A stretch of 64,000 nucleotides of DNA, from positions 1 through 64,000 of the forward strand of contig NZ_JAPSKV010000008.1 of assembly GCF_031181385.1 (NCBI RefSeq). The letters run 5' to 3'. How positions within the stretch are numbered: position 1 is the first letter of the stretch; each line of letters begins with the position of its first letter. Under the pieces are notes generated by a model. It searched no databases, was not told the origin of the DNA, and saw nothing but the letters and a program-made list of their open reading frames with translations. Positions 1 to 64,000 of the stretch are shown in pieces. Position numbers and translations under genes: made by a program. The DNA is from Fredinandcohnia onubensis. Lineage in GTDB: Bacteria > Bacillota > Bacilli > Bacillales > Bacillaceae_L.

Positions 1-4
1 GCTT

Positions 5-361
5 ATGAAGGACTTTGCGCGATGGACACCGCGCGTTCGGGACTTCATCGGGCTTATGAAGGACTTTGCGCGATGGACGTCGACGCGTTCGGGACTTCAT
101 CGGGCTTATGAAGGACTTTGCGCGATGGACACCGCGCGTTCGGGACTTCATCGGGCTTATGAAGGACTTTGCGCGATGGATGACCTGGCGTTCGGGACTT
201 CACCCCATCTATGAAGAGGTTTCACTTCAAAATTCTGGTGCCTTTTCCTCTTCATCCAATCTATGAAGAGGATTCAACTCAAAATTCAGATTGCTTTTCC
301 CCTTCATCTCGTCTATGAAGAGGATTTACATCAAAATTCAAATTGCTTTTCCTCTTCATCT
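5..361. repeat. Array of seven ~52-bp units with ATGAAG...CTTCAT ends
   Basis: ATGAAG boxes begin at 5, 57, 108, 159, 211, 263 and 314, a spacing of 51-52 bp. Each unit ends in CTTCAT (one copy reads CTTCAC), so successive units meet in the dyad CTTCAT-N7-ATGAAG. The first four units share the core GGACTTTGCGCGATGGA; the last three are a different type, starting ATGAAGAGG and ending CCTCTTCAT or CCCTTCAT, with an AT-rich core. No convincing gene overlaps: the short reading frames here only translate the repeat. Related arrays lie at 14183 and 56124. The first 500 bases hold this array and the palindrome that follows. Confidence 0.9.
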
Positions 362-397
362 CTCTCATTCTCCAACTCTGCCTAATCCACATAAAAA

Positions 398-460
398 ATC
401 GGTGCCTGATTCCCAGCGAGTTTGCAAGATTACGTTACTCACTGGGGGCCAGGCACCGAT
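398..460. repeat. Long palindrome of the GGTGCCTG...CAGGCACC type
   Basis: The arms ATCGGTGCCTG and CAGGCACCGAT, with inner CCCAG/CTGGG and CGAG/CTC pairing, surround a loop of about 20 bases. It resembles dispersed extragenic palindromes that are common in Bacillus-group chromosomes. It could terminate transcription of the minus-strand ykuK-like gene that ends at 502, but there is no clear T-run. Confidence 0.75.
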
Positions 461-501
461 TCCGTTTTACCCTAATTAAGTGGCAAGCCAACTCTAACAC
501 T

Positions 502-1038
502 CTATTTGGTATAACGGTTCGCATAGCTTGAGGCCACGAATGCATTTGGTTTTATTTTCGGTTCCACACCAATTGCTTCCATTCGTGTCACCATTTCTTT
601 CACAAATTCACGTGTTTTGTTTCTCTTTCCTGCTCCGATGTCAATGTGTCCCTCCATTGTGAAAGAAGCACCATCATATATATGAGGCAGCACGATATCG
701 ATGAGTTGATTTTTCTTCTCCTCCGTAAAAAGTGACACAACTTCCTCTGATAATGATAATTCATAGGAAATTCGCTCATGCAAATGTTCCATTCTCCTCG
801 GAACAACCACTTTTCGGATACATGCCCAGACACCTTTTCCTTCATTAAGTATGACAACACCTGTTATAAAGGTAGTTTGCCTTGGATGTACTTGAGAATC
901 TGTCCCAATAATGAGCCTGAAATTCCCACTAGGATGTGATCGCATGAACTCCGTAATATGCTCAAAAACTCGCTCAAATGACATCCGTTTTTCCATCAAA
1001 TTTTTAAATAAGAAGTGATTGGTTGAATTGTTTTTCAT
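502..1038 (-). CDS. ykuK: YkuK-like protein (DUF458, RNase H-like fold)
   Basis: The 178-residue product has the core of the YkuK family: SFERVFEHI near residue 20, then LIIGTDSQVH and FITGVVI. The aspartate in the GTDSQ motif sits where RNase H-like folds place their first acidic residue. The biochemical role of the family is not known to me. No strong ribosome binding site is visible before the ATG at 1038, so an internal start is possible, but the homologous region begins close to this end. It is monocistronic and transcribed towards the palindrome at 398-460. Confidence 0.75.
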   Translation of the reverse strand: MKNNSTNHFLFKNLMEKRMSFERVFEHITEFMRSHPSGNFRLIIGTDSQVHPRQTTFITGVVILNEGKGVWACIRKVVVPRRMEHLHERISYELSLSEEVVSLFTEEKKNQLIDIVLPHIYDGASFTMEGHIDIGAGKRNKTREFVKEMVTRMEAIGVEPKIKPNAFVASSYANRYTK

Positions 1039-1257
1039 AAATTCATATCACAACTTTCCCGGTCTTTTTTTGACCTACTTTTATACATTTTATGACCGGA
1101 AACAAAATAATGTGTGCTAAATGATGATTTGGTACAAAAATTGGATGTCCATAAAAATAAACATGCTATTATACCTAGTACTTTCTTACCTACTTTTGCC
1201 TTCTTACAGATTGTATAATATTACCATAATCCTAAATTGGAGCGTGCATGTGGAAAA

Positions 1258-2028
1258 ATGAAAAAACAAACAATTGACCCATTTGATACTATTCTGTCAG
1301 ATGCTATAAATCAGCCAGAGAAGCGCTATTATTTTTACAAAGCACTTCTAGATTTAGAGGTGGTTGCAATCGGCACTGTTTCCTCCAGCACCAATGGAGA
1401 GCCCATTCTGAATTTAAAATATATAGAAATGAATAATGAACTTGTTCTTCCTGTGTATTCAAGTGTTGAGAAATTCAACTCCATATATAAGGGAAACTAT
1501 AAATATGTAAAAATCTCAATACGTATGCTACTAAAACTAATTGAACCAGATACCCCGTGGGTCCTTAACCCTGGTTTTGATGTTAGTAAAAAGATTATCC
1601 AACAGGAACTCGAAACACTACGTGACAGAAGAATTCTTCATTACTTCTTTGAGGAGTTAGCTATTGAAGAAAAACAGAGTTTCCTAACAAACCAAATGGA
1701 AGGAATCCCTCATTCCGTTCTTAATGTTATTTCCGACAATTTAAAAAGCTTTCCTTCTATCAAGAACGCATACTTTACACATATATACAATCCCGCTAGT
1801 GCAAGTAAGCCGATTCCCTTCATTGGACTAACGGTAGACAACCAAGACGAGAACAGTTCAAAGCAACTAGTATTGGATGTGTTTAAAACAGTAGATAAAC
1901 TTTCTAATCAGCAAATCGAAATTGTCATTTTACCGGAGAAACTACCACTAACAAATTCAATTGTTGATCAGACAAAACCCTTTTATACTCGTACATCAAT
2001 AGATGATTTGAAATCTATGTTCCGATAA
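1258..2028 (+). CDS. SseB-like protein next to a toxin module
   Basis: The product is about 256 residues. The middle (LVLPVYSSVEKFNSIY, then YVKISIRMLLKLI and WVLNPGFDVSKKI) resembles the SseB domain, and the rest resembles the SseB C-terminal region. SseB-like proteins are of uncertain function; in Bacillaceae they often sit beside WXG/LXG polymorphic toxins, as here, where the toxin starts 23 bases later behind its own AAAGGAGG. The ATG at 1258 is preferred over the upstream TTG at 1237, but neither has an ideal ribosome binding site. A role in toxin handling is inference from position only. Confidence 0.6.
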   Translation: MKKQTIDPFDTILSDAINQPEKRYYFYKALLDLEVVAIGTVSSSTNGEPILNLKYIEMNNELVLPVYSSVEKFNSIYKGNYKYVKISIRMLLKLIEPDTPWVLNPGFDVSKKIIQQELETLRDRRILHYFFEELAIEEKQSFLTNQMEGIPHSVLNVISDNLKSFPSIKNAYFTHIYNPASASKPIPFIGLTVDNQDENSSKQLVLDVFKTVDKLSNQQIEIVILPEKLPLTNSIVDQTKPFYTRTSIDDLKSMFR

Positions 2029-2051
2029 GATTCACGAAAGGAGGTAACGAA

Positions 2052-3350
2052 ATGGCTCAAATAGACATAAAAGTGAATAGTATCCGCTCCTCAAACAGTC
2101 GGTTAAAAGGAATCACTTCCGATTTATCAGATACACAGAGTAGAATCTCTAGTCTGCGCCATGCGATTGACAGTCAAATCACAAGTAGGCAAGGCATTGG
2201 AGTAAATTTAAGCAGTATGGCTTCTTCAATCCAAGAGATAGAAAAACGGCTTAACCAACTACATAACTTTGTGGATAATAGTGTAGCTCAATATGAACAA
2301 GCTGATAAACAAGTAAACTCCCAGTCACAAAAATTAACCGAGCCTCCTAAAAAGTCATTTTGGGAGTCGGTTGGAGATTTTTTTGGGGTCGTTGGCGACT
2401 CCATAAAAGGTTTTGGAACTGGACTTTGGGACGTAGTTGTATCCACTGTCGAAGGAATCTGGAACATCATCACTCATCCAGTTGAAACCTTTAAAGGTCT
2501 CGTTCATGTCATCCAACACCCAGTGGAAACGGCAAAAGGAATATGGGATGCAATCAAAACATCATGGAACGAGGATGTTATTAATGGTGATGCAGAAAGC
2601 CGAGGAAATTGGTTCGGTCGCGCTTTTGGAGAAATTGCACTCGCAGTTGTAGGTACAAAAGGTGTGGATAAAGCGGTAAAATTGACTAGAGGGGCGAAAA
2701 CTGTTGATGAGGTTGGTGGTGTTAGGATAGTTAGTGGTGTTGATGATCTATTAACAAAATCCACCTGTCCACCTGATGTATTAAACTCTTATTTACAAAA
2801 AATTGATAGAGAACTTGCTGATGAATATACAAATACAGGAGTATGGCCAGAACATATCCAAATACCAAAAGATCCTAGTGTATTAAAGCCAGATGGTTCT
2901 ATTAAATGGGAAGAGGTTCCTAAGGGAGGTTATGTACTTGATCAAAAGGGAAATCCTATTAAAGATGTACATACACCTGTTACGGGAGAATTAATTGACC
3001 GATATGGACCACCAAATGGTCGATATACTTCACCCGTTATCGATGGAAAGCCATTTGATTATGATCAAAGATCCTTACCTTATGTGGAGGATCCAACTAA
3101 GTATCATCAATATAAAATCATAGGGGATTTCAATCAAATTGAAACCTATTTCAATAACACATCAGATCTTGCACTGAAAGAAAAAATTACCTCAATGATG
3201 GATGCATATGATTTATCTTTTGATGATCTAAAGGTACAAAAAGGAGAAATCGCCCCTGGCTTTGGTTCAACAGGTGGTGGTATCCAGTACGAAATGCCAC
3301 TGTCAGTCGATATATTAGAAGGTTTAGGCTTAGTCGAAAAATTAAAATAG
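2052..3350 (+). CDS. Polymorphic toxin: WXG-like N-terminus, C-terminal TNT (NAD glycohydrolase) domain
   Basis: The 432-residue protein has three parts. Residues 1-95 form a helical WXG/LXG-like secretion domain without a signal peptide (KVNSIRSSNSRLKGI, later IEKRLNQLHNFVD). Residues 105-175 are glycine- and tryptophan-rich with a repeated HPVETxKG motif, typical of pretoxin linkers. Residues about 305-432 look like the tuberculosis necrotizing toxin domain: RYGPPNGRYTSP (R317), RSLPYVED, YHQYKI and a closing APGFGSTGGGIQYEMP whose Q412 matches the catalytic glutamine of the family. TNT domains hydrolyse NAD+. Export by a type VII secretion system is inferred from the N-terminus. The start has a strong AAAGGAGG. 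The next gene is the probable immunity gene. Confidence 0.85.
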   Translation: MAQIDIKVNSIRSSNSRLKGITSDLSDTQSRISSLRHAIDSQITSRQGIGVNLSSMASSIQEIEKRLNQLHNFVDNSVAQYEQADKQVNSQSQKLTEPPKKSFWESVGDFFGVVGDSIKGFGTGLWDVVVSTVEGIWNIITHPVETFKGLVHVIQHPVETAKGIWDAIKTSWNEDVINGDAESRGNWFGRAFGEIALAVVGTKGVDKAVKLTRGAKTVDEVGGVRIVSGVDDLLTKSTCPPDVLNSYLQKIDRELADEYTNTGVWPEHIQIPKDPSVLKPDGSIKWEEVPKGGYVLDQKGNPIKDVHTPVTGELIDRYGPPNGRYTSPVIDGKPFDYDQRSLPYVEDPTKYHQYKIIGDFNQIETYFNNTSDLALKEKITSMMDAYDLSFDDLKVQKGEIAPGFGSTGGGIQYEMPLSVDILEGLGLVEKLK

Positions 3351-3362
3351 GATGTGGTCATA

Positions 3363-3611
3363 ATGACGAAAGAACAGGCAATGCAAATAATCAAAGATGA
3401 AAATCTAAAGTTCTTTAATTGGTTTAACGATCATGATATTAGTCCGAACGAAGTGTTAATCAGTCAACAGGGGAACACCTGGCAGGTTTCCACAACAGAC
3501 GAACGCGCAAATGCTATCTCAGAAAAAGAATTCGACACTGAGGAGAAAGCATTAGAAAATTTCATTAAAAGAGTAAGAGGATTGAACAAGCTTCATAATC
3601 TTTCTAAATAG
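3363..3611 (+). CDS. Small probable immunity protein for the TNT toxin (Imm59-like)
   Basis: The product is 82 residues, acidic and without a signal peptide, and starts 12 bases after the toxin stop. The start at 3363 is chosen because GGATGTGG lies upstream; a GTG at 3354 is also open. The features FFNWFNDHDIS, WQVSTTDERA and a C-terminal ENFIKRVR recall the Imm59 family of small immunity proteins, as far as I can recall that family. The assignment rests mainly on the toxin-immunity gene order. Confidence 0.65.
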   Translation: MTKEQAMQIIKDENLKFFNWFNDHDISPNEVLISQQGNTWQVSTTDERANAISEKEFDTEEKALENFIKRVRGLNKLHNLSK

Positions 3612-3669
3612 AGAAATTTCCCCTGAGATTTCGCATAATATATCTTTAATTAATAATGAGGTAACAATT

Positions 3670-4114
3670 ATGAGCGTATACGCCATTTATCAAAACAAGA
3701 ACTACCCTGTAAATATTCGGGGGCAAGTACTCATATAATTAGTAACTATAAAAATAACGGCTTTCAAGAACTTATTGATATAACAGGAAACAAACACGAT
3801 GATATTTTTATAAAAGAGGTCTCCCTTGAAGATGATGAACTAGTTTATGAGTTAAAGATTAACGCAGTTTTAACGGAAGGGAATTTGAAACCTATGGGGT
3901 TAATTCCTATACTTTGGTAAATAATCACATTCTACTATTTAGCAAGGATTTTGAAGATGTAAATAACTACGGTTTCATAAAACACGAACAATTTGTATAC
4001 CAAAAAGAGGTTAAACTTGAAGACATTGATTCACTAGTTGAAATAAATAAGCCAATCTTAAAGTGGGAGAACCAGCCTGAATTACGGAAAACAATTCCCA
4101 GCAACAAGATTTGA
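3670..4114 (+). pseudogene. Twice-frameshifted gene after the toxin locus, possibly a second immunity gene
   Basis: An ATG at 3670 follows GAGG with suitable spacing and opens a frame (MSVYAIYQNKNYPVNIRG) that shifts at the G5 run at about 3718-3722. It continues in another frame (STHIISNYKNNGFQELID) and shifts again near 3880 at GGAAGGG. It then reads through YTLVNNHILLFSKDFED to a stop at 4114. Joined, the three parts make a protein of about 147 residues. I do not recognise the family; its position suggests an additional or decayed immunity gene. Both shifts are at G-rich runs, so sequencing error is possible. Confidence 0.65.
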
Positions 4115-4137
4115 GAGTATTTAAGTTGAACAACAAT

Positions 4138-4175
4138 AAATGCCTAACCCTCTAAAAGGGCTAGGCATTTTTATT
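4138..4175. terminator. Bidirectional terminator between the immunity locus and mrp operon
   Basis: The arms AAATGCCTAACCCT and AGGGCTAGGCATTT pair with one mismatch. A T-run follows on the plus side and an A-run precedes, so it can serve both convergent units. Confidence 0.85.
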
Positions 4176-4183
4176 TCAAAGCA

Positions 4184-4561
4184 TCACTGCTCCCTCTCCC
4201 CTTCAATCTCAATCACGCCCTTCAAGTCATCCTGGACGCTTTGCTCTGCAAGAGGAACTTTAGAGCGATAAGCCGAGCGCACAATAACGTGTGCTGCGAC
4301 TGGAGCGGTAAGGAATACGAAGAAAATTCCTAGAAATAAGCGAATGCTAAAAGTACCTTCCAAGATAAAAAATAGAAACGTTCCTACAAGGATAAACAAT
4401 ACTCCCATCGTTGAGCTTTTTGATGCTGCATGAGCACGGGAATATAAATCAGGTAATCGAATTAAACCAACTGCACTTAAGAAACTAAAGACCGTCCCCA
4501 CTAAAATCGATAAAACTGCAAGGATTTCTATTACCTCAATCGGATTGCTTACGCCGCTCAA
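4184..4561 (-). CDS. mrpG: Na+/H+ antiporter subunit G
   Basis: The last gene of the mrp operon encodes a small membrane protein of about 125 residues with three hydrophobic segments (VIEILAVLSILVGTVFSFL, STMGVLFILVGTFLFFIL, LFLGIFFVFLTAPVAAHVI). The motif GLIRLPDLYSRAHAASKS is characteristic of MrpG/PhaG. The start is taken as TTG at 4561 because GAGG lies 8 bases upstream and the length then matches the family; an ATG at 4624 would overlap mrpF by about 90 bases. It belongs to the Mrp hetero-oligomer that exchanges Na+ for H+. Confidence 0.88.
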   Translation of the reverse strand: MSGVSNPIEVIEILAVLSILVGTVFSFLSAVGLIRLPDLYSRAHAASKSSTMGVLFILVGTFLFFILEGTFSIRLFLGIFFVFLTAPVAAHVIVRSAYRSKVPLAEQSVQDDLKGVIEIEGEREQ

Positions 4562-4823
4562 TGACAACACCTCTTTCAATGAATCTTGCGAAGGAAATCG
4601 TTCCAATGAAGGAAAGGATCCCAATTAATAAAATTACTTCAAAAAAACCAGTATTCCTTAAAAATACAGAAAAAATAGCTACTCCCGAAATGATATTAAT
4701 CCCTAATACATCAAGCGCTTGGACTCTATCAGAGGCTGAGGGGCCTTTTACTAACCGATAAATCGTCGCAAAAATAGCGAATGTTAAAAAAAACAATGAA
4801 ATTATTAAAATGATTCTAATCAT
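4536..4823 (-). CDS. mrpF: Na+/H+ antiporter subunit F
   Basis: The 95-residue protein has three transmembrane segments and the family motif YRLVKGPSASDRVQALD after the first helix. Its ATG overlaps the mrpE stop and its 3' end overlaps the mrpG start, as expected for translational coupling. MrpF is a subunit of the Mrp complex; subunits E, F and G are small partners of the larger A and D subunits. Confidence 0.92.
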   Translation of the reverse strand: MIRIILIISLFFLTFAIFATIYRLVKGPSASDRVQALDVLGINIISGVAIFSVFLRNTGFFEVILLIGILSFIGTISFARFIERGVVIERRKQSD

Positions 4824-5299
4824 TACCGCGTCACCCTCTTTATCGCCGCTTCAAATTTTTCCGTTGAACGTATAACCGCATCGCTTGATTCTGGGATATC
4901 CATCGCATGTATATAAAACCTTTTCTCATCATGTGATACTTCAACAACTACCGAACCAGGTGTTAACGTTAATAACATCGCAAGCAAGGTTATTTCCAAG
5001 TCCCCTTCTAGTTCCGTCTCTAAGGTAAAAATGCCCGGTGTGATATTAATTTTTGGACGCATAACCTGCTTCACGACTAACACACTTGACGTAAATAATT
5101 CTTGGATGAAAATAAAAAATAATCGTATAATAGCAAGCAAGGTCACGACATAGAATTGATGAGGAAAATACCTCCGTAGTATAAACAGCACGATTAGACC
5201 AAATAAATAACCACTAAAAAAGGTTAACACGGACCAACTATCCTGAAGGAACATCCAAATAAAACCGATTAACAAATTTATTAGAACCTGCATGGGCAT
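4823..5299 (-). CDS. mrpE: Na+/H+ antiporter subunit E
   Basis: The product is about 158 residues with N-terminal hydrophobic helices (LINLLIGFIWMFLQD, FFSGYLFGLIVLFIL) and the family motif MLLTLTPGSVVVEVS in the cytosolic half. The ATG at 5299 (reading MPMQVLINLL) has AAAGGGG eight bases upstream; an upstream GTG at 5308 is less likely. A 77-base gap separates it from mrpD, larger than the other gaps in the operon. Confidence 0.92.
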   Translation of the reverse strand: MPMQVLINLLIGFIWMFLQDSWSVLTFFSGYLFGLIVLFILRRYFPHQFYVVTLLAIIRLFFIFIQELFTSSVLVVKQVMRPKINITPGIFTLETELEGDLEITLLAMLLTLTPGSVVVEVSHDEKRFYIHAMDIPESSDAVIRSTEKFEAAIKRVTR

Positions 5300-5376
5300 T
5301 GATACCACCCCTTTCTTATTTAAAGAATAACCACGGGATTTTTCAAAACATACTTCTATCCGTTACCTTTTCATAC

Positions 5377-6876
5377 TCAAAGAAACTTAGTTATAAAGGC
5401 ACTCCCCAAAACCGCCTCAATATAGATTGTTGGATTCATAATCACTTCAACCGCAAGATCTACATACTCACTAATCCCTTGCGTCCCTAATCCAAGCGCA
5501 ATCGTCAAGCCTGTAAGAATGCCCATCGGTAATAACAATCCTTTTAAAGACTTTGTTTCGCTTTCTTCCGATACGTCAGTATAACCCCAAAACCCGTTCA
5601 TAAAAATTTTCATAACCGAGTAAAGAACCATTAAACTCGTCAGCAAACCAATTCCGCCAAGCCAGAAATAGCCCGTTGCGAAGGTTCCCTCTGTAATAAA
5701 TATTTTCCCTAAAAATCCACTAAGGGGTGGTAATCCGCCAAGTGACAAAGCTGCAATGAAGAACATCCAACCGAATTTTGGCTGTAGTCGCATTAGTCCA
5801 CTGAATTCTCTTAAATTACTTGTCCCTGTCAGATAAATAATGGTACCGCCTAAAAGAAAGATAAGTGCCTTTACAATCATATCGTGGATTAAGTAGTAAA
5901 TGGACCCGGTAATCCCTTCGGCAGTTAACGATGCGACCCCTGCTAAAATAAAGCCAACCCCCACGACCACATTGTACGTTATGATCCTTTTAATATCCCA
6001 AAAGGCAACGGCTCCAAAGGCTCCAAGCAACATCGTAATAGCTGCTAAAATACCGATTAATAGATGTGTCACCTCTGGCTCATGGTAAAACACAAGCGTG
6101 AATATTCTCATAATCGAATAAATTCCAACCTTTGTTAACAGTGCTGCAAAAATGGCAGCAATTGCTGTTGGTGGTGCACTGTATGAACCCGGTAACCAAA
6201 AGAATAGGAACAGACCGGCTTTTAAACTAAACACAATCAAAAATAAAATCGCGACTGTCGTCATGATACCGTCTTGTCCGACCTCAGCAATGCGAACAGA
6301 GAGATGAGCCATATTCAATGTACCTGTCATCGCATATAAGTAGGCAACTGCCACTAAAAATAAGAAGGAAGAAATCAGGTTCACTAATATATATTTGATA
6401 GATTCCCTAAGCTGTATTTTCGTGCCTCCCAAGGAAATCAAGACATAGGATGAAACAAGCATGACTTCAAAACATACGAATAAGTTAAAAATATCCCCCG
6501 TAAGGAAAGAACCATTAACCCCTGTAATTAAAAATAAAAAGAGCGGATAAAAATAAAATAGTTCCCGGTCCTTCCCTATTGTGTAAAAGGCATAAATGAG
6601 GCAACAGAATGCCACAATGCTAGTGACCATCACTAAGATAACAGCCAGCATGTCAGCAACCATACTCACACCAAATGGCGCTTCCCATCCACCTAACTGG
6701 AGAACCTGAATTCCATCTATTTTTATTTGTTGCATAAGCACCAAGGAAACCACAAATATACATACGACTGCAACAAGACTGAGCGCCCTTTGCAGAACGA
6801 TATTTTTTCGAAAAACAACCATGATCATCCCAATAATAATGGGAATGATTATGGGAAAAATGACCAAATTACCCAT
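5377..6876 (-). CDS. mrpD: Na+/H+ antiporter subunit D
   Basis: The 499-residue multi-spanning protein belongs to the proton-translocating family that includes complex I NuoL/M/N. Visible motifs are FNLFVCFEVMLVSSYVLISL (the conserved glutamate helix), LFLFFWLPGSYSAPPTAIAA (lysine/tryptophan helix) and SLGGLPPLSGFLGK. It starts behind GAGGTAAAAACG and overlaps mrpC by eight bases. MrpD and MrpA are thought to carry the ion pathway of the Mrp complex. Confidence 0.95.
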   Translation of the reverse strand: MGNLVIFPIIIPIIIGMIMVVFRKNIVLQRALSLVAVVCIFVVSLVLMQQIKIDGIQVLQLGGWEAPFGVSMVADMLAVILVMVTSIVAFCCLIYAFYTIGKDRELFYFYPLFLFLITGVNGSFLTGDIFNLFVCFEVMLVSSYVLISLGGTKIQLRESIKYILVNLISSFLFLVAVAYLYAMTGTLNMAHLSVRIAEVGQDGIMTTVAILFLIVFSLKAGLFLFFWLPGSYSAPPTAIAAIFAALLTKVGIYSIMRIFTLVFYHEPEVTHLLIGILAAITMLLGAFGAVAFWDIKRIITYNVVVGVGFILAGVASLTAEGITGSIYYLIHDMIVKALIFLLGGTIIYLTGTSNLREFSGLMRLQPKFGWMFFIAALSLGGLPPLSGFLGKIFITEGTFATGYFWLGGIGLLTSLMVLYSVMKIFMNGFWGYTDVSEESETKSLKGLLLPMGILTGLTIALGLGTQGISEYVDLAVEVIMNPTIYIEAVLGSAFITKFL

Positions 6877-7207
6877 CGTTTTTACCTCTCAATGCTTGAG
6901 TATCGTCCGTGCCTAAAACCTTATACGCACGGTAACTTAGCACTAAAAATAATGCTGTTGTCGCAAAGTTGATGACGATTGCGGTTAGAAGAAGTGCCTG
7001 TGGTAATGAATCAACATAGGATAATCCCTTTATTCCCAGCAACGGAGGTCCACCCTTTTCGAGGCCCCCCATTGTAATAATAAGTAGGTTCACACTATGA
7101 CCGATTATAGATGTTCCTAAAATGATTCGTAATAGAGTTTTCGTTAAGATGAGATAAACTCCGATTGCAAATAAAATCCCAACAAGAATAGACATTAATG
7201 TTTCCAT
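6869..7207 (-). CDS. mrpC: Na+/H+ antiporter subunit C
   Basis: The 112-residue protein has three transmembrane segments and resembles the NuoK subunit of complex I. The motif IILGTSIIGHSVNLLIITMG and the later PQALLLTAIVINFATTALFL are typical of MrpC. Its ATG overlaps the mrpB stop in a TAATG junction. Confidence 0.93.
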   Translation of the reverse strand: METLMSILVGILFAIGVYLILTKTLLRIILGTSIIGHSVNLLIITMGGLEKGGPPLLGIKGLSYVDSLPQALLLTAIVINFATTALFLVLSYRAYKVLGTDDTQALRGKNDG

Positions 7208-7632
7208 TATCGATCATCACCTATACTCATAATAATTGTGAGTGATGTTCCAATGACCGCCAAGGCGACACCTACATCAAACAAAACCGCTGAAGCAAGC
7301 TCTGTTTCTCCAAAAACAGGGAGCTCAATATATCCAAATGTTTGGGTTAAAAACGGCTCATTAAATAGCATGCTGCCAACCCCTGTGCCAACTGCAATTA
7401 AAACACCGATCGCAGCAACCACTTTAAAATCGAGGGGTAAATTTTTACGGACCGTTTCTATATCAAAGGTTAGGAACAAAAGGACCAAGCCGGCTGAAAA
7501 GGTCAAGCCTCCTATGAAACCACCGCCTGGATGGTGATGACCAGAAATAAACAAGTTGATTGCAAATGTAAAAATAATAATAACCGCAACCTTAGTGATA
7601 CTTCTTATAATCACATCATTCGGCTCTTTCAT
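7207..7632 (-). CDS. mrpB: Na+/H+ antiporter subunit B
   Basis: The 141-residue membrane protein carries the MrpB motif FISGHHHPGGGFIGGL after its first helix and three further hydrophobic segments. It overlaps the mrpA 3' end by 17 bases. It corresponds to the MnhB domain, a separate polypeptide in Bacillus Mrp operons. Confidence 0.95.
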   Translation of the reverse strand: MKEPNDVIIRSITKVAVIIIFTFAINLFISGHHHPGGGFIGGLTFSAGLVLLFLTFDIETVRKNLPLDFKVVAAIGVLIAVGTGVGSMLFNEPFLTQTFGYIELPVFGETELASAVLFDVGVALAVIGTSLTIIMSIGDDR

Positions 7633-10030
7633 CTGAACCCTCCTTTGCTAAACGTAGCTTTATTAATGAATAAACACCTAAACCTGCAATGGTTAACACG
7701 AGAATCTCGAGCATTGTATCAATCCCACGGAAATCAACAAGAATAGCATTGACGATGTTCTTGGCTCCTGCAAGTTCATAGGCATTTTCATAGTAGCTTG
7801 AAATCGAATCAAATATTCGATTTCCGTTCACTGATAATGCCACAATTGTTACGACTACCCCTGACCCAATAGCTATGACCGCATTTGTTACCTTGAACGG
7901 GATTCGACTAATTTCTTTTCGCAATTGCGGTAAGTGATAGAAACATAATAGGAAAAGAGCGGTCGTGACGGTTTCCACAACCAGTTGAGTCAAAGCAAGA
8001 TCTGGTGCGCGGAATAAGACAAAGAAAAATGCCACTAAGTATCCTAATGCCCCCACAGCAACAATCGAGGTAATTCTCGATTTTGAAAATAGAACGGTGA
8101 CAGCTGACACTACCGAAACAATCATAATCGCTAGTTCAAATAGTGTAGCCGGGTTATCAGTTGATGAATCAAAGGAAATTCCATCGAGTAACCAGATTGA
8201 TCCACCGACAACAATAATCATGAAACCAAAGATATAAACAAGATAATCACGAATAAATCCTGTCATATAAAAGTTTGTAATTGAACCATATATCAGTTCC
8301 ATTTTATTTAAAGCAAGATTATATATATGGTTGATTGTTAGTGACTGTGGGTAAAACTTGTACACCCGGTACCATTTTCTTATATTGAGATAAAGAATTG
8401 TTCCAAGAACAACTACCCCGATCGTCATCCAAAGTTCCTGATTCCAACCGTGCCACGCAGTAATTTTTAATTTCACCACATCTGCCTCAGCAAGCAAAGG
8501 CAATACAGAAGTTAACGCCGGCTTTAATAAATACTGCGAAACCAGATTTGGGAAAAAGAAACCAAGAATCACGAGTGACCCTAAAATAATCGGTGATAGT
8601 AACATTCCAAGTGGCGCTTCATGAACAACTCGGTCATTGTCGAGCTTATATTTCCCTCTAAATGTTTTAAATACAAGAATCATACAGTAGATAAATGTAA
8701 AAACACTAGCGATCCAAGCGATAATAGGAATGAATACTCCAATAGTTCCCATGTTGAGAAAATCCATTTTTGCCGCATTATTAACCGCTGCAAAAAACAT
8801 TTCCTTACTTAAGAATCCATTAAAAGGAGGCAGTCCAGCCATTGAAAAGGCACCTATCACCATTAGTGTGAAGGAAATAGGCATTAGATGAATAAGACCA
8901 CCCAGCCTTCGAATATCACGAGTCCCTGTTTCATGGTCAATAATCCCGACTACCATAAAGAGACTCCCTTTAAAAGTCGAGTGATTCAGCAAATGAAACA
9001 GAGCTGCAAAGACGGCTGTGCCGTAAATGGCTGTTTCATCCCCCAAACCGAAATACATCGCAGCCGACCCGAGACCAAGAAGACTCATGATCAAGCCTAA
9101 TTGGCTTATCGTTGAGTATGCCAATAATGCTTTTAAGTCTGTCTGTCGAACCGCATTAACGGATCCATACAGCAATGTAATTAAACCAACACCCGTAACA
9201 AGCCAAAACCATTCAGATGAACCGCCAAAAATAGGTGTTAATCGTGCAACTAAATAGATACCTGCTTTAACCATTGTGGCTGAATGTAAATAGGCACTAA
9301 TGGGAGTCGGAGCTTCCATTGCATCTGGGAGCCAAATACTAAACGGAAATTGAGCAGATTTTGTAAAAGCACCTAGTAAAATTAATACCATCGCTGGTAC
9401 GAATAAGGCGCTCGATGATATCGCATCAGCATTCAACAACATTTCACGAATGCTATAGGTTCCCGAGTTACTTGAAATCATAACAAGACCCGCAAGCATC
9501 GCTAATCCACCAAATATCGTGATTAGCATAGACTTTTGCGCACCATAGCGTGACTTCTCACGTTCATACCAATACGCAATTAATAGGAAAGAAGATACAC
9601 TGGTTAATTCCCAAAATACATACAGAACAAAGATATTATCAGAAAATACTAAACCAAGCATGGCTCCCATGAACATCAGTAAATACACGTAAAAGTTATG
9701 AAGTGCTTCACGTTCTTTTGATAAGTAAAAAATAGAATATAAAATAACCAATGCACCAATACCCGTAATTAATAATCCGAACATTAACCCTAATCCATCG
9801 ATATAGGTAGTAAAATTAATATCATAGGAAGGTATCCAAGGAAGCCTTGTAATAATGGTATTCCCATTTGCAATATCGGGAACAAATGTAATAAGATAAA
9901 CAAAAATCAGGAGTGGCACCAAGAACACGAACCAGCCCGTATGAATGCGAGGACAAAACTTCTTATATAATATAGGAACAAACACGGCGAAAATAAATGG
10001 TAGCATGATTGAAAAATGGAACCAATACAT
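7616..10030 (-). CDS. mrpA: Na+/H+ antiporter subunit A
   Basis: The first gene of the operon gives about 804 residues, close to the roughly 800 of B. subtilis MrpA. The ATG at 10030 is chosen because AAGGAGG lies nine bases upstream. The NuoL-like half includes FVLYVFWELTSVSSFLLIAY, FPFSIWLPDAMEAPTPISAY and SMAGLPPFNGFLSKE. The C-terminal part (VAFFFVLFRAPDLALTQLVV, then TMLEILVLTIAGLGVYSL) is the MnhA-specific extension. The order A-B-C-D-E-F-G is that of the seven-gene group 1 Mrp systems, which give Na+ and alkali tolerance. Confidence 0.96.
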   Translation of the reverse strand: MYWFHFSIMLPFIFAVFVPILYKKFCPRIHTGWFVFLVPLLIFVYLITFVPDIANGNTIITRLPWIPSYDINFTTYIDGLGLMFGLLITGIGALVILYSIFYLSKEREALHNFYVYLLMFMGAMLGLVFSDNIFVLYVFWELTSVSSFLLIAYWYEREKSRYGAQKSMLITIFGGLAMLAGLVMISSNSGTYSIREMLLNADAISSSALFVPAMVLILLGAFTKSAQFPFSIWLPDAMEAPTPISAYLHSATMVKAGIYLVARLTPIFGGSSEWFWLVTGVGLITLLYGSVNAVRQTDLKALLAYSTISQLGLIMSLLGLGSAAMYFGLGDETAIYGTAVFAALFHLLNHSTFKGSLFMVVGIIDHETGTRDIRRLGGLIHLMPISFTLMVIGAFSMAGLPPFNGFLSKEMFFAAVNNAAKMDFLNMGTIGVFIPIIAWIASVFTFIYCMILVFKTFRGKYKLDNDRVVHEAPLGMLLSPIILGSLVILGFFFPNLVSQYLLKPALTSVLPLLAEADVVKLKITAWHGWNQELWMTIGVVVLGTILYLNIRKWYRVYKFYPQSLTINHIYNLALNKMELIYGSITNFYMTGFIRDYLVYIFGFMIIVVGGSIWLLDGISFDSSTDNPATLFELAIMIVSVVSAVTVLFSKSRITSIVAVGALGYLVAFFFVLFRAPDLALTQLVVETVTTALFLLCFYHLPQLRKEISRIPFKVTNAVIAIGSGVVVTIVALSVNGNRIFDSISSYYENAYELAGAKNIVNAILVDFRGIDTMLEILVLTIAGLGVYSLIKLRLAKEGSDERAE

Positions 10031-10167
10031 TGGAATCGCCTCCTTAAGTGGATGATTTTTACAAAATAGCTGAATAGATTGACTCATTTTGTAGCATGCG
10101 ATATAGTCATACATAGTTTATAAATTAAAGAACATTTTTTAATAACTTTTATCATCAGTAGCTGTTT

Positions 10168-10370
10168 AAATTCCTACTGGAATATAGCTTAGCCGTTGCC
10201 TTTATTTACTCAAAAAATCGGTCCAACTAGCTAAGTGAATTTTAATAGGTGGTGTGATAAATGTAAGCCCAGCTAAATAAAGGGTTTATCCTTTAGTAGT
10301 TCCTTATTTACTTGTTATTTATGAAACGGAAGTTGGCTTGGCCAATGATTTCACATCAACTTCGAGGTGA
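10168..10370 (+). promoter_or_regulatory. Structured 5' leader upstream of the USP-type gene
   Basis: The long non-coding gap contains nested complementary segments on the plus strand. AAATTC (10168) pairs with GAATTT (10237), and inside it CTTAGC (10188) pairs with GCTAAG (10230). TAAATAAAGG (10274) pairs with CCTTATTTA (10302) with one bulge. GAAGTTG (10329) pairs with CAACTTC (10357), directly before the GAGGTGA ribosome binding site. The segment TTGGC/GCCAA (10333/10341) would form a competing hairpin, and AAGCC (10265) could pair with GGCTT (10335). This suggests alternative structures near the start codon. I could not match it to a riboswitch class I know. Confidence 0.5.
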
Positions 10371-10376
10371 GTAATA

Positions 10377-11069
10377 ATGAAATTGATAAAAGAGCGAATG
10401 GACGAGAGTATCCTTGTCTGTGTATATTATGGCCCAAATGGTGAACGTCTCATCCAACGTGGTTGCAAGATTGCAAATATGCTAGATTGTCCACTTTATA
10501 TCTTAACTGTGGATCCAAAGCCTTTCGATGATCTCGACCCTGAAAAGGTTAGCTACATTGAAAGATGGAAAGAGTTAGCAGACCAACACAGTGCGGATGC
10601 GTTTATTATCAAGGACAATGAAAAAAGACCAATTTCAAAAGTAATCGCAGATGTTGCAAGAGAGAAAAATGTGACCCAAATAATTCTTGGCCAAACTGCA
10701 CAAAGTCGTTGGGAACAAATCGCAAAAGGTTCAATTATCAATTCATTGTTAAGAGAAATTCCTTTTGTAGATCTTCATATCATATCTGTTGCCCGTTACC
10801 TAAAAAACACTGAAGGCCATTTCGACAAGGGTGTTCGTGCATATCTAGTCCAAGAGGGTAACGAATACCGCCTCATCTTTAAACATACTAGAGACGTCCT
10901 TTTTGAAGGTATCTTCTTTAAAGAATTTGGCACAGATTTTAATAATGGAATTTTTAAATTTATGAAAGACCAGAAGACACTACAGGTCCAGGTGAAAGAG
11001 GATATCGTTTCCGATTTTACAAATGTAGAAATGAACACAAACTTAGACGACGATGATGACTTTTTATGA
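10377..11069 (+). CDS. Universal stress protein-type nucleotide-binding protein (KdpD-USP-like)
   Basis: The 230-residue soluble protein starts behind GAGGTGAG. Residues about 10-140 form a USP/HUP fold: ESILVCVYYGPNGERLIQRG, MLDCPLYILTVDPKP and VTQIILGQTAQSRWEQI, resembling the USP domain of the KdpD sensor kinase rather than classical UspA. The last 90 residues are a separate domain with an acidic tail (NLDDDDDFL). It diverges from mrpA, so a link to Na+/K+ homeostasis is plausible but only inferred. No kinase domain is present. Confidence 0.7.
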   Translation: MKLIKERMDESILVCVYYGPNGERLIQRGCKIANMLDCPLYILTVDPKPFDDLDPEKVSYIERWKELADQHSADAFIIKDNEKRPISKVIADVAREKNVTQIILGQTAQSRWEQIAKGSIINSLLREIPFVDLHIISVARYLKNTEGHFDKGVRAYLVQEGNEYRLIFKHTRDVLFEGIFFKEFGTDFNNGIFKFMKDQKTLQVQVKEDIVSDFTNVEMNTNLDDDDDFL

Positions 11070-11071
11070 CC

Positions 11072-11098
11072 ACTCCGCTATTGAGCGGAGTTTTTTTG
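11072..11098 (+). terminator. Rho-independent terminator
   Basis: The arms ACTCCGCT and AGCGGAGT with a four-base loop are followed by seven Ts, just after the USP-type gene stop. Confidence 0.95.
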
Positions 11099-11110
11099 TT
11101 GTGATAAGAC

Positions 11111-11674
11111 TTATAGGTTTACGTCCACTTTCACTAATTGCTTCTCTTCGTTATTGATTCCGATATACTTGAATGTTTCAGAAGGTGAGTGATGATTGTA
11201 GATATCCATTAATATCGAAATCGCTATTCCTTTTAGGTATGCATGATAACCAAATGTTTTCCGGAGAGTATGCGTTCCAATCTTCCCAGATACCCCGACC
11301 TCTTTAGCAGCATGATTTATAATCCGGTAAGCCTGCTGTCTAGAGATTGGTAGATTATCCTTCTTTGATTTAAATAAAAAATCACTTCCTTTATATTCTT
11401 GTGAGCGTAAATAATCAGTCAGTTCATTTTTTATCATATTATTTAAATAGAAAGCTTTTACTTCCCCACTTGTAATGTCATTTATATAGAGGAAATCCTT
11501 CATTCCAGATTCATCCCATACGTCTTCAACACGTAATGATAGTAAATCACTAACCTTTAATCCTGTGTTAATCCCAAATACAAAAAATAATAAGTCTCGC
11601 TGGGATTGCTTTTTAAGCACTTCCTTAATTTCATTTATTTTATCTACGTCTTTAATTGGATCGACAAATTCCAT
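11111..11674 (-). CDS. Short tyrosine recombinase (catalytic domain only)
   Basis: The 187-residue protein starts at 11674 behind AGGGGGAT. It lacks the usual N-terminal core-binding domain and consists of the phage-integrase catalytic domain. The HxxR motif (H135-T-L-R138), a histidine pair (H161/H162) and the nucleophile Y170 (FKYIGI) are present. The first catalytic arginine of the family is replaced by K40 in NTGLKVSDLL. Short stand-alone integrases of this length are known in Bacillus, so it need not be a fragment. No att site or element boundary is visible. Its target is unknown. Confidence 0.8.
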   Translation of the reverse strand: MEFVDPIKDVDKINEIKEVLKKQSQRDLLFFVFGINTGLKVSDLLSLRVEDVWDESGMKDFLYINDITSGEVKAFYLNNMIKNELTDYLRSQEYKGSDFLFKSKKDNLPISRQQAYRIINHAAKEVGVSGKIGTHTLRKTFGYHAYLKGIAISILMDIYNHHSPSETFKYIGINNEEKQLVKVDVNL

Positions 11675-11913
11675 CGATATCCCCCTGCTAATGTTACATA
11701 ACTTAAAACTAACATATATTAAGTAACATGACAAGAATCATGCTTACTAAATTTTCAGGGAAATCCCCGTAGTATTTTTTGAATAATACCCTGTATTGCT
11801 AAAATCTCTATTTTCAAGCTAACAAAATGGATTATTTTTTTTGTTGCAGGGCAAATTATAAGAAACTTTTTAGCAATTATCACCATTATCACAATGGAAA
11901 GGGGTTTTTCGAG

Positions 11914-14130
11914 ATGAAGAGGTTTGGATGGATTATTATTGTCCTGCTTGTTGTAATTGCCATCGGAGCTGGTGTAATGATTTCAAATAATATCGGCGAG
12001 GAAGAACAAGCTGAACAAGGCGTCGAAAACCAAGAAAAAGAGAATCAGAAAGTAGACAAAGATAAGCATTTTTCAGTACAACACAAGGATTACCCTGGAA
12101 AAATCGCGCCGAAATTTTCAGCAGAGGATTTAACGGCTGCACCAACAGGAGATTGGATTACTCATGGTGGGAATATCTTCAATGGCAGGTACTCTCCGCT
12201 AGACAAAATCAACAAATCAAATGTAAAAGGCTTAAAAGCTGAATGGGTAACAAGCCTTGGTTCAGGTTATGAATTTAAATATTCAGGTGAAGCAACTCCA
12301 ATTGTCTATGACGGGGTTATGTTCACTATTACCGGTGCTGACGATGTTCAAGCAATTGATGCAAGAACTGGTGAATTAATTTGGGAATACCGCCCTGAAT
12401 TAGCAGCGAATTTAGATACTGTCTGCTGTGGATGGACAAGTCGTGGTGTCGGATTAGGAGATGGGAAAGTCTTTGTTGGACTTTTAGATGCAAGACTAGT
12501 TGCATTAGATCAAAAAACAGGCGAACTTGTTTGGGAAACGAAAGTTGAGGATTGGGAAAAAGGATATAACATCACTAGTGCCCCTCTTTATTTTGATGGA
12601 TTGGTATATACAGGGGTTGCTGGAGGTGAATATGGAATCCGTGGTTTCGTTGCTGCATTTGATGCTGATAAAGGTAAAGAAGTTTGGAAAACCCATACGG
12701 TTCCTGGACCAGATGAGGTTGGACACGATACATGGCCGCAAGACACTGATGCATGGAAAAGAGGTGGAGCAGCTGTATGGCAAACCCCAGCAATTGACCC
12801 AGAGTTAGGACTGCTCTACCTGTCAACTGGTAATCCATCTGCTGACCTTGACGGAAGCACTCGTGAAGGTGACAATTTATTTGCCGATTCCGTTCTCGCA
12901 CTAGATGCGAAATCCGGTGAATACAAATGGCATTTCCAAGAAGTACACCATGATATTTGGGATTACGATGCACCAAACCCTGTCGTTTTATTTGATGTGG
13001 AAATGGAAGGCAAGATGAGAAAAGGTATTGCACAAGCTGGAAAAACTGGCTGGCTCTACATATTGGACCGAACTAACGGTGAACCACTTGTAGGTATCGA
13101 AGAAAAACCAGTACCACAGGATGAAAGACAAAAAACAACGGCAACTCAGCCGTTCCCGGTTGGAGATAATTTTATTCCTCAAGGAGTTACAGAGGAAGAT
13201 GTTAAAAAGGATTTCCCTGACGATTGGCAAGGAAAAATCGGTCCAATCTTCACACCGTTCTGGGATGAGTTTGTTACATTAAAACCGTCACCACAAGGTG
13301 GAGCAAACTGGCCACCATCAGCTTACAACCCAAATACTGAGCTTTTCTATTTATTAGCAAATGATACGTATTTTTCATACTCACATCGTGAAGGTGATGA
13401 GGCAAACAATTACAAAGAAGGCGAAGTTTGGCTTGGTAGTGTATGGCAACCAGTAAACGGTGCCCCTGGCCGTGGTGTCGTAACTGCAATGGATATTAAA
13501 ACGAACAAAATTGTTTGGCAGAAACATTGGGATACGATTGCCTATAGTGGCCTATTGACTACAAAAGGGGATCTTTTGTTTGCAGGTCATAACGATGGAC
13601 GAATAATCGCATTCGACGCAACGAACGGAAACGAATTATGGGAGTTTAAAATGGATGCGGGAGCAAACGCCCCTCCTATCACATATGAAATTGATGGTAA
13701 GCAATATATTACAATTTTTGCTGCAGGTAACTCACTTGCAGGGACAACACATGGTGATAAAATCTATACCTTCTCACTAGAAGGTGCGTATGCATCCCTA
13801 GAAGATATACCTGAAGATAAAATCAACATATCTCCAACAGCAAATGATCCTGCCGCTACCGATAAGAAGCAAGATGCAGAAGAAGGAGATAAATCAACTG
13901 TACATGAGGGCGCGGACATTTACAAAAATAACTGCTTGGCATGTCACGGTGACAATGGTGAAGGTGGTCACAACGGACCAAACTTACAGCAGAGTGAAAT
14001 GCTTCAAGATAGAGAAGCTTTAATTAATCAAATTAAAAATGGTAGCCCTGGAATGCCTCCATTTAAGGACACCTTGGACGATAATCAAATTGATGCATTA
14101 GTTGAATATTTACAAAGCCTTGGTAAATAA
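11914..14130 (+). CDS. PQQ-dependent alcohol-type dehydrogenase with C-terminal cytochrome c
   Basis: The product is about 738 residues; the ATG at 11914 follows GGAAAGGGG and opens an N-terminal membrane anchor (WIIIVLLVVIAIGAGVMI). The eight-bladed quinoprotein propeller begins at GDWITHGGN. It has the adjacent-cysteine pair C171-C172 typical of PQQ alcohol dehydrogenases. Probable metal ligands are E239 (GGEYGIRG), N307 (STGNPS) and D350 (WDYD). A linker rich in D/K/E leads to a class I cytochrome c with C674-LA-C677-H678 and a later PGMPPF methionine. This is a one-chain quinohemoprotein, presumably extracytoplasmic, passing electrons to the respiratory chain. No pqq genes are in the window, so the cofactor may be imported. 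The D-Y-D motif hints at lanthanide use. Confidence 0.88.
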   Translation: MKRFGWIIIVLLVVIAIGAGVMISNNIGEEEQAEQGVENQEKENQKVDKDKHFSVQHKDYPGKIAPKFSAEDLTAAPTGDWITHGGNIFNGRYSPLDKINKSNVKGLKAEWVTSLGSGYEFKYSGEATPIVYDGVMFTITGADDVQAIDARTGELIWEYRPELAANLDTVCCGWTSRGVGLGDGKVFVGLLDARLVALDQKTGELVWETKVEDWEKGYNITSAPLYFDGLVYTGVAGGEYGIRGFVAAFDADKGKEVWKTHTVPGPDEVGHDTWPQDTDAWKRGGAAVWQTPAIDPELGLLYLSTGNPSADLDGSTREGDNLFADSVLALDAKSGEYKWHFQEVHHDIWDYDAPNPVVLFDVEMEGKMRKGIAQAGKTGWLYILDRTNGEPLVGIEEKPVPQDERQKTTATQPFPVGDNFIPQGVTEEDVKKDFPDDWQGKIGPIFTPFWDEFVTLKPSPQGGANWPPSAYNPNTELFYLLANDTYFSYSHREGDEANNYKEGEVWLGSVWQPVNGAPGRGVVTAMDIKTNKIVWQKHWDTIAYSGLLTTKGDLLFAGHNDGRIIAFDATNGNELWEFKMDAGANAPPITYEIDGKQYITIFAAGNSLAGTTHGDKIYTFSLEGAYASLEDIPEDKINISPTANDPAATDKKQDAEEGDKSTVHEGADIYKNNCLACHGDNGEGGHNGPNLQQSEMLQDREALINQIKNGSPGMPPFKDTLDDNQIDALVEYLQSLGK

Positions 14131-14137
14131 CAAGAAT

Positions 14138-14168
14138 GGGAATCGTTTGGCGACGATTCCCTTTTTTT
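14138..14168 (+). terminator. Rho-independent terminator after the PQQ dehydrogenase
   Basis: The arms GGGAATCGT and ACGATTCCC with a TTGGCG loop are followed by seven Ts. Confidence 0.95.
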
Positions 14169-14182
14169 GTTGGTGTTTGGAG

Positions 14183-14390
14183 ATGAAGGACTTTAGCTTG
14201 CTTCCTCCTCCTCGCTCGGGTCTTCATAGACCGGATGAAGGACTTTAGTTCGCTTCCTCCTCCCCGTCCGGGTCTTCATAGACCGGATGAAGGACTTTAG
14301 TTCGCTCCCTCCTCCCCGTTCGGGCCTTCATCGAGCGGATGAAGGACTTTAGCTTGCTTCCTCCTCCTCGCTCGGGACTTCATAAATCCA
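14183..14390. repeat. Array of four 52-bp units (ATGAAGGACTTTAG type)
   Basis: ATGAAG boxes start at 14183, 14235, 14287 and 14339, exactly 52 bp apart, and each unit ends in CTTCAT. The units are nearly identical inside (pyrimidine-rich CTTCCTCCTC core). They share outer boxes and period with the arrays at 5-361 and 56124-56610. Confidence 0.92.
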
Positions 14391-14399
14391 CCCCACCCA

Positions 14400-14769
14400 C
14401 AATCCGCCTTATCCCTAATCAAACATTGGAAAAGATATACAAGTATAATATCTTAAATTAAAATTTCGATAAATTCAGTATTTTAGACCTATAATTCTAC
14501 GAACTCCCATATACACTACTTAGCCAAATCAATGGATAGATTATATAGACATAATTACTCGTTGTGAAAGGTTTAAATTATTTACTATTATTGAAGATAT
14601 TGAAATTCGTGGAAGCTATTTTGTTTTAAAAAAATGTAGAAATTCTGTCGCCCTTTAACGCTTTCATTAAAAAAATTATCAAAAAACACAAAATATTGTA
14701 GAAAAATGATAAAAAGATGTTATAATGTTCAATATCGTATAAAATTTTCTGAAAATAGGGGGCTTTATC
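14400..14769 (+). promoter_or_regulatory. Non-coding upstream region of dctP
   Basis: This AT-rich stretch has no credible reading frame. A TATAAT at about 14718-14723 could be a -10 element for dctP, but no good -35 is seen at 17 bp. The AGGGGG at 14756-14761 is the dctP ribosome binding site. Confidence 0.45.
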
Positions 14770-15807
14770 ATGAAAGTAAAAAAACTTTCCTGGATGGTAC
14801 TCTTCCTCGTGTTTGCTTTAGTTTTAGCAGCATGTGGAGGTAATGGATCCAGTAGCGAAGGCGAATCATCATCTGATGGCGCTAAAGACGAAGGAAAAAC
14901 ATACACATTTAAAGCAGGACATTCTCAAACAGAAGAACATCCTTATCATCTTGCATTACTTGATTTAGCTGAAAATGTGAAAGAACGTACTGATGGAAAA
15001 GTTACAATCGAAATTTTTCCACTTAACCAATTAGGTGCTGAGAGAGAATTAACAGAAGCGCTTACACTCGGAACTGCTGATATGTCAATTTCATCAACAG
15101 CGCCAATTGCAAACTTCTATCCACAAATCGGTATCGTTGATTTACCATTCTTATTTGAATCAAGAGAACATGCATACAGCGTACTTGATGGACAAGTTGG
15201 TCAGGATCTATTAGCTGGTATGGAAGATGTTGGTCTTGTGGGTCTCGCTTGGGCTGAAAATGGTTTCCGCCACATCACAAACAGCAAACACCCAATCACA
15301 AAGCCTGAAGATTTAAAAGGATTAAAGATCCGTACACAAGAAAACCAAATTCACTTAGATGCGTTCAATGCTCTTGGCGCTCAACCAACACCAATGGCAT
15401 GGAACGAAGCTTTAACAGCTCTACAACAAGGCGTTGTTGATGCACAAGAAAATCCATTAATCATTGCAGATACGTACAAACTTTATGATGCTAACCAAAA
15501 ATACATGACATTAACAGGCCATATTTACTCACCTGCAGTTGTATTGTTCAGTAAATCTGTTTTCGATACACTTCCAGCAGATTACCAAGATATTCTTAAG
15601 GAAGAAGCAAAAATCGCTGGTGATAAAGTTCGCGAACTTAGCACAAAGGCTGATACTGATTCATTACAGGTAGTAAAAGATGCAGGTATGGAAGTTATCG
15701 AAGATGTTGATGTACAACCATTCCGTGACGCAATTCAATCTGTATTTGAGAAATACGAAAAAGACTTTGGTAAAGAAAACATTGAAGCAATCTTAAACGG
15801 AAATTAA
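14770..15807 (+). CDS. dctP: TRAP transporter solute-binding protein (DctP family, lipoprotein)
   Basis: The 345-residue protein has a lipoprotein signal (LVFALVLAACGG, lipobox cysteine at about residue 22) and a low-complexity serine/glutamate linker, as usual for a Gram-positive membrane-tethered binding protein. The DctP fold shows GADMSISSTAP-like and LPFLFESREHA segments. The conserved arginine in LKIRTQEN binds the carboxylate of the ligand in characterised members, and the signature ALQQGVVDAQENP follows. The ligand is probably an organic acid but cannot be named from sequence. Confidence 0.9.
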   Translation: MKVKKLSWMVLFLVFALVLAACGGNGSSSEGESSSDGAKDEGKTYTFKAGHSQTEEHPYHLALLDLAENVKERTDGKVTIEIFPLNQLGAERELTEALTLGTADMSISSTAPIANFYPQIGIVDLPFLFESREHAYSVLDGQVGQDLLAGMEDVGLVGLAWAENGFRHITNSKHPITKPEDLKGLKIRTQENQIHLDAFNALGAQPTPMAWNEALTALQQGVVDAQENPLIIADTYKLYDANQKYMTLTGHIYSPAVVLFSKSVFDTLPADYQDILKEEAKIAGDKVRELSTKADTDSLQVVKDAGMEVIEDVDVQPFRDAIQSVFEKYEKDFGKENIEAILNGN

Positions 15808-15815
15808 TCTAAATA

Positions 15816-16024
15816 AAAAAACTTGGTGAGTGCCTAGCACAATCCAAGTTTTTAACTTTATTCAGGCGGGGTTTGAACCCCGACTGAATAAAGTTAAAAG
15901 CCTCCGGCGGATGCCACAGATTTTCAAAGGAAGCTTTTCGAGCGTAGGATCAAAGACTAAGAACGCCACTTCCTGTGGCAACGTCTTTGTGACCCACCTC
16001 GTGTGGGCCTAAAAATCTGGGCGC
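15816..16024. repeat. Hairpin-rich spacer inside the TRAP operon
   Basis: Several strong hairpins follow each other between dctP and dctQ. AAAACTTGG/CCAAGTTTT is an attenuator-like stem-loop right after dctP. A long palindrome at about 15855-15898 has 13-base arms TAACTTTATTCAG/CTGAATAAAGTTA around inner GGGGTT/AACCCC. AAAGAC...GCCAC-TTCCT-GTGGC...GTCTTT lies at about 15953-15991, then CCCAC/GTGGG, with CAGATTTT/AAAAATCTG pairing across the block. No credible gene is present. It may lower dctQM expression relative to dctP. The CCAC-TTCCTGTGG stem-loop recurs at about 42110. Confidence 0.75.
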
Positions 16025-16069
16025 AAATACGCCAAGGCGCATTTGATTAGATAATAAGGGGAAATAAAG

Positions 16070-16546
16070 ATGATAAAAAAAATAGTAGATTTCATAAATG
16101 GATTTTTTAAATGGATACTGATCATCCTATTTTTTTTATTGGTCGTCGTTGTCTTTTTACAAGTTCTCTTCCGGTTCGTTCTTGAACAGCCCCTAGCATG
16201 GACAGAGGAATTAGGACGTTACTTACTCGTGTGGACGACGTTCTTGGGAGCAGGTTATGGAATGAGTGTAAAAGCACACCCTGGGGTTGAAATTCTTTAT
16301 GATGCTTTCGGACCAACCGTAAAAAAAATACTAAATGTGGTTATTTCAGTTCTTGTTATCTTTTTCTTTTGGCAGATTATCGTCCATAGTTTTGACTTTA
16401 TCGGCCGAAGCATGATCCAAAAGTCTCCGGTTCTTCAAATACCGATGGGATATATCTATACAGTAATTCCGATATCAAGTGTTCTATTTATTATCAATCT
16501 ACTTTATGTTGTAATTACTGAATGGAAAAAGGAGGCGAAGAACTAA
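16070..16546 (+). CDS. dctQ: TRAP transporter small permease (DctQ)
   Basis: The 158-residue protein has four transmembrane segments and the family signature VLFRFVLEQPLAWTEELGRY followed by LLVWTTFLGAGYG. It starts behind GGGG with proper spacing and ends in a TAATG overlap with dctM. DctQ is the small membrane subunit of tripartite secondary transporters, which use an ion gradient instead of ATP. Confidence 0.93.
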   Translation: MIKKIVDFINGFFKWILIILFFLLVVVVFLQVLFRFVLEQPLAWTEELGRYLLVWTTFLGAGYGMSVKAHPGVEILYDAFGPTVKKILNVVISVLVIFFFWQIIVHSFDFIGRSMIQKSPVLQIPMGYIYTVIPISSVLFIINLLYVVITEWKKEAKN

Positions 16547-17811
16547 TGGCATGGTTATTATTTGGGATATTAATCGTCCTTTTCTTCATTAATGTACCTA
16601 TCGCAGTTGCTCTGGGACTCGCTTCTATGATTGTGCTTATGATTCAAGATAATGTTCCATTAATGGTTGTTGTTCAAAAAATGTTTACATCAACAGACTC
16701 GTTTACATTGATGGCTGTTCCCTTCTTCATCCTTGCAGGTAAGTTAATGGAGGTTGGGGGAATGTCTAAAAGACTCGTAGATTTTGCAATGACGATCGTT
16801 GGAAGAATGCATGGTGGCTTAGCGATGGTTTCCGTTGTAACATGTATGTTCTTCGCTGCTATTTCAGGATCTGGTGCGGCAACAACAGCAGCAGTTGGAG
16901 CTATCATGATTCCAGCAATGGTTCAAAAAGGCTATGATAAAAGCTTCTCTACCGCCATTCAAGCAGCAGGTGGAACAATCGGTGTTATGATTCCTCCAAG
17001 CGTGCCAATGATCTTATTTGGTGTTATCGCTGGGGCATCAATCAGCGATTTATTCATCGCTGGAATCTTGCCTGGTATTTTTGTTGGTCTTTCTTTAATT
17101 CTAGTTGCGTACTTTATTTCTAGAAAACGCGGGTACGGTAAAGAAGAAAAAAGTTCAGGTAAAGAGATTTTCACATCCTTTAACAGAGCCATTCTTGCGA
17201 TTTTGATGCCGGTTATCATTCTTGGCGGTATTTATGGTGGAGTGTTTACTCCTACCGAAGCCTCCGTTGTCGCTGTTGTTTATGGATTAATTGTTGGTCT
17301 GTTTATCTACAAGGAAATTAAGTGGAAGGACCTTCCTGAGGTTTTTATTCAATCAGCTGTTACATCCGCGGTTATAATGTTTATCATTTCATGTGCATCC
17401 ATCTTTGGATTTATTTTAACAAGGGAGCAAATCCCACTTTCAATTACAAATGCACTACTCGCAATCTCAGATAATCCAATAATTGTTTTAATTATCATTA
17501 ACTTAATCCTATTAATTGTAGGTACATTCTTGGAAACATCTGCTGCGATTATCATCATGGCACCAATCTTGCTTCCGGTTACAACAGCTGTTGGCATTGA
17601 CCCAGTTCACTTCGGAATCATCATGGTTGTAAACCTTGCGATTGGTTTCATAACACCACCAGTTGGTATTAACCTATTCGTAGCATCTAACATCGCAAAC
17701 CTACGATTAGAAAAAATCGTTCGGGCAATTATTCCATTCTTGATTATACTAATTATCGACATCATCATAATTAGTTTCGTTCCAGAATTGAGTTTGTTCT
17801 TCTTGGAATAA
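16546..17811 (+). CDS. dctM: TRAP transporter large permease (DctM)
   Basis: The product of about 421 residues starts at the TAATG junction with dctQ behind AAGGAGG. It shows DctM motifs: AVPFFILAGKLMEVGGMSKR, FFAAISGSGAATTAAVG, GGTIGVMIPPSVPMILFG and PPVGINLFVAS. About 12 hydrophobic segments form the ion-coupled translocation subunit. Together dctP, dctQ and dctM make one complete TRAP system; no catabolic gene or dedicated regulator adjoins it. Confidence 0.95.
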   Translation: MAWLLFGILIVLFFINVPIAVALGLASMIVLMIQDNVPLMVVVQKMFTSTDSFTLMAVPFFILAGKLMEVGGMSKRLVDFAMTIVGRMHGGLAMVSVVTCMFFAAISGSGAATTAAVGAIMIPAMVQKGYDKSFSTAIQAAGGTIGVMIPPSVPMILFGVIAGASISDLFIAGILPGIFVGLSLILVAYFISRKRGYGKEEKSSGKEIFTSFNRAILAILMPVIILGGIYGGVFTPTEASVVAVVYGLIVGLFIYKEIKWKDLPEVFIQSAVTSAVIMFIISCASIFGFILTREQIPLSITNALLAISDNPIIVLIIINLILLIVGTFLETSAAIIIMAPILLPVTTAVGIDPVHFGIIMVVNLAIGFITPPVGINLFVASNIANLRLEKIVRAIIPFLIILIIDIIIISFVPELSLFFLE

Positions 17812-17816
17812 AATAA

Positions 17817-17857
17817 TAAATTAACAGGGTGTCCAGAATGGACACCCTGTTAATTTA
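17817..17857. terminator. Perfect 18-bp inverted repeat between convergent genes
   Basis: TAAATTAACAGGGTGTCC and its exact complement flank a five-base AGAAT loop. It lies between the dctM stop and the 3' end of the convergent transporter gene and probably terminates both. The T-rich ends replace a separate T-run. Confidence 0.88.
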
Positions 17858-17910
17858 TAGTTAATTTTAATAATAAAAGTAGTAATCGCAATCATTTAAA
17901 GTAAGAAGTA

Positions 17911-19248
17911 TTATAGTACCACAGCGGCTATCGTTCCGAAAATAAGTAATGGTATATTAAAGTGAATAAATGTAGGCACACACGTATCCCAAATATGATC
18001 GTGTTGTCCGTCCGCATTCAGTCCCGCTGTTGGTCCAAGAGTACTATCAGATGCAGGAGACCCAGCATCTCCAAGTGCACCTGCGGTTCCGATAAGGGCT
18101 GCTGTTGCAAGCGGACTGAATCCAAGAGCAGCACATAAAGGTACAAATACAGCTGCAATAATTGGTACAGTACCAAATGAAGTTCCTATCCCCATCGTGA
18201 TGAAAAGTCCGACTAATAGCAACATAAACGCTGCTATCATTTGACTACCTCCATCAAACCATGAACTTACTCCATTTACTAGTTGTTCAACAGAACCAGT
18301 TTCTTTTAATACCGTTGCATAACCTGATGCAATAAGCATTACAAATGCAATTGCCCCCATCATTTGCATTCCATCTTGAACTACTTTTTCTCCATCTTTT
18401 AATAAAACAACACGTGAAAGGAACATAATAGCAATACCAGCTATTGCCCCAGCAACCATTGAGCCAAATACAAGTTGACAAACAAAAGCTGCAATGATTG
18501 CTAGTAACGTAAATATATGTTTCTTTTCGAACTTGCTTTCCGATTGCTCTATAGTTGCTGCACTTTCTTCAGTTTTATGTTCTTCCTTCGTTACAATTTC
18601 AACTTGTTTATAATTCCGTTGTTTTCTATAGCTAAATAAAATTGCGATAACGACACCAACAACCATACCTAAAGCAGGTATTAACATCGCAATAGGAATT
18701 TGTCCTACAGAGATTGGCATACCATTATTCGCCATTTCAGTTGCTATTATACCGTGAAATATCAGCCCATATCCCGCCGGAATAATTAAATAATTAAATT
18801 TTAATCCAAATGTTAACGCAGACGCTACAGCACGGCGGTCAATCTTTAGTCGATTAAAGAGAATCAAAAGAGGTGGAATTAAAATTGGAATAAATGCTAT
18901 GTGTACAGGAATCAAATTACCTGAGATGTTAGTTAAACCGGCAATTAAGAACAATAGCAACAGTGTTTTTCCTTTAATCTTGGTAAGAATTAACTTTACC
19001 AACTTTTCCAATATACCTGAAAGCGCTATCATTACTGCGAATACTCCGAGTAAAATATAACTAAGCGCCGTCTCGGATTGTCCGCCCATACCACCAATCA
19101 GTGTACTAACCGTTTCAGTTATTGAGAGTTTCCCCAATAATCCAGCAACAATTGCAGAAATAATCAAAGCAAAAATAACATGAACTCGGAATAGACATAA
19201 CACAGCTAATACTAAAACGGAAACAACTACAGGATTTAAGAGAATCAT
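17911..19248 (-). CDS. YuiF-type Na+/H+ antiporter-family transporter, probable histidine permease
   Basis: The product of about 445 residues has around 11 hydrophobic segments. It matches the family annotated as Na+/H+ antiporter family proteins (B. subtilis YuiF): NISGNLIPVHIAFIPILIP, MGIGTSFGTVPIIAAVFVP and GALGDAGSPASDSTLGPTAG. The start at 19248 (MILLNPVVVS) has GGTGGG upstream. Its position after hutH in the same orientation, and previous prediction of YuiF as a histidine transporter, suggest histidine uptake; that is inference. Confidence 0.8.
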   Translation of the reverse strand: MILLNPVVVSVLVLAVLCLFRVHVIFALIISAIVAGLLGKLSITETVSTLIGGMGGQSETALSYILLGVFAVMIALSGILEKLVKLILTKIKGKTLLLLFLIAGLTNISGNLIPVHIAFIPILIPPLLILFNRLKIDRRAVASALTFGLKFNYLIIPAGYGLIFHGIIATEMANNGMPISVGQIPIAMLIPALGMVVGVVIAILFSYRKQRNYKQVEIVTKEEHKTEESAATIEQSESKFEKKHIFTLLAIIAAFVCQLVFGSMVAGAIAGIAIMFLSRVVLLKDGEKVVQDGMQMMGAIAFVMLIASGYATVLKETGSVEQLVNGVSSWFDGGSQMIAAFMLLLVGLFITMGIGTSFGTVPIIAAVFVPLCAALGFSPLATAALIGTAGALGDAGSPASDSTLGPTAGLNADGQHDHIWDTCVPTFIHFNIPLLIFGTIAAVVL

Positions 19249-19323
19249 ATATTCACCCACCTTTTAGTTTTAAAAACTAAGCCCTCCTCTTAAGTGAAGT
19301 ATTTCAGGTTGAATTTGAAGGGG

Positions 19324-19347
19324 GAAGTATGGAAAATTCCATACTTC
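19324..19347. promoter_or_regulatory. Perfect dyad between hutH and the transporter gene
   Basis: GAAGTATGGAA and TTCCATACTTC are exact inverted repeats with a two-base centre. It lies downstream of hutH and upstream of the transporter gene on the minus strand. It may be an intercistronic stem-loop or an operator; the T-run expected of a strong terminator is missing. Confidence 0.5.
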
Positions 19348-19360
19348 ATTCATAAAAAAC

Positions 19361-20866
19361 CTACTGAAAACTCTGGTCCGTTAAAATAAATGTAGCCAGT
19401 TCTTGAATTTGGTCTGAAATGTCACGGTCACTTTCAAGTGGCGGACAAATCTGACGGATTTTCTCAAGGTATTCTTTAGTTGTCGGAGCTAACTGATCTT
19501 CAACCTTTTGTAAATAAATAGCTTGGGAAGCACAAATCATTTCAATTGCGATGACCCTAGCTGAATTATGAATCATTTCACGTGCCTGGCGGGAACCGAT
19601 TGTTCCCATACTGACATGGTCTTCTTGATTTGCAGATGTAGGAATTGAATCAACACTTGAAGGGTGTGCTAAAACTTTGTTTTCAGATACAAGGGCAGCG
19701 GCAGCATATTGCGCTACCATCAATCCACATTCTAAACCTGGATCATTAGCTAAAAATGGAGAAATACCACTTAATTGTGGATTTACAAGTCTCTCTATTC
19801 TTCGTTCAGAAATGTTTGCCCATTCAGCTGCTGCTATTTTCAAATGGTCCATTGCTAGAGCAATCGGTTGACCATGAAAATGACCACCTGAAAGGACCCT
19901 TCCATCTTCCAAAACGATAGGATTATCCGTGGTTGAGTTAAACTCAATCGCCAATACTTTATCCACATGTTTGAATGTTTGCCATGATGCTCCATGAACC
20001 TGTGGAATACACCGAATAGAGTAGGCATCTTGCATTCTAATTTCTCCCTGCACAGTTGTACGCTTACTACCCTCTAACCATGAACGTATCCTAGAAGCAA
20101 CATTTTCAAGTTCTGGATGAGGACGAACTGCTATTAGAGCTGGATCAAAAGCTGAAATAACCCCTTGTAGAGCTTCAATCGTTAAGCATGCTGACATATC
20201 TGCAGCCATACCTAAACGTTCTGCTTCATTAAGAGCAATTGCTCCAACACCAGTCATCACCTGGGTTCCATTAATTAAAGCTAGACCTTCTTTGGCCTGA
20301 AGTGTAACAGGTTCTAGGCCAGCCATTTTTAATGCTTCTGCACCCGGATAAACTTTTCCCTCATATTCAGCTTTTCCTTCTCCGATTAACACGATTGCCA
20401 TATGTGCTAAAGGAGCCAGATCTCCACTTGCACCAACTGAACCTTTACAAGGTATAACCGGGTGAACACCTTTGTTTATCATGTTGATTAATAAATTTAA
20501 TGTTTCCACCCTTATTCCTGAAAATCCCTTAATTAGTGCATTTGAACGCAAGGTCATTATGGCTCTTACCACTTCTGTAGGTAAAGGTTCACCAACACCT
20601 ACTGCATCTGCACGTAGAAGATTCAATTGTAACTTTTCAATATCACTCTTCTTAATTTCAATATCACTTAGTTTGCCGAACCCTGTATTTACTCCATATA
20701 AAACCTTACCGTCATTAATCTGTTTTTCAATTCGAGAGCGACTTGCTATTACCTTTTCTAAGCTCTTTTCTGCAATTTCAACCTTAGCATTTCTATTTGC
20801 AATCTGTTCAATTTCTGAACGATCTAAGGTTTCCCCATCTAAGTAAATTACGTGATCTAAAGACAT
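19361..20866 (-). CDS. hutH: Histidine ammonia-lyase
   Basis: The 501-residue enzyme deaminates L-histidine to trans-urocanate, the first step of histidine degradation. The segment GSVGASGDLAPLAHM contains the Ala146-Ser147-Gly148 triad that cyclises to the MIO electrophile. YGVNTGFGKLSD near residue 58 and SCIPQ-type segments (YSIRCIPQVHGA) are also typical. It starts behind GGGAGGAG. Unlike in B. subtilis, hutH is not first in a hutPHUIGM operon but lies downstream of hutU, hutI and an M20 gene after a 350-base gap. Confidence 0.96.
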   Translation of the reverse strand: MSLDHVIYLDGETLDRSEIEQIANRNAKVEIAEKSLEKVIASRSRIEKQINDGKVLYGVNTGFGKLSDIEIKKSDIEKLQLNLLRADAVGVGEPLPTEVVRAIMTLRSNALIKGFSGIRVETLNLLINMINKGVHPVIPCKGSVGASGDLAPLAHMAIVLIGEGKAEYEGKVYPGAEALKMAGLEPVTLQAKEGLALINGTQVMTGVGAIALNEAERLGMAADMSACLTIEALQGVISAFDPALIAVRPHPELENVASRIRSWLEGSKRTTVQGEIRMQDAYSIRCIPQVHGASWQTFKHVDKVLAIEFNSTTDNPIVLEDGRVLSGGHFHGQPIALAMDHLKIAAAEWANISERRIERLVNPQLSGISPFLANDPGLECGLMVAQYAAAALVSENKVLAHPSSVDSIPTSANQEDHVSMGTIGSRQAREMIHNSARVIAIEMICASQAIYLQKVEDQLAPTTKEYLEKIRQICPPLESDRDISDQIQELATFILTDQSFQ

Positions 20867-21217
20867 TTATGTCTCCTCCCTCAAGCTAGTAATAGACTTA
20901 CAAATATAAGTACGAATTCTAATTATAGAAATACCATATCCTTTGAGTAAATAGAATCTACCATTTACTATCCAATAGATATATCCAATTTTCATACTTT
21001 TCAATCATAACAGATAACTCTGGGTATAGGCCTAGGATTTTGGCTAACTTTAAATCAAACCAAAATCCTAGTTTATATTGGTAGTTGTTTATACAAGGGG
21101 TTTGGATGTTTGTGTGAAAGACCAAGTCCCGAATTAAATCTATTAACCTAAACTGTTATCATAAAAATTTTGACTTGCGGAAAATTATAATTAACATTTT
21201 GAACACACACCAATGTT
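20867..21217 (-). promoter_or_regulatory. Gap upstream of hutH with a long hairpin
   Basis: These 350 bases contain no credible gene. CTAGGATTTTGG (21032-21043) and CCAAAATCCTAG (21060-21071) are 12-bp perfect inverted repeats with a 16-base loop; on the minus strand this lies downstream of the M20 gene and upstream of hutH, so it may end the upstream unit. The rest is AT-rich and probably carries the hutH promoter, which I could not locate with confidence. Confidence 0.55.
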
Positions 21218-22372
21218 TTATTTATGTGATTCATACCATTCTTTTATAAGAGCTGCTGCGTATCTACCACCATTCATTAGGTTTTCCACACTAATATGTT
21301 CTTGGAAAGTATGAAGATTTTTAAAACCGTTACCTAAGGTTAGACATTCCAATCCATTTTCGTTTAGAACATTAGTATCAGCGCCGCCAAGTGTTTGCGT
21401 TGTATATTTATTAACCCCAATTTCATCTGCTGCAACGAGAGCTGTTTTTGCTACTTCATGTTCTAGTGGAATATTAAAACCTAGATATTTCTTTTCAAAT
21501 CTTACCGTTGCACTTCCCTTATGTTGTTCTACTGCCATCTCAACAGCTTCTTTCATATGCTCTAACTGGTTATCTAGTCCTTCTTTATCAAAACTTCGAA
21601 CCTCACCGACTAGTTCGACTTCACCCGGAATAATAGAAGACATCGTACCGCCCTTAATAACCCCAATATTAGCTAATACCTGGTCATTGACCTTTCCAAG
21701 CTTCATATTTTTCAATGCATCTGCAGCAATAAGAAAAGCATTGATTCCATCTTCTGGATTTAAGCCGATATGAGAGTCCCTTCCTTTTATTTCACAGTAA
21801 ATTCTACTGCTAAATGGGCCTTGTAAAATGATTTGACCAATATCACCTGTGCTATCGAAAATAAAGCCTTTTTTACTTTTCACCAGCGAATAATCCATAT
21901 ATTTCGCACCGACAAGTCCTGGTTGTTCATTTACTGTTAAAATCAACTCAATTGGGCCGCATGGAGTACCCGTTTCCTGAATAACTCTTATCCCTTCAAT
22001 GTAAGCTGCTAAAGCTGCACGGTCATCTGCCCCAAGAATGGTGGTCCCGTCGGAATAAATAACCCCATCTTTAATGATTGGCTTTAACCCTTCTGTAGGT
22101 AGCACTGTATCCATATGTGTTGATAAAAATAGAGGCTCAACATTTGGATCTGTACCTTCCCACCAAGCAATTAAATTTCCGCAGTTTCCACCAAATTCTT
22201 TATGAGCTTCATCAATCTTTATTGAAAAACCCAACTCTTCTAGTAAAGGAATCAAAAATTCAGCCATTGGTTTTTCTTGCCCACTAGGAGCATTGATCTT
22301 TGCTAACTCTAGAAAGCTATCTAATAATCGCTTCTCATTTATCATGATTGCCGTTTTATTTCCACTTGCCAA
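21218..22372 (-). CDS. M20-family peptidase, PepT/YqjE-like, within the hut cluster
   Basis: The product of about 384 residues has the zinc-peptidase motifs FLSTHMDTV and TILGADDRAALAAY, plus the lid domain (GRDSHIGLNPEDGINA) and a closing TLGGADTNVLNENG segment. The catalytic glutamate region reads TVNEQPGLVGAK: the usual EE pair is EQ, so the general base is kept but a metal-ligand glutamate is a glutamine. Start choice is uncertain: TTG at 22372 has GGAAGGG eight bases upstream, GTG at 22381 is too close to it, and the conserved region begins at an ATG at 22345. It could release histidine from a dipeptide or act on a pathway intermediate; hutG is absent here. Confidence 0.78.
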   Translation of the reverse strand: MASGNKTAIMINEKRLLDSFLELAKINAPSGQEKPMAEFLIPLLEELGFSIKIDEAHKEFGGNCGNLIAWWEGTDPNVEPLFLSTHMDTVLPTEGLKPIIKDGVIYSDGTTILGADDRAALAAYIEGIRVIQETGTPCGPIELILTVNEQPGLVGAKYMDYSLVKSKKGFIFDSTGDIGQIILQGPFSSRIYCEIKGRDSHIGLNPEDGINAFLIAADALKNMKLGKVNDQVLANIGVIKGGTMSSIIPGEVELVGEVRSFDKEGLDNQLEHMKEAVEMAVEQHKGSATVRFEKKYLGFNIPLEHEVAKTALVAADEIGVNKYTTQTLGGADTNVLNENGLECLTLGNGFKNLHTFQEHISVENLMNGGRYAAALIKEWYESHK

Positions 22373-22388
22373 TATTTTCACCCTTCCC

Positions 22389-23642
22389 TTAATAATTTCG
22401 ACTTACGACAGTCCTTCCTTTTTTTAGAACTCGATCTACCACGTTACTTCCAAGACGATAAATTACATGCTCATATGTTGGAATATCCCATATTTGAATA
22501 TCTGCTAGTTTTCCTTTTTCAATGGATCCACGATCATTATCAAGTAATAACGATTTTGCACCATTAATAGTAGCCGCGCGAATAGCTTCCTCTGGAGACA
22601 TGCCATATAATCTACATGCGAGGACCATTACAAATTGCATGGATTCAGTCCAGTTCCCAGGGTTAAGATTCGTAGCCAGTGCAACTGTTAAACCGCAGTC
22701 TATCATTTTTCTAGCATCAAAAGGACGTTTGTGAGCTACCGCAAAGTCTAATGTTGGCATGAGAACGCCAATCACACCTGCTTCTGCCATTTTCTTCATT
22801 ACATGGGGTGGCGTGTAATTAAGGTGATCTGCTGAGACAACTTTCATTTCTGCAGCAAGATCTGAACCACCAATATAAGAGTAGGCATCTGTATGAACTT
22901 TTGATTTGAGCCCAGCTTTTTCCCCAGCTTGAAGTAAACGGATCGTATCTTCCACATCAAAATGAGAATCTTCTATCCAAACATCATGAAAAGTTGCTAG
23001 ATTACGCCTTTGTACTTCAGGAATCATTTCTTCTATAATCGTGTCAATATACTGCTCTTTTGTCATATCGGTCGGCCATCCATGAGCGCCCAAAAACGTA
23101 TTTACTATATCAATATCCGAGTTCGCATTCACTTCTGCAGCAACTTCTAAGATTCTTAATTCATCTTTTGTACTTAAACCGTATCCACTTTTCACCTCAA
23201 CTGTAGTAGTCCCTGCTTCAAGCATGCGTCTAACTTTTTGTTGGGTAGTTTCATAGAGTTCTTCTCTAGTTGCATTCCTCGTTTTATTGACAGAAACCAT
23301 AACCCCTGTTTCGATTCCTCTCCGCTTCAATTCTTCTGAATCTGAAGTAGTCATTTTAGCAGCATACTCTTTTACACGTGAACCACCAAATACAGTATGA
23401 GTATGACTATCAACGAATCCAGGTGCGACCACTTTACCAGTTGCATCAATTATCTCTGCTTGCTCAGTTTCAATATGTTGATTTACTTCTTCTTTTGAAC
23501 CTACAGCAATAATTTTTTCTCCACGGATTGCGACCCAACCATTTGTTATTATTCCAATTGAATCTGCTTGATCACCTGTACAGGTTAAAACTTCATTTGC
23601 GTTAATAATCACTAAGTCTGCTTTTTCTTTATGGTTTACCAA
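22389..23642 (-). CDS. hutI: Imidazolonepropionase
   Basis: The 417-residue amidohydrolase hydrolyses 4-imidazolone-5-propanoate to N-formimino-L-glutamate, the third step of histidine degradation. Metal-binding VDSHTHTVFGG, substrate-site RRGIETGVMVSVNKTR, EVKSGYGLS and the later FHDVWIED and VHTDAY motifs are present. The start is TTG at 23642 because AGGAGG lies eight bases upstream and the length then matches B. subtilis HutI (about 421); upstream ATG codons would add an unrelated hydrophobic tail. Confidence 0.95.
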   Translation of the reverse strand: MVNHKEKADLVIINANEVLTCTGDQADSIGIITNGWVAIRGEKIIAVGSKEEVNQHIETEQAEIIDATGKVVAPGFVDSHTHTVFGGSRVKEYAAKMTTSDSEELKRRGIETGVMVSVNKTRNATREELYETTQQKVRRMLEAGTTTVEVKSGYGLSTKDELRILEVAAEVNANSDIDIVNTFLGAHGWPTDMTKEQYIDTIIEEMIPEVQRRNLATFHDVWIEDSHFDVEDTIRLLQAGEKAGLKSKVHTDAYSYIGGSDLAAEMKVVSADHLNYTPPHVMKKMAEAGVIGVLMPTLDFAVAHKRPFDARKMIDCGLTVALATNLNPGNWTESMQFVMVLACRLYGMSPEEAIRAATINGAKSLLLDNDRGSIEKGKLADIQIWDIPTYEHVIYRLGSNVVDRVLKKGRTVVSRNY

Positions 23643-23732
23643 TCGTTTTACCTCCTGTACGAAAAATACAATAATCTTTTCAAAGGAAAGGGGATATGCA
23701 ATCATTGCTAACCCCCTTCTTTTTGTAATATT

Positions 23733-25457
23733 TTATTTATTTAAATCATCTGGACCAAATGTTGCTGTTGGTGTCCACCATAGTGGGACTTTGATGCTCT
23801 CATTAGTAAGCTTACCTTTACCATTAGCAACATCTTTCGCACTCTGATAACCAGCCTGTGCATGACGAATGACACCAATACCAGAGTCTACTGTCATACA
23901 AACTTCTAGACGCATATCAGCCTCATCAGTACCATCGGCTATCATTGTAACCCCTGTATGAACAGCCTCACCCATCGAGTAGTTTGCTTGTAATGCGATT
24001 AGATCACACATACCTACAGCATTAAGTAATCCATTTAGTACAGGCCAGTCAGAGATTAAGTCTCCGCCATCAGGCATGTTTTCAGATTCAAATGTCGGGT
24101 TAACGATTGACCCTGAGTCAAGGTTGTCACGAGAGAACGCAACAGGACCTTTCAACTCGCCACTCTTAACCATTCTATTAACTTCAAGCGCAAACTCTTT
24201 ACGTTGTCCGAAACCTAAGTAACAAATACGAGCTGGTAAACCTTCAATTGGAATATGTTTCTTTGCTAAGTTAATCCATCTTGTTACTAGTAGGTCATCT
24301 TTAAACTTTTCAAGGACCATGTTGTCAATCTTCTCTAAGTCAGTTGGATCACCTGACATACAAATCCAACGGAATGGTCCACGGCCTTCACAGAATAGAG
24401 GACGAATATACTCTGCAACGAATCCTGGAATTTTCATTGCTTCTTCTTCAGGCATTCCAGCGTCACGACACTCTTTACGTAAGCTAGTTCCATATTCAAA
24501 GGCATGAACTCCATCATCAAAGAATTTATTTGTTACACGTAATTCACGAATCATTGTTTCTTGTGCTTTTTTCAAATAAAGCTGACGGTCATTCTTTCGT
24601 AACTCTTCAGCCTCCTCAACTGTATATCCAGAAGGTAAGTATGAAATAGGATCATGTGCTGGAGTCATGGAAGTAAGAATATCAGGTCTGAATCCTTTTT
24701 CATATGCTTCCTCAAAAATATCTGCAGAGTTTCCTACAACTGCAATTCCAATGGATGTACCTTCAGTTGCATGCTTTTCTGCCAAAGCAATTGCCTCATC
24801 AAGACTATCAGCTAACACATCAATGTAACCAACTTCCATACGACGTTTTATAATTTCAATATTGGAATCACATAAAATTGCAACACCACCATGCATTGCC
24901 ATTGCTCTTGTTTGGTTACCACCCATACCACCTGCTCCAGCTGTAAGCATGATTTTACCAACTAGAGAATCATTGTAGTGTTTACGTGCAATAGCTGATA
25001 GTGTTTCAAATGTCCCTTGGATAACTCCTTGTGTACCAATATATTCCCATGGTGCTGCAGTATATTGAGCAAAAATCGTTAGGTTCTTATCTTGTAAATC
25101 ATAGAATGTTTCCCAAGAAGGTTTCATAATATTTGTTGTTGCCATTACTACTACCGGTGCGTATTTATGAGTTTTAAATACAGCTACAGGCATACCTGAC
25201 TGAACAACTAGTGTTTCATCGTCTTCTAGTTCCATTAAGGATTTAACAATAGCATGATAGGATTCCCAGTTACGCGCTGCCTTACCAATCCCACCATAAA
25301 TAACAAGTTCTTCTGGCTTCTCAGCGTTTTCCATGTTATTTTCTAGCATTCTAAGAATCGTTTCTTGTCTCCATCCTTTACACCGTAAAGTATCTCCTCT
25401 TTGCGCCTTTACAGAATAAAGAATTTCTGGTTTTTCCTTAATGTTTTGCTCGAACAT
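23733..25457 (-). CDS. hutU: Urocanate hydratase
   Basis: The 574-residue enzyme converts urocanate to imidazolonepropionate using NAD+ as an electrophilic cofactor. Typical segments are LVIYGGIGKAARNWESY, QSGMPVAVFKTHKYAPVV, the nucleotide-binding LTAGAGGMGGNQ and the cysteine region ARICYLGFGQRKE. It is the first gene of the minus-strand hut unit and diverges from the lysR-type regulator. The ribosome binding site AGGAGG is visible upstream. Confidence 0.96.
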   Translation of the reverse strand: MFEQNIKEKPEILYSVKAQRGDTLRCKGWRQETILRMLENNMENAEKPEELVIYGGIGKAARNWESYHAIVKSLMELEDDETLVVQSGMPVAVFKTHKYAPVVVMATTNIMKPSWETFYDLQDKNLTIFAQYTAAPWEYIGTQGVIQGTFETLSAIARKHYNDSLVGKIMLTAGAGGMGGNQTRAMAMHGGVAILCDSNIEIIKRRMEVGYIDVLADSLDEAIALAEKHATEGTSIGIAVVGNSADIFEEAYEKGFRPDILTSMTPAHDPISYLPSGYTVEEAEELRKNDRQLYLKKAQETMIRELRVTNKFFDDGVHAFEYGTSLRKECRDAGMPEEEAMKIPGFVAEYIRPLFCEGRGPFRWICMSGDPTDLEKIDNMVLEKFKDDLLVTRWINLAKKHIPIEGLPARICYLGFGQRKEFALEVNRMVKSGELKGPVAFSRDNLDSGSIVNPTFESENMPDGGDLISDWPVLNGLLNAVGMCDLIALQANYSMGEAVHTGVTMIADGTDEADMRLEVCMTVDSGIGVIRHAQAGYQSAKDVANGKGKLTNESIKVPLWWTPTATFGPDDLNK

Positions 25458-25510
25458 TGTAAAATCCTCCTTTAATATAATTAGTATTTTTTAAGATGAT
25501 ATAAATTTCA

Positions 25511-25545
25511 CAGTGTATCCGTTTTCAATCCTTATTGGATAACTG
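25511..25545. promoter_or_regulatory. Inverted repeat in the divergent hutU/lysR promoter region
   Basis: CAGTGTATCC and GGATAACTG form an imperfect inverted repeat spaced by 16 bases upstream of hutU. It is a candidate site for the divergent LysR-type protein; the assignment is inferred from position. Confidence 0.4.
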
Positions 25546-25645
25546 CACATATAACACATCATCCTCAAGAATTCATTCAGATTTTCATCTTTTCTGAATT
25601 GTATTACTTTAATTAATATTCTAACCAATGTGTGCTATAATTTCT

Positions 25646-25684
25646 AATACATAATTACAATAAGTCTATAGTTTAAGACTATAG
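25646..25684 (+). promoter_or_regulatory. lysR -10 region and perfect dyad
   Basis: A TATAAT lies at about 25636-25641, with only a weak -35. The dyad CTATAGT-TTAAG-ACTATAG follows at 25666-25684, between the -10 and the ribosome binding site of the regulator. Its position suits autoregulation of the regulator gene. Confidence 0.45.
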
Positions 25685-25699
25685 TAGAGGAGGAAGTCT

Positions 25700-26587
25700 A
25701 TGAAATTACAGCGTTTACTTTACTTCACTACAGTTATTGACTGTTCTACTTTTACCGCTGCAGCACAAAAATTACATATTTCACAACCATCTTTAAGTAC
25801 TTCTATTAAATTATTAGAACAGGAGTTAGGTTTCGATTTATTAGATCGTAGCAAAGGTGAATTAAAATTAACGAAGGAAGGGAAGATTCTTTACCAAGAA
25901 GCCAAAAGACTATTAATTCATTACGAACGCGTTACTGATGAAATGGAGCGTCTAAAAAAAGATGGTCCCCTGGAATTATCAATCGGAATCATAGAATCTT
26001 CAAAATTTTGGGTTTCAAAGGTATTAGCTGAATTTAAAAAAGAATTTCCAGATGTATTTATACGACTATTGGATGCTCCAAGTTTGGAAGATGTAGAACA
26101 AGCATTAGATTCCTTTGAAATACACCTTGCAATTACAAATCAATTTATTCATAACCAATATATCCAATCAATCCCTTTATATGATGAACGACTAGTTGCA
26201 CTTTTGCCACTTCAACATCCATTAGGATATAAGAACTTTATAACTATAAACGACTTAAAAGATGAAGATTTTATTATAGCTAAGGAAGGCTTTCAAACAC
26301 GGACTGATATTTTAAATGCCTTTCAAAAGGCAGGCATAAAACCCAAAATACAATTTGAGATTGAAAGGTTTGAAACAGCTTGTAATTTAGTGGAGGAAGG
26401 ACTTGGGGTTACAGTAGCACCTGAAAACTATATTAAATACATTAACAATCCAAATTTCCATTTCAAAAGAATTCACGATGGACTTACCTCAAGAACCGTT
26501 TATCTCGCAATTGATAACAATCGATACTTACCACCAATTGCAAATACGTTTATTTCACTCGTTAAGAAAAATTTTAATAAAATTTAG
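25700..26587 (+). CDS. LysR-family transcriptional regulator of the hut cluster
   Basis: The 295-residue protein has an N-terminal winged helix-turn-helix (TFTAAAQKLHISQPSLSTSI, then LEQELGFDLLDRS) and a C-terminal LysR substrate-binding domain from about residue 90. It starts behind AGAGGAGG and diverges from hutU. Histidine utilisation in B. subtilis uses HutP antitermination; a LysR-type protein in this position suggests different control, with urocanate or histidine as possible effector (inferred). Confidence 0.88.
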   Translation: MKLQRLLYFTTVIDCSTFTAAAQKLHISQPSLSTSIKLLEQELGFDLLDRSKGELKLTKEGKILYQEAKRLLIHYERVTDEMERLKKDGPLELSIGIIESSKFWVSKVLAEFKKEFPDVFIRLLDAPSLEDVEQALDSFEIHLAITNQFIHNQYIQSIPLYDERLVALLPLQHPLGYKNFITINDLKDEDFIIAKEGFQTRTDILNAFQKAGIKPKIQFEIERFETACNLVEEGLGVTVAPENYIKYINNPNFHFKRIHDGLTSRTVYLAIDNNRYLPPIANTFISLVKKNFNKI

Positions 26588-26749
26588 TGGATAGAATTTT
26601 AGCATAGTATTTTCACTTGGCTCAGACGATATTGGATCAGAGTTAATTAAAGCGCACTCTTCTTCCAAAAAATTCGATAATCCTTTCAAAACATTTTATA
26701 ATAATTAGTATTAATTTCTAAATCAATTCGATAAAACAGGAGGCAATCG

Positions 26750-27556
26750 ATGCAACAAGAAATTTTATCTTCCATAATAATTAAAAATATAAAATCAATT
26801 GAAGAATTACATCAGGTTCATAATTTAGAATCGACCGTTTGGAGTCCGGAGGATACAGTTCCTATTAGTCATACTGCTGCAACGATTAAGAATGGTGGAT
26901 TTATTTTAGGTGCTTACTTCAATGAGCAACTGATTGGTTTTCAATATAGTTTCCCAGGTTTTGATGGAATTAAGCCCTACCTCGTTTCTCATAGTTTAGG
27001 GATTCACCCTGATTATCGCAAGTTAGGTATTGGTGAAAAACTCAAGCATGAACAACGAGAGTTGGCCGCGAAGATGGGGTATGATTTAATTTCGTGGACC
27101 TATGATCCTCTTGAAACGGTGAATGGTAATTTGAACCTACATAAATTGGGCGCCACCTGTACTGCTTATATCGAGAATGCATATGGGGAAATGACGGATG
27201 GCATGAACGACGGTCTTTCCACCGACCGTTTCGTAGTAGAGTGGTCTGTTACTAAGGTAGAACGTGAAAGAAGAAACAATGAAATAAGCAAGTTACCACT
27301 TTTAATACAAGTGGGATTTGAGAATGGTTGCCTTGTTCCTGAAGATATTAACTTAGAGGAAAAAAGTGATACTTTGTTGGTACCGGTACCCGGTAATTTT
27401 CAAGAAATTAAAACAACTAACTTCAATGCCGCCCTATTGTGGAGAGAAAAAACAAAACAGGTGTTTACACATTATTTAAAACACGGATGGGTTGTGACAG
27501 ATTTAGTAAAGGACCCCGAGAAGAAAAATCAGTATATGTATCTTTTGGAAAAATAA
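26750..27556 (+). CDS. GNAT-family N-acyltransferase, probable amino acid succinyltransferase partner of NSAR
   Basis: The 268-residue protein starts behind CAGGAGG. Residues 10-170 form the GNAT domain, with the acetyl/acyl-CoA pyrophosphate loop IHPDYRKLGIGEKLKHEQR and the following MGYDLISWTYDPLETVNGNL. The last 80 residues are an extra domain. The gene lies 21 bases before an N-succinylamino acid racemase-type enolase. In Geobacillus kaustophilus a GNAT enzyme, NSAR and an M20 hydrolase form a route that turns D- into L-amino acids; the same gene types occur here. Confidence 0.8.
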   Translation: MQQEILSSIIIKNIKSIEELHQVHNLESTVWSPEDTVPISHTAATIKNGGFILGAYFNEQLIGFQYSFPGFDGIKPYLVSHSLGIHPDYRKLGIGEKLKHEQRELAAKMGYDLISWTYDPLETVNGNLNLHKLGATCTAYIENAYGEMTDGMNDGLSTDRFVVEWSVTKVERERRNNEISKLPLLIQVGFENGCLVPEDINLEEKSDTLLVPVPGNFQEIKTTNFNAALLWREKTKQVFTHYLKHGWVVTDLVKDPEKKNQYMYLLEK

Positions 27557-27577
27557 TATTTTATGAGGAGAATTGGC

Positions 27578-28693
27578 TTGGAAATTAAGAGTATTATTTT
27601 ACGATATATGAGAATGCGATTGCTCCACCCTTTTAAAACGAGTGTGGGAACCATTACGGATAAAGACTTTATTTTAGTTGAGGTCAAGTCAAAAAGTGGC
27701 TTGTCTGGTTGGGCAGAAACGGTCTCTGATGCAATCCCTATTTACCACGAAGAAACAGTTAAAACGAATTGGCATATGCTTAAGGATATTTTAATTCCAG
27801 AGCTCTTGAAAACGAAGCTTAAACACCCAGATGATGTGTCAAAAGCTTTCAAGGATTTGCGCGGAAACTATAATGCAAAGGCTGCCCTTGATGGTGCCAT
27901 CTGGGATTTATATGCTAAGGAAAACGGCATTTCATTGACTAAAGCGATCGGTGGGATAAAGGATAAAATAGAAGTTGGAGTTAGTGTTGGAATTCAAAAG
28001 TCTGAACAGGAGCTTCTTAAAAAAATCGAAGGCTTTGTAACAAAAGGCTACAAGCGCATTAAGGTGAAAATTAAGCCAGGTTGGGATATGAATATTTTAA
28101 AAGCGATTCGCAAGGAGTTTCCGGAGATTCCGCTGATGGCGGATGCGAACTGTGCATATACCATAAATGATATTCCTTACCTCAAACAATTGGACGAGTT
28201 CAATTTAATGATGGTTGAGCAGCCCTTAAGCTATGACGATCTCATTGATCACGCTAGATTGCAAAAAGAGTTGAATACCCCAATTTGTCTGGATGAGTGC
28301 ATCCACACAGCCGAAGATGTTCGAAAAGCAATTGAGATTGGAAGTGGAAAAATCATCAATCTTAAAATCGGACGAGTCGGCGGAATCACAGAATCTTTAA
28401 AGATACATAAGCTTTGTGAGGATAACAACATTCCGATGTGGTGTGGTGGAATGCTCGAAGCTGGTATTGGCCGAGCACATAATATTGCAATCACTAGTCT
28501 GGCAAACTTTACTTTGCCAGGTGATACAGCCCCTTCTTCCCATTACTGGAAAGAGGATATTATTACTCCAGAAGTTACGATGAAAGATGGATATATCGAG
28601 GTTCCTACTGGGCTTGGAATTGGCTTTGAACCTAACATAGAAAAAATAGAGGATTTCATGCTCTATAGCGAAACATTTCATAATTACAAATAA
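27578..28693 (+). CDS. N-succinylamino acid racemase / o-succinylbenzoate synthase-type enolase
   Basis: The 371-residue enolase-superfamily protein is read from TTG at 27578, which has AGGAG seven bases upstream; an ATG at 27563 lacks a ribosome binding site. Catalytic residues fall at K162/K164 (IKVKIKPGWD), D189 (LMADANC), E214 (MVEQPL), D239 (ICLDEC) and K263 (INLKIGRVGG). This is the KxK/D-E-D/K set of the OSBS/NSAR subgroup, in almost the same numbering as the Amycolatopsis enzyme. No men genes adjoin, and the GNAT neighbour favours racemase function over menaquinone synthesis. Confidence 0.85.
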   Translation: MEIKSIILRYMRMRLLHPFKTSVGTITDKDFILVEVKSKSGLSGWAETVSDAIPIYHEETVKTNWHMLKDILIPELLKTKLKHPDDVSKAFKDLRGNYNAKAALDGAIWDLYAKENGISLTKAIGGIKDKIEVGVSVGIQKSEQELLKKIEGFVTKGYKRIKVKIKPGWDMNILKAIRKEFPEIPLMADANCAYTINDIPYLKQLDEFNLMMVEQPLSYDDLIDHARLQKELNTPICLDECIHTAEDVRKAIEIGSGKIINLKIGRVGGITESLKIHKLCEDNNIPMWCGGMLEAGIGRAHNIAITSLANFTLPGDTAPSSHYWKEDIITPEVTMKDGYIEVPTGLGIGFEPNIEKIEDFMLYSETFHNYK

Positions 28694-28697
28694 GATC

Positions 28698-29005
28698 TTT
28701 CAAAAGAGACAATAAGTGTAAGTATTATCCACTTGTGTATCGTTTTTAAATAAAAATGTGATAAAAGCATACGTAAAAATGAATTGCGTATGCTTTTATT
28801 TAGTTTAGCAGTATAAATGCATTCGCAAAATCCAAAGAATGGTAGAAATGATTTCAAAAGAGATAATGAATGTAAATATTATCCATTTGTGTATCATTTT
28901 TAAGTAAAAAAGTGATAAAAGCATGCGTAAAAATGAATTGCGTATGCTTTTTTATCGATTGGCAGTATAAATGCATTCGTAATATCCAAAAACTAGTAAA
29001 AGTGA
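28698..29005 (+). repeat. Exact-length tandem duplication (2 x 154 bp), each copy with a terminator-like hairpin
   Basis: The segment beginning TTTCAAAAGAGA at 28698 is repeated from 28852, and a truncated third start appears at 29006. The copies differ at scattered positions but have the same length. Each holds the hairpin AAAAGCATACG/CGTATGCTTTT (second copy GCATGCG), at about 28762-28797 and 28916-28952. It lies directly downstream of the racemase gene and contains no reading frame. Confidence 0.88.
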
Positions 29006-29015
29006 TTTCAAAAAC

Positions 29016-29058
29016 GAAGGGAAGAATGCTTCCACATTGGGAGGCATTCTTCCCTTTT
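29016..29058 (+). terminator. Hairpin with T-run downstream of the duplication
   Basis: GAAGGGAAGAATGC pairs with GCATTCTTCCC and is followed by CTTTTGC. It is the third terminator-like hairpin in a row after the racemase gene. Confidence 0.75.
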
Positions 29059-29210
29059 GCTATTTTTCCTTAAAGGACTAAATAGCTGACGTTGCCAGAA
29101 CCGATGCCCCTTCACTGCATTAAAAAACTCCCTCGTACACAGCCCCTTATCGAAGCCATTACTACACACGGTGCGTTTTCAATAACGTTCACTTCTAGCC
29201 ACTTTTACCC

Positions 29211-29239
29211 TTCACCTGTTGCCCCAACCTGCTTATAAT
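29211..29239 (+). promoter_or_regulatory. Probable sigma-A promoter of the BCCT locus
   Basis: TTCACC (29211-29216) and TATAAT (29234-29239) are separated by 17 bases, upstream of the BCCT reading frame at 29362. Confidence 0.6.
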
Positions 29240-29361
29240 GTGTGTACACTTAATGAATGTAATGACTACATCTTTATTTAACTCGTGCTTAGAAGCATAA
29301 GTATATTATCCATTGAGTTGCAAAAACTACCAAAAACAGTTTATTAAGGTGGGGGTTGTGA

Positions 29362-31026
29362 ATGAAAAACAGGATGATTGATTGGCCAACTTTTATTGGC
29401 GCATTTTCATTATTGTTGTTGGTTACGATTCCTCTCGTCCTTTTTCCTGAAAAAGGACAAGAAGTGGTTAATGCTGCAAATACGTATGTGACCACAAACT
29501 TTGGTGTTCTCTATTTGTTGGTTGGAATTATGATTTTCTTTTTTCTTATCTATGTTTCGTTTAGTGCAAACGGTCAGATTCTGCTTGGGGATAAGGGAGA
29601 AAAGCCCGAATTTAATGATTTCTCCTGGGCGGGCATGCTATTTTGTGCCGGGATTGGCTCTAGCATTTTATATTGGGGAACAATCGAATGGGCTTATTAC
29701 CTTCAAGGTCCTCCCTTTGGAGTAGAACCTGGCACAAAGCAAGCCATCGCATGGGCAACCACCTATGGAATTTTTCATTGGGGACCTATTGCATGGGCTA
29801 TTTATACACTTCCTGCCTTACCAATTGCATACTTTTATTATGTAAGAAAAAAACCTGTCTTAAAAATTAGTGAAGCGACACGGCCATTAATTGGAAGACT
29901 AGCCGATGGTCCTATTGGTACCATAATCGATATCTTATTTATGTTTGGTCTTATCGGTGGGGCTGGAACGACACTTGCTTTAGGTACTCCGATGATTGCT
30001 GAAGGTATTTATCGATTAACTGGAATCGATGTGAACATGACAGTAAAAACAATTATCTTATTATTTGTGACTGTCATCTTTGCGATTAGCTCCTATACAG
30101 GATTAAAGAAGGGAATTAAGGTTCTTTCCGATGTAAACCTCTATCTTGCTTTCTTTCTTTTGGCTTTTATCTTTGTGTTTGGGCCAACCCGTTTCATGTT
30201 AGAAACAACAGTAAATAGTATCGGACTTTTATTGGATAACTTCTTTCATATGAGTACATGGACAGAGCCGTTTAATTCATTGGGTCCATTTGAGTCAACC
30301 TCCTTCCCTGAAACTTGGACGGTGTTCTATTGGGCATGGTGGCTCGTATATGCCCCATTTGTCGGCCTTTTTGTTGCTAAAATTTCACGTGGACGTACCA
30401 TCAAACAAATGATACTTGGAACAATGATCTACGGAACAATCGGAAGTATTTTATTCTTTGGTGTATTAGGAAATTACGCGATGCACCTACAGCTTACTGG
30501 ATAAATGGATATTATTAATACTTTAAATACAGAAGGTGCTTCACCTGCTATATTAGATGTAATTGAGAGCCTTCCGTTTTCGTGGTTTATGGTATTGGTC
30601 TTCACCGTTCTTGCAATCGTATTTCTAGCAACAACATTCGATTCTAGCTCTTATGTATTAGCATCTGTTGTGCAAAAGGAAGTTAAGGATGAGCCAATAA
30701 GGTGGAATCGATTATTTTGGGCATTTGCTCTTTGTATAATGCCACTAACCTTGATGTTTATTGGCGGTCTCGGCACCTTGCAAACCGCAAGTATCGTGGG
30801 TGGGTTCCCTCTTCTTTTTATCATGGTCATGCTTGGTTGGTCATTTCAGAAAGCATCCACCCGTGATATTATGGCATCCGATTATTATGAGCCGAAAACG
30901 ATTGAGCTGAATTACCGTAAAATTCTTGAACGCTTGCGTCGAAAGAAAAAAGCAAAAGGGCAAGCATCTGGCGAACAAGACCAAAAGGGACCAATCGATG
31001 CCCATATTGAAGATGACAAAAAATAA
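29362..31026 (+). pseudogene. BCCT-family transporter interrupted by one in-frame TAA
   Basis: The first part (29362-30504) starts behind GGTGGGGG. It shows BCCT features: WAGMLFCAGIGSSILYWGTI, the tryptophan-rich segment FYWAWWLVYAPFVGLF, and KISRGRTIKQMILG. It stops at TAA 30502-30504 in the middle of the protein. The frame continues without a shift from ATG 30505 as the missing C-terminal helices (FLATTFDSSSYVLASV). Joined length is about 554 residues, normal for BCCT proteins. A single C-to-T change in a CAA codon would explain the stop. The second part has no ribosome binding site. The substrate would be a betaine-, choline- or carnitine-like quaternary amine. Confidence 0.85.
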
Positions 31027-31063
31027 ATCTAAGGCAGAGCCCATTTCGGCTTTACCCTTTTTT

Positions 31064-31092
31064 GGGACGTAGAGACAGGTCCCTTGCCCCAC
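31064..31092. repeat. GGGAC...GTCCC dispersed palindrome
   Basis: TGGGACGTAGAGACAGGTCCC followed by TTGCCCC is one of five related elements in the window (also at 35916, 38774, 39040 and 59720). It may end transcription of one of the convergent genes. Confidence 0.6.
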
Positions 31093-31117
31093 TATTCCCA
31101 TCATTAAGATCGATAGT

Positions 31118-31669
31118 TTAATGTTCGTGTTCAGCTTCCATGGCATCTGCTTTTGTTTTATGGACGGTTCCAAATGGATGATTTTGTGGTGCGTAGATTG
31201 AATATAGTTTTAATGGGATATTTCCTGTATTTGTTAGGTTGTGCCAATACCCTGCTGGAATAATAATGGCTGAATCGTCAGTAATTTGTCTTACAAAGTC
31301 TAACTGATTTTTGTTTTTCCCCATTTGAACAATTCCAGCTCCTTGCTCAACACGTAGGAATTGGTCAACATCAGGATGCATTTCTAAACCTATATCTTCT
31401 CCAGGTTGTAAACTCATTAATGTTATCTGTAGGTAAGTTCCTGTCCAAATCACAGTGCGATACGTATTGTTTTGCTTTGTAGCTTCATTGATATTGATTA
31501 CAAATGGCTGCTTACCTTGATCATTAAACTCGCGTATTTCCCTTCCCATATGTGGGTCATGGTATCCCCAATAGTTCCAGTAAGGCATAGGCACATGCGT
31601 ATAATATGGGTGGTGGTGATGTTGATGGTGATAATAATGATATGGGTGTCCATATGTTACATAATTCAT
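31118..31669 (-). CDS. Cupin-domain protein with His/Tyr-rich N-terminus
   Basis: The first 40 of 183 residues are very rich in histidine and tyrosine (HPYHYYHHQHHHHPYYTHV), a composition seen in some spore-surface and metal-binding proteins. Residues about 75-165 form one cupin domain: LQPGEDIGLEMHPDVDQFLR (motif 1, HxD) and IIIPAGYWHNLTNTG (motif 2). Related Bacillus proteins are annotated as mannose-6-phosphate isomerase-like cupins without proven activity. It is monocistronic. A spore-coat location is only a suggestion. Confidence 0.75.
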   Translation of the reverse strand: MNYVTYGHPYHYYHHQHHHHPYYTHVPMPYWNYWGYHDPHMGREIREFNDQGKQPFVININEATKQNNTYRTVIWTGTYLQITLMSLQPGEDIGLEMHPDVDQFLRVEQGAGIVQMGKNKNQLDFVRQITDDSAIIIPAGYWHNLTNTGNIPLKLYSIYAPQNHPFGTVHKTKADAMEAEHEH

Positions 31670-31890
31670 TTAACTCAATATCCCTCCTCAAATTGCTAAA
31701 ATATCCTATGCAAGAGAGATAGTGAATGTAACCCAAATATACTATTCTCTTATCCTTCCTTTGGGATAATGTACCTGTGGCCATTACACAAAAAGACACC
31801 TGATTAGGTGCCTTTCCAGATAACTATTTGCTACCGTATTTTTAAAATATTGTTCCATTTCCTGACCGGATAGACTCTTCGAAGGATGAA

Positions 31891-32379
31891 TTACTTTCCA
31901 GCTAGTAATAATCCAATTTCAGCTACTAATGTACTACCAATATACGTTCCACTAAAAACGAAAACCGCAACAATCGCAACTTTCCAAGAAGTATTTTTTA
32001 ATTCTACTAAACGGTTTGCTACTGAAATTCCGGCAAAAGTTAGAATCGGTGTTGTGATAGAGAGGAAATCCACCGCTTGAATGGCTTGTACAAAGAAGTC
32101 AGAAATTAAGCACATAACAAGAGATGTAATTGAAACCCATCCTAATACCGGAAACTCCTTTAGAAATTTAATCGAACATGTATCTAACTTATTCGAAATA
32201 AAAATACCGATCATTGAGAAAACCCATAGTGTAAGCAATCCCACAATTGTCATCCCAGTGACAGCCATTGATTCAGGATTTTTTAGGTGTTTTATAAATT
32301 GTGTAAACATGATTAGAGCAAGACTTAATAAAACGATTAAACCGTACTTCACATATGAATTACGCAACGCGTTTTGCAT
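31891..32379 (-). CDS. Small membrane protein, partner of the DUF3100 protein
   Basis: The 162-residue product has about five hydrophobic segments (LIVLLSLALIMFTQFI, MTIVGLLTLWVFSMIGIFI, WVSITSLVMCLISDFFV, FLSITTPILTFAGISVANRL, VAIVAVFVFSGTYIGSTL). The ATG at 32379 follows GAGGTGATAAAA and overlaps the end of the DUF3100 gene by 20 bases. Coupling with the DUF3100 protein and an amidohydrolase suggests the two membrane proteins form a transporter for an acylated or amide-linked substrate. I do not recognise a named family. Confidence 0.65.
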   Translation of the reverse strand: MQNALRNSYVKYGLIVLLSLALIMFTQFIKHLKNPESMAVTGMTIVGLLTLWVFSMIGIFISNKLDTCSIKFLKEFPVLGWVSITSLVMCLISDFFVQAIQAVDFLSITTPILTFAGISVANRLVELKNTSWKVAIVAVFVFSGTYIGSTLVAEIGLLLAGK

Positions 32380-33166
32380 TTTTATCACCTCGTACAAATA
32401 GTTTATACATAAATTGCTGTAATGGAGCCGCAAGGAATACCATTGTAAAGGTACCTAAGAAACTAGTAAGCAACTGACTCGCAGATGCATAAGCTAAAAT
32501 CGTGCTCTCCATATCCGGAACTTGGGCAACTAAAGAAGCCGAAGATGCGCTCATCATACTTCCCGAGCCCATGCCTGATGCCATTGCTAAGGCTTCAACA
32601 CGGAAACCAAGTTGTAACATGATCGGTGCGAATATACTGAAGAAAATCGTTCCAAATAATGTACCGATGATATATAAGGATAAGACGCCTCTTCCTTCAT
32701 CAGAATTCAACGTATACTTTTCTGAAATATAAGCGAGTTCACCTTCACGGCCTATTCCTAGAGTTGCGCCAATCGCTTCACGTCGTAAGCCTAGCAGTAG
32801 TGCCACAGGCAGACCTAACAGAACTGTTCCAAGGTTCCCTATTTCTTGAAACAGGAATACCCAGCCAACTTGAAGAATTTCACCTATTTTTGGAGCAACA
32901 TCTGCACCATATCTCGCCATAAGTGGAAGCATGATAAGAATCAAGTATTTTCCGGCAAAGTCTACATTCTCTTTACTATAGACTTTTTTCCAAAAACCTT
33001 TGCGGAAAAGATTCAGTCCTAAAATCATCGTGATGATAATTGCAAAAACAAGCGGTAATAAGCCAATTGAAAAGGATCCAAGGTTAACACTTTGAAATCC
33101 GATCATTTCAGCAGCCGTAATGACTAGTAGTGCAAATATAATGAGATAAATAAAATTTTTCTTCAT
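32360..33166 (-). CDS. DUF3100-type membrane protein
   Basis: The 268-residue protein has about eight transmembrane segments. GRREAIGATLGIGREGELAY and the small-residue stretch MASGMGSGSMMSASSASL are typical of DUF3100 proteins as I know them. The ATG at 33166 follows GAAAGGAAAC and starts one base after the amidohydrolase stop. The order M20D hydrolase - DUF3100 - small membrane protein suggests uptake and hydrolysis of one substrate; transport activity is inferred. Confidence 0.7.
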   Translation of the reverse strand: MKKNFIYLIIFALLVITAAEMIGFQSVNLGSFSIGLLPLVFAIIITMILGLNLFRKGFWKKVYSKENVDFAGKYLILIMLPLMARYGADVAPKIGEILQVGWVFLFQEIGNLGTVLLGLPVALLLGLRREAIGATLGIGREGELAYISEKYTLNSDEGRGVLSLYIIGTLFGTIFFSIFAPIMLQLGFRVEALAMASGMGSGSMMSASSASLVAQVPDMESTILAYASASQLLTSFLGTFTMVFLAAPLQQFMYKLFVRGDKNAKRVA

Positions 33167-33167
33167 A

Positions 33168-34442
33168 TTAGTTTCCTTTCTTGTCCATAATGATTTCATT
33201 AATTAACTTGATATAGTCTTCATAACTTCTTTTGTATAATTTTGAAGCATCAATGTTTCCATTCATTTTTTCAAACACTTGAGCTATGAATCTAGGAAAA
33301 ATCTCATAAATAAATTCTGGATCTATATCGATAAAATCATCTCCATGAATCGTTCCTGTAAAACCACTGTAACCAATCTGAATACAAGGAATCATGTAAG
33401 ATAAATCGCCTATGTCTCCAGCGGCACTAATTGGATCATCATTGTACAGCACATCAATTTCATTATTTTCTTCAAAAGCTTTCCATACAAAATCGGATAG
33501 ATAACGGTCTTGTTTAAAAGGTAAATAGCCCATCTGTGTAGAAATTTCTACATCTCCTTGCAAGGCTAATGCACTTCCCTTTGCTGCGTCATCGAGCTTC
33601 GTTGCAGCTTCTTTCATGTACTCTGTTGATAGAGTCCGCAGGTCCGTCCCAACAGTAATAGCATTTGGAATCACATTTGTTGACATATCTGATTCCATCA
33701 CAATCGGATTGATCCGTACCTTTTCCGAATCTTTAAGTTGTTGTCTGCTTAAGCCGACTGCTACGTTAAACAAGGTAGACATGTTGTAAGCATTTTTAGA
33801 GGAAAATGGGTCAAATCCAGCATGCGTTGCTTTACCTATAAATTTATATTTTTTATACAAAAATCCAGCTAAATCACAGTTGGTGTTAATTGTGCGCTTT
33901 TCAAATTCACCGCCAATTGCATGAACACAGATAGATAAATCTATATCATCAAAAACACCAAGCCTCATCGCTTCTGGCTTACCGCCATAATGAGTAATCT
34001 TATTTTGTTGTATAAGCTCATCACGATAAGTTAGATCCAAGTATTCCTCTGCAGGGACAAAGATAAATGATAGTTTATAATCAAATTCTTTGTAGCTGTT
34101 TGACTTCACAAAATAATTGTATAAAGCAAGTGCAATCCCAACCTGTGTATAATGTCCACAATTGTGTGCAGCCCCGGTTTCTTTGTTCGCATACATGTGT
34201 GATGGTGCATAGACCGCGTCTAATTCTGCAATAAACGCTACGTGTAAATCCTTATCTTGGTCACCCAGTGTTGTCTTAAAACCGGTAGTACTGAATTCAT
34301 CTATTTGAATATCAGGATTCATCTGTTTCAGACAATTCATTACCTTCCCTTTCGTTCTTTCTTCTTTATACCCTAGTTCAGGATGAAAATAGATGTCTTC
34401 AGCCAACTCTTTTATTTCTATATATTGGTTTTTGAAAATCAT
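33168..34442 (-). CDS. M20D-type amidohydrolase (N-acyl amino acid hydrolase-like)
   Basis: The 424-residue enzyme starts behind AAAGGAG. It has M20D features: FHPELGYKEERT near the start, the metal site AAHNCGHYTQVGIALALY, VPAEEYLDL with the EE pair, a dimerisation segment GKATHAGFDPFSSKNAY and a late SAAGDIGDLSYMIPC. Such enzymes hydrolyse N-acyl amino acids or amide conjugates. It heads a three-gene minus-strand operon and could supply the desuccinylase step missing next to the GNAT/racemase pair 5 kb away. Confidence 0.82.
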   Translation of the reverse strand: MIFKNQYIEIKELAEDIYFHPELGYKEERTKGKVMNCLKQMNPDIQIDEFSTTGFKTTLGDQDKDLHVAFIAELDAVYAPSHMYANKETGAAHNCGHYTQVGIALALYNYFVKSNSYKEFDYKLSFIFVPAEEYLDLTYRDELIQQNKITHYGGKPEAMRLGVFDDIDLSICVHAIGGEFEKRTINTNCDLAGFLYKKYKFIGKATHAGFDPFSSKNAYNMSTLFNVAVGLSRQQLKDSEKVRINPIVMESDMSTNVIPNAITVGTDLRTLSTEYMKEAATKLDDAAKGSALALQGDVEISTQMGYLPFKQDRYLSDFVWKAFEENNEIDVLYNDDPISAAGDIGDLSYMIPCIQIGYSGFTGTIHGDDFIDIDPEFIYEIFPRFIAQVFEKMNGNIDASKLYKRSYEDYIKLINEIIMDKKGN

Positions 34443-34668
34443 AGATGATTCTCCTTTTTTAACTGATTATTTCAATCTAATAACCTCATCATTGTTTGTT
34501 TTTCGTGTAATCACCGAATGATAGTAGGATTATTTTCGATTAATGCAATAGTAAAACACGAACATTTTTTATTTTAATATAATTTTCGTTCGATATCAAC
34601 CGTTTTTAGGATTTATTTTCATCGTTAAGGCGGACGATTCCTGAGAAAATAAATTATTCGACTCTCAA

Positions 34669-34690
34669 AACAGGATAATCCTGTTATACT
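34669..34690 (+). promoter_or_regulatory. Dyad overlapping a -10-like box upstream of the DUF4085 gene
   Basis: AACAGGAT-A-ATCCTGTT is a perfect dyad running into TATACT (34685-34690). A repressor bound here would block transcription of the gene at 34720. The bound protein is unknown and the -35 is weak. Confidence 0.45.
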
Positions 34691-34719
34691 ATTTTCAACA
34701 ACTACCATGAGGTGAGGCT

Positions 34720-35916
34720 ATGTGGAACCTAACTAAGCAGACGAAAGAGAAATTTACAAAGTGTAATATCTTACCGATTCCTGAAACTGACGAAGAATGG
34801 GAAATTACTTTAAGAGAGGCAAAAGAAGAAGACGAAGATCTCATTAGTCATTTAAAGGAAGAGCTTGAGGAAATGAAAGAGGAATTGCTGCAAATCTTGC
34901 CAAGTCGCTTCATACCGTATGTGGAAAACGGAACGTTAAATCAACCAACGTTGCCAAAGTCTGTTCGTGACGATTACTTGCAATGGATTCATGAAGCGAG
35001 CAAGGAATTTGAGCAAGTTTTAGATGCTGCCCATTCCCAAACAGAAAAATCTGTTACTTATTTATCAGATGCCGTTCAAGATGTCTTTGAGGAAAGCTTG
35101 CATGATTCAACAATCGAGCGTATTGAACGTGAAGGAGATACACTTCATCTTTACATCAATACAGATGGTGGTTTTTCATCCAAAGCGCTGATTCATTTTG
35201 TTTTTGAGAATGTGATGACTGAGGAATCTGATGAGCCGCTTGAGGTCGGGCATTGGATCGTCTATTACGAACTTCAGAAAACAGTTGATGGGTTTGCGTT
35301 CCGCGTGTTGTTTGAATGTCCTGATGCCGAATGGACGATTTCAATGAAGAATCTATATGCTGAATATTACTATCGTCCAGCCCAATATACTTTATTGAAT
35401 AACGAAGAAAAATTGGAAGAGACTTCTTTTGAGGAATATGTTGCACAACTCAATCCAGACCATCGCTATTGGCTAAACACACCAAATGTGACGTGCGTCA
35501 TCCAGTCATTCTCGGAGTCTATCATACTAAAAAACGGAGAACTGGAATTTACCGACAATGAAATGGTCGTTATTGTAGGAAATGATCGCTTTACATATGA
35601 CTTGGAAGAGTTCAACCCAATACAGTTTATTTATACAGACGTAAATGAGGATCCGTATGCTCACTTAAGCGAACCTATAGCAGCAGAAGAAATTGAAGCA
35701 GCAGCACTAGGCAAAGATTTGGAACTACAAGTCTGGGCTTGGAATACGATGCATGCAAATCCTCACGAGTTCACTGAGATTATTAATCGTGTTATGGCAA
35801 AAATGGAGATAACCGAGGAAAATGAAATGTTGGCAAGCGTTTATGCGAACCACTTTTTTGAAATAGGTATTTTGACAGAAGACGTTATTGAAAAATATCG
35901 TTCACTGATAAATTAA
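34720..35916 (+). CDS. DUF4085-like protein of unknown function
   Basis: The 398-residue acidic, soluble protein starts behind GAGGTGAG. Recognisable segments are LPIPETDEEWE, ILPSRFIPYVENGTLNQPTL and SLHDSTIERIEREGDTLHLY, which match my memory of the Bacillus DUF4085 family. It has no signal peptide, membrane segment or catalytic motif that I can name. It is followed by a GGGACA-type palindrome and a convergent gene. Confidence 0.6.
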   Translation: MWNLTKQTKEKFTKCNILPIPETDEEWEITLREAKEEDEDLISHLKEELEEMKEELLQILPSRFIPYVENGTLNQPTLPKSVRDDYLQWIHEASKEFEQVLDAAHSQTEKSVTYLSDAVQDVFEESLHDSTIERIEREGDTLHLYINTDGGFSSKALIHFVFENVMTEESDEPLEVGHWIVYYELQKTVDGFAFRVLFECPDAEWTISMKNLYAEYYYRPAQYTLLNNEEKLEETSFEEYVAQLNPDHRYWLNTPNVTCVIQSFSESIILKNGELEFTDNEMVVIVGNDRFTYDLEEFNPIQFIYTDVNEDPYAHLSEPIAAEEIEAAALGKDLELQVWAWNTMHANPHEFTEIINRVMAKMEITEENEMLASVYANHFFEIGILTEDVIEKYRSLIN

Positions 35917-35970
35917 GGGGACACAGGTTCCTCGTCCCGGTTTGGGAGAAGGGACCTGCGCCCCTTGAGG
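35916..35970. repeat. Double GGGAC/GTCCC palindrome between convergent genes
   Basis: GGGGACACAGGTTCCTCGTCCC is followed by GGGAGAAGGGACCTGCGCCCC. Both parts are versions of the dispersed GGGACA-TGTCCC family, and together they can form extended stems. Confidence 0.65.
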
Positions 35971-35986
35971 AAGCAGCCTTTCCTCC

Positions 35987-37252
35987 TTATAATTCATCTA
36001 ATGGGAGAACTTCTCCTGTTGATGCATGAACTGCAAATTGGCAATCTAATTTTCCACACAGGACATATTGGTTTTGGTCAAAGTCATATACGTAGTAAGG
36101 TTCTAATTCGAACTTTCCTTTGATTTTTTCATAGGCTTCTTCTTTGCTTATCTTCACTTTTTCGGGTTCTTCAAATTCATCTAACATCTCCAACATCATC
36201 AGGTTATCCATATAATTCACAGCCTGAAGACTTTCAGAATCAATCATGACATTAATTTTCCGCTGAAATACGCGTTTATCCTGCTTGTTCGCTCTTACTA
36301 TCGCATGAATATACCCTGACTCGCGATGAATTGATTTTAAAATCCAGACCCCAGAATCACTAGGATAGACCCTTCGTAAAAAATCTCGGACCTCCGTCAC
36401 ACATTTTTCTTGCTCTGTCTCAGTGATTGGTAGTGTATCAGGTGAGGGCTCGCCTGAGAATGCTTGTTCAGCCGAAACCTCCTCATGCCAAGTTATCTCT
36501 TTTCTTTCAAATAAAGAATTCAATGGCTCATCCCAATACAAGGCTTCATCTATTTTCGAATATCCTCTAACATCCACGATAACTTCAAAAGGGATTGTGG
36601 CCGTTTGGTCATTTCTTACATAGATTTCTTCTACCGCATAAGCAGTGACCAGTCGTTGTTGTTCCATTAACGGAAATTCAATCAACTTCACTTGTTCTTT
36701 CGCGATGTCCTCAATTTTTTCAAAGGTCAAAGTATAAGGTTCGATTTTCACCCTTTCCTTCGCAGGAAAATGGCCATGCGCAGTAAACAGTGTTAGCCTA
36801 CCATCTTGATTAAAATTGACCTCAATCATTCCAGAAGGTGAAACAGCAACACCATTCATGCATTCTTTAAATTGTAGCTCTCCCTCTTCTTCCTTATGTA
36901 ACTGGAATTGCTGCTCGAACGTTAATCCTGTTTCCTGCTCAATCCATTTTATAATGTCATTTTTATCGGAGAAGTTTACCCCGTTTGTGGCGAACGTCTG
37001 CCCCATCACGAAAATTACACTTTCAAAGCTACGACTATTCACATCTATTGTGATTACTGCCGTTCCATTAGGATTTTCATCCTCATACTCTTGTCCCACA
37101 CAATGATTAGGAAACCATTCCATTGACATTGTATAAACCGTCTCATTAAAAATATTTACACTTCGATGGAAACTATAAGTCTCTAAATAATAGTCCCATA
37201 ATCCAAACTTCTCTCTTGTAAAATCAACTAACTCCTGATTTCTTTTATCCAT
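35987..37252 (-). CDS. Unknown cytosolic protein with PepSY/YcdB-like repeats
   Basis: The product of about 421 residues starts at 37252 behind GGAGGTGAC. It appears to contain two related modules: EPYTLTFEKIEDIAKEQVKL in the middle and PEKVKISKEEAYEKIKGKFE near the end, each followed by a YxVDxxxG-like strand segment. This recalls YcdB/YcdC or PepSY-type repeats of Bacillus. There is no signal peptide. No function can be assigned. Confidence 0.5.
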   Translation of the reverse strand: MDKRNQELVDFTREKFGLWDYYLETYSFHRSVNIFNETVYTMSMEWFPNHCVGQEYEDENPNGTAVITIDVNSRSFESVIFVMGQTFATNGVNFSDKNDIIKWIEQETGLTFEQQFQLHKEEEGELQFKECMNGVAVSPSGMIEVNFNQDGRLTLFTAHGHFPAKERVKIEPYTLTFEKIEDIAKEQVKLIEFPLMEQQRLVTAYAVEEIYVRNDQTATIPFEVIVDVRGYSKIDEALYWDEPLNSLFERKEITWHEEVSAEQAFSGEPSPDTLPITETEQEKCVTEVRDFLRRVYPSDSGVWILKSIHRESGYIHAIVRANKQDKRVFQRKINVMIDSESLQAVNYMDNLMMLEMLDEFEEPEKVKISKEEAYEKIKGKFELEPYYVYDFDQNQYVLCGKLDCQFAVHASTGEVLPLDEL

Positions 37253-37398
37253 ATTTGTCACCTCCAAAATATTGCTTTTCTACTTACTACGAATTACCCA
37301 CCTAACGATTTCACATTTTTCCAATTTCATGTTAATAAAAAACTGCACTTGTTTAAGTCAGGAGATAATTTTGAGTCGAGACAACTGTCCATCTGACC

Positions 37399-37776
37399 CT
37401 AGTATATTTTCGAATAAATGACAAAGGAGATAAACATTGTAGAGATTAGTAATGTTGTGAGGATGTTGATCAGTTGAGCAGCGGTTAACGCAATAATGTC
37501 AAATTGCAAACCAATATTAAACGCAATAAGAAAAATCATCACCGCAAAAAACGAAGCGAAAATACCTTTTTCTCGGATTAGTTTCATGCGCTCATCCTTT
37601 TGCTTAAATTGTGGATACAAGTATGCCAAACAAAAACTCATGACTGCCATAGCCAGTGTCATATAAGCCATAGGTGCAGGTGATGATTTGGCCATGATTC
37701 CAACAAATAGTAAAAAAACCGAAATCACAGTAAACAAAATACCAAGAACGACAAATTGAACTCGCGAATTCCCCAT
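37399..37776 (-). CDS. Small four-helix membrane protein
   Basis: The 125-residue product starts at 37776 behind AAGGGGAAG. Four hydrophobic segments are visible (FVVLGILFTVISVFLLFVGI, MTLAMAVMSFCLAYL, IFASFFAVMIFLIAFNIGL, LINILTTLLISTMFISFVI), with a charged loop KQKDERMKLIREKG between the second and third. I do not recognise a named family. It may be co-transcribed with speE upstream, 63 bases away. Confidence 0.6.
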   Translation of the reverse strand: MGNSRVQFVVLGILFTVISVFLLFVGIMAKSSPAPMAYMTLAMAVMSFCLAYLYPQFKQKDERMKLIREKGIFASFFAVMIFLIAFNIGLQFDIIALTAAQLINILTTLLISTMFISFVIYSKIY

Positions 37777-37839
37777 TTTCTTCCCCTTAAAAATGATTTC
37801 ACTTAGCATAAATCTTTATTTATAGTCTTCTTTCTCTTT

Positions 37840-38694
37840 TTATAATTGTACCCTAAGAAACTGCGGCAATGAAAAACAGCTTTCCACAATTTGCTCGTTC
37901 ACATATTTTGTTTGTTTATTGCTGATTCTGCTTGGGTTTACATCAATATGCTTCTTAGACCCGATTGTGAAACTCCACATTCCGCCAGGGTAGGTCGGTA
38001 CAACTGCCGTATACAATTTGGCCGTTTTGAAAATTTCCGAGATTCGAGTATAGGACCATTTCATCACGTCAGAATGGAATAGTGGTGATTGGCTTTGACA
38101 AACCATGATTCCATCATCTTTTAAAGCTTCATGTAAGCTTTGATAAAAGCTTTTTTCGAATAATACCTTTGCAGGTCCAATTGGATCTGATGAGTCCACG
38201 ATAATCAGGTCATACTCATTTTTCTTACTAGCCGCGAATTTTACACCATCATCAAAAATAAAATGAACACGTGGATCTGCTAGTCTGCCTGATACATCAG
38301 GTAAATGTTCGATACTAGCTTTTACGACAAGTTCATCAATTTCAACCATATCAATATGTTCGATTTCTTTGTATTTGGCTACTTCCTTTGCAACACCACA
38401 ATCGCCACCACCAATGATTAATACCTTTTTAGGATTAGGGTGAATCGACATGGGCACATGTGAAATCATTTCATTATAGATATGTCCATCAACCGAGGTC
38501 GTTTGAACAATACCATCTAACACTAGCATTCTTCCAAAATCATATGAATCCAGAATCATGACGTCCTGAAAAGATGATTGTTGATCAAAAATAATATCCT
38601 TAATCCGATAGCTGATTTTCAAGTTGTCGTACTCATTTTCTGTGAGCCATAAATCTCCATTTCTCTTAGATAAATAAGGTTTATTAAGTTCCAT
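37840..38694 (-). CDS. speE: Spermidine synthase-type aminopropyltransferase
   Basis: The protein of about 284 residues has the spermidine synthase fold: N-terminal WLTENEYDNLKISYRIKD, the decarboxy-SAM site VLIIGGGDCGVAKEV, VEIDELVV and the catalytic-loop DLIIVDSSDPIGPAKVLF. It transfers an aminopropyl group to putrescine. Three ATG codons overlap; the last (38694) has GGGGG at the best distance. No speD or speB is adjacent. The upstream region carries GGGACA palindromes and a 20-bp periodic array. Confidence 0.92.
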   Translation of the reverse strand: MELNKPYLSKRNGDLWLTENEYDNLKISYRIKDIIFDQQSSFQDVMILDSYDFGRMLVLDGIVQTTSVDGHIYNEMISHVPMSIHPNPKKVLIIGGGDCGVAKEVAKYKEIEHIDMVEIDELVVKASIEHLPDVSGRLADPRVHFIFDDGVKFAASKKNEYDLIIVDSSDPIGPAKVLFEKSFYQSLHEALKDDGIMVCQSQSPLFHSDVMKWSYTRISEIFKTAKLYTAVVPTYPGGMWSFTIGSKKHIDVNPSRISNKQTKYVNEQIVESCFSLPQFLRVQL

Positions 38695-38773
38695 CATCAT
38701 CCCCCACTCTACTCTTATTCTTCCAATATAAGAATAAGAAAGAACAATGTGCATGTCCAGCGAAGTGGGTCGG

Positions 38774-38796
38774 AGGGACAGGTTCCTTGTCCCAGT
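38774..38796. repeat. GGGACAGG...TTGTCCC palindrome
   Basis: AGGGACAGGTTCCTTGTCCCA is a short dyad of the GGGACA family, upstream of speE. Confidence 0.65.
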
Positions 38797-38890
38797 TTAA
38801 TCCTGAAAAAGCTACGCATTAATGTGCTCCAGCTGTAAATAGCATGAGTTGAATATGGCATTCGAATGAGTTTTCACCTTCACATTTGAC

Positions 38891-38990
38891 TATTAGCCAT
38901 AAAAATATTTTATCAGCCATATTTTTTATTTATCAGCCTTAAATTTTCTGTAACAGCCGTATTTGCATATTAATAGCCATAAACCAAAAA
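38891..38990. repeat. Five tandem units at an exact 20-bp period (TATCAGCCAT...)
   Basis: The decamers TATTAGCCAT, TATCAGCCAT, TATCAGCCTT, TAACAGCCGT and TAATAGCCAT start at 38891, 38911, 38931, 38951 and 38971. Each is followed by about ten AT-rich bases. On the minus strand this gives ATGGCTGATA boxes every 20 bp, about 200-300 bases upstream of speE. The rest of the 38695-39111 gap holds GGGACA palindromes and no gene. Confidence 0.9.
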
Positions 38991-39039
38991 ATACGCCGCG
39001 AGTGTCTATGCACTGCTTCGGCGTAATATAATGAAGTGC

Positions 39040-39110
39040 CTGGGACAGTGGACCTGTCCCCGTGTCCCATGATGCGCCGGGACAAGAGCCCGGCGACCCG
39101 TTTTGTCCCA
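39040..39110. repeat. Compound GGGACA/TGTCCC palindrome downstream of coaA
   Basis: TGGGACAGTGGACCTGTCCC, then GTGTCCCATGATGCGCCGGGACAAG and a final TTTTGTCCCA, make nested dyads including GCCGGG/CCCGGC. The block abuts the coaA stop at 39112 and could terminate coaA transcription. Confidence 0.7.
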
Positions 39111-39111
39111 T

Positions 39112-40035
39112 TTAAAATTTCTTAAGGTAGACTTTTTCCATTATGTGGTCAGGGCCTTTTTTGAAGACGATATCTGCGCGACGACGTGTAGGAAGGATGT
39201 TTTCTCGTAAGTTTTTGGCGTTGATTTCCTCCCAGATGTCGGTTGCCTTTTTGACCGCTTCGTCTTTCGACAACGAAGTATAGCGATGAAAATAAGACAT
39301 TGGGTTCTGAAACGCCGTCTTTTGCAGTGTCAAAAATCTCTCAATGTACCATTTTTTGATATTTATTACGTCCGCATCAATATAAATTGAGAAATCAAAA
39401 AAGTCGCTGACGAAAACAGAATGGGACTTGCTGACTTGAAGGACATTAATTCCTTCAACGATTAAAATATCTGGCTGCTTAATAACCTCTACCTTATCAG
39501 ATAGCACATCATACGTTAAATGGGAGTAAAGTGGAGCCTCTACTTTTGATTTACCAGACTTCACCTTCATCATAAACTCAATTAGTCTTTGAGTATCATA
39601 GCTTTCGGGAAATCCTTTTCTACTCATCAAGCCCTTGCTTTCCAGAGTTGCGTTTGGATATAAGAAACCATCTGTCGTAACTAACCCTACCTCTTTATGC
39701 TCGTCCCACCGTGATAATAGAGTTTGGATTACCCTTGCTGCGGTGCTTTTCCCTACTGCCACACTACCTGCAATTCCGATAATATATGGAATTTTCTTAG
39801 CTTTATAGTCTAAAAATGAATTCGTTGCTCCCTGTAACTGTTGTGATGCTTTTACCTTTAGATTGATCAAACGGGTCAACGGCAAATAAATTTCTTTTAC
39901 TTCCTGAAGTGAGATTTCCTCGTTAATACCGCGAATGCTCTCGAGTTCTTCTTCTGACAGTAACAAAGGAGTTTTATTTCGCAGTTCCGCCCACTTTTCT
40001 CTGTTAAATTCAATATAGTTTGTTAACGGATTCAT
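39112..40035 (-). CDS. coaA: Type I pantothenate kinase
   Basis: The 307-residue kinase phosphorylates pantothenate, the first step of coenzyme A synthesis. The P-loop [38 protein letters not shown] and [10 protein letters not shown] are diagnostic of the prokaryotic type I enzyme. It starts behind GAGGTAAATACT. Many Bacillus species also carry a type III enzyme elsewhere. Confidence 0.95.
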
Positions 40036-40098
40036 AGTATTTACCTCTATTTTAGATTCATGTTCATTTTATCAGATTGTTACTTGAATTCATATGTT

Positions 40099-40716
40099 TT
40101 AAAAAGAATGACTTGCGCTCGACACTTGCAAGATTTTCTTCATTCTATTATTGACAACTTGAATGATTTTACCTAAAAACAATGCAATTACCAGAGTACC
40201 AAGCCCAACCGGTCCTCCTAAAAGAAATCCGAGAACGGCTCCTGTACCTTCAATGCCCATTCTTACAATATTAAAGCTCAAACCGAACCGATTGCAGAAA
40301 GCCACCATCATTCCATCAATTGGTGTCTTAGGTAAATTCGCCTCCATATAAATGCCAATTCCAATTCCAGCGATAACAAGACCAACAACGAAACTGACAA
40401 TTTGTAATTCCCAAGATGATGTAAAGTCAACATTCCCTAATACAATATAAAACCAAAAATCAACAAAAACACTTCGGATAAAAATTGGGATAACCGATTC
40501 GATACGCAATCTCTTTTTTTCAAGAATCCAGGTAATCAATATAAATGTCAACTGTGTCAAAATTGACCAAGTTCCAATCGTCAAACCTAAATGCTCTGTA
40601 AGCCCTACAGCTACGGTATCCCATGGACCCGCTCCAATTAATGATTGAATAATAAGTGCAATTCCTAACGCGGTAAGAGCGAGTCCTCCTAAATAAATGC
40701 CTATACGTATTCCCAT
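40099..40716 (-). CDS. YczE/YitT-type integral membrane protein
   Basis: The product of about 205 residues has five or six transmembrane segments. The segments IGIYLGGLALTALGIALII, GAGPWDTVAVGLTEHLGLTI and PIDGMMVAFCNRFGLSF are typical of the YczE/YyaS group. The start at 40716 has GAGGTGCAGC upstream. Function of the family is poorly known. It precedes coaA by 63 bases in the same direction. Confidence 0.75.
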   Translation of the reverse strand: MGIRIGIYLGGLALTALGIALIIQSLIGAGPWDTVAVGLTEHLGLTIGTWSILTQLTFILITWILEKKRLRIESVIPIFIRSVFVDFWFYIVLGNVDFTSSWELQIVSFVVGLVIAGIGIGIYMEANLPKTPIDGMMVAFCNRFGLSFNIVRMGIEGTGAVLGFLLGGPVGLGTLVIALFLGKIIQVVNNRMKKILQVSSASHSF

Positions 40717-40787
40717 GCTGCACCTCGATATTAATGGATATTTCAAAATAATTATTCAATTATAACACTTTCATGAAAAATTGCACC

Positions 40788-40828
40788 CAAAAAAATAGGC
40801 ATCTGCCCACCAAAAGGACAGAAGCCTT
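40788..40828 (-). terminator. Terminator of the thiolase gene
   Basis: Read on the minus strand, AGGCTTCTGTCC and GGGCAGATGCCT pair with two mismatches and are followed by ATTTTTTT. It lies 55 bases after the thiolase stop. Confidence 0.88.
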
Positions 40829-40882
40829 AAAACATTTCCTAGACTCTTATTTTTATATATTGAGTATTAAATTATGAAATAA

Positions 40883-42040
40883 TTATTCTACTTCTATTAA
40901 GACAGCTGCTCCTTGGCCTCCACCGCCACACATAGATGCTATACCTCTACCGCCACCGCGTCGTTTAAGTTCACGAGCAAGTGTTAACACAAGCCGGAAT
41001 CCGCTAGCACCTAGAGGGTGACCAAGAGCGATTGCTCCCCCATTTACGTTAACAACATCTGAAGGAAGCCCGAGCTCTTGCTGACTTGCAATCACAACAC
41101 TTGCAAAAGCTTCATTAATCTCAAACAAATCAATATCTGAAGGGCGTAAATTTCTACGATCTAATAAAGCTCGTATAGCATTTGCTGGTTGGAGGTGCAA
41201 TGATGGATCTGGCCCTGCTACAAATGACCAGTCAACAATCGTTGCAAGCGGTGACTTACCAATCTTTTCACATGTGTCTAAACTAGAAATCAGACCTGCA
41301 CTCGCACCATCTGACATCGGACTAGCGTTTCCAGGAGTAATCGTTCCCCCTTCTTCAAATGCTGGGGAAAGCTTTTTTAGCTTGTCAATGGAGGTTTGAG
41401 GTCGAATACATTCATCCTCGGTAATAAGCTGACCTGAAACATTAACTCCAACTATTTCATCCTTAAAAACTCCATTACTTTGTGCACGAGCTGCCCTTAA
41501 TTGTGAATGCAGAGCAAATTCATCTTGTACCTCTCGACTAATATGTAATTCACGATTTGTACGTTCAGATAACCCGCCCATTGATTGGTCAGAAAGTGCA
41601 CACCACAAACCATCATTCAAAGTATCATAGAATTCGATAGCACCCATTTTCACTTCTCGTCTAAGGTTAGATACATGTGGTGCATTTGTCATGGATTCAA
41701 ATCCTCCAACAACAAACAGATCCCCTTCTCCTCTTTCTACACGGCGAGCAGCATCAGATACTGCTGCTAAACTAGCAATACAAACACTATTTAATGTTAA
41801 GGCAGGGGTATGTATCCCAACACCAGCTTGATATGCAACTTGACGCGCAGGATTTTGACCTTGCCCAGCCTGTATTACTTGACCTAGTATAACGCCATCT
41901 GCATGAGCAGTTTCAGGAACACGGCGAATGAGCTCCGAAACTGCCGCAACACCTAGTTCAGTTGCTGTATTCTTGCTTAAACTTCCCTTGAACCGTCCAA
42001 TAGGAGTACGAACTCCATCAATTAATACAGTTTTTTTCAA
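40883..42040 (-). CDS. Acetyl-CoA acetyltransferase (thiolase)
   Basis: The product of about 385 residues starts at TTG 42040 (reading MKKTVLIDGVRTPIGRF), with GGGTGA upstream; a GTG at 42049 is also open. The acylated cysteine is C87 in LNSVCIASLAA, the catalytic histidine lies in ALGHPLGASG, and the second cysteine in MCGGGGQGAAVLIE. It would cleave acetoacetyl-CoA to two acetyl-CoA. Located at the 3' end of a gene group with acetoacetyl-CoA synthetase, it completes a plausible acetoacetate route. Confidence 0.88.
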   Translation of the reverse strand: MKKTVLIDGVRTPIGRFKGSLSKNTATELGVAAVSELIRRVPETAHADGVILGQVIQAGQGQNPARQVAYQAGVGIHTPALTLNSVCIASLAAVSDAARRVERGEGDLFVVGGFESMTNAPHVSNLRREVKMGAIEFYDTLNDGLWCALSDQSMGGLSERTNRELHISREVQDEFALHSQLRAARAQSNGVFKDEIVGVNVSGQLITEDECIRPQTSIDKLKKLSPAFEEGGTITPGNASPMSDGASAGLISSLDTCEKIGKSPLATIVDWSFVAGPDPSLHLQPANAIRALLDRRNLRPSDIDLFEINEAFASVVIASQQELGLPSDVVNVNGGAIALGHPLGASGFRLVLTLARELKRRGGGRGIASMCGGGGQGAAVLIEVE

Positions 42041-42065
42041 CGAAATCACCCATCCTTTTAGTCTG

Positions 42066-42392
42066 AGTTCAAAAAGGAGGATAAAAAGGACCACGTCGAC
42101 AATAACGCCACGTCCTGTGGCATTGTCGACACTAGCACATCCTGTGCGTCGAAAGTTCAAGGCGGCCCAGCTTTGAGTAGCGGAACGTATGCAGTAAATA
42201 CGTGAGCAAATGTTCTCGCACGCAGGAAAAGCGATTTTCTTTTCCAAGGAACGGAAAAGAAAGCCAACGAGCTTCCATAGGATGTGGTGACTTCGACGTT
42301 CGACACAGGACGTGTCGGCATTTAGTCGAAGTTCCTCTAATAAGTGTCATTTTTACCGGACTTTTTGATCATCCTCTTTTAGTAGATTAATT
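42066..42392. repeat. Hairpin-rich element with imperfect terminal inverted repeats
   Basis: The gap between the thiolase and MFS genes is packed with stem-loops. GTCGACAAT..GCCAC-GTCCT-GTGGC.TTGTCGAC is at about 42095-42130, then a GCACA-TCCT-TGTGC-like stem, GGAAAAG/CTTTTCC, and GACTTCGAC/GTCGAAGTT at the right. The ends AAAAAGGAGGATAAAAAGGACC (left, plus strand) and the complement of the right end, about 42352-42384, are similar over about 22 bases. No reading frame is convincing. The CCAC-TCCTGTGG hairpin also occurs at about 15968. Confidence 0.7.
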
Positions 42393-42401
42393 GAAACTAA
42401 A

Positions 42402-43730
42402 TTACTGGGATAGTGAATCACGGTACGTTTCCCGTGCGAACAACGTTGCAACAATGCTTATCACACCAAGTGCGGTTAAATATAGAATGATTGGTAAGCT
42501 TTGCCCATCATATTTTGCTAGTAACCAAGTCGCAATTAGAGGGGAAAATCCGCCTGCTAGGATAGCTCCAATTTGGTAACCAATGGAAGCACCACTTAAA
42601 CGAACCTTCGACCCAAAAAGCTCTGAGTAGTATACTGCTTGAGGGCCGTAAACAGAGTCATGAATGACATTCAATCCAAGCACGATTCCTATTGTGATCC
42701 AAAGTACCGATCCTGTATCCATCAGCGCGAAAAACGGAAAAATGAACAGCGTCGTAGCTATTGTCCCACCCAAATAGACAGGTTTACGGCCAATCTTATC
42801 AGATAAGTAGGACCATAATGGCATGGTCACTAAACCAATTACTGAGGAGATCATGACTGCATTTAGACCAATGGATCGATCGACATTAACCGTACCTACG
42901 AGATACGTTAGTACAAATACAGAATAGATATAAAACGTTGCGTTTTGAACTAATTTCATACCAATTGTTAAGAATAATGGTTTTTTCTGGCTGCGTAGAA
43001 CGGTAAGCACAGGCTTTTCCTCTATCTGCTTCTTTTCAGCCAGTTCTTCAAATACAGGCGATTCACTTACTCTTAGGCGAATCCAAAGTCCAATGATGAC
43101 AAGTATAGCACTTAGTAAAAATGGTATACGCCAGCCCCAGGCAAGGAAAGCTTCATTTGACATATTGTTATTTACCATCGAGAACACGAAGGTGGATAAT
43201 AAAAGTCCTGCGGGAACTCCCATCTGTGGAAAGCTGCCGTATAACCCCCGTTTTCCTTTCGGTGCATGTTCAACCGCCATTACTACCGCTGAACCCCACT
43301 CACCACCAACAGCAAATCCCTGTACAATACGAAGAAGACTTATTAGTAGTGGAGCCATCAGCCCGATTGTTTGATAGGATGGAATCAGCCCCATTAAGAA
43401 TGTTGCGATTCCCATTAATAATAGTGAAAGTGTAAGCATTTTTTTTCTGCCAATTTTATCACCAAAATGTCCAAATACCGCGCTTCCTAACGGACGAGCA
43501 ATAAATCCTGCAGCATATGACCCAAAGGCTGCAAGTGTCCCATATAGAGGATCGAAAGTTGGAAAAAACAATGCTGGAAATACTAAAGCAGCAGCTGTAC
43601 CGTATAAGTAAAAATCATACCATTCAATTGTTGTACCAATAAAGCTAGCCAAACCGACCTTGCGATGTTCTTTAGAAAAACCTTTTTTCTCGGTATTTAT
43701 ATCCTCCTGAATTACTGGAGCTGTTGACAT
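42402..43730 (-). CDS. MHS-type MFS transporter (metabolite:H+ symporter)
   Basis: The protein of about 442 residues has 12 hydrophobic segments. Signatures of the metabolite:H+ symporter subfamily are ASFIGTTIEWYDFYLYGTAA, FGHFGDKIGRKKML, GFAVGGEWGSAVVM and RGLYGSFPQMG. It starts at 43730 behind GGGAGGAAAG. The neighbours point to a short-chain organic or keto acid as substrate; shikimate, alpha-ketoglutarate and proline/betaine carriers belong to the same group. Confidence 0.88.
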   Translation of the reverse strand: MSTAPVIQEDINTEKKGFSKEHRKVGLASFIGTTIEWYDFYLYGTAAALVFPALFFPTFDPLYGTLAAFGSYAAGFIARPLGSAVFGHFGDKIGRKKMLTLSLLLMGIATFLMGLIPSYQTIGLMAPLLISLLRIVQGFAVGGEWGSAVVMAVEHAPKGKRGLYGSFPQMGVPAGLLLSTFVFSMVNNNMSNEAFLAWGWRIPFLLSAILVIIGLWIRLRVSESPVFEELAEKKQIEEKPVLTVLRSQKKPLFLTIGMKLVQNATFYIYSVFVLTYLVGTVNVDRSIGLNAVMISSVIGLVTMPLWSYLSDKIGRKPVYLGGTIATTLFIFPFFALMDTGSVLWITIGIVLGLNVIHDSVYGPQAVYYSELFGSKVRLSGASIGYQIGAILAGGFSPLIATWLLAKYDGQSLPIILYLTALGVISIVATLFARETYRDSLSQ

Positions 43731-43780
43731 CGACTTTCCTCCCTTTTTTACGATGGTGTAATATGTCTTAAGGCCATTTT

Positions 43781-44200
43781 TCATTCCTTACTTTCGAAAA
43801 ATGGTAACCAAACATCATTGCATTTTATATATTTGACTTTCAGTGGCTGCCCAATTTTTAATTTTTGATCAGAATCAACGAATAGATGTGTCAGCATCGA
43901 TGGACCTTCTTCTAATTCAACAACCCCTAATACATAAGGTGTAACTGCTGCCCACCCTGGATGACCAGGTCTATGTACAATGCTCCACGTCTTTAACGTT
44001 CCTTCTCCTGAAGCTGGTTTCCATTCTAACTGGTTACTCCAGCAATGCGGGCAATGGGAACGAGGATAAAATACCCATTCACCACAATCACAGCATTTTT
44101 GCAATATAAATTCCTTACGAGCTACTGCATCCCAGAACGGCTTAGTGGTCGGTGTTATCGTCGGACCTGGTACCGTTAAATTTTCAAATTTCTCTATCAT
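43781..44200 (-). CDS. Zn-ribbon/OB-fold partner protein (DUF35)
   Basis: The 139-residue protein has a rubredoxin-like zinc ribbon (CCDCGEWVFYPRSHCPHC) followed by an OB-fold (LKTWSIVHRPGHPGW to LKVKYIKCNDVWLPFF). Its ATG overlaps the stop of the upstream thiolase-like gene in an ATGA junction, so the two are translationally coupled. DUF35 proteins bind thiolase-fold proteins, for example in steroid side-chain aldolases and hydratases. Confidence 0.88.
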   Translation of the reverse strand: MIEKFENLTVPGPTITPTTKPFWDAVARKEFILQKCCDCGEWVFYPRSHCPHCWSNQLEWKPASGEGTLKTWSIVHRPGHPGWAAVTPYVLGVVELEEGPSMLTHLFVDSDQKLKIGQPLKVKYIKCNDVWLPFFESKE

Positions 44201-45363
44201 GATTCCACCCCCAAAATCAGAGCAGCAGCTTCACTCAATGTAGCCCCATTCCCTGTTATCAGAGCATGACGTGCATTTGGAATTTGCCGTAAATCTGCTT
44301 CATGTCGCAATTGATGGACAGCTTCAATAATATGTGACATTCCGCCAGCAAGATCTGCCTGACCGAATCCTAATTGCCCCCCGTGCGTGTTAAGTGGCCA
44401 ATCACCATCATGACCGAAAGTATGCTCCTTCATCCAGGAACCAAATTTTCCAGGTGCACATAGACCCGCATTTTCTAATGTTTGTGCAACTACACTTGTA
44501 TAGCAATCATAGATAGAAAGTAAATCCATGTCTTGCACTGATAAACCCGCTTGGTCCAATGCTCTTGGGATCGCATAGCTTAGTGGAGCATTTTCCAATG
44601 AAGGGGCTTGACTGACGGCTCTATGAGTGATTTTCTCACCCGCCCCTAGTAAATAAACTGGAGGATGTCCTCCCTTAGAGGCATTTTTAACGGAGGTAAC
44701 AACGACCGCTGCGCCACCTGCTACAGGCATAACGATTTCAAATAAATGCAAGGGATCCACAATGAGCGGAGAATTCAACACGTCCTCAACTGAGGCTGGT
44801 TTTCCGTATGTAATGGCTTTTGGGTTTAGCTGCGCATTTTTTCGTGCCCAATGAGCAATGAGTGCAAAATCTTCTTGTTTCGATCCATACTCGGCCATGT
44901 GCCGTTGCTTTAACAGCGCATAAGAAGTGTTTGCCCCAGAAGCACCAAATGGAACGTCAAATTCACGAATTGGATTACGGTTTGGTGAACGTAAGGCTTT
45001 TCCCTTTTCGTTTATATTTGCAAGCACACATACGACTGTTTCACACATTCCCGCTTCTATTGCAGCTACCGCTCTCCATATCATTCCCGCACCGGTTGCG
45101 CCCCCAAGATCAACTACATTTGACATTGTCGGCTCAAGACCAAGGTATTCCGCAACAGTAGCTGGCACATGCTGCGGAGTCTCACCTACTTGGGGACCAA
45201 TTAATAAACCATCTATCTCGTCTTTTTCAATTCCGGCATCTTGAATGGCCAACCTGACTGACTCGGCAATTAATCCAAGAGTTGTCACACCCTCGCTATA
45301 GCGGACTGGGGTAAGCTCTCCAATCCCTATAATTGCACCTTTTGGAACTCGGCGTTTAACCAT
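44197..45363 (-). CDS. Thiolase-fold protein lacking catalytic cysteines (lipid-transfer/aldolase-like)
   Basis: The 388-residue protein has the thiolase fold but not its chemistry residues. The nucleophile region reads NVVDLGGATGAGM (residues 82-94) with no cysteine, the histidine loop reads NTHGGQLGFGQ, and the C-terminal CGGGG motif is replaced by ITGNGATLSEAA. Such proteins pair with DUF35 partners, as here, and some (Ltp2 type) are retro-aldolases on acyl-CoA. The ATG overlaps the acetoacetyl-CoA synthetase stop. The substrate is unknown. Confidence 0.83.
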   Translation of the reverse strand: MVKRRVPKGAIIGIGELTPVRYSEGVTTLGLIAESVRLAIQDAGIEKDEIDGLLIGPQVGETPQHVPATVAEYLGLEPTMSNVVDLGGATGAGMIWRAVAAIEAGMCETVVCVLANINEKGKALRSPNRNPIREFDVPFGASGANTSYALLKQRHMAEYGSKQEDFALIAHWARKNAQLNPKAITYGKPASVEDVLNSPLIVDPLHLFEIVMPVAGGAAVVVTSVKNASKGGHPPVYLLGAGEKITHRAVSQAPSLENAPLSYAIPRALDQAGLSVQDMDLLSIYDCYTSVVAQTLENAGLCAPGKFGSWMKEHTFGHDGDWPLNTHGGQLGFGQADLAGGMSHIIEAVHQLRHEADLRQIPNARHALITGNGATLSEAAALILGVES

Positions 45364-47327
45364 TATACGAAACTCCTTTCAGACAAGCTGCTGTATTCTT
45401 CTAGGCATGCTGGGTTGGCAAGTGAACCCCTGTTCTTTATTGGCTGTCCAAGAACAGTTGAACGGACTGCCCCTTCTACCTTCTTGCCGTTAATTGTATA
45501 AGGAATCTCTTTGACACTGTATATACGTCTTGGCACATGCCGCGGTGAAGCTTTTTCCCTAACTTCCTTACGAATATGATTCGCTAATGTATCATCCAAT
45601 GATCCATCCTCGGTGACGATACACAGTGCAATCTCCTCATCATTATCGACAGGGTAGCCGAAAACGATTGAGTCCTGTACCTGAGGAAGCTGCTCCACAA
45701 CTCGATAGATTTCAGCAGTTCCAATTCGGACACCGCCAGGATTAAGCGTAGTATCAGCTCTTCCGTAAATGACCAATGTTTGCTCTATTGTTTGTTCAGC
45801 AAAGTCACCATGAGACCATATACCAGGACGTTCAGCAAAATAGGCGGAAAAATAGCGTTCATCTCCGTCCTCTCCCCAGAATGTAATTGGCATACTAGGA
45901 AAAGCCTTTGTACACACTAACTCCCCTTTTTCATTGATGACAGATACTCCTCTTTCATCGAGGACATCTACTGCCATACCAAGTGCTTTACAGGTAATTT
46001 CCCCGCGTCTTACTGGATGTACAGGAGATCCCATCACAAAGCATCCGATGATTTCGGTACCACCTGAAATCGAAGCCAACATAATATCCTGCTTAATGTC
46101 GCTATAAATCCAGTCATATTGTTCCGCCGATAAAGGTGCTCCACAAGAAAGAACACTGCGTAAAGAAGAAAGATCATGCTTCCGCCCCACCTGATAACCT
46201 GACTTCATCAAGGTGTCTAAATACTTCGGGCTCGTTCCGAAATGCGTAAGCCCAATTTCTTCTGAGATTTCCCAAAGGACCCCTATATTCGCCTTAGGGA
46301 TTGGTGACCCATCATAGAGAAGAATGGCAGCACCGCTTGCTAATCCAGAAAGCAGCCAAGGATACATCATCCATGCCGTATTTGTGTACCAAAACAAGAC
46401 ATCCCCAACTTTTAAATCACAATGTAACTGATGTTCCTTTAAGTGTTGAATTAATGTACCACCGACTGAATGAACAATAGCCTTTGGCAGCCCAGTAGTC
46501 CCTGAAGTATAAAGGATGTAAAGCGGATGATTGAAGGGAACTCGGGTAAATTCCAGATGAGATGATTCATTTTGACATAGCTCCTGCCAGCTCATTACTT
46601 TCGTTTCTTGATTAATCGATAGTTCTGCACTCTCAGATAAAGTCACGATAGCGGAAACATCGTTCAGTACCTCACTTACAGCTGAGATGTTATCTCGAAT
46701 ATCATAAAACTTTCCGTTATATTGATAATCCAAAGTTGCAATTAATACCTTTGGATGAACTTGCCCAATCCGATCGATAATCCCTTTTGGACCAAAGTCA
46801 GGCGAGCAAGATGTCCAAACAGCACCTAATGAAGTGGTTGCCAATAAAGCTACGAACGCTTCAATTCTATTTGTTACAACTCCAGCAACACGATCACCAG
46901 CACTTACTCCCAAGCTCTTTAATCCAGACTGAGCCCGTGCCACCCTATTACGCAGCTCTCCCATTGTGATCGTTTGAGAGACGCCGTTTTCATCTGATTC
47001 AATAACCGCTGTTTGTCGATCGTCACCACGTAAAATATTTTCTGCAAAATTTATTCTAGAATCAGGAAACCATTGTGTACCTAACATTCCACCATCGCTT
47101 GGTGGAACCACTACTCTTTCACCTTTATCTCCAATTACATTTGAAAAATGCCATACTGCTGACCAGAATGATTCAGGTTGAGCGACTGACCAGCGATGAA
47201 AACGTTCATAGGGTAGAAGTGGAAAGCCGACCTTTTGTGAAAACTTCATCAAATTTGACTGTGAGACCCAAGTTTCACTTGGCTCCCATAGAACCTTGGA
47301 TTCTAGTAAGCTGTGTTGTGTTGTCAT
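45363..47327 (-). CDS. Acetoacetyl-CoA synthetase
   Basis: The 654-residue ANL-superfamily ligase activates acetoacetate or a similar beta-keto acid to its CoA thioester. AMP-binding motifs are ILYTSGTTGLPKAIVHSVGG, the SISGGTEIIGCF region and the hinge WSHGDFAEQ; TINGKKVEGAVR holds the adenylation lysine. The N-terminal RFHRWSVAQPESFWSAVWHF and RINFAENIL are typical of acetoacetate-CoA ligases. It is the first gene of the minus-strand group and starts behind GGAGGAATAGAT. Confidence 0.93.
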   Translation of the reverse strand: MTTQHSLLESKVLWEPSETWVSQSNLMKFSQKVGFPLLPYERFHRWSVAQPESFWSAVWHFSNVIGDKGERVVVPPSDGGMLGTQWFPDSRINFAENILRGDDRQTAVIESDENGVSQTITMGELRNRVARAQSGLKSLGVSAGDRVAGVVTNRIEAFVALLATTSLGAVWTSCSPDFGPKGIIDRIGQVHPKVLIATLDYQYNGKFYDIRDNISAVSEVLNDVSAIVTLSESAELSINQETKVMSWQELCQNESSHLEFTRVPFNHPLYILYTSGTTGLPKAIVHSVGGTLIQHLKEHQLHCDLKVGDVLFWYTNTAWMMYPWLLSGLASGAAILLYDGSPIPKANIGVLWEISEEIGLTHFGTSPKYLDTLMKSGYQVGRKHDLSSLRSVLSCGAPLSAEQYDWIYSDIKQDIMLASISGGTEIIGCFVMGSPVHPVRRGEITCKALGMAVDVLDERGVSVINEKGELVCTKAFPSMPITFWGEDGDERYFSAYFAERPGIWSHGDFAEQTIEQTLVIYGRADTTLNPGGVRIGTAEIYRVVEQLPQVQDSIVFGYPVDNDEEIALCIVTEDGSLDDTLANHIRKEVREKASPRHVPRRIYSVKEIPYTINGKKVEGAVRSTVLGQPIKNRGSLANPACLEEYSSLSERSFV

Positions 47328-47458
47328 TATCTATTCCTCCCTCATACTAAGAGAAGCATCATTCTTAGCACACACCCATCCCTTAGTTCGTATTTTAATA
47401 GATTCTCTTTACAATCATCCCCTACCTATAGAGGTAGGGGAATTCATCACAATTACAA

Positions 47459-49258
47459 TTAAATTTCACAAGCGTACGTAACAATTGCACCTCTAAGACG
47501 TTGTGCCTCCTTATAGGTACATCTGTTTTGTACAACCTCAAGACCTGCTTCTTTCGCAACTTCCACTGCCCTTGGGGAAATAACTCCCTCTTGTAGCCAG
47601 AATACTTTTGGTTGAATTTTTGCTGCTTCTGCTGCAACTCCAATCGCTGCCTCAGGGCTACGGAATACTTGAACGATATCTACCTTAACCGGAATAGATG
47701 TTAAATCCGGATATGCCTGTTCACCGAGTACTTCTGTTTCCCGTGGATTAACCGGGATAATTTTATAACCTAGACGCTGCATTTTCCGTGCAAGTCTGTA
47801 GCTTGGACGAGCTGGATTACCACTTAGACCAACAACGGCAATTGTTTTTGCACGCTGAACTTCTTTCCCTTCCACTTCTTCACGAATAAATGTTGATTGA
47901 AGTGCCCAGCGTATGACTCCCTCATCGTTAACCGCTGTTTCACCTTTTTGCTCACCTTTTGAAGAAATGCCTGTCGCTTCATAAAAAGCCTGGTCCAAGT
48001 CATTCACTAAATCACGGTATGATTCGATACCAACCGATAAACGGATTAATTCTTCACTTACTCCTGTTTTTACTAACTCTTCTGCACTTAACTGCTGATG
48101 AGTTGTTGATGCTGGGTGAATAATAAGTGACTTGGCATCTCCAACATTGGCCACATGTGACCATAACGCAATGTTATTAATTACTTTCTTACCAGTTTCT
48201 CTACCGCCCTTAATGCCAAAGTTTACGATAGAACCATATCCAGAACGCAAATATTTAGTAGCTAGTTCATGTGCTGGATGCTCTTCAAGACCAGGGTATG
48301 AAACCCAATCAACCGCAGGATGGTCATTTAAGAACTTTGCAACTTTCAGTGCATTTTCATTATGCTTTTCGATTCTTAGGTGTAATGTTTCAAGACCCTG
48401 TATCAATAGGAACGCACTATGCGGGCTTAATGAAGAACCAAAATCTCTTAAAAGCTGAACTCTCAGTTTCGTACTGAACGCTAAAGTTCCAAATTCATTC
48501 GCATACTTAATTCCGTTATAACTTTGATCTGGCTCTGTAAATCCTGGGAACTTTTCACTATTCCAATTAAAACGGCCTCCATCAACGACTAACCCACCAA
48601 TTGTCGTCCCATGTCCACCTATCCACTTTGTTGCGGAGTGAACCACAATATCAGCACCATATTGGATTGGTTTACAAACATATGGAGAAGCAAATGTATT
48701 ATCAATAATGAGCGGTACTCCATTTTCATGTGCAATCGCTGATACTGCTTCAATATCTAATACATGCAAGCTTGGGTTTCCAATCGTTTCAGCAAAGACG
48801 GCCTTTGTTTTCGGCGTAATCGCATTTCTAAAATTCTCAGGATCTGTTGGATCAACAAAATGAGTCTTAATTCCATATTTCGGAAGCGTAACCGCGAAAA
48901 GATTGTAAGTTCCTCCATATAAATTGGAAGCTGCTACAATTTCGTCTCCCGCTTGTGCGACGTTCATAATGGATAGAGCAATTGCGGCCATTCCCGAAGA
49001 AGTTGCTACAGCTGCGACACCATCCTCCAACAACGCGATCCGTTTCTCAAGCACATCAACAGTCGGGTTACCGATTCGAGAATAAATATTACCTGACTCA
49101 TCAAGACTAAATAGGCTTTGAGCATGATCTGTATTATGAAATACGAAAGAACTCGTTTGATAAATCGGCACTGCACGTGAACCAGTTGTAGGATCTGGGG
49201 ATTGACCTCCATGTAAAAGTATCGTTTCATCATCATAAGTTTCATATTGTTTTGTCAT
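47459..49258 (-). CDS. metY: O-acetylhomoserine sulfhydrylase fused to a CoA-binding domain
   Basis: The 599-residue protein has two parts. Residues 1-430 are a full O-acetylhomoserine aminocarboxypropyltransferase: [27 protein letters not shown], the PLP lysine K211 in [13 protein letters not shown], and [10 protein letters not shown]. After a linker of about 15 residues, residues 446-599 are a YccU-type CoA-binding (Rossmann) domain with [20 protein letters not shown] and [17 protein letters not shown]. The enzyme makes homocysteine directly from O-acetylhomoserine and sulfide. The ATG follows GGAGG. Two SAM riboswitches lie upstream. Confidence 0.92.
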
Positions 49259-49319
49259 TGTTTAAACCTCCAAGTTCAATTTTCTACAAGTTTGCTAGAT
49301 AAGTTCTTACTTTATGTAA

Positions 49320-49470
49320 ATAAAAAGCCCCCTCAACATAAGAAGAGGGGGCCTCAACTTATCTTTCAGATGCATACGCATCTGCAGGAATTAGCACCTT
49401 TTCAAGCTTTCACTTGAAGGTTGCTGGACTTCTTCGGGCCTGTTCCCTCAGTCACTCTGGATAAGATTTT
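49320..49470 (-). ncRNA. SAM-I riboswitch with terminator, proximal to metY
   Basis: On the minus strand the order is CTTATCCAGAGTGACTGAGG, GGAACAGGCCCGAAGAAGTCC, AGCAACC, GGTGCTAATTCCTGCAGA and the closing AGATAAG. These are the conserved S-box elements with the closing P1 helix. It is followed by the terminator GCCCCCTC...GAGGGGGC and TTTTTATTT (49323-49354). High SAM should terminate transcription before metY. Confidence 0.95.
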
Positions 49471-49517
49471 TTATTAAAATGCTGTATTAACGCGTTAATC
49501 CTTCAATCATATAAAGT

Positions 49518-49546
49518 ATTATAGAATAGTTTATTTTTTCAGTCAA
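49518..49546 (-). promoter_or_regulatory. Sigma-A promoter of the proximal SAM riboswitch
   Basis: On the minus strand TTGACT and TATAAT are separated by 17 bases, about 50 bases upstream of the proximal S-box. This gives the proximal riboswitch its own start point. Confidence 0.85.
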
Positions 49547-49667
49547 CGTATTTTTAGAAAAATATATTTATTGCTAAGATTTTTTCTATTCTATTTTGGT
49601 TAGTTATTGGAAAAGTACTACTTCTTCCACCCTATTATTCATTTCTTATCATAAGATGTAGAGCTAG

Positions 49668-49847
49668 ATAAAAAACCCCTTCTGAGAAATCAGAAGGGGC
49701 GTATGAATATACAGAAATAATATTCCATTCGTCCACCTTCTCATCTCCGGAATAAAAATACTTCCTCTGAACTTGGCACCGGGCATTCAAATGCTGGTTG
49801 CCGAGGCTTCGTAGGGTCAGTCCCTCCACCTCTCTTGATAAGAAGAA
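49668..49847 (-). ncRNA. Second SAM-I riboswitch with terminator, distal to metY
   Basis: On the minus strand CTTATCAAGAGAGGTGGAGG, GACTGACCCTACGAAGCCTC, GGCAACC, CCCGGTGCCAAGTTC and GAGATGAGAAG give a complete S-box. The terminator CCCCTTCTGA..TCAGAAGGGG with TTTTTTAT (49668-49700) follows. No gene lies between this terminator and the proximal riboswitch promoter. Confidence 0.92.
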
Positions 49848-49871
49848 TTGCATTATTTAACTTTATTAGTA

Positions 49872-49900
49872 ATGTTAAACATTTTAGATAATTTAGTCAA
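49872..49900 (-). promoter_or_regulatory. Sigma-A promoter of the distal SAM riboswitch
   Basis: On the minus strand TTGACT and TAACAT are separated by 17 bases, about 25-30 bases upstream of the distal S-box. Confidence 0.75.
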
Positions 49901-50136
49901 TGGTTTTTAATTAAAAAAAATCATTTATTTAAATACAAAATAGAGTACCCTTGAAAGCATTCCTCTAACTTAGTCTAATCGATAAACAATTATTTTCAAT
50001 TCTCTAAACAAATGATAAAATGGCACTAGTTCTTAGATCCTGCATTTTTAACTTTAACCTCCCTTTTGATGATAGCGATTACAAATAAAGACTAGATAAT
50101 TAAATTAGCGACAAAAGAAAAAGAAAGGCGAAGCCC

Positions 50137-51861
50137 ATGATCAAAAAATTGAAAAAGTGGAACACATTACGCAATCAGATCTTATTTATCTTCTTATTTG
50201 TCATGATTATCGTTCTTTTGATCGTAGGTCTATTAACATTAAGACAGGTCTCCACTCTTTTAAAAAACAATGCTGAAAAACAAATCCACCAGGTTGCGAT
50301 TGAGGCAAACGGTAGAATGGAATCTTTATACGAACAAATTAATATGTCGTCAAAGCTCGTCATTACGGACGAGGGCGTTCAAGAAATCCTAACGAAAATT
50401 TTTGATGGAAAAGAAATCTCATTCCAGGAACGTCAACAATTAATGGGACATGTAAACAGAATTATGGGGAATACAGATGGCATCTTTTCGTTTCAAATCT
50501 TCTCTGGGGAACAGCAACGTGTTATCCCTCTTGATGAAGACTTATTAAAAAATCGGATAGATAAAAAATGGATTGAAAAAGCTAGACTTGCAAAAGGTGG
50601 ATTGGTTTGGATAGGAGATGATCCACAAGATAAAAACAACTACTTAGCCATCCGTAGGATTAGTTTAATCGAGCGTAGATATGTAAATGGCGGTTACCTT
50701 TTAATAAGCATAAACCGTGACCATTTTCAGTTTGCGATATCAAACAACCAATACTCCATTCTTTTGGACGAAAACGATGAGCCTATCGTTCAAAATTACG
50801 ATGGAGATATCTCAGAAATCCTTTCAAGTCCTAATGGTACAGTCCAGCTCGACGAAGGGGACTATATCGTTACCAAGGAAACTTCCAATCTTACAGGCTG
50901 GACCGTCCTTATTTTAACGCCCATTAGTGAACTTACAAAGGGGTTAGCTGGAATTCGGACAGGCATCATTTTATCTGGTGTAGCTGGTGGTATCATTTTT
51001 ATGATTTTTTCCTTATTTCTATCAACTGTCATTACAAGACCGATTGTCCGCTTAACAAAAACAATGCAGCGTGCTGGCCAAGGTGCCCTTACCTTGAATC
51101 CAGATGTTTCATCTGTTAATGAAATCAATGAGCTAAACAGTACGTACAATCAATTAGTGAAGGAAACGAATCATCTAATCCGAATGGTCTATCAAAAGGA
51201 AATTTTACGAAGCAGGAGCGAATTAAAAGCTCTACAAGCACAAATCAATCCACATTTTCTCTTCAATACCTTGGATGCGCTTCATTGGTCACTTGAAGAA
51301 AAAAATGAAGAGGAGTTATCTGAAGTCGTCATTGCAATGTCTGATTTGTTTCGATACACCATTACTAAAGAAACAGATGATGATTGGGTATTCTTAAAGG
51401 AAGAACTCAAACATATCGGTGACTACATGGAAATTATGAAAATGCGTTTTGGTGATCGACTGAAATGGAAGGTATCTGTTCCACAGCAATTTGAACATAT
51501 TCGAATACCTAAACTCATCATTCAACCACTTGTTGAAAATGCAATCTTACACGGGGCTGGGAATAAGGTCGGTGATAGTCTTGTTACTGTATCCATTGAA
51601 TCAGTTAAAACTGATAGAATTCGAATATCCGTTCAGGATGACGGTCCAGGAATGGATCAAGATCGAATCAATCAAATAACAGAATCTATGAAAACTGGCG
51701 GTGTCGCTTCTACAAGGGGAAAAGGCATTGCCATTTCAAATGTATATAAACGATTAAAACTGTATTACAACGAGAATTTGCATCCCGAACTTTTAATAGA
51801 AAGTGAGCCAGATAAAGGAACACGAATTTCATTTGAAATTCCAATAAATGGGGGGAATTAA
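50137..51861 (+). CDS. YesM-family sensor histidine kinase
   Basis: The 574-residue kinase has one N-terminal helix (FLFVMIIVLLIVGLLTL), an extracellular sensor region of about 240 residues, a second helix (GIILSGVAGGIIFMIFSLFL), a HAMP segment, and the His_kinase/HATPase pair. The phosphorylated histidine lies in AQINPHFLFNTLDALHW, the N-box in QPLVENAILHG, and glycine boxes in DDGPGMD and GKGIAISN. It is followed after one base by its response regulator. The pair probably senses a sugar bound outside and controls the adjacent ABC transporter. Confidence 0.93.
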   Translation: MIKKLKKWNTLRNQILFIFLFVMIIVLLIVGLLTLRQVSTLLKNNAEKQIHQVAIEANGRMESLYEQINMSSKLVITDEGVQEILTKIFDGKEISFQERQQLMGHVNRIMGNTDGIFSFQIFSGEQQRVIPLDEDLLKNRIDKKWIEKARLAKGGLVWIGDDPQDKNNYLAIRRISLIERRYVNGGYLLISINRDHFQFAISNNQYSILLDENDEPIVQNYDGDISEILSSPNGTVQLDEGDYIVTKETSNLTGWTVLILTPISELTKGLAGIRTGIILSGVAGGIIFMIFSLFLSTVITRPIVRLTKTMQRAGQGALTLNPDVSSVNEINELNSTYNQLVKETNHLIRMVYQKEILRSRSELKALQAQINPHFLFNTLDALHWSLEEKNEEELSEVVIAMSDLFRYTITKETDDDWVFLKEELKHIGDYMEIMKMRFGDRLKWKVSVPQQFEHIRIPKLIIQPLVENAILHGAGNKVGDSLVTVSIESVKTDRIRISVQDDGPGMDQDRINQITESMKTGGVASTRGKGIAISNVYKRLKLYYNENLHPELLIESEPDKGTRISFEIPINGGN

Positions 51862-51862
51862 A

Positions 51863-52648
51863 ATGTTTATCAAAAATATCGTGATTGTTGATGATGAACC
51901 AAGAACTCGGCAGGGCTTGCAAAGAACGTTGGATAGTTGGAATAATGGTGAATTTAATATCCTCACTGCGCAAAGCGGTGAGGAAGTGTTACAAATTGCA
52001 GAAAAACAAAAGATTCATATTTTGCTCTCCGATATACGTATGCCTGAAATGACAGGACTTCAGCTATTAAAAACGATTAAAGAAAAAGGAATGTCTCCTG
52101 TCGTTATTGTTATATCCGCTTACTCGGAGTTTGAGTATGCCCAAGAGGCGCTTCGTCTTGGTGTCGTGAACTATCTTTTAAAGCCAATTAGCAAAACTAA
52201 ATTAATTGAGGCGGTTGAAGAAGCAATTCAGATTTTGGAAAATCAGTTCAGAGTGGGAATGATCGAAAAAGTTGTCGATAAAAAAATCATCGATGCCTCA
52301 ACGAAAATTGATACAACAACAGATACGATTCGCATGGCCATTACCTTCATTGATCGTCACATCAAGAATGATATTAGCCAAAAAGACGTTGCAGCTCATG
52401 TCCATTTAAACCCTAGTTACTTTAGCGTGTTATTTAAAGAAGAAGTGAAATTGAATTTTAGTGAATATGTAACAAGACGCAGAATTCAACGCGCAAAAGA
52501 ATTTCTCCTTTCCACCAACCATACCATCAATGAAATTGCTGAAGAAGTTGGCTATAAAACTGCTAAGTATTTTATTAAGATTTTTAAAGAATATGAAGGT
52601 ATGACACCAACCACATACCGAAAAACAAGGAATGAAAGGGCTTTCTAA
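51863..52648 (+). CDS. YesN-type response regulator with AraC DNA-binding domain
   Basis: The 261-residue protein is read from ATG 51863, with GGGGGG upstream. The receiver domain has IVDDEPRTR, the phospho-acceptor aspartate in ILLSDIRMPEM, and the lysine of LLKPIS. Residues about 160-258 form the AraC helix-turn-helix pair (KDVAAHVHLNPSYFSVLFKE, then INEIAEEVGYKTAKYFIKIF). Typical YesN proteins are longer, with a middle domain; this one joins the two domains directly. Confidence 0.92.
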   Translation: MFIKNIVIVDDEPRTRQGLQRTLDSWNNGEFNILTAQSGEEVLQIAEKQKIHILLSDIRMPEMTGLQLLKTIKEKGMSPVVIVISAYSEFEYAQEALRLGVVNYLLKPISKTKLIEAVEEAIQILENQFRVGMIEKVVDKKIIDASTKIDTTTDTIRMAITFIDRHIKNDISQKDVAAHVHLNPSYFSVLFKEEVKLNFSEYVTRRRIQRAKEFLLSTNHTINEIAEEVGYKTAKYFIKIFKEYEGMTPTTYRKTRNERAF

Positions 52649-52758
52649 AAAAAGTAGTATTTTTCCCAATCATCGTTCCCTTTTTTGATAATTCCCGTGA
52701 TGGTAGACTTTAAGTGTAAGGCAAAGAGGGTAAGACAAATTAAGGGGGTTTTTGATCA

Positions 52759-54066
52759 ATGAAAAAGAAAGCGTTTGCTACTGTGATGTCGATGGCATTA
52801 GCTGGTGGATTAATCTTAGGAGGATGTTCTTCATCAGATGATACCGCTAAAGATTCCAGTGGATCTAGTAGTGATAAAACCGTTGTAAAAATGATGCACT
52901 TATGGCCCGAAGGTAGCTCCAATGCGCAGTTTACAATAGTAGATGATATTATCAAGGCTTATGAGGAAGAGAACCCAGATGTAGACATTCAAACTGAAAT
53001 CCTAGGTAACGAGCAATACAAAGAGAAAATAAAAGTATTATCTGCTTCAAATGAACTTCCTGACGTAGGTATTACGTGGGCTGCAGGTTATATGAAGCCT
53101 TTTGTAGATGGAAATATGTTCGCTCCACTTGATGATATTGTTGAAAAAGATAAGTTCGTAGCTGGCACATTGGATGCCTTCTCAGTTGAAGAAAAAACAT
53201 ATGCTTTACCTTTAGAATTAAACATTACTCCAGTTTACTACAATAAGGAAATCTTTGAAAAATATAATTTAGAATCTCCAAAAACATATGATGAGTTCTT
53301 AAACGTTGTTGAAACACTTGTCGATAACGGCGTTACTCCTATCACTTTAGGTAACAAGGACCGTTGGACTGGCTCTATGTGGTACATGTACCTTGCAGAT
53401 AGAATCGGAGGGCCTGAGGCATTAAACAATGCAATTAATCGTACAGGTACCTTTGAAGATCCAGCACTTGTAAAAGCGGCTGAGGAAATCGAGAACCTTG
53501 TAAAGATGGATGCCTTTGTTAAAGGATTTAATGGTCTTTCAAATGATGAAGCAAAGGGATATTTCATGAATGAACAAGCAGCTATGTACTTAATGGCAAC
53601 TTGGGAATTACCAAACTATACAACAACACCTGATGTCGATCAGGAATTCAAAGATAAAATTGGATACTTTAAGTTCCCGACCTATGAAGGTGGCAAAGGT
53701 GACATTGATAGCTACGTAGGTGGTCCTGGTGTTGGTTTATTCGTATCTGAACAATCGAAAGTAAAAGATGAAGCAAAAGAATTTGTTTCTTACTTAGTTG
53801 ATGAATGGGGCAAGCGTTCAGTTGTTGATGCTGGTGTAATCCCTGCAACAGTTGTTGATACATCTAATGGCGACCTTCACCCAATGTACATTGACATTCT
53901 TAACGATTTAGGAAAAGCATCAAACTTAACACTTTATGCTGATGTTCAAATGTCTGCTGGTGTGGCTGATGTTCACTTAAATCAAATTCAAGCTTTATTT
54001 GGCGGTCAAACAACTCCAGAAGAATTTGCAAAAACACAAGAGGAAGCTCTTGCTGCCGAAAAATAA
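52759..54066 (+). CDS. ABC sugar transporter substrate-binding lipoprotein
   Basis: The 435-residue family 1 extracellular solute-binding protein has a lipoprotein signal (MALAGGLILGGCSSSDD) and a serine-rich linker. LPLELNITPVYYNKEIFEKY and LGNKDRWTGSMWYMY are typical of oligosaccharide-binding proteins. It starts behind AAGGGGG. The xyl genes nearby suggest xylose-containing oligosaccharides, but a specific ligand cannot be read from sequence. Confidence 0.9.
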   Translation: MKKKAFATVMSMALAGGLILGGCSSSDDTAKDSSGSSSDKTVVKMMHLWPEGSSNAQFTIVDDIIKAYEEENPDVDIQTEILGNEQYKEKIKVLSASNELPDVGITWAAGYMKPFVDGNMFAPLDDIVEKDKFVAGTLDAFSVEEKTYALPLELNITPVYYNKEIFEKYNLESPKTYDEFLNVVETLVDNGVTPITLGNKDRWTGSMWYMYLADRIGGPEALNNAINRTGTFEDPALVKAAEEIENLVKMDAFVKGFNGLSNDEAKGYFMNEQAAMYLMATWELPNYTTTPDVDQEFKDKIGYFKFPTYEGGKGDIDSYVGGPGVGLFVSEQSKVKDEAKEFVSYLVDEWGKRSVVDAGVIPATVVDTSNGDLHPMYIDILNDLGKASNLTLYADVQMSAGVADVHLNQIQALFGGQTTPEEFAKTQEEALAAEK

Positions 54067-54077
54067 TTGTGGCTTAA

Positions 54078-54118
54078 AAAGAGAGGGCATATTGCTTGTA
54101 ATATGCCCTCTTCTTTAT
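54078..54118 (+). terminator. Intercistronic hairpin between binding protein and permease genes
   Basis: AGAGGGCATATT and AATATGCCCTCT pair perfectly around GCTTGT, followed by TCTTT. Such hairpins often allow partial readthrough, giving more binding protein than permease. Confidence 0.85.
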
Positions 54119-54141
54119 AGAAAGGAAGGGGCAAAACCATT

Positions 54142-55020
54142 ATGAAAACTGTGATGTCGAATAAGTTCGTTATCGCCCTTTATACACTCCCGGCTTTACT
54201 TCTCATTCTAGTCCTAATTTATATTCCAATTGCTTTATCAGGTTACTACGGTCTCATGGATTGGGACGGAATTGGTGAAATGACATTTATCGGATTAGAT
54301 AACTACATTACTTTAATTCAGGATAAATTATTCTGGTCAAGTACCTGGCACTCATTTTTACTAGCAATCTTTTCAACAGCTAGCTTACTTATATATTTAG
54401 CTATATCACTTGTTTTAGCTAGCAAAATCAAAGGTTCTGACCTTTTACGAAAAATTTATTTAATACCCATGCTATTATCTTCTGTTGCGATTGCCCAACT
54501 ATGGATGAAAATTTTTGACCCAACAAACGGTATGGCAAACAAATTGCTAGAGTTCTTTGGTGTTGAAAACACACCGATCTGGTTAGCAGATCCAAAGATT
54601 GCACTGTATGCAATTTTCATCCCAATCATTTGGCAATACGCAGGATTTTACATTTTGATCTATTATGCAGCTTTGAAAAATGTTCCTGACGAAGTCATCG
54701 AAGCAGCAAAAATCGATGGTGCTAGCCCGTCTCAAATTGCCTATAAAATCAAACTTCCACTCATCTCTGGCGTTTTCAAGGTAACAATCATGCTAGCAGT
54801 GGTGGGTTCATTAAAATATTTCGATCTAATCTATGTTATGACCGGAGGAGGACCAAACGGTGCAAGTGAAGTTATGGCCTCATATATGTACAAAGAAGCA
54901 TTCAAACTAAACAACTTTGGATACGGTAGTGCCATTGGCTTTGGCCTATTAGTGATCTGTCTTGTCATGACTTGGTTAACATCACAATTAACGAAATCTA
55001 AAGACGATGTTCAATTTTAA
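54142..55020 (+). CDS. Sugar ABC transporter permease (MalF/UgpA type)
   Basis: The 292-residue protein has six transmembrane segments. The coupling EAA motif reads VPDEVIEAAKIDGASPSQIAYKIKLP in shortened form: EAAKIDGASPSQ. It starts behind GGAAGGGG. It pairs with the second permease 17 bases downstream. No ATPase gene follows; in Bacillus a shared MsmX-type ATPase usually serves such importers. Confidence 0.92.
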   Translation: MKTVMSNKFVIALYTLPALLLILVLIYIPIALSGYYGLMDWDGIGEMTFIGLDNYITLIQDKLFWSSTWHSFLLAIFSTASLLIYLAISLVLASKIKGSDLLRKIYLIPMLLSSVAIAQLWMKIFDPTNGMANKLLEFFGVENTPIWLADPKIALYAIFIPIIWQYAGFYILIYYAALKNVPDEVIEAAKIDGASPSQIAYKIKLPLISGVFKVTIMLAVVGSLKYFDLIYVMTGGGPNGASEVMASYMYKEAFKLNNFGYGSAIGFGLLVICLVMTWLTSQLTKSKDDVQF

Positions 55021-55036
55021 GGGGGAGTGAATCAAA

Positions 55037-55927
55037 ATGAGTGAGGTTCGTACACAACAAGTTACACCAAACCTTTCCATACAAAAGCCAAGGAAATCCT
55101 TCTTGAACAAAATTGGATTTGGATTTCTATATCTCTTACTAGGTACTTTTGCTATTATTCAAATCTATCCATTGGTTTGGTTGGTGTTCTTTTCCCTAAA
55201 AACCAATAAAGAAGTTTTCGGTATGTCTCCCTTCGCTTTACCACAAAGCCCTCAATGGGAAAACTATACGAAAGCTTGGACTTCCGGAAATATCGGTGTC
55301 TACTTCTTTAATAGTGTTTGGATCACGGTACTATCAGTTGTCCTAACAATCATTCTTGCAAGCTTTGTAACATTTGCAGTAACACGAATGCACTGGAAAC
55401 TAAGCGGACCTGTTCTTGGATTATTCTTAGTTGCCTATATGATCCCGTTACATTCTACTCTAATTCCACTGTTTAAAATGTATAACAGTGCGAACCTAAT
55501 TGATAATCCATTATCAATTGTATTATCCTATACGGCATTTAACTTGCCATTGACAATCATGATATTACTAGGGTTTTACAAAACATTCCCTCGCGAAATT
55601 GAAGAAGCTGCGGTTATGGACGGATGCTCAGTTCATCGAATCTTCTTCCAAATTACGCTACCAATGACGGTGCCTGTGTTATCAACAACCGCAATTATCA
55701 ACATGATTTACAACTGGAATGAATTTGTGTTTGTAAATACTTTTATTAGTTCTGATAAGTGGAAGACACTAACAGTGGGAATCAATAACTTCGTTGGTCA
55801 GTATTTAACAGACTGGGGCGCAATCGGTGCAACCCTTGTTATCAGTATCGTGCCAATTCTACTAGCATTCTTGTTTTTAAGTGATAAGATCGTTGAAGGC
55901 ATGGCAGCTGGGTCTGTGAAAGGGTAA
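55037..55927 (+). CDS. Sugar ABC transporter permease (MalG type)
   Basis: The 296-residue protein has six transmembrane segments and the EAA loop EIEEAAVMDGCSVHRIFFQI. It starts behind AAGGGGGAG. With the preceding permease it forms the channel of a carbohydrate importer. The unit is closed by the hairpin at 56031-56076. Confidence 0.92.
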   Translation: MSEVRTQQVTPNLSIQKPRKSFLNKIGFGFLYLLLGTFAIIQIYPLVWLVFFSLKTNKEVFGMSPFALPQSPQWENYTKAWTSGNIGVYFFNSVWITVLSVVLTIILASFVTFAVTRMHWKLSGPVLGLFLVAYMIPLHSTLIPLFKMYNSANLIDNPLSIVLSYTAFNLPLTIMILLGFYKTFPREIEEAAVMDGCSVHRIFFQITLPMTVPVLSTTAIINMIYNWNEFVFVNTFISSDKWKTLTVGINNFVGQYLTDWGAIGATLVISIVPILLAFLFLSDKIVEGMAAGSVKG

Positions 55928-56030
55928 GGTTCTGAGCAAGGACAAGGATTGTGCTTGCGGCCTTCTTAAGGGATATGCCGCAAGCCTGCCTGAAATATGA
56001 ATGGCAAATTGGCTTGGAGTCAAATATAAA

Positions 56031-56076
56031 AGACAGATAGGAAAGCTTGTACTAGAATCTTCCTATCTGTCTTTTT
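56031..56076 (+). terminator. Terminator of the ABC transporter operon
   Basis: AGACAGATAGGAA and TTCCTATCTGTCT pair perfectly over 13 bases and are followed by TTTTTG. Confidence 0.93.
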
Positions 56077-56123
56077 GTTATTGGGGACTTTGCGTTTGGA
56101 GTTAATACGGTAAGAATTAGGCG

Positions 56124-56610
56124 GATGAAGGAGTTAACACTATTGAGCAATCTTAATGGGGCGTTCATCACATCTATGAAGTACCCCTTTCTTAGGTAAC
56201 TCCGTGCGTTCAGGACTTCATGGGCTCTATGAAGACTCTTTCTTACGTAACTCTATGCGTTCAGGCTTTCATAACCTTGATGAAGGACTTTAGCTTAGAC
56301 AACTTCATTCGTTGGGGACTTCATAGCCCTTATGAAGTCCTTTTTTCTATCAATCTACTCACATTTGGTCCTTCATAACCTTGATGAAGGATCTTAGCTT
56401 AGACAACTTCATTCGTTGGGGACTTCATATCCCTTATGAAGACCTTTTTTCTATCAATCTACTCACTTTCGGTCCTTCATAGATGCCATGAGAGGAATTC
56501 AGCGTCGGCTTCTTCCTGCTTTTCCCCTTCATCTACTCTATGAAGAGGATACAGCATCAGGCCAACGCTTCTTTTCCCCTTCATCGACACGATGAAGAGG
56601 ATTCAGTAAT
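56124..56610. repeat. Array of ten divergent ~52-bp units with ATGAAG...CTTCAT ends
   Basis: Unit starts are at 56124, 56176, 56229, 56280, 56332, 56384, 56436, 56488, 56540 and 56592, a spacing of 51-53 and mostly exactly 52. Most start with ATGAAG (one reads ATGAGA) and end with CTTCAT. Interiors belong to at least three types: TTTAGCTTAGACAACTTCAT, a TTTTTTCTATCAATCTACTC type, and the ATGAAGAGG...CCCCTTCAT type also seen at 211-361. The 55928-56648 gap holds this array and the terminator but no gene. Confidence 0.92.
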
Positions 56611-56648
56611 CTTCAACTACTTTTTGACCCGCAATAAAACTTCTTCCA

Positions 56649-57272
56649 TCATCCTAACTGTTCCTTCTTCCGTTCCGTCTTTTGAAAAGTACGGTAGCAT
56701 GCAGCCATGATGATTGTTGCGGATAGGCTCCCCCCGAAGAAAAAGCCCAATCCAGGGATATATTTTACGACAAAGAAAACCATAACCAAACTAATAACCA
56801 TTACAACGTTCTCAAGTGGATTAATTAGCATTAACAAAAATGAGTTTTTAATCATATGGACAATCTTAAGCTCATAGTGGACAAACACTGGGAATATGTA
56901 CAATAACGTCATTACTGCGGCAAAAATAAACAAATAAATTGGGATTTGAATGGCACGAACAAAACTTCCACCTAAGTTCCTTATAAAAAACAAGTCAAGT
57001 ACAATCAAGACTCCAACTACTACAATGATCAACCCTAGACCGTTACTTTTTATAAGCTCAGCTTTATAGGTACTCCAAAATGTACCAAAGACTGGTATAT
57101 CAGTATCTCCCAATAACCATTTGCGGACTACCGCAAACATGGCCACCGTTGCTGGAAAGAATCCCAAAACAACCAGACCCACTAACGTGAATCCAATCCA
57201 AAGTATATTTAGATACGCGAATTTTGAAATCCACAATGTAGCCGCATAGGCTCGGTTCGCTGTTTTACTCAT
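56649..57272 (-). CDS. DUF624 (YesL-type) membrane protein
   Basis: The product of about 207 residues has five to six hydrophobic segments and the YesL/DUF624 pattern: FAYLNILWIGFTLVGLVVLG with FPATVAMFAVVRKWLLGD and FWSTYKAELIKSNGLG. It starts at 57272 behind GGAGGGAA. DUF624 genes usually accompany YesM/YesN-regulated sugar transporters, as here; their function is unknown. Confidence 0.82.
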   Translation of the reverse strand: MSKTANRAYAATLWISKFAYLNILWIGFTLVGLVVLGFFPATVAMFAVVRKWLLGDTDIPVFGTFWSTYKAELIKSNGLGLIIVVVGVLIVLDLFFIRNLGGSFVRAIQIPIYLFIFAAVMTLLYIFPVFVHYELKIVHMIKNSFLLMLINPLENVVMVISLVMVFFVVKYIPGLGFFFGGSLSATIIMAACYRTFQKTERKKEQLG

Positions 57273-57322
57273 CAAATTCCCTCCAACATCAACAAACACA
57301 AAATTATCTTAATATAACTTTA

Positions 57323-57442
57323 TCACAATCGACCTTTAAATTCCTTTAATAACTCACGACCAGTCACAAACCGATAGCCTTGTTTTTTCAATTCCTGAGC
57401 AAGCATCCAAAAAGCATCAACTTTTGAAATCGACCATCCCTA
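57323..57442 (-). pseudogene. C-terminal remnant of a polysaccharide deacetylase-like gene
   Basis: On the minus strand the frame ending at 57323 reads VDAFWMLAQELKKQGYRFVT, then GRELLKEFKGRL and stop. This is like the closing helix and strand of polysaccharide deacetylase-type proteins. There is no start or catalytic region upstream, where the frame meets a stop, so only about 40 codons survive. Confidence 0.5.
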
Positions 57443-57459
57443 CCGATCAACCTCTCTAT

Positions 57460-57486
57460 AAAAAGAACGAGACTAAGCTCGTCCTT
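57460..57486 (-). terminator. Terminator of the aldo/keto reductase gene
   Basis: On the minus strand GGACGAG and CTCGTTC pair (one G-U pair) around CTTAGT and are followed by TTTTTAT. Confidence 0.8.
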
Positions 57487-58470
57487 TTAATATGCGCCTC
57501 TGATGAACTCTTTTACATTTTCATGATAAAAACGCTGTATCTTTTCTGTTTCTTCTTTTGTAAATGGCTTTTCTTCAAGCGCTGACAGGTTATTTTGAAC
57601 TTGTTTTACATTTTTAAAGCCAGGAATAATACATGTTATTTCTCTTTGGTCTAATATCCAACGTAGTGCTGCACTTGCCATCGAGTTTCGTCCAGTTGCA
57701 ATCCACTTTAACTGGTCCGCGAGTTCAACACCCTTTCTAAAACCAAGTCCGGCAAACGTTTCCCCAACATTAAATGCTTCTCCATTTTCATTAAAACGAC
57801 GGTGGTCATCCTCTTCAAAGACATGATCAGCGGTAAATTTACCAGTGAGCAGCCCGCTAGCAAGTGGCAATCTCACAAGTAGTCCGACTCCTTTTTTGTA
57901 GGCCTCATGAATTAACTCTTCCAATGGCTTTTGGCGGAACATATTAAAAATAATTTGCAGGCTCTTCACATTTGGATTCTCCAAGCAAATAAGTCCTTCC
58001 TCAACTGTTTCTACACTTACCCCATAGTGACGGATTTTCCCTTCACGTTGCAAGCGGTCGAGTACTTCAAAAACACTTCCATCTCGTAAAATCTCTGTAG
58101 CAGGGCAATGAATTTGATATAAATCAATCGCCTCTCGATTTAAACGACGAAGGCTGTTTTCACAATATTTACTTACTTGTTCATAACTGTAGTTCTTGGG
58201 ATCAAAGATGTCACCTTGACGGCAGAACTTAGTGGCAATATGAATCTTATCTTCCTTGCCTTTCGTTGCCTTTGCCAACAACTCTTCGCTATGTCCGTCA
58301 CCATACACATCAGCTGTATCAAAAAAGTTTACACCTTGATCCATTGCAAATTCCAAAGACCGAAGAGCTTCAGTATCACTCGTTTTCCCCCAAGCACCGC
58401 CGATCGCCCAAGTACCAAAGCTCACTTCACTAATTTTTATTCCAGTGTTACCTAATTCACGGTAATTCAT
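57487..58470 (-). CDS. Aldo/keto reductase
   Basis: The product of about 327 residues starts at 58470 (MNYRELGNTGIKISEVSFG) behind AAAGGGGATG. The catalytic tetrad is visible: D and Y in FFDTADVYGDGHSEE, K in IHIATKF and H in DLYQIHCP. NADPH-binding residues lie in the late IIPGFKNVKQVQNN. It would reduce or oxidise a sugar or carbonyl. Its place downstream of galM-xylB-xylA suggests a role in sugar metabolism, but its substrate is unknown. Confidence 0.88.
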   Translation of the reverse strand: MNYRELGNTGIKISEVSFGTWAIGGAWGKTSDTEALRSLEFAMDQGVNFFDTADVYGDGHSEELLAKATKGKEDKIHIATKFCRQGDIFDPKNYSYEQVSKYCENSLRRLNREAIDLYQIHCPATEILRDGSVFEVLDRLQREGKIRHYGVSVETVEEGLICLENPNVKSLQIIFNMFRQKPLEELIHEAYKKGVGLLVRLPLASGLLTGKFTADHVFEEDDHRRFNENGEAFNVGETFAGLGFRKGVELADQLKWIATGRNSMASAALRWILDQREITCIIPGFKNVKQVQNNLSALEEKPFTKEETEKIQRFYHENVKEFIRGAY

Positions 58471-58561
58471 TTTTGCATCCCCTTTCATTACTGCTTATCC
58501 TTTAATAACTTCTTATTGACCATTAATTGATAGTTAAAACATGCCCTATTTGTATCAGAGC

Positions 58562-59614
58562 TCACTTTTTACAACTGTCTCCCACTACTCCGAACTTATA
58601 TTTAGTGACCGAAGAATAATACTGGCCTTTTTCGAGAGTAATTGATGGAAAGTGAGAATGATGAATGGCATCAGGAAATGCCTGTGTCTCTAAGCATATC
58701 CCTAAGTATTGTCTGGAAGGAACACCTCGAAAGTTCCCTTCAGATTGCAGGGAATTGCCTGAGTAAACCACAACAGAAGGTTCATCAGTTTCTATCGTTA
58801 ATATTCGGCCACTTTCTGGATCCTTCAGTTGAACTTCGTTTTCATGATTTTTATCGAGAATGAACGGATGGTCATAGCCATTTCCTACAAGAACATTTTG
58901 CGGATGCTGAGAATTTGTCCCCGATTTAATTACTTTTTCATTTCTAAAATCAAATGGTGTATCTTCGACATTTAAATAGTGACCTGTTGGGATAAATTCT
59001 TGATCGAGTTCAAGAAATTGATGGCTTTTTATAGTTAAAGTATGGTCTAACACATCCTTTTTCAAATTCCCGCTTAGGTTAAAATAAGAATGGTTGGTAA
59101 GAGTTAATAGCGTTTTTTGATCTGTTTGAGCGCCATAATGAATTGTCAGCTCGTTTTCGTTGTTTAGCGTATACATCACTTCGACGGTTAAATTTCCTGG
59201 ATACCCTTCCTCACCATCTGGGCTTACATACGAAAAACAAACTCCGTCTTCAAGAGTTTCCGCATCCCATACAACCTTGTTAAACCCGTTTATGCCTCCA
59301 TGAAGATGATTGGCATTATCATTTTTTGCTAGATTATATGTATTTCCTTCAAGTTCGAAAGAGCCATCTTTTATTCGACCTGCCACACGTCCACAAATAG
59401 CACCCAAAAATGAGGAATCCTGAATATAATCGTTGAGTGTATCATGGCCAAGAACGATATTTTCAAGAACTCTATTTTTGTCCGGAACGTTGATTTTCGT
59501 TATTATACCGCCATAATTTATGACCGAAACTTCTATGCCGTAATCATTTGTCAGTGTAAATGAAAAGATAGGTTGGTTATCAATTTGACCAAAACTTTCT
59601 TTTTTAACTTTCAT
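58562..59614 (-). CDS. galM: Aldose 1-epimerase (mutarotase)
   Basis: The product of about 350 residues starts at 59614 behind GGAAGG. It has VINYGGIITKINVPDK, the catalytic histidine motif NHLHGGINGFNKVVWD, LTNHSYFNLSG and the active-site glutamate near LGICLETQAFPDA. It interconverts alpha and beta anomers, supplying the form used by xylose isomerase. It lies downstream of xylB. Confidence 0.92.
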   Translation of the reverse strand: MKVKKESFGQIDNQPIFSFTLTNDYGIEVSVINYGGIITKINVPDKNRVLENIVLGHDTLNDYIQDSSFLGAICGRVAGRIKDGSFELEGNTYNLAKNDNANHLHGGINGFNKVVWDAETLEDGVCFSYVSPDGEEGYPGNLTVEVMYTLNNENELTIHYGAQTDQKTLLTLTNHSYFNLSGNLKKDVLDHTLTIKSHQFLELDQEFIPTGHYLNVEDTPFDFRNEKVIKSGTNSQHPQNVLVGNGYDHPFILDKNHENEVQLKDPESGRILTIETDEPSVVVYSGNSLQSEGNFRGVPSRQYLGICLETQAFPDAIHHSHFPSITLEKGQYYSSVTKYKFGVVGDSCKK

Positions 59615-59719
59615 TTTCAACTTCCTTCCTACTACTAGACAAGTTATGGTTGGTCCTGTCAATTACCAGTTTTTTATATTCGTAGTCAATAAACTTCATT
59701 AAGTTTCATTTAAGTGGGA

Positions 59720-59750
59720 AGTGGGACAAGGGACCTGTCCCCCTGTCCCA
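59720..59750. repeat. GGGACAAGGGACCTGTCCC palindrome
   Basis: TGGGACAAGGGACCTGTCCC followed by CCTGTCCCA makes nested dyads between galM and xylB. It is one of five related elements in the window. Confidence 0.7.
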
Positions 59751-61250
59751 TTATTTTCTAAAGTCTTTTAGTTGTTCGTTGAGTGCTTTTGTTTGGGTAT
59801 AAACTTGTTGATAGATGGCAAATAGTTTTTGATACGCTTCCACATTTTCTGGAATTGGTTCATATGTTTTTGAAGTTTGCAGGAATGTATCTGCACATTC
59901 TTTTAATGATTCAAACCATCCACTACCATATGCTGCAAGCATGGCTGCTCCCATTCCAGGACCTTGTTCAGATGTTAATTTCTCTATTTTCGCGTTAAAA
60001 ATATCCGCTTGCATTTGTAGCCAAGTTTCGTTTTTCGCACCGCCGCCAATTGAAATAATTGTATCTATCGTTTTGCCGCTATTTCTGAAAATCTCAATCG
60101 ACTCGTTTAAAGAAAATGTAATTCCTTCAAGGACTGCACGAGCAAAATGCTTTCGTTCATGGGCTGTATCAACGCCAATGAAACTACCGCGGATATTCGA
60201 ATCAGCATGTGGTGTTCTTTCGCCCACAATATACGGCGTAAATAGTAGACCGTTGCTGCCTGCAGGCACTTCATCGACACCCTCTAAAAATTGATTAAAA
60301 GCCTCTTCTTTTGCAAATGTATCCTTGAACCAACTTAGACTGTAACCTGCCGAAAGAGTGACACCCATTGTATAATACGTGTTTTCTTCACCATGGTTAA
60401 AATAGTGAACCTTACCTTCAAAATCAAGGTCATTTCGTTCTTCATAAGACAACACCACACCTGAGGTTCCGATACTACAGAGAGTTTTGCCTTCTGATAA
60501 AATACCTGAACCTATCGCACCACAAGCATTATCCGCACCACCAGCAAACACCTTAGTGGCCTTAGATAGTCCTGTTATCTCAGCAAATTCAGGGATTACC
60601 GTACCAACAAAGTCGTGTGACTCCACTAAAGGTGGACAAAATTCCGGAACAAGTCCAAATGCTTCTAATACGTCCTGACTCCATTCACGTTTTGCCACAT
60701 CTAACATCAATGTCCCCGCCGCATCTGAGTACTCCATGTGAATGGCACCTGTAATACGATAACGTAAATAATCCTTTGGAAGCATGAATAGATTAGAGCG
60801 TTCGAATATTTGTGGCTCAATTTCTTTTACCCAAAGAATTTTCGGCAATGTAAAACCTTCTAATGCAGGGTTCTTTGTTACTTCCAATAGCTTTTCCTTA
60901 CCAAAAGTATCATAGATTTTCTCACATTGCTTTGTCGTTCTTGTATCATTCCATAATATTGCGTTTCTCAACACCTGATTTTCTTTATCTAGTAAAACGA
61001 GTCCATGCATTTGTCCAGAGAAACTAATCCCTTCAACATCATTTATGTCTCCATCGAATTGAGCAATGAGTTCTTTTAAACCTGTAGTTGTCTTTTCAAC
61101 CCATTCTTCCGGATTTTGTTCACTATAACCTGATTTTTCAATAATAAGAGGATATGACTTCGATACCTCACCAGCCACTTCTCCGTTTTGATTTACTAGT
61201 AAAATTTTTACAGCGCTTGTTCCGAGGTCCACACCGATTACATATTTCAT
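59751..61250 (-). CDS. xylB: Xylulokinase
   Basis: The product of about 499 residues starts at 61250 (MKYVIGVDLGTSAVKILLV) behind AAAAGGATG. This FGGY-family kinase phosphorylates D-xylulose. Features are the N-terminal phosphate-binding DLGTSAVK, FSGQMHGLVLLDKE, AGGADNACGAIGSG and SIGGGAKNETWLQMQAD with the ATP site. It lies 69 bases downstream of xylA. Confidence 0.95.
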   Translation of the reverse strand: MKYVIGVDLGTSAVKILLVNQNGEVAGEVSKSYPLIIEKSGYSEQNPEEWVEKTTTGLKELIAQFDGDINDVEGISFSGQMHGLVLLDKENQVLRNAILWNDTRTTKQCEKIYDTFGKEKLLEVTKNPALEGFTLPKILWVKEIEPQIFERSNLFMLPKDYLRYRITGAIHMEYSDAAGTLMLDVAKREWSQDVLEAFGLVPEFCPPLVESHDFVGTVIPEFAEITGLSKATKVFAGGADNACGAIGSGILSEGKTLCSIGTSGVVLSYEERNDLDFEGKVHYFNHGEENTYYTMGVTLSAGYSLSWFKDTFAKEEAFNQFLEGVDEVPAGSNGLLFTPYIVGERTPHADSNIRGSFIGVDTAHERKHFARAVLEGITFSLNESIEIFRNSGKTIDTIISIGGGAKNETWLQMQADIFNAKIEKLTSEQGPGMGAAMLAAYGSGWFESLKECADTFLQTSKTYEPIPENVEAYQKLFAIYQQVYTQTKALNEQLKDFRK

Positions 61251-61319
61251 CCGTATCATCCTTTTCTGCAAAAATGTGCTGGAGTAGCATACATCCAGCA
61301 CATTCTTGGTTTCTATTCA

Positions 61320-62642
61320 TTAAGCATTTAAAGTTTCTAGTAGATATTGGTTGATTAACGCTTTTAAGCGTTCTGTTCTACCTGATGTATTTTTAATTTC
61401 AGTTAATCCAAGTGCATATGCTTCTAACTCACGGAAGTTAGTTTTTCCTTCTACGATATCTAAGCCAATGCCTCTCGTATAACTGCTATAGCGCTCTTCT
61501 ACAAAGTTATCAAGCACTTTATCTTCGATTAGTTTGTTAGCTACTTTTAAGCCCACTGCAAATGCGTCCATACCTGCAATATGTGCGTGGAACAGATCAT
61601 CTGTATCAAATGAACCTCTTCTTACTTTTGCATCAAAGTTTAGTCCACCTTTGCCAAGTCCGCCATTTTTCAAGATTTCATACATGGCTAATGTGTTTGT
61701 ATAGAGGTCTGTTGGGAATTCATCTGTATCCCAGCCAAGCAATGTATCCCCTTGGTTTGCATCAACTGAACCAAGCATACCATTAATACGAGCTGTTCTT
61801 AACTCATGCTCAAATGTATGACCAGCAAGTGTTGCATGGTTTGCTTCAATATTGAACTTGAAGTAATCTGTTAGGTCATATTTTTGTAAGAATGCTAGAC
61901 CTGTAGCTACGTCAAAATCATATTGGTGCTTAGTAGGCTCTTTTGGTTTTGGCTCAATTAAGAATGGAACATTTAATCCGATTTCCTTCGAATAGTCAAC
62001 GGCCATGTGGAAGAAACGAGCTAAGTTGTCCATCTCAAGCTTCATATCTGTGTTTAAAAGTGTTTCGTAACCTTCACGGCCACCCCAGAAAACATAGTTT
62101 TCTGCACCAAGTTCTTTAGCAACTTCTAGGCCCTTTTTCACTTTCGCAGCAGAGTAAGCAAATACATCTGCATTCGGAGAAGTCGCAGCACCATGTGTAT
62201 AACGTGGATTTGTAAACATATTAGCTGTGTTCCAAAGTAATTTTACTTTGCTAGTCTTCATGTAATCTTTAATCATTGCAACAATGACATCAAGATTTTC
62301 ATTTGTTTCCTTTAATGTACTTCCTTCTGGAGAAACATCAACATCATGGAACGCAAAGAAAGGAACATCTAATTTTTCAAAAAGCTCAAATGATGCTTCA
62401 ACACGAGCTTTTGCTAGGTCTAACCCCTTAAGGTGGTCCCAAGGACGAACTGCAGTCCCTACACCAAATGGGTCTGTTCCATCAGCAGTAAATGTATGCC
62501 AATATGCAACAGAATAACGAAGAATTTCCTCCATCGTCTTACCATTAATTTTTTCTTCTGGGTTGTAATATTTAAATGAAAAAGGATTCGTTGATTTAGC
62601 GCCTTCATATTTAATTTTGTTAACTGAATCGAAATAAGCCAT
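61320..62642 (-). CDS. xylA: Xylose isomerase
   Basis: The 440-residue enzyme isomerises D-xylose to D-xylulose. Conserved segments are [29 protein letters not shown] (catalytic histidine), [30 protein letters not shown] with metal-binding glutamate, and [20 protein letters not shown]. It starts behind AGGAGGAATAACCC. It leads a minus-strand unit xylA-xylB-galM-reductase. Confidence 0.97.
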
Positions 62643-62734
62643 CGGGTTATTCCTCCTAGTAGTTTTAATATTTCAATAGCGTTTTTAAAATGCGATCAAA
62701 ACCTCGTCATCTTTAAGCAAGCTTTTATAATCAG

Positions 62735-62763
62735 ATTATAGCACCGCTTACATAGTTTGTCTA
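62735..62763 (-). promoter_or_regulatory. xylA promoter with cre-like spacer
   Basis: On the minus strand TAGACA and TATAAT are separated by 17 bases. The spacer contains TGTAAGCGGTGCTA, which matches the CcpA cre consensus at most positions. Repression by CcpA during glucose growth is therefore plausible. Confidence 0.75.
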
Positions 62764-62778
62764 TACGATAAACTAAGT
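62752..62778. promoter_or_regulatory. XylR operator at the xylA promoter
   Basis: On the minus strand ACTTAGTTTATCGTATAGACAAACTAT has the dyad TTAGTTT-N11-AAACTA of XylR operators in Bacillus. It covers the -35 element of xylA, so bound XylR would block RNA polymerase. Confidence 0.8.
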
Positions 62779-62842
62779 ATCTCGAAAATTATTTTATTTT
62801 TTGATTTGTCGGTCATATTTTTTCCTCTAATCCCTTATTTAT

Positions 62843-62880
62843 ACTTAGTTTTGTATTCGTATATTTACCATACTAAGTTT
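62843..62880. promoter_or_regulatory. Second, wider XylR-like dyad near xylR
   Basis: ACTTAGTTTT and CATACTAAGTTT flank TGTATTCGTATATTTAC. The half-sites resemble TTAGTTTG, but they are arranged largely as direct TTAGTTT/TAAGTTT copies. It may be a weaker operator for xylR autoregulation. Confidence 0.45.
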
Positions 62881-62922
62881 TATGATAAAATAAATACAAT
62901 ACCAAATAAGGAGTTATAATCA

Positions 62923-64000
62923 GTGAGAACGATGACATGGAATCAACAGGTTGTTAAAAAAAATAATAAAGCGCTCGTCTTACAATTAATTATGGAAAAT
63001 GAGCCAATTTCACGTGCGGACATTGCTCAGATTTCAGGCTTAAATAAAACAACAGTTTCAACTTTGGTTACTGAACTATTAGAGGAAGATTTACTTTTTG
63101 AATCAGGACCAGGTGTCTCTAGTGGAGGACGCCGTCCCGTTATCCTTCACTTCAATAAGGATGCCGGTTATGCAATTGGAATCGATATTGGTGTGAACTA
63201 TGTGCTATCTGTCCTTACTGATTTAAAAGGGACTATTATAATTGAAAAAAGTCAAACTCTGAGCCGTACTACTTATGCGTCAGTCATGGATATTTTACAA
63301 AAGATGATTCAGTCGTTAATGGATGAAATGCCAAAGAGCAGGTACGGAATTGTTGGCATCGGAGTTGGTGTACCGGGAATTGTTAATAATGAGGGGTCCG
63401 TCCTGCTAGCACCGAATCTTGGATGGAGTAATATCCAATTAAAAGTAGAGCTTGAAAAACTCTACAGTGTTCCCGTTATTATTGAGAACGAAGCAAACGC
63501 CGGGGCTGTTGGTGAACAGAATTTTGGTTTAGGACAAAACCACGAAAACATTCTTTATATCAGCGCTGGTATAGGAATTGGTGTCGGAATCATTGTTAGC
63601 AGGGAGCTTTATAAAGGAATAAATGGTTTCTCCGGTGAAATGGGACATATGATTATTGACATGAACGGCAAGCGTTGTAACTGTGGCAGCCGCGGATGCT
63701 GGGAAGCTTATGCATCAGAGCAAGCATTACTGGAAATGTCTGACCCTAGTATTGAATCACTGGAAGTGCTACTTGAGTTAGCGAAGAATGGTGACGAAAC
63801 AGCGAAGCATCTCTTTGAAGAGATTGGAAACTATCTAGGACTTGGAATTAATAATATCATTAATACGTTTAACCCAGAACAAGTCATCATCGGAAATCGA
63901 CTTGCATTAGCAAAAGAATGGCTCGAAGCACCTATCCAGAATACGATTGAAAAACACACGCTCGCATTCCATCAATACGACTTGCAACTCAATTTTTCAA
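62923..64000 (+). CDS. xylR: XylR, ROK-family repressor (partial, runs off the window)
   Basis: The frame opens at GTG 62923, with AAGGAG upstream (an ATG follows nine bases later), and stays open to 64000, giving 359 codons. An N-terminal winged helix-turn-helix (ISRADIAQISGLNKTTVSTL) is followed by the ROK sugar-binding domain: GVGVPGIVNNEG, IIENEANAGAVGEQNFG and the zinc motif CNCGSRGCWEAY. It diverges from xylA and should repress it in the absence of xylose. Only the last few dozen residues are missing, judging from family length. Confidence 0.95.
   Translation, partial: MRTMTWNQQVVKKNNKALVLQLIMENEPISRADIAQISGLNKTTVSTLVTELLEEDLLFESGPGVSSGGRRPVILHFNKDAGYAIGIDIGVNYVLSVLTDLKGTIIIEKSQTLSRTTYASVMDILQKMIQSLMDEMPKSRYGIVGIGVGVPGIVNNEGSVLLAPNLGWSNIQLKVELEKLYSVPVIIENEANAGAVGEQNFGLGQNHENILYISAGIGIGVGIIVSRELYKGINGFSGEMGHMIIDMNGKRCNCGSRGCWEAYASEQALLEMSDPSIESLEVLLELAKNGDETAKHLFEEIGNYLGLGINNIINTFNPEQVIIGNRLALAKEWLEAPIQNTIEKHTLAFHQYDLQLNFS

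Follow-up and report, generated by a model that had tools for sequence, protein, structure and literature searches.

The ladder of ATGAAG boxes at positions 56,125–56,607 of the window, by which the whole analysed stretch of 64,000 nucleotides of Fredinandcohnia onubensis DNA is meant, is read here, with somewhat better than even confidence, as a dispersed copy of an array belonging to a chromosomal NERD-family nuclease gene. The turnover of such arrays would resemble that of REP elements under RAYT enzymes, the enzyme in charge being an unrelated one.

The array of the finding comprises ten boxes, read directly, with starts at 56,125, 56,176, 56,229, 56,280, 56,332, 56,384, 56,436, 56,488, 56,540 and 56,592. 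Successive distances are 51, 53 and 51 bp, followed by six of 52 bp. Nine of these positions are as given in an earlier note made from the sequence alone; the first box had been placed at 56,124, and the eighth copy, at 56,488, is imperfect (ATGAGA). The last copy, at 56,592, is truncated. Eight elements carry an exact left box and are 44–46 bp long. A typical one (56,280–56,324, plus strand) consists of ATGAAG, 33 bp and CTTCAT, 45 bp in all, and is followed by a 7-bp spacer at 56,325–56,331. The interiors, described earlier as unrelated, are less so than claimed: elements 4–7 make up a 104-bp two-type repeat, positions 56,268–56,481 form a 104-bp two-unit repeat with a 94% match, and inner arm positions are held in common. 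The motif CTTCAT-N7-ATGAAG with at most two mismatches occurs 25 times in the window against 4.8 expected, and none of 100 shuffles reached 25.

The array lies between two convergent genes, a putative sugar ABC transporter permease-like gene (55,037–55,927, plus strand; synteny compared) and a putative gene for a DUF624-like membrane protein (56,649–57,299, minus strand), both named by eye. It is placed beyond a terminator-like hairpin with a T-run (56,029–56,079, plus strand, by eye), which separates it from the upstream gene. G004 carries a longer version at this site, with a unit number different from that of the genome studied, G002 has an array of other units, and G007 has elements 3′ of the same gene. 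No array was seen at this site in G005 and G008; the sister species G005 has a similar terminator-like hairpin there and lacks the array. A third array of the same family (14,183–14,383, four elements) directly follows a terminator-like hairpin as well. At its site, arrays were found in the genome studied, G002, G004 and G006, and none was seen in the examined stretches of G001, G003, G005 and G007 (G008 was not comparable).

The second array of the family occupies positions 5–359, at the contig start, with four GGACTTT-type and three AGG-type units. Contigs C16 and C8 both begin inside arrays (window 1–360 and locus L007 1–400). These arrays have identical units in common, in opposite orientation; therefore, the assembly may break at one array.

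The regular spacing extends over the genome. The own genome (4.26 Mb, 39 contigs) contains 105 exact dyads against 2 for a reversed-pattern control, and 111 exact ATGAAG-N33-CTTCAT elements against 1. Distances below 600 bp between neighbouring dyads, collected regardless of spacing, were exact multiples of 52 in 78 of 84 cases and within 1 bp of a multiple in 82, for the dyads among the matches listed (50 of the 105 dyads of the own genome, and all 32 and 43 of 54, respectively, in two further genomes). The 52-bp peak anticipated earlier was thus found, and the arrays are not all copies of one unit with identical interiors. In a table of 172 array rows, a length of 45 bp was recorded for 1,045 of 1,121 elements and one of 7 bp for 935 of 949 spacers; since this table includes overlapping loci and loci picked by the 52-bp pattern, the unselected 78 of 84 is the cleaner number.

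Removal of repeats left 147 arrays in 83 groups at 75% identity. They are built of 45-bp elements (ATGAAG-N33-CTTCAT) separated by 7-bp spacers. The arm consensus is ATGAAG-R-M-C-WWWW, and 13-bp arms (positions 1–13 and 33–45) are conserved, while the centre and spacer drift. Among 580 similar pairs of adjacent units, mismatches amount to 0.5–6% within the boxes, to as much as 10% elsewhere in the arms and to 11–21% at positions 14–32; the spacer has 15–29% (454 pairs). The arms of dispersed arrays are also constrained. Arm positions 7–10 are complementary more often than expected (43, 54, 69 and 46 versus 31, 30, 55 and 31 of 83), and positions 11–13 less often (20, 21 and 25 versus 29, 39 and 28 of 83). 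Adjacent units show hardly any compensating double changes, the pattern to be expected if the sites are read as double-stranded DNA and not as a hairpin. The earlier suggestion of a ladder of RNA hairpins is accordingly not favoured, given these few compensatory changes and the deficit of complementarity at positions 11 and 12. The interiors of adjacent units are at least 70% identical in 580 of 694 cases, and a CRISPR-like array, with its unique spacers, was rejected.

The 19-bp dyad had been taken as the repeating unit. Dyads do exist; the repeating object is better described as the 45-bp element, because of 268 scored array ends 180 are element-complete and 88 dyad-complete (22 more lie beyond the sequence end), and the dyad was rejected as the unit. 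Comparisons of arm symmetry are a weak test: among 112 informative neighbours the element was better in 48, equal in 25 and the junction better in 39, and at 28 strong switches the respective counts were 18, 1 and 9. Contrary to this description, symmetry in the array of the finding is higher at several junctions than within the elements. With such units, the arm blocks would follow one another centre to centre at alternately about 20 and 32 bp, roughly two and three helical turns.

The arrays are intergenic. According to simple ORF calling, the flanking genes are in tandem for 78 of the 147, convergent for 27 and divergent for 11; one array is inside a long ORF and 30 are at locus edges. Array-free intergenic gaps longer than 60 bp split into 230 tandem, 63 convergent and 83 divergent, so that arrays are under-represented between divergent genes (11 of the 116 placed). 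The array pattern was detected in 15 of 60 genomes (own included) and 8 of 47 genera with zero control matches, and across the class in 5 of 398 genomes, the own among them; one of these five gave a single match. Among the matches listed, public genomes belong to Neobacillus, Sutcliffiella, Metabacillus, Peribacillus, Cytobacillus, Fredinandcohnia, Ureibacillus, Lysinibacillus, Heyndrickxia, Alkalihalobacillus, Mesobacillus, Ammoniphilus, Oceanobacillus, Aquibacillus and others. The same geometry with unrelated interiors occurs in many genera, and array presence differs between sister species at the same site.

Viral contigs gave 11 matches, each a single dyad. Carriage by phages or plasmids was rejected on the ground of these single dyads and of the lack of a NERD match, the protein having no counterpart in 72,556 plasmid and 50,697 phage records at E 1e-20. 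Transposition with a 7-bp target duplication was also rejected, as inspection of the array flanks by eye showed no repeat of the spacer. None of the compared sites offered a clean empty site with a target duplication, the empty sites being too diverged to show the array boundaries; this counts against the favoured reading.

The proteins encoded near arrays include, as the largest recurrent group, ABC transporter-like proteins (21 loci, named by eye), followed by NERD proteins (7 loci). The linked gene product is a protein of about 304 amino acids with a NERD domain (PF08378), which scored 51.4 and 65.8 bits in the two proteins scanned with Pfam, against a curated cut-off of 22.1; no transposase was found in these two at E up to 1. 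The earlier note had proposed a DNA-bending or nucleoid-organising protein, and a nuclease-related domain in the array-tied protein does not support this. Residues E45, D77 and K92, of the PD-(D/E)XK type, are present in 51 of 51 aligned proteins, and 49 of these have E or D at position 90. Cysteines C220, C223, C237 and C240 are conserved, C223 in 50 of 51. The alignment was made from 53 close members, leaving out two shorter than 280 amino acids, and two genes enter it twice, one as L121 and L197, the other as L139 and L194. The gene has a dN/dS of 0.13–0.22 in four distinct comparisons. A PDB profile search returned no NERD relative.

A protein search of the same 60 genomes found NERD to be multicopy; the own genome has seven close paralogues. 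In eight congeners, the gene stands at one locus between conserved neighbours. Some copies are interrupted by in-frame stops: L212 and L213, both with clear arrays, and L289, with a weak two-copy repeat only.

Close NERD genes are linked to arrays. A tandem array was detected within 300 bp of 81 of 85 such genes at a TRF score of at least 70, the same number at a score of at least 100, and 76 of 85 at 150. The best-scoring array is 3′ of the gene in 76 and 5′ in 5 of the 81 cases, usually 5–277 bp past the stop codon (median 72). A terminator-like hairpin between gene and array was found in only 7 of the 44 3′ arrays examined. No array was detected at score 100 for L216, L292, L297 and L299 (4 of 85), which counts against the favoured reading; by eye, L216 has a degenerate 52-bp array. 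The sample had been extended by 18 paralogues, matches in 299 class genomes (22 with a NERD match at E 1e-30) and 11 further copies. Four of the counted genes, L191 (the query gene), L194, L197 and L265, were first met via their arrays, and 77 of 81 remain without them. The count leaves out L290, identical to L221, and six genes met via the array pattern (L106, L119, L121, L134, L139 and L150), three of which are the same genes as the counted L197, L265 and L194. The 85 genes are not independent, because eight are orthologues at one locus and clade members are related.

With the same settings, arrays were found beside 3 of 12 control DUF624 genes and 1 of 29 genes with other NERD architectures, and beside 0 of 12 and 0 of 29 at a score of at least 70, although 10 of the 29 latter loci stop short of the gene's 3′ end, which weakens that control. 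The control arrays below score 70 have 2.0–2.5 copies and scores of 52–67. Among 29 genomes with a close NERD match, of which the best match was examined, 28 have an adjoining array of period 51 or 52, and many of these arrays have boxes other than ATGAAG. Conversely, 14 of the 15 genomes with ATGAAG arrays (own included) have a close NERD gene. The exception is G009 (loci L040 and L055), where the array pattern gave 83 and 85 matches on the two strands with no close NERD gene. These orphan arrays speak against the favoured reading.

The periods of gene-linked arrays correspond to whole helical turns: 20–21, 41–42, 51–53 and 61–63 bp. Base periods in the 81 arrays are 21 (one array), 41–42 (11), 51–53 (62), 61 (one) and 63 (one), and the remainder, 83, 83, 104, 105 and 154, are multiples. 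When trial helical repeats from 9.6 to 11.2 were compared, the distinct periods, with the values 20 and 21 added by hand, fitted best at 10.4. The reading of 52 bp as five helical turns, put forward earlier, thus gains support from related arrays. A more distant NERD subfamily of about 330 amino acids has 20–21-bp direct repeats or multiples in 9 of 12 cases (score of at least 70; 10 of 12 at a low TRF threshold). Iteron-like repeats of this kind, e.g., GCCCAA every 21 bp, accompany L306–L308, L310 and L227, in some cases on both sides of the gene. NERD genes of other families of the class (L278–L284, L293–L303) have 41–42-bp or 61–63-bp arrays.

Within the 52-bp clade the period is inherited, and its members do not count as independent cases. 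In a FastTree tree, the 41–42-bp period has three places: a clade of 13, L284, and the pair L281/L282 inside the 52-bp group, where the period probably moved by one turn (supports of only 0.74–0.87).

The linkage is family-specific. In the own genome, seven paralogues have seven different arrays, and no cross-match between them was found at E 0.01 with six of the arrays used as queries. Three of the repeat types also occur away from their genes: ATGAAG (the 111 exact elements), C1 and C37. The C1 type is represented in the window by a 154-bp tandem repeat (28,698–29,097, plus strand; first seen as 28,698–29,013), about three times 51 bp (3 × 51.3). It is related to the array adjoining the NERD gene at position 54,594 of contig C1 (alignment z 11 and 13), and a C1-type query in nhmmer matched 28,729–29,097 at E 8.2e-24 and 28,708–28,836 at E 5.5e-6. 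This repeat is unlike the array of the finding. At L006 (495–892), a C37-type array lies close to an ATGAAG-type one.

Dispersal is seen in other families as well. The NERD-linked array L233 of G010 defines a family, GATTCGGAC...GTCCGAATC, whose copies are scattered through G010, G012, G014 and G024 (4 of the 60 genomes searched; control 0); the remaining 56 yielded no exact match. In G007, the arms that follow the orthologous NERD gene read ATGACGACA, and in G001 ATGATAACC. The pattern ATGAYRAC, which covers both arm classes, has 83 matches in G007 and 16 in G001 (control 0), of which 72 and 13 lie away from the NERD-linked array and 11 and 3 within it; among other congeners, there are 3 matches in G003 and 0 in six. 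The arm class of dispersed arrays therefore covaries with that of the NERD-linked arms, as a match of class and not letter for letter. Against this counts that in G007 most altered arms read ATGATGAC, whereas its NERD-linked array has ATGACGAC, and that ATGAAG-type arrays persist in both G007 and G001. G006 has an AGG-type array at its NERD gene and a dispersed array, L032, of the GAC type, which argues against a simple one-to-one rule.

In the most closely examined families, the array consists of short inverted arms at whole-turn spacing. The evidence fits a sequence-specific protein that reads the arms on one face of the helix and has a conserved nuclease-type site; it also fits arrays that turn over, homogenise and appear at new places. 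We consider it about an even bet that a nuclease of the PD-(D/E)XK type assembles on its cognate array of two, four, five or six turns and spreads it, with paralogues owning private families. The NERD protein would recognise the arms via its C-terminal cysteine-rich part, and many molecules of it would line up along one side of the helix. The conserved nuclease site may then cut or nick within bound arrays, and repair of the cuts would lengthen, shorten, homogenise and spread them. Uncontrolled cutting at tens of chromosomal sites would carry a high cost, which weighs against this scheme.

Other explanations share part of this evidence. Bound to the phased arrays, the NERD protein could form a structural or regulatory complex, at sites that act as insulator, anchor or operator, without moving them, dispersal being ordinary duplication and recombination kept by selection. 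Whole-turn periods agree with such a role, as do the arm constraint in dispersed arrays, the intergenic placement with fewer arrays between divergent genes, and the single NERD locus of eight congeners. Array presence that varies at one site in sister species, conserved catalytic-type residues and several paralogues with different arrays per genome speak against it, and we regard this account as unlikely, at roughly one chance in a handful. Slippage alone, with neutral minisatellites and incidental NERD neighbours, would explain the unit numbers that differ between the own genome and G004 at the site of the array of the finding. This account is already contradicted by the linkage of 81 of 85 genes against 0 of 12 and 0 of 29 controls, and by the arm-class covariation, the arm constraint and the same geometry with unrelated interiors in many genera; we give it hardly any credence.

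Chromosomal arrays could mark self by holding or licensing a nuclease that acts on array-free DNA. A multicopy, patchy family with some stop-interrupted copies would suit defence, and there is weak similarity to defence proteins: PADLOC gave E 0.026 and 0.069 for one of two proteins, and NCBIfam MAD6 scored 15 and 26 bits against a cut-off of 460. The plasmid and phage records without a match speak against it, and it appears improbable. About as improbable is control at the RNA level as in type III toxin-antitoxin systems, where the array would be transcribed as the 3′ tail of the gene and its RNA units would control the nuclease. The mostly 3′ position and the rarity of an intervening terminator-like hairpin are in its favour. 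It is at odds with an array 3′ and not 5′ of the gene, the near-absence of compensatory changes, whole-turn periods, for which RNA offers no evident reason, the two window arrays beyond terminator-like hairpins and the lack of an Rfam match at E up to 1 in positions 55,900–56,700.

The favoured reading, an array owned by a NERD nuclease gene, has its nearest functional parallel in REP-RAYT systems, if the protein does bind, cut and spread its arrays. Likenesses to REP, BIME and REPIN elements and RAYTs (PMC2817692, PMC3116915) are extragenic palindromic repeats in the order of 100 copies, an enzyme of a DNA-cutting type whose gene adjoins repeats of its own, more than one such pair in a genome, repeats that covary with the enzyme and a patchy distribution across species. 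According to PMC2817692, REPs flank RAYTs on both sides, and the systems are characterised by obligate linkage, coevolution and correlated abundance. Coevolution and abundance with the enzyme have their counterpart here in the arm-class covariation and in the 14 of 15 genomes; a gene between two inverted repeats does not, when the best-scoring array per gene is counted. The enzyme here is a NERD protein of the PD-(D/E)XK type and not a Y1 HUH (IS200/IS605-like) tyrosine transposase, and the arrays are tandem, usually on one side (3′ in 76, 5′ in 5) and of whole-turn period. Because enzyme and array layout differ, the NERD arrays are not a member of the REP-RAYT family.

Other known repeats resemble the arrays in single features. 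Compared by description, neisserial intergenic mosaic elements with dRS3, whose interiors vary in length, likewise form intergenic arrays in which a short dyad with a variable centre separates variable interiors; the NERD arrays differ in their fixed interior length and linked gene. Iterons of plasmid origins are direct repeats about two turns apart, like those beside the distant NERD subfamily, whereas the NERD arrays are chromosomal and the linked protein is not a replication initiator. In type III toxin-antitoxin systems, a transcribed repeat array lies upstream of the toxin gene. ToxIN-like systems share a nuclease gene beside its specific tandem array; the NERD array is mostly 3′ of its gene, dispersed in the genome and of whole-turn period.

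In the literature searched, passages of PMC2267715 and PMC10910872 included, no description of a NERD-linked array system was found; PMC2267715 names repeat families of B. halodurans and B. anthracis. The gene linkage and the whole-turn spacings point to an undescribed nuclease-and-repeat system.

Through the linkage, a nuclease-related family that lacked an explanation acquires a concrete substrate in DNA, and intergenic repeats of Bacillus relatives that had stood as orphans can be assigned to an owner. Helical phasing would make this a natural system in which to study how a protein reads DNA length. Since each paralogue of the own genome has its own repeat sequence, the arrays might serve as orthogonal binding arrays. 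If the nuclease does spread its arrays, the system would represent a second, independently evolved solution to the task performed by REP elements and RAYTs.
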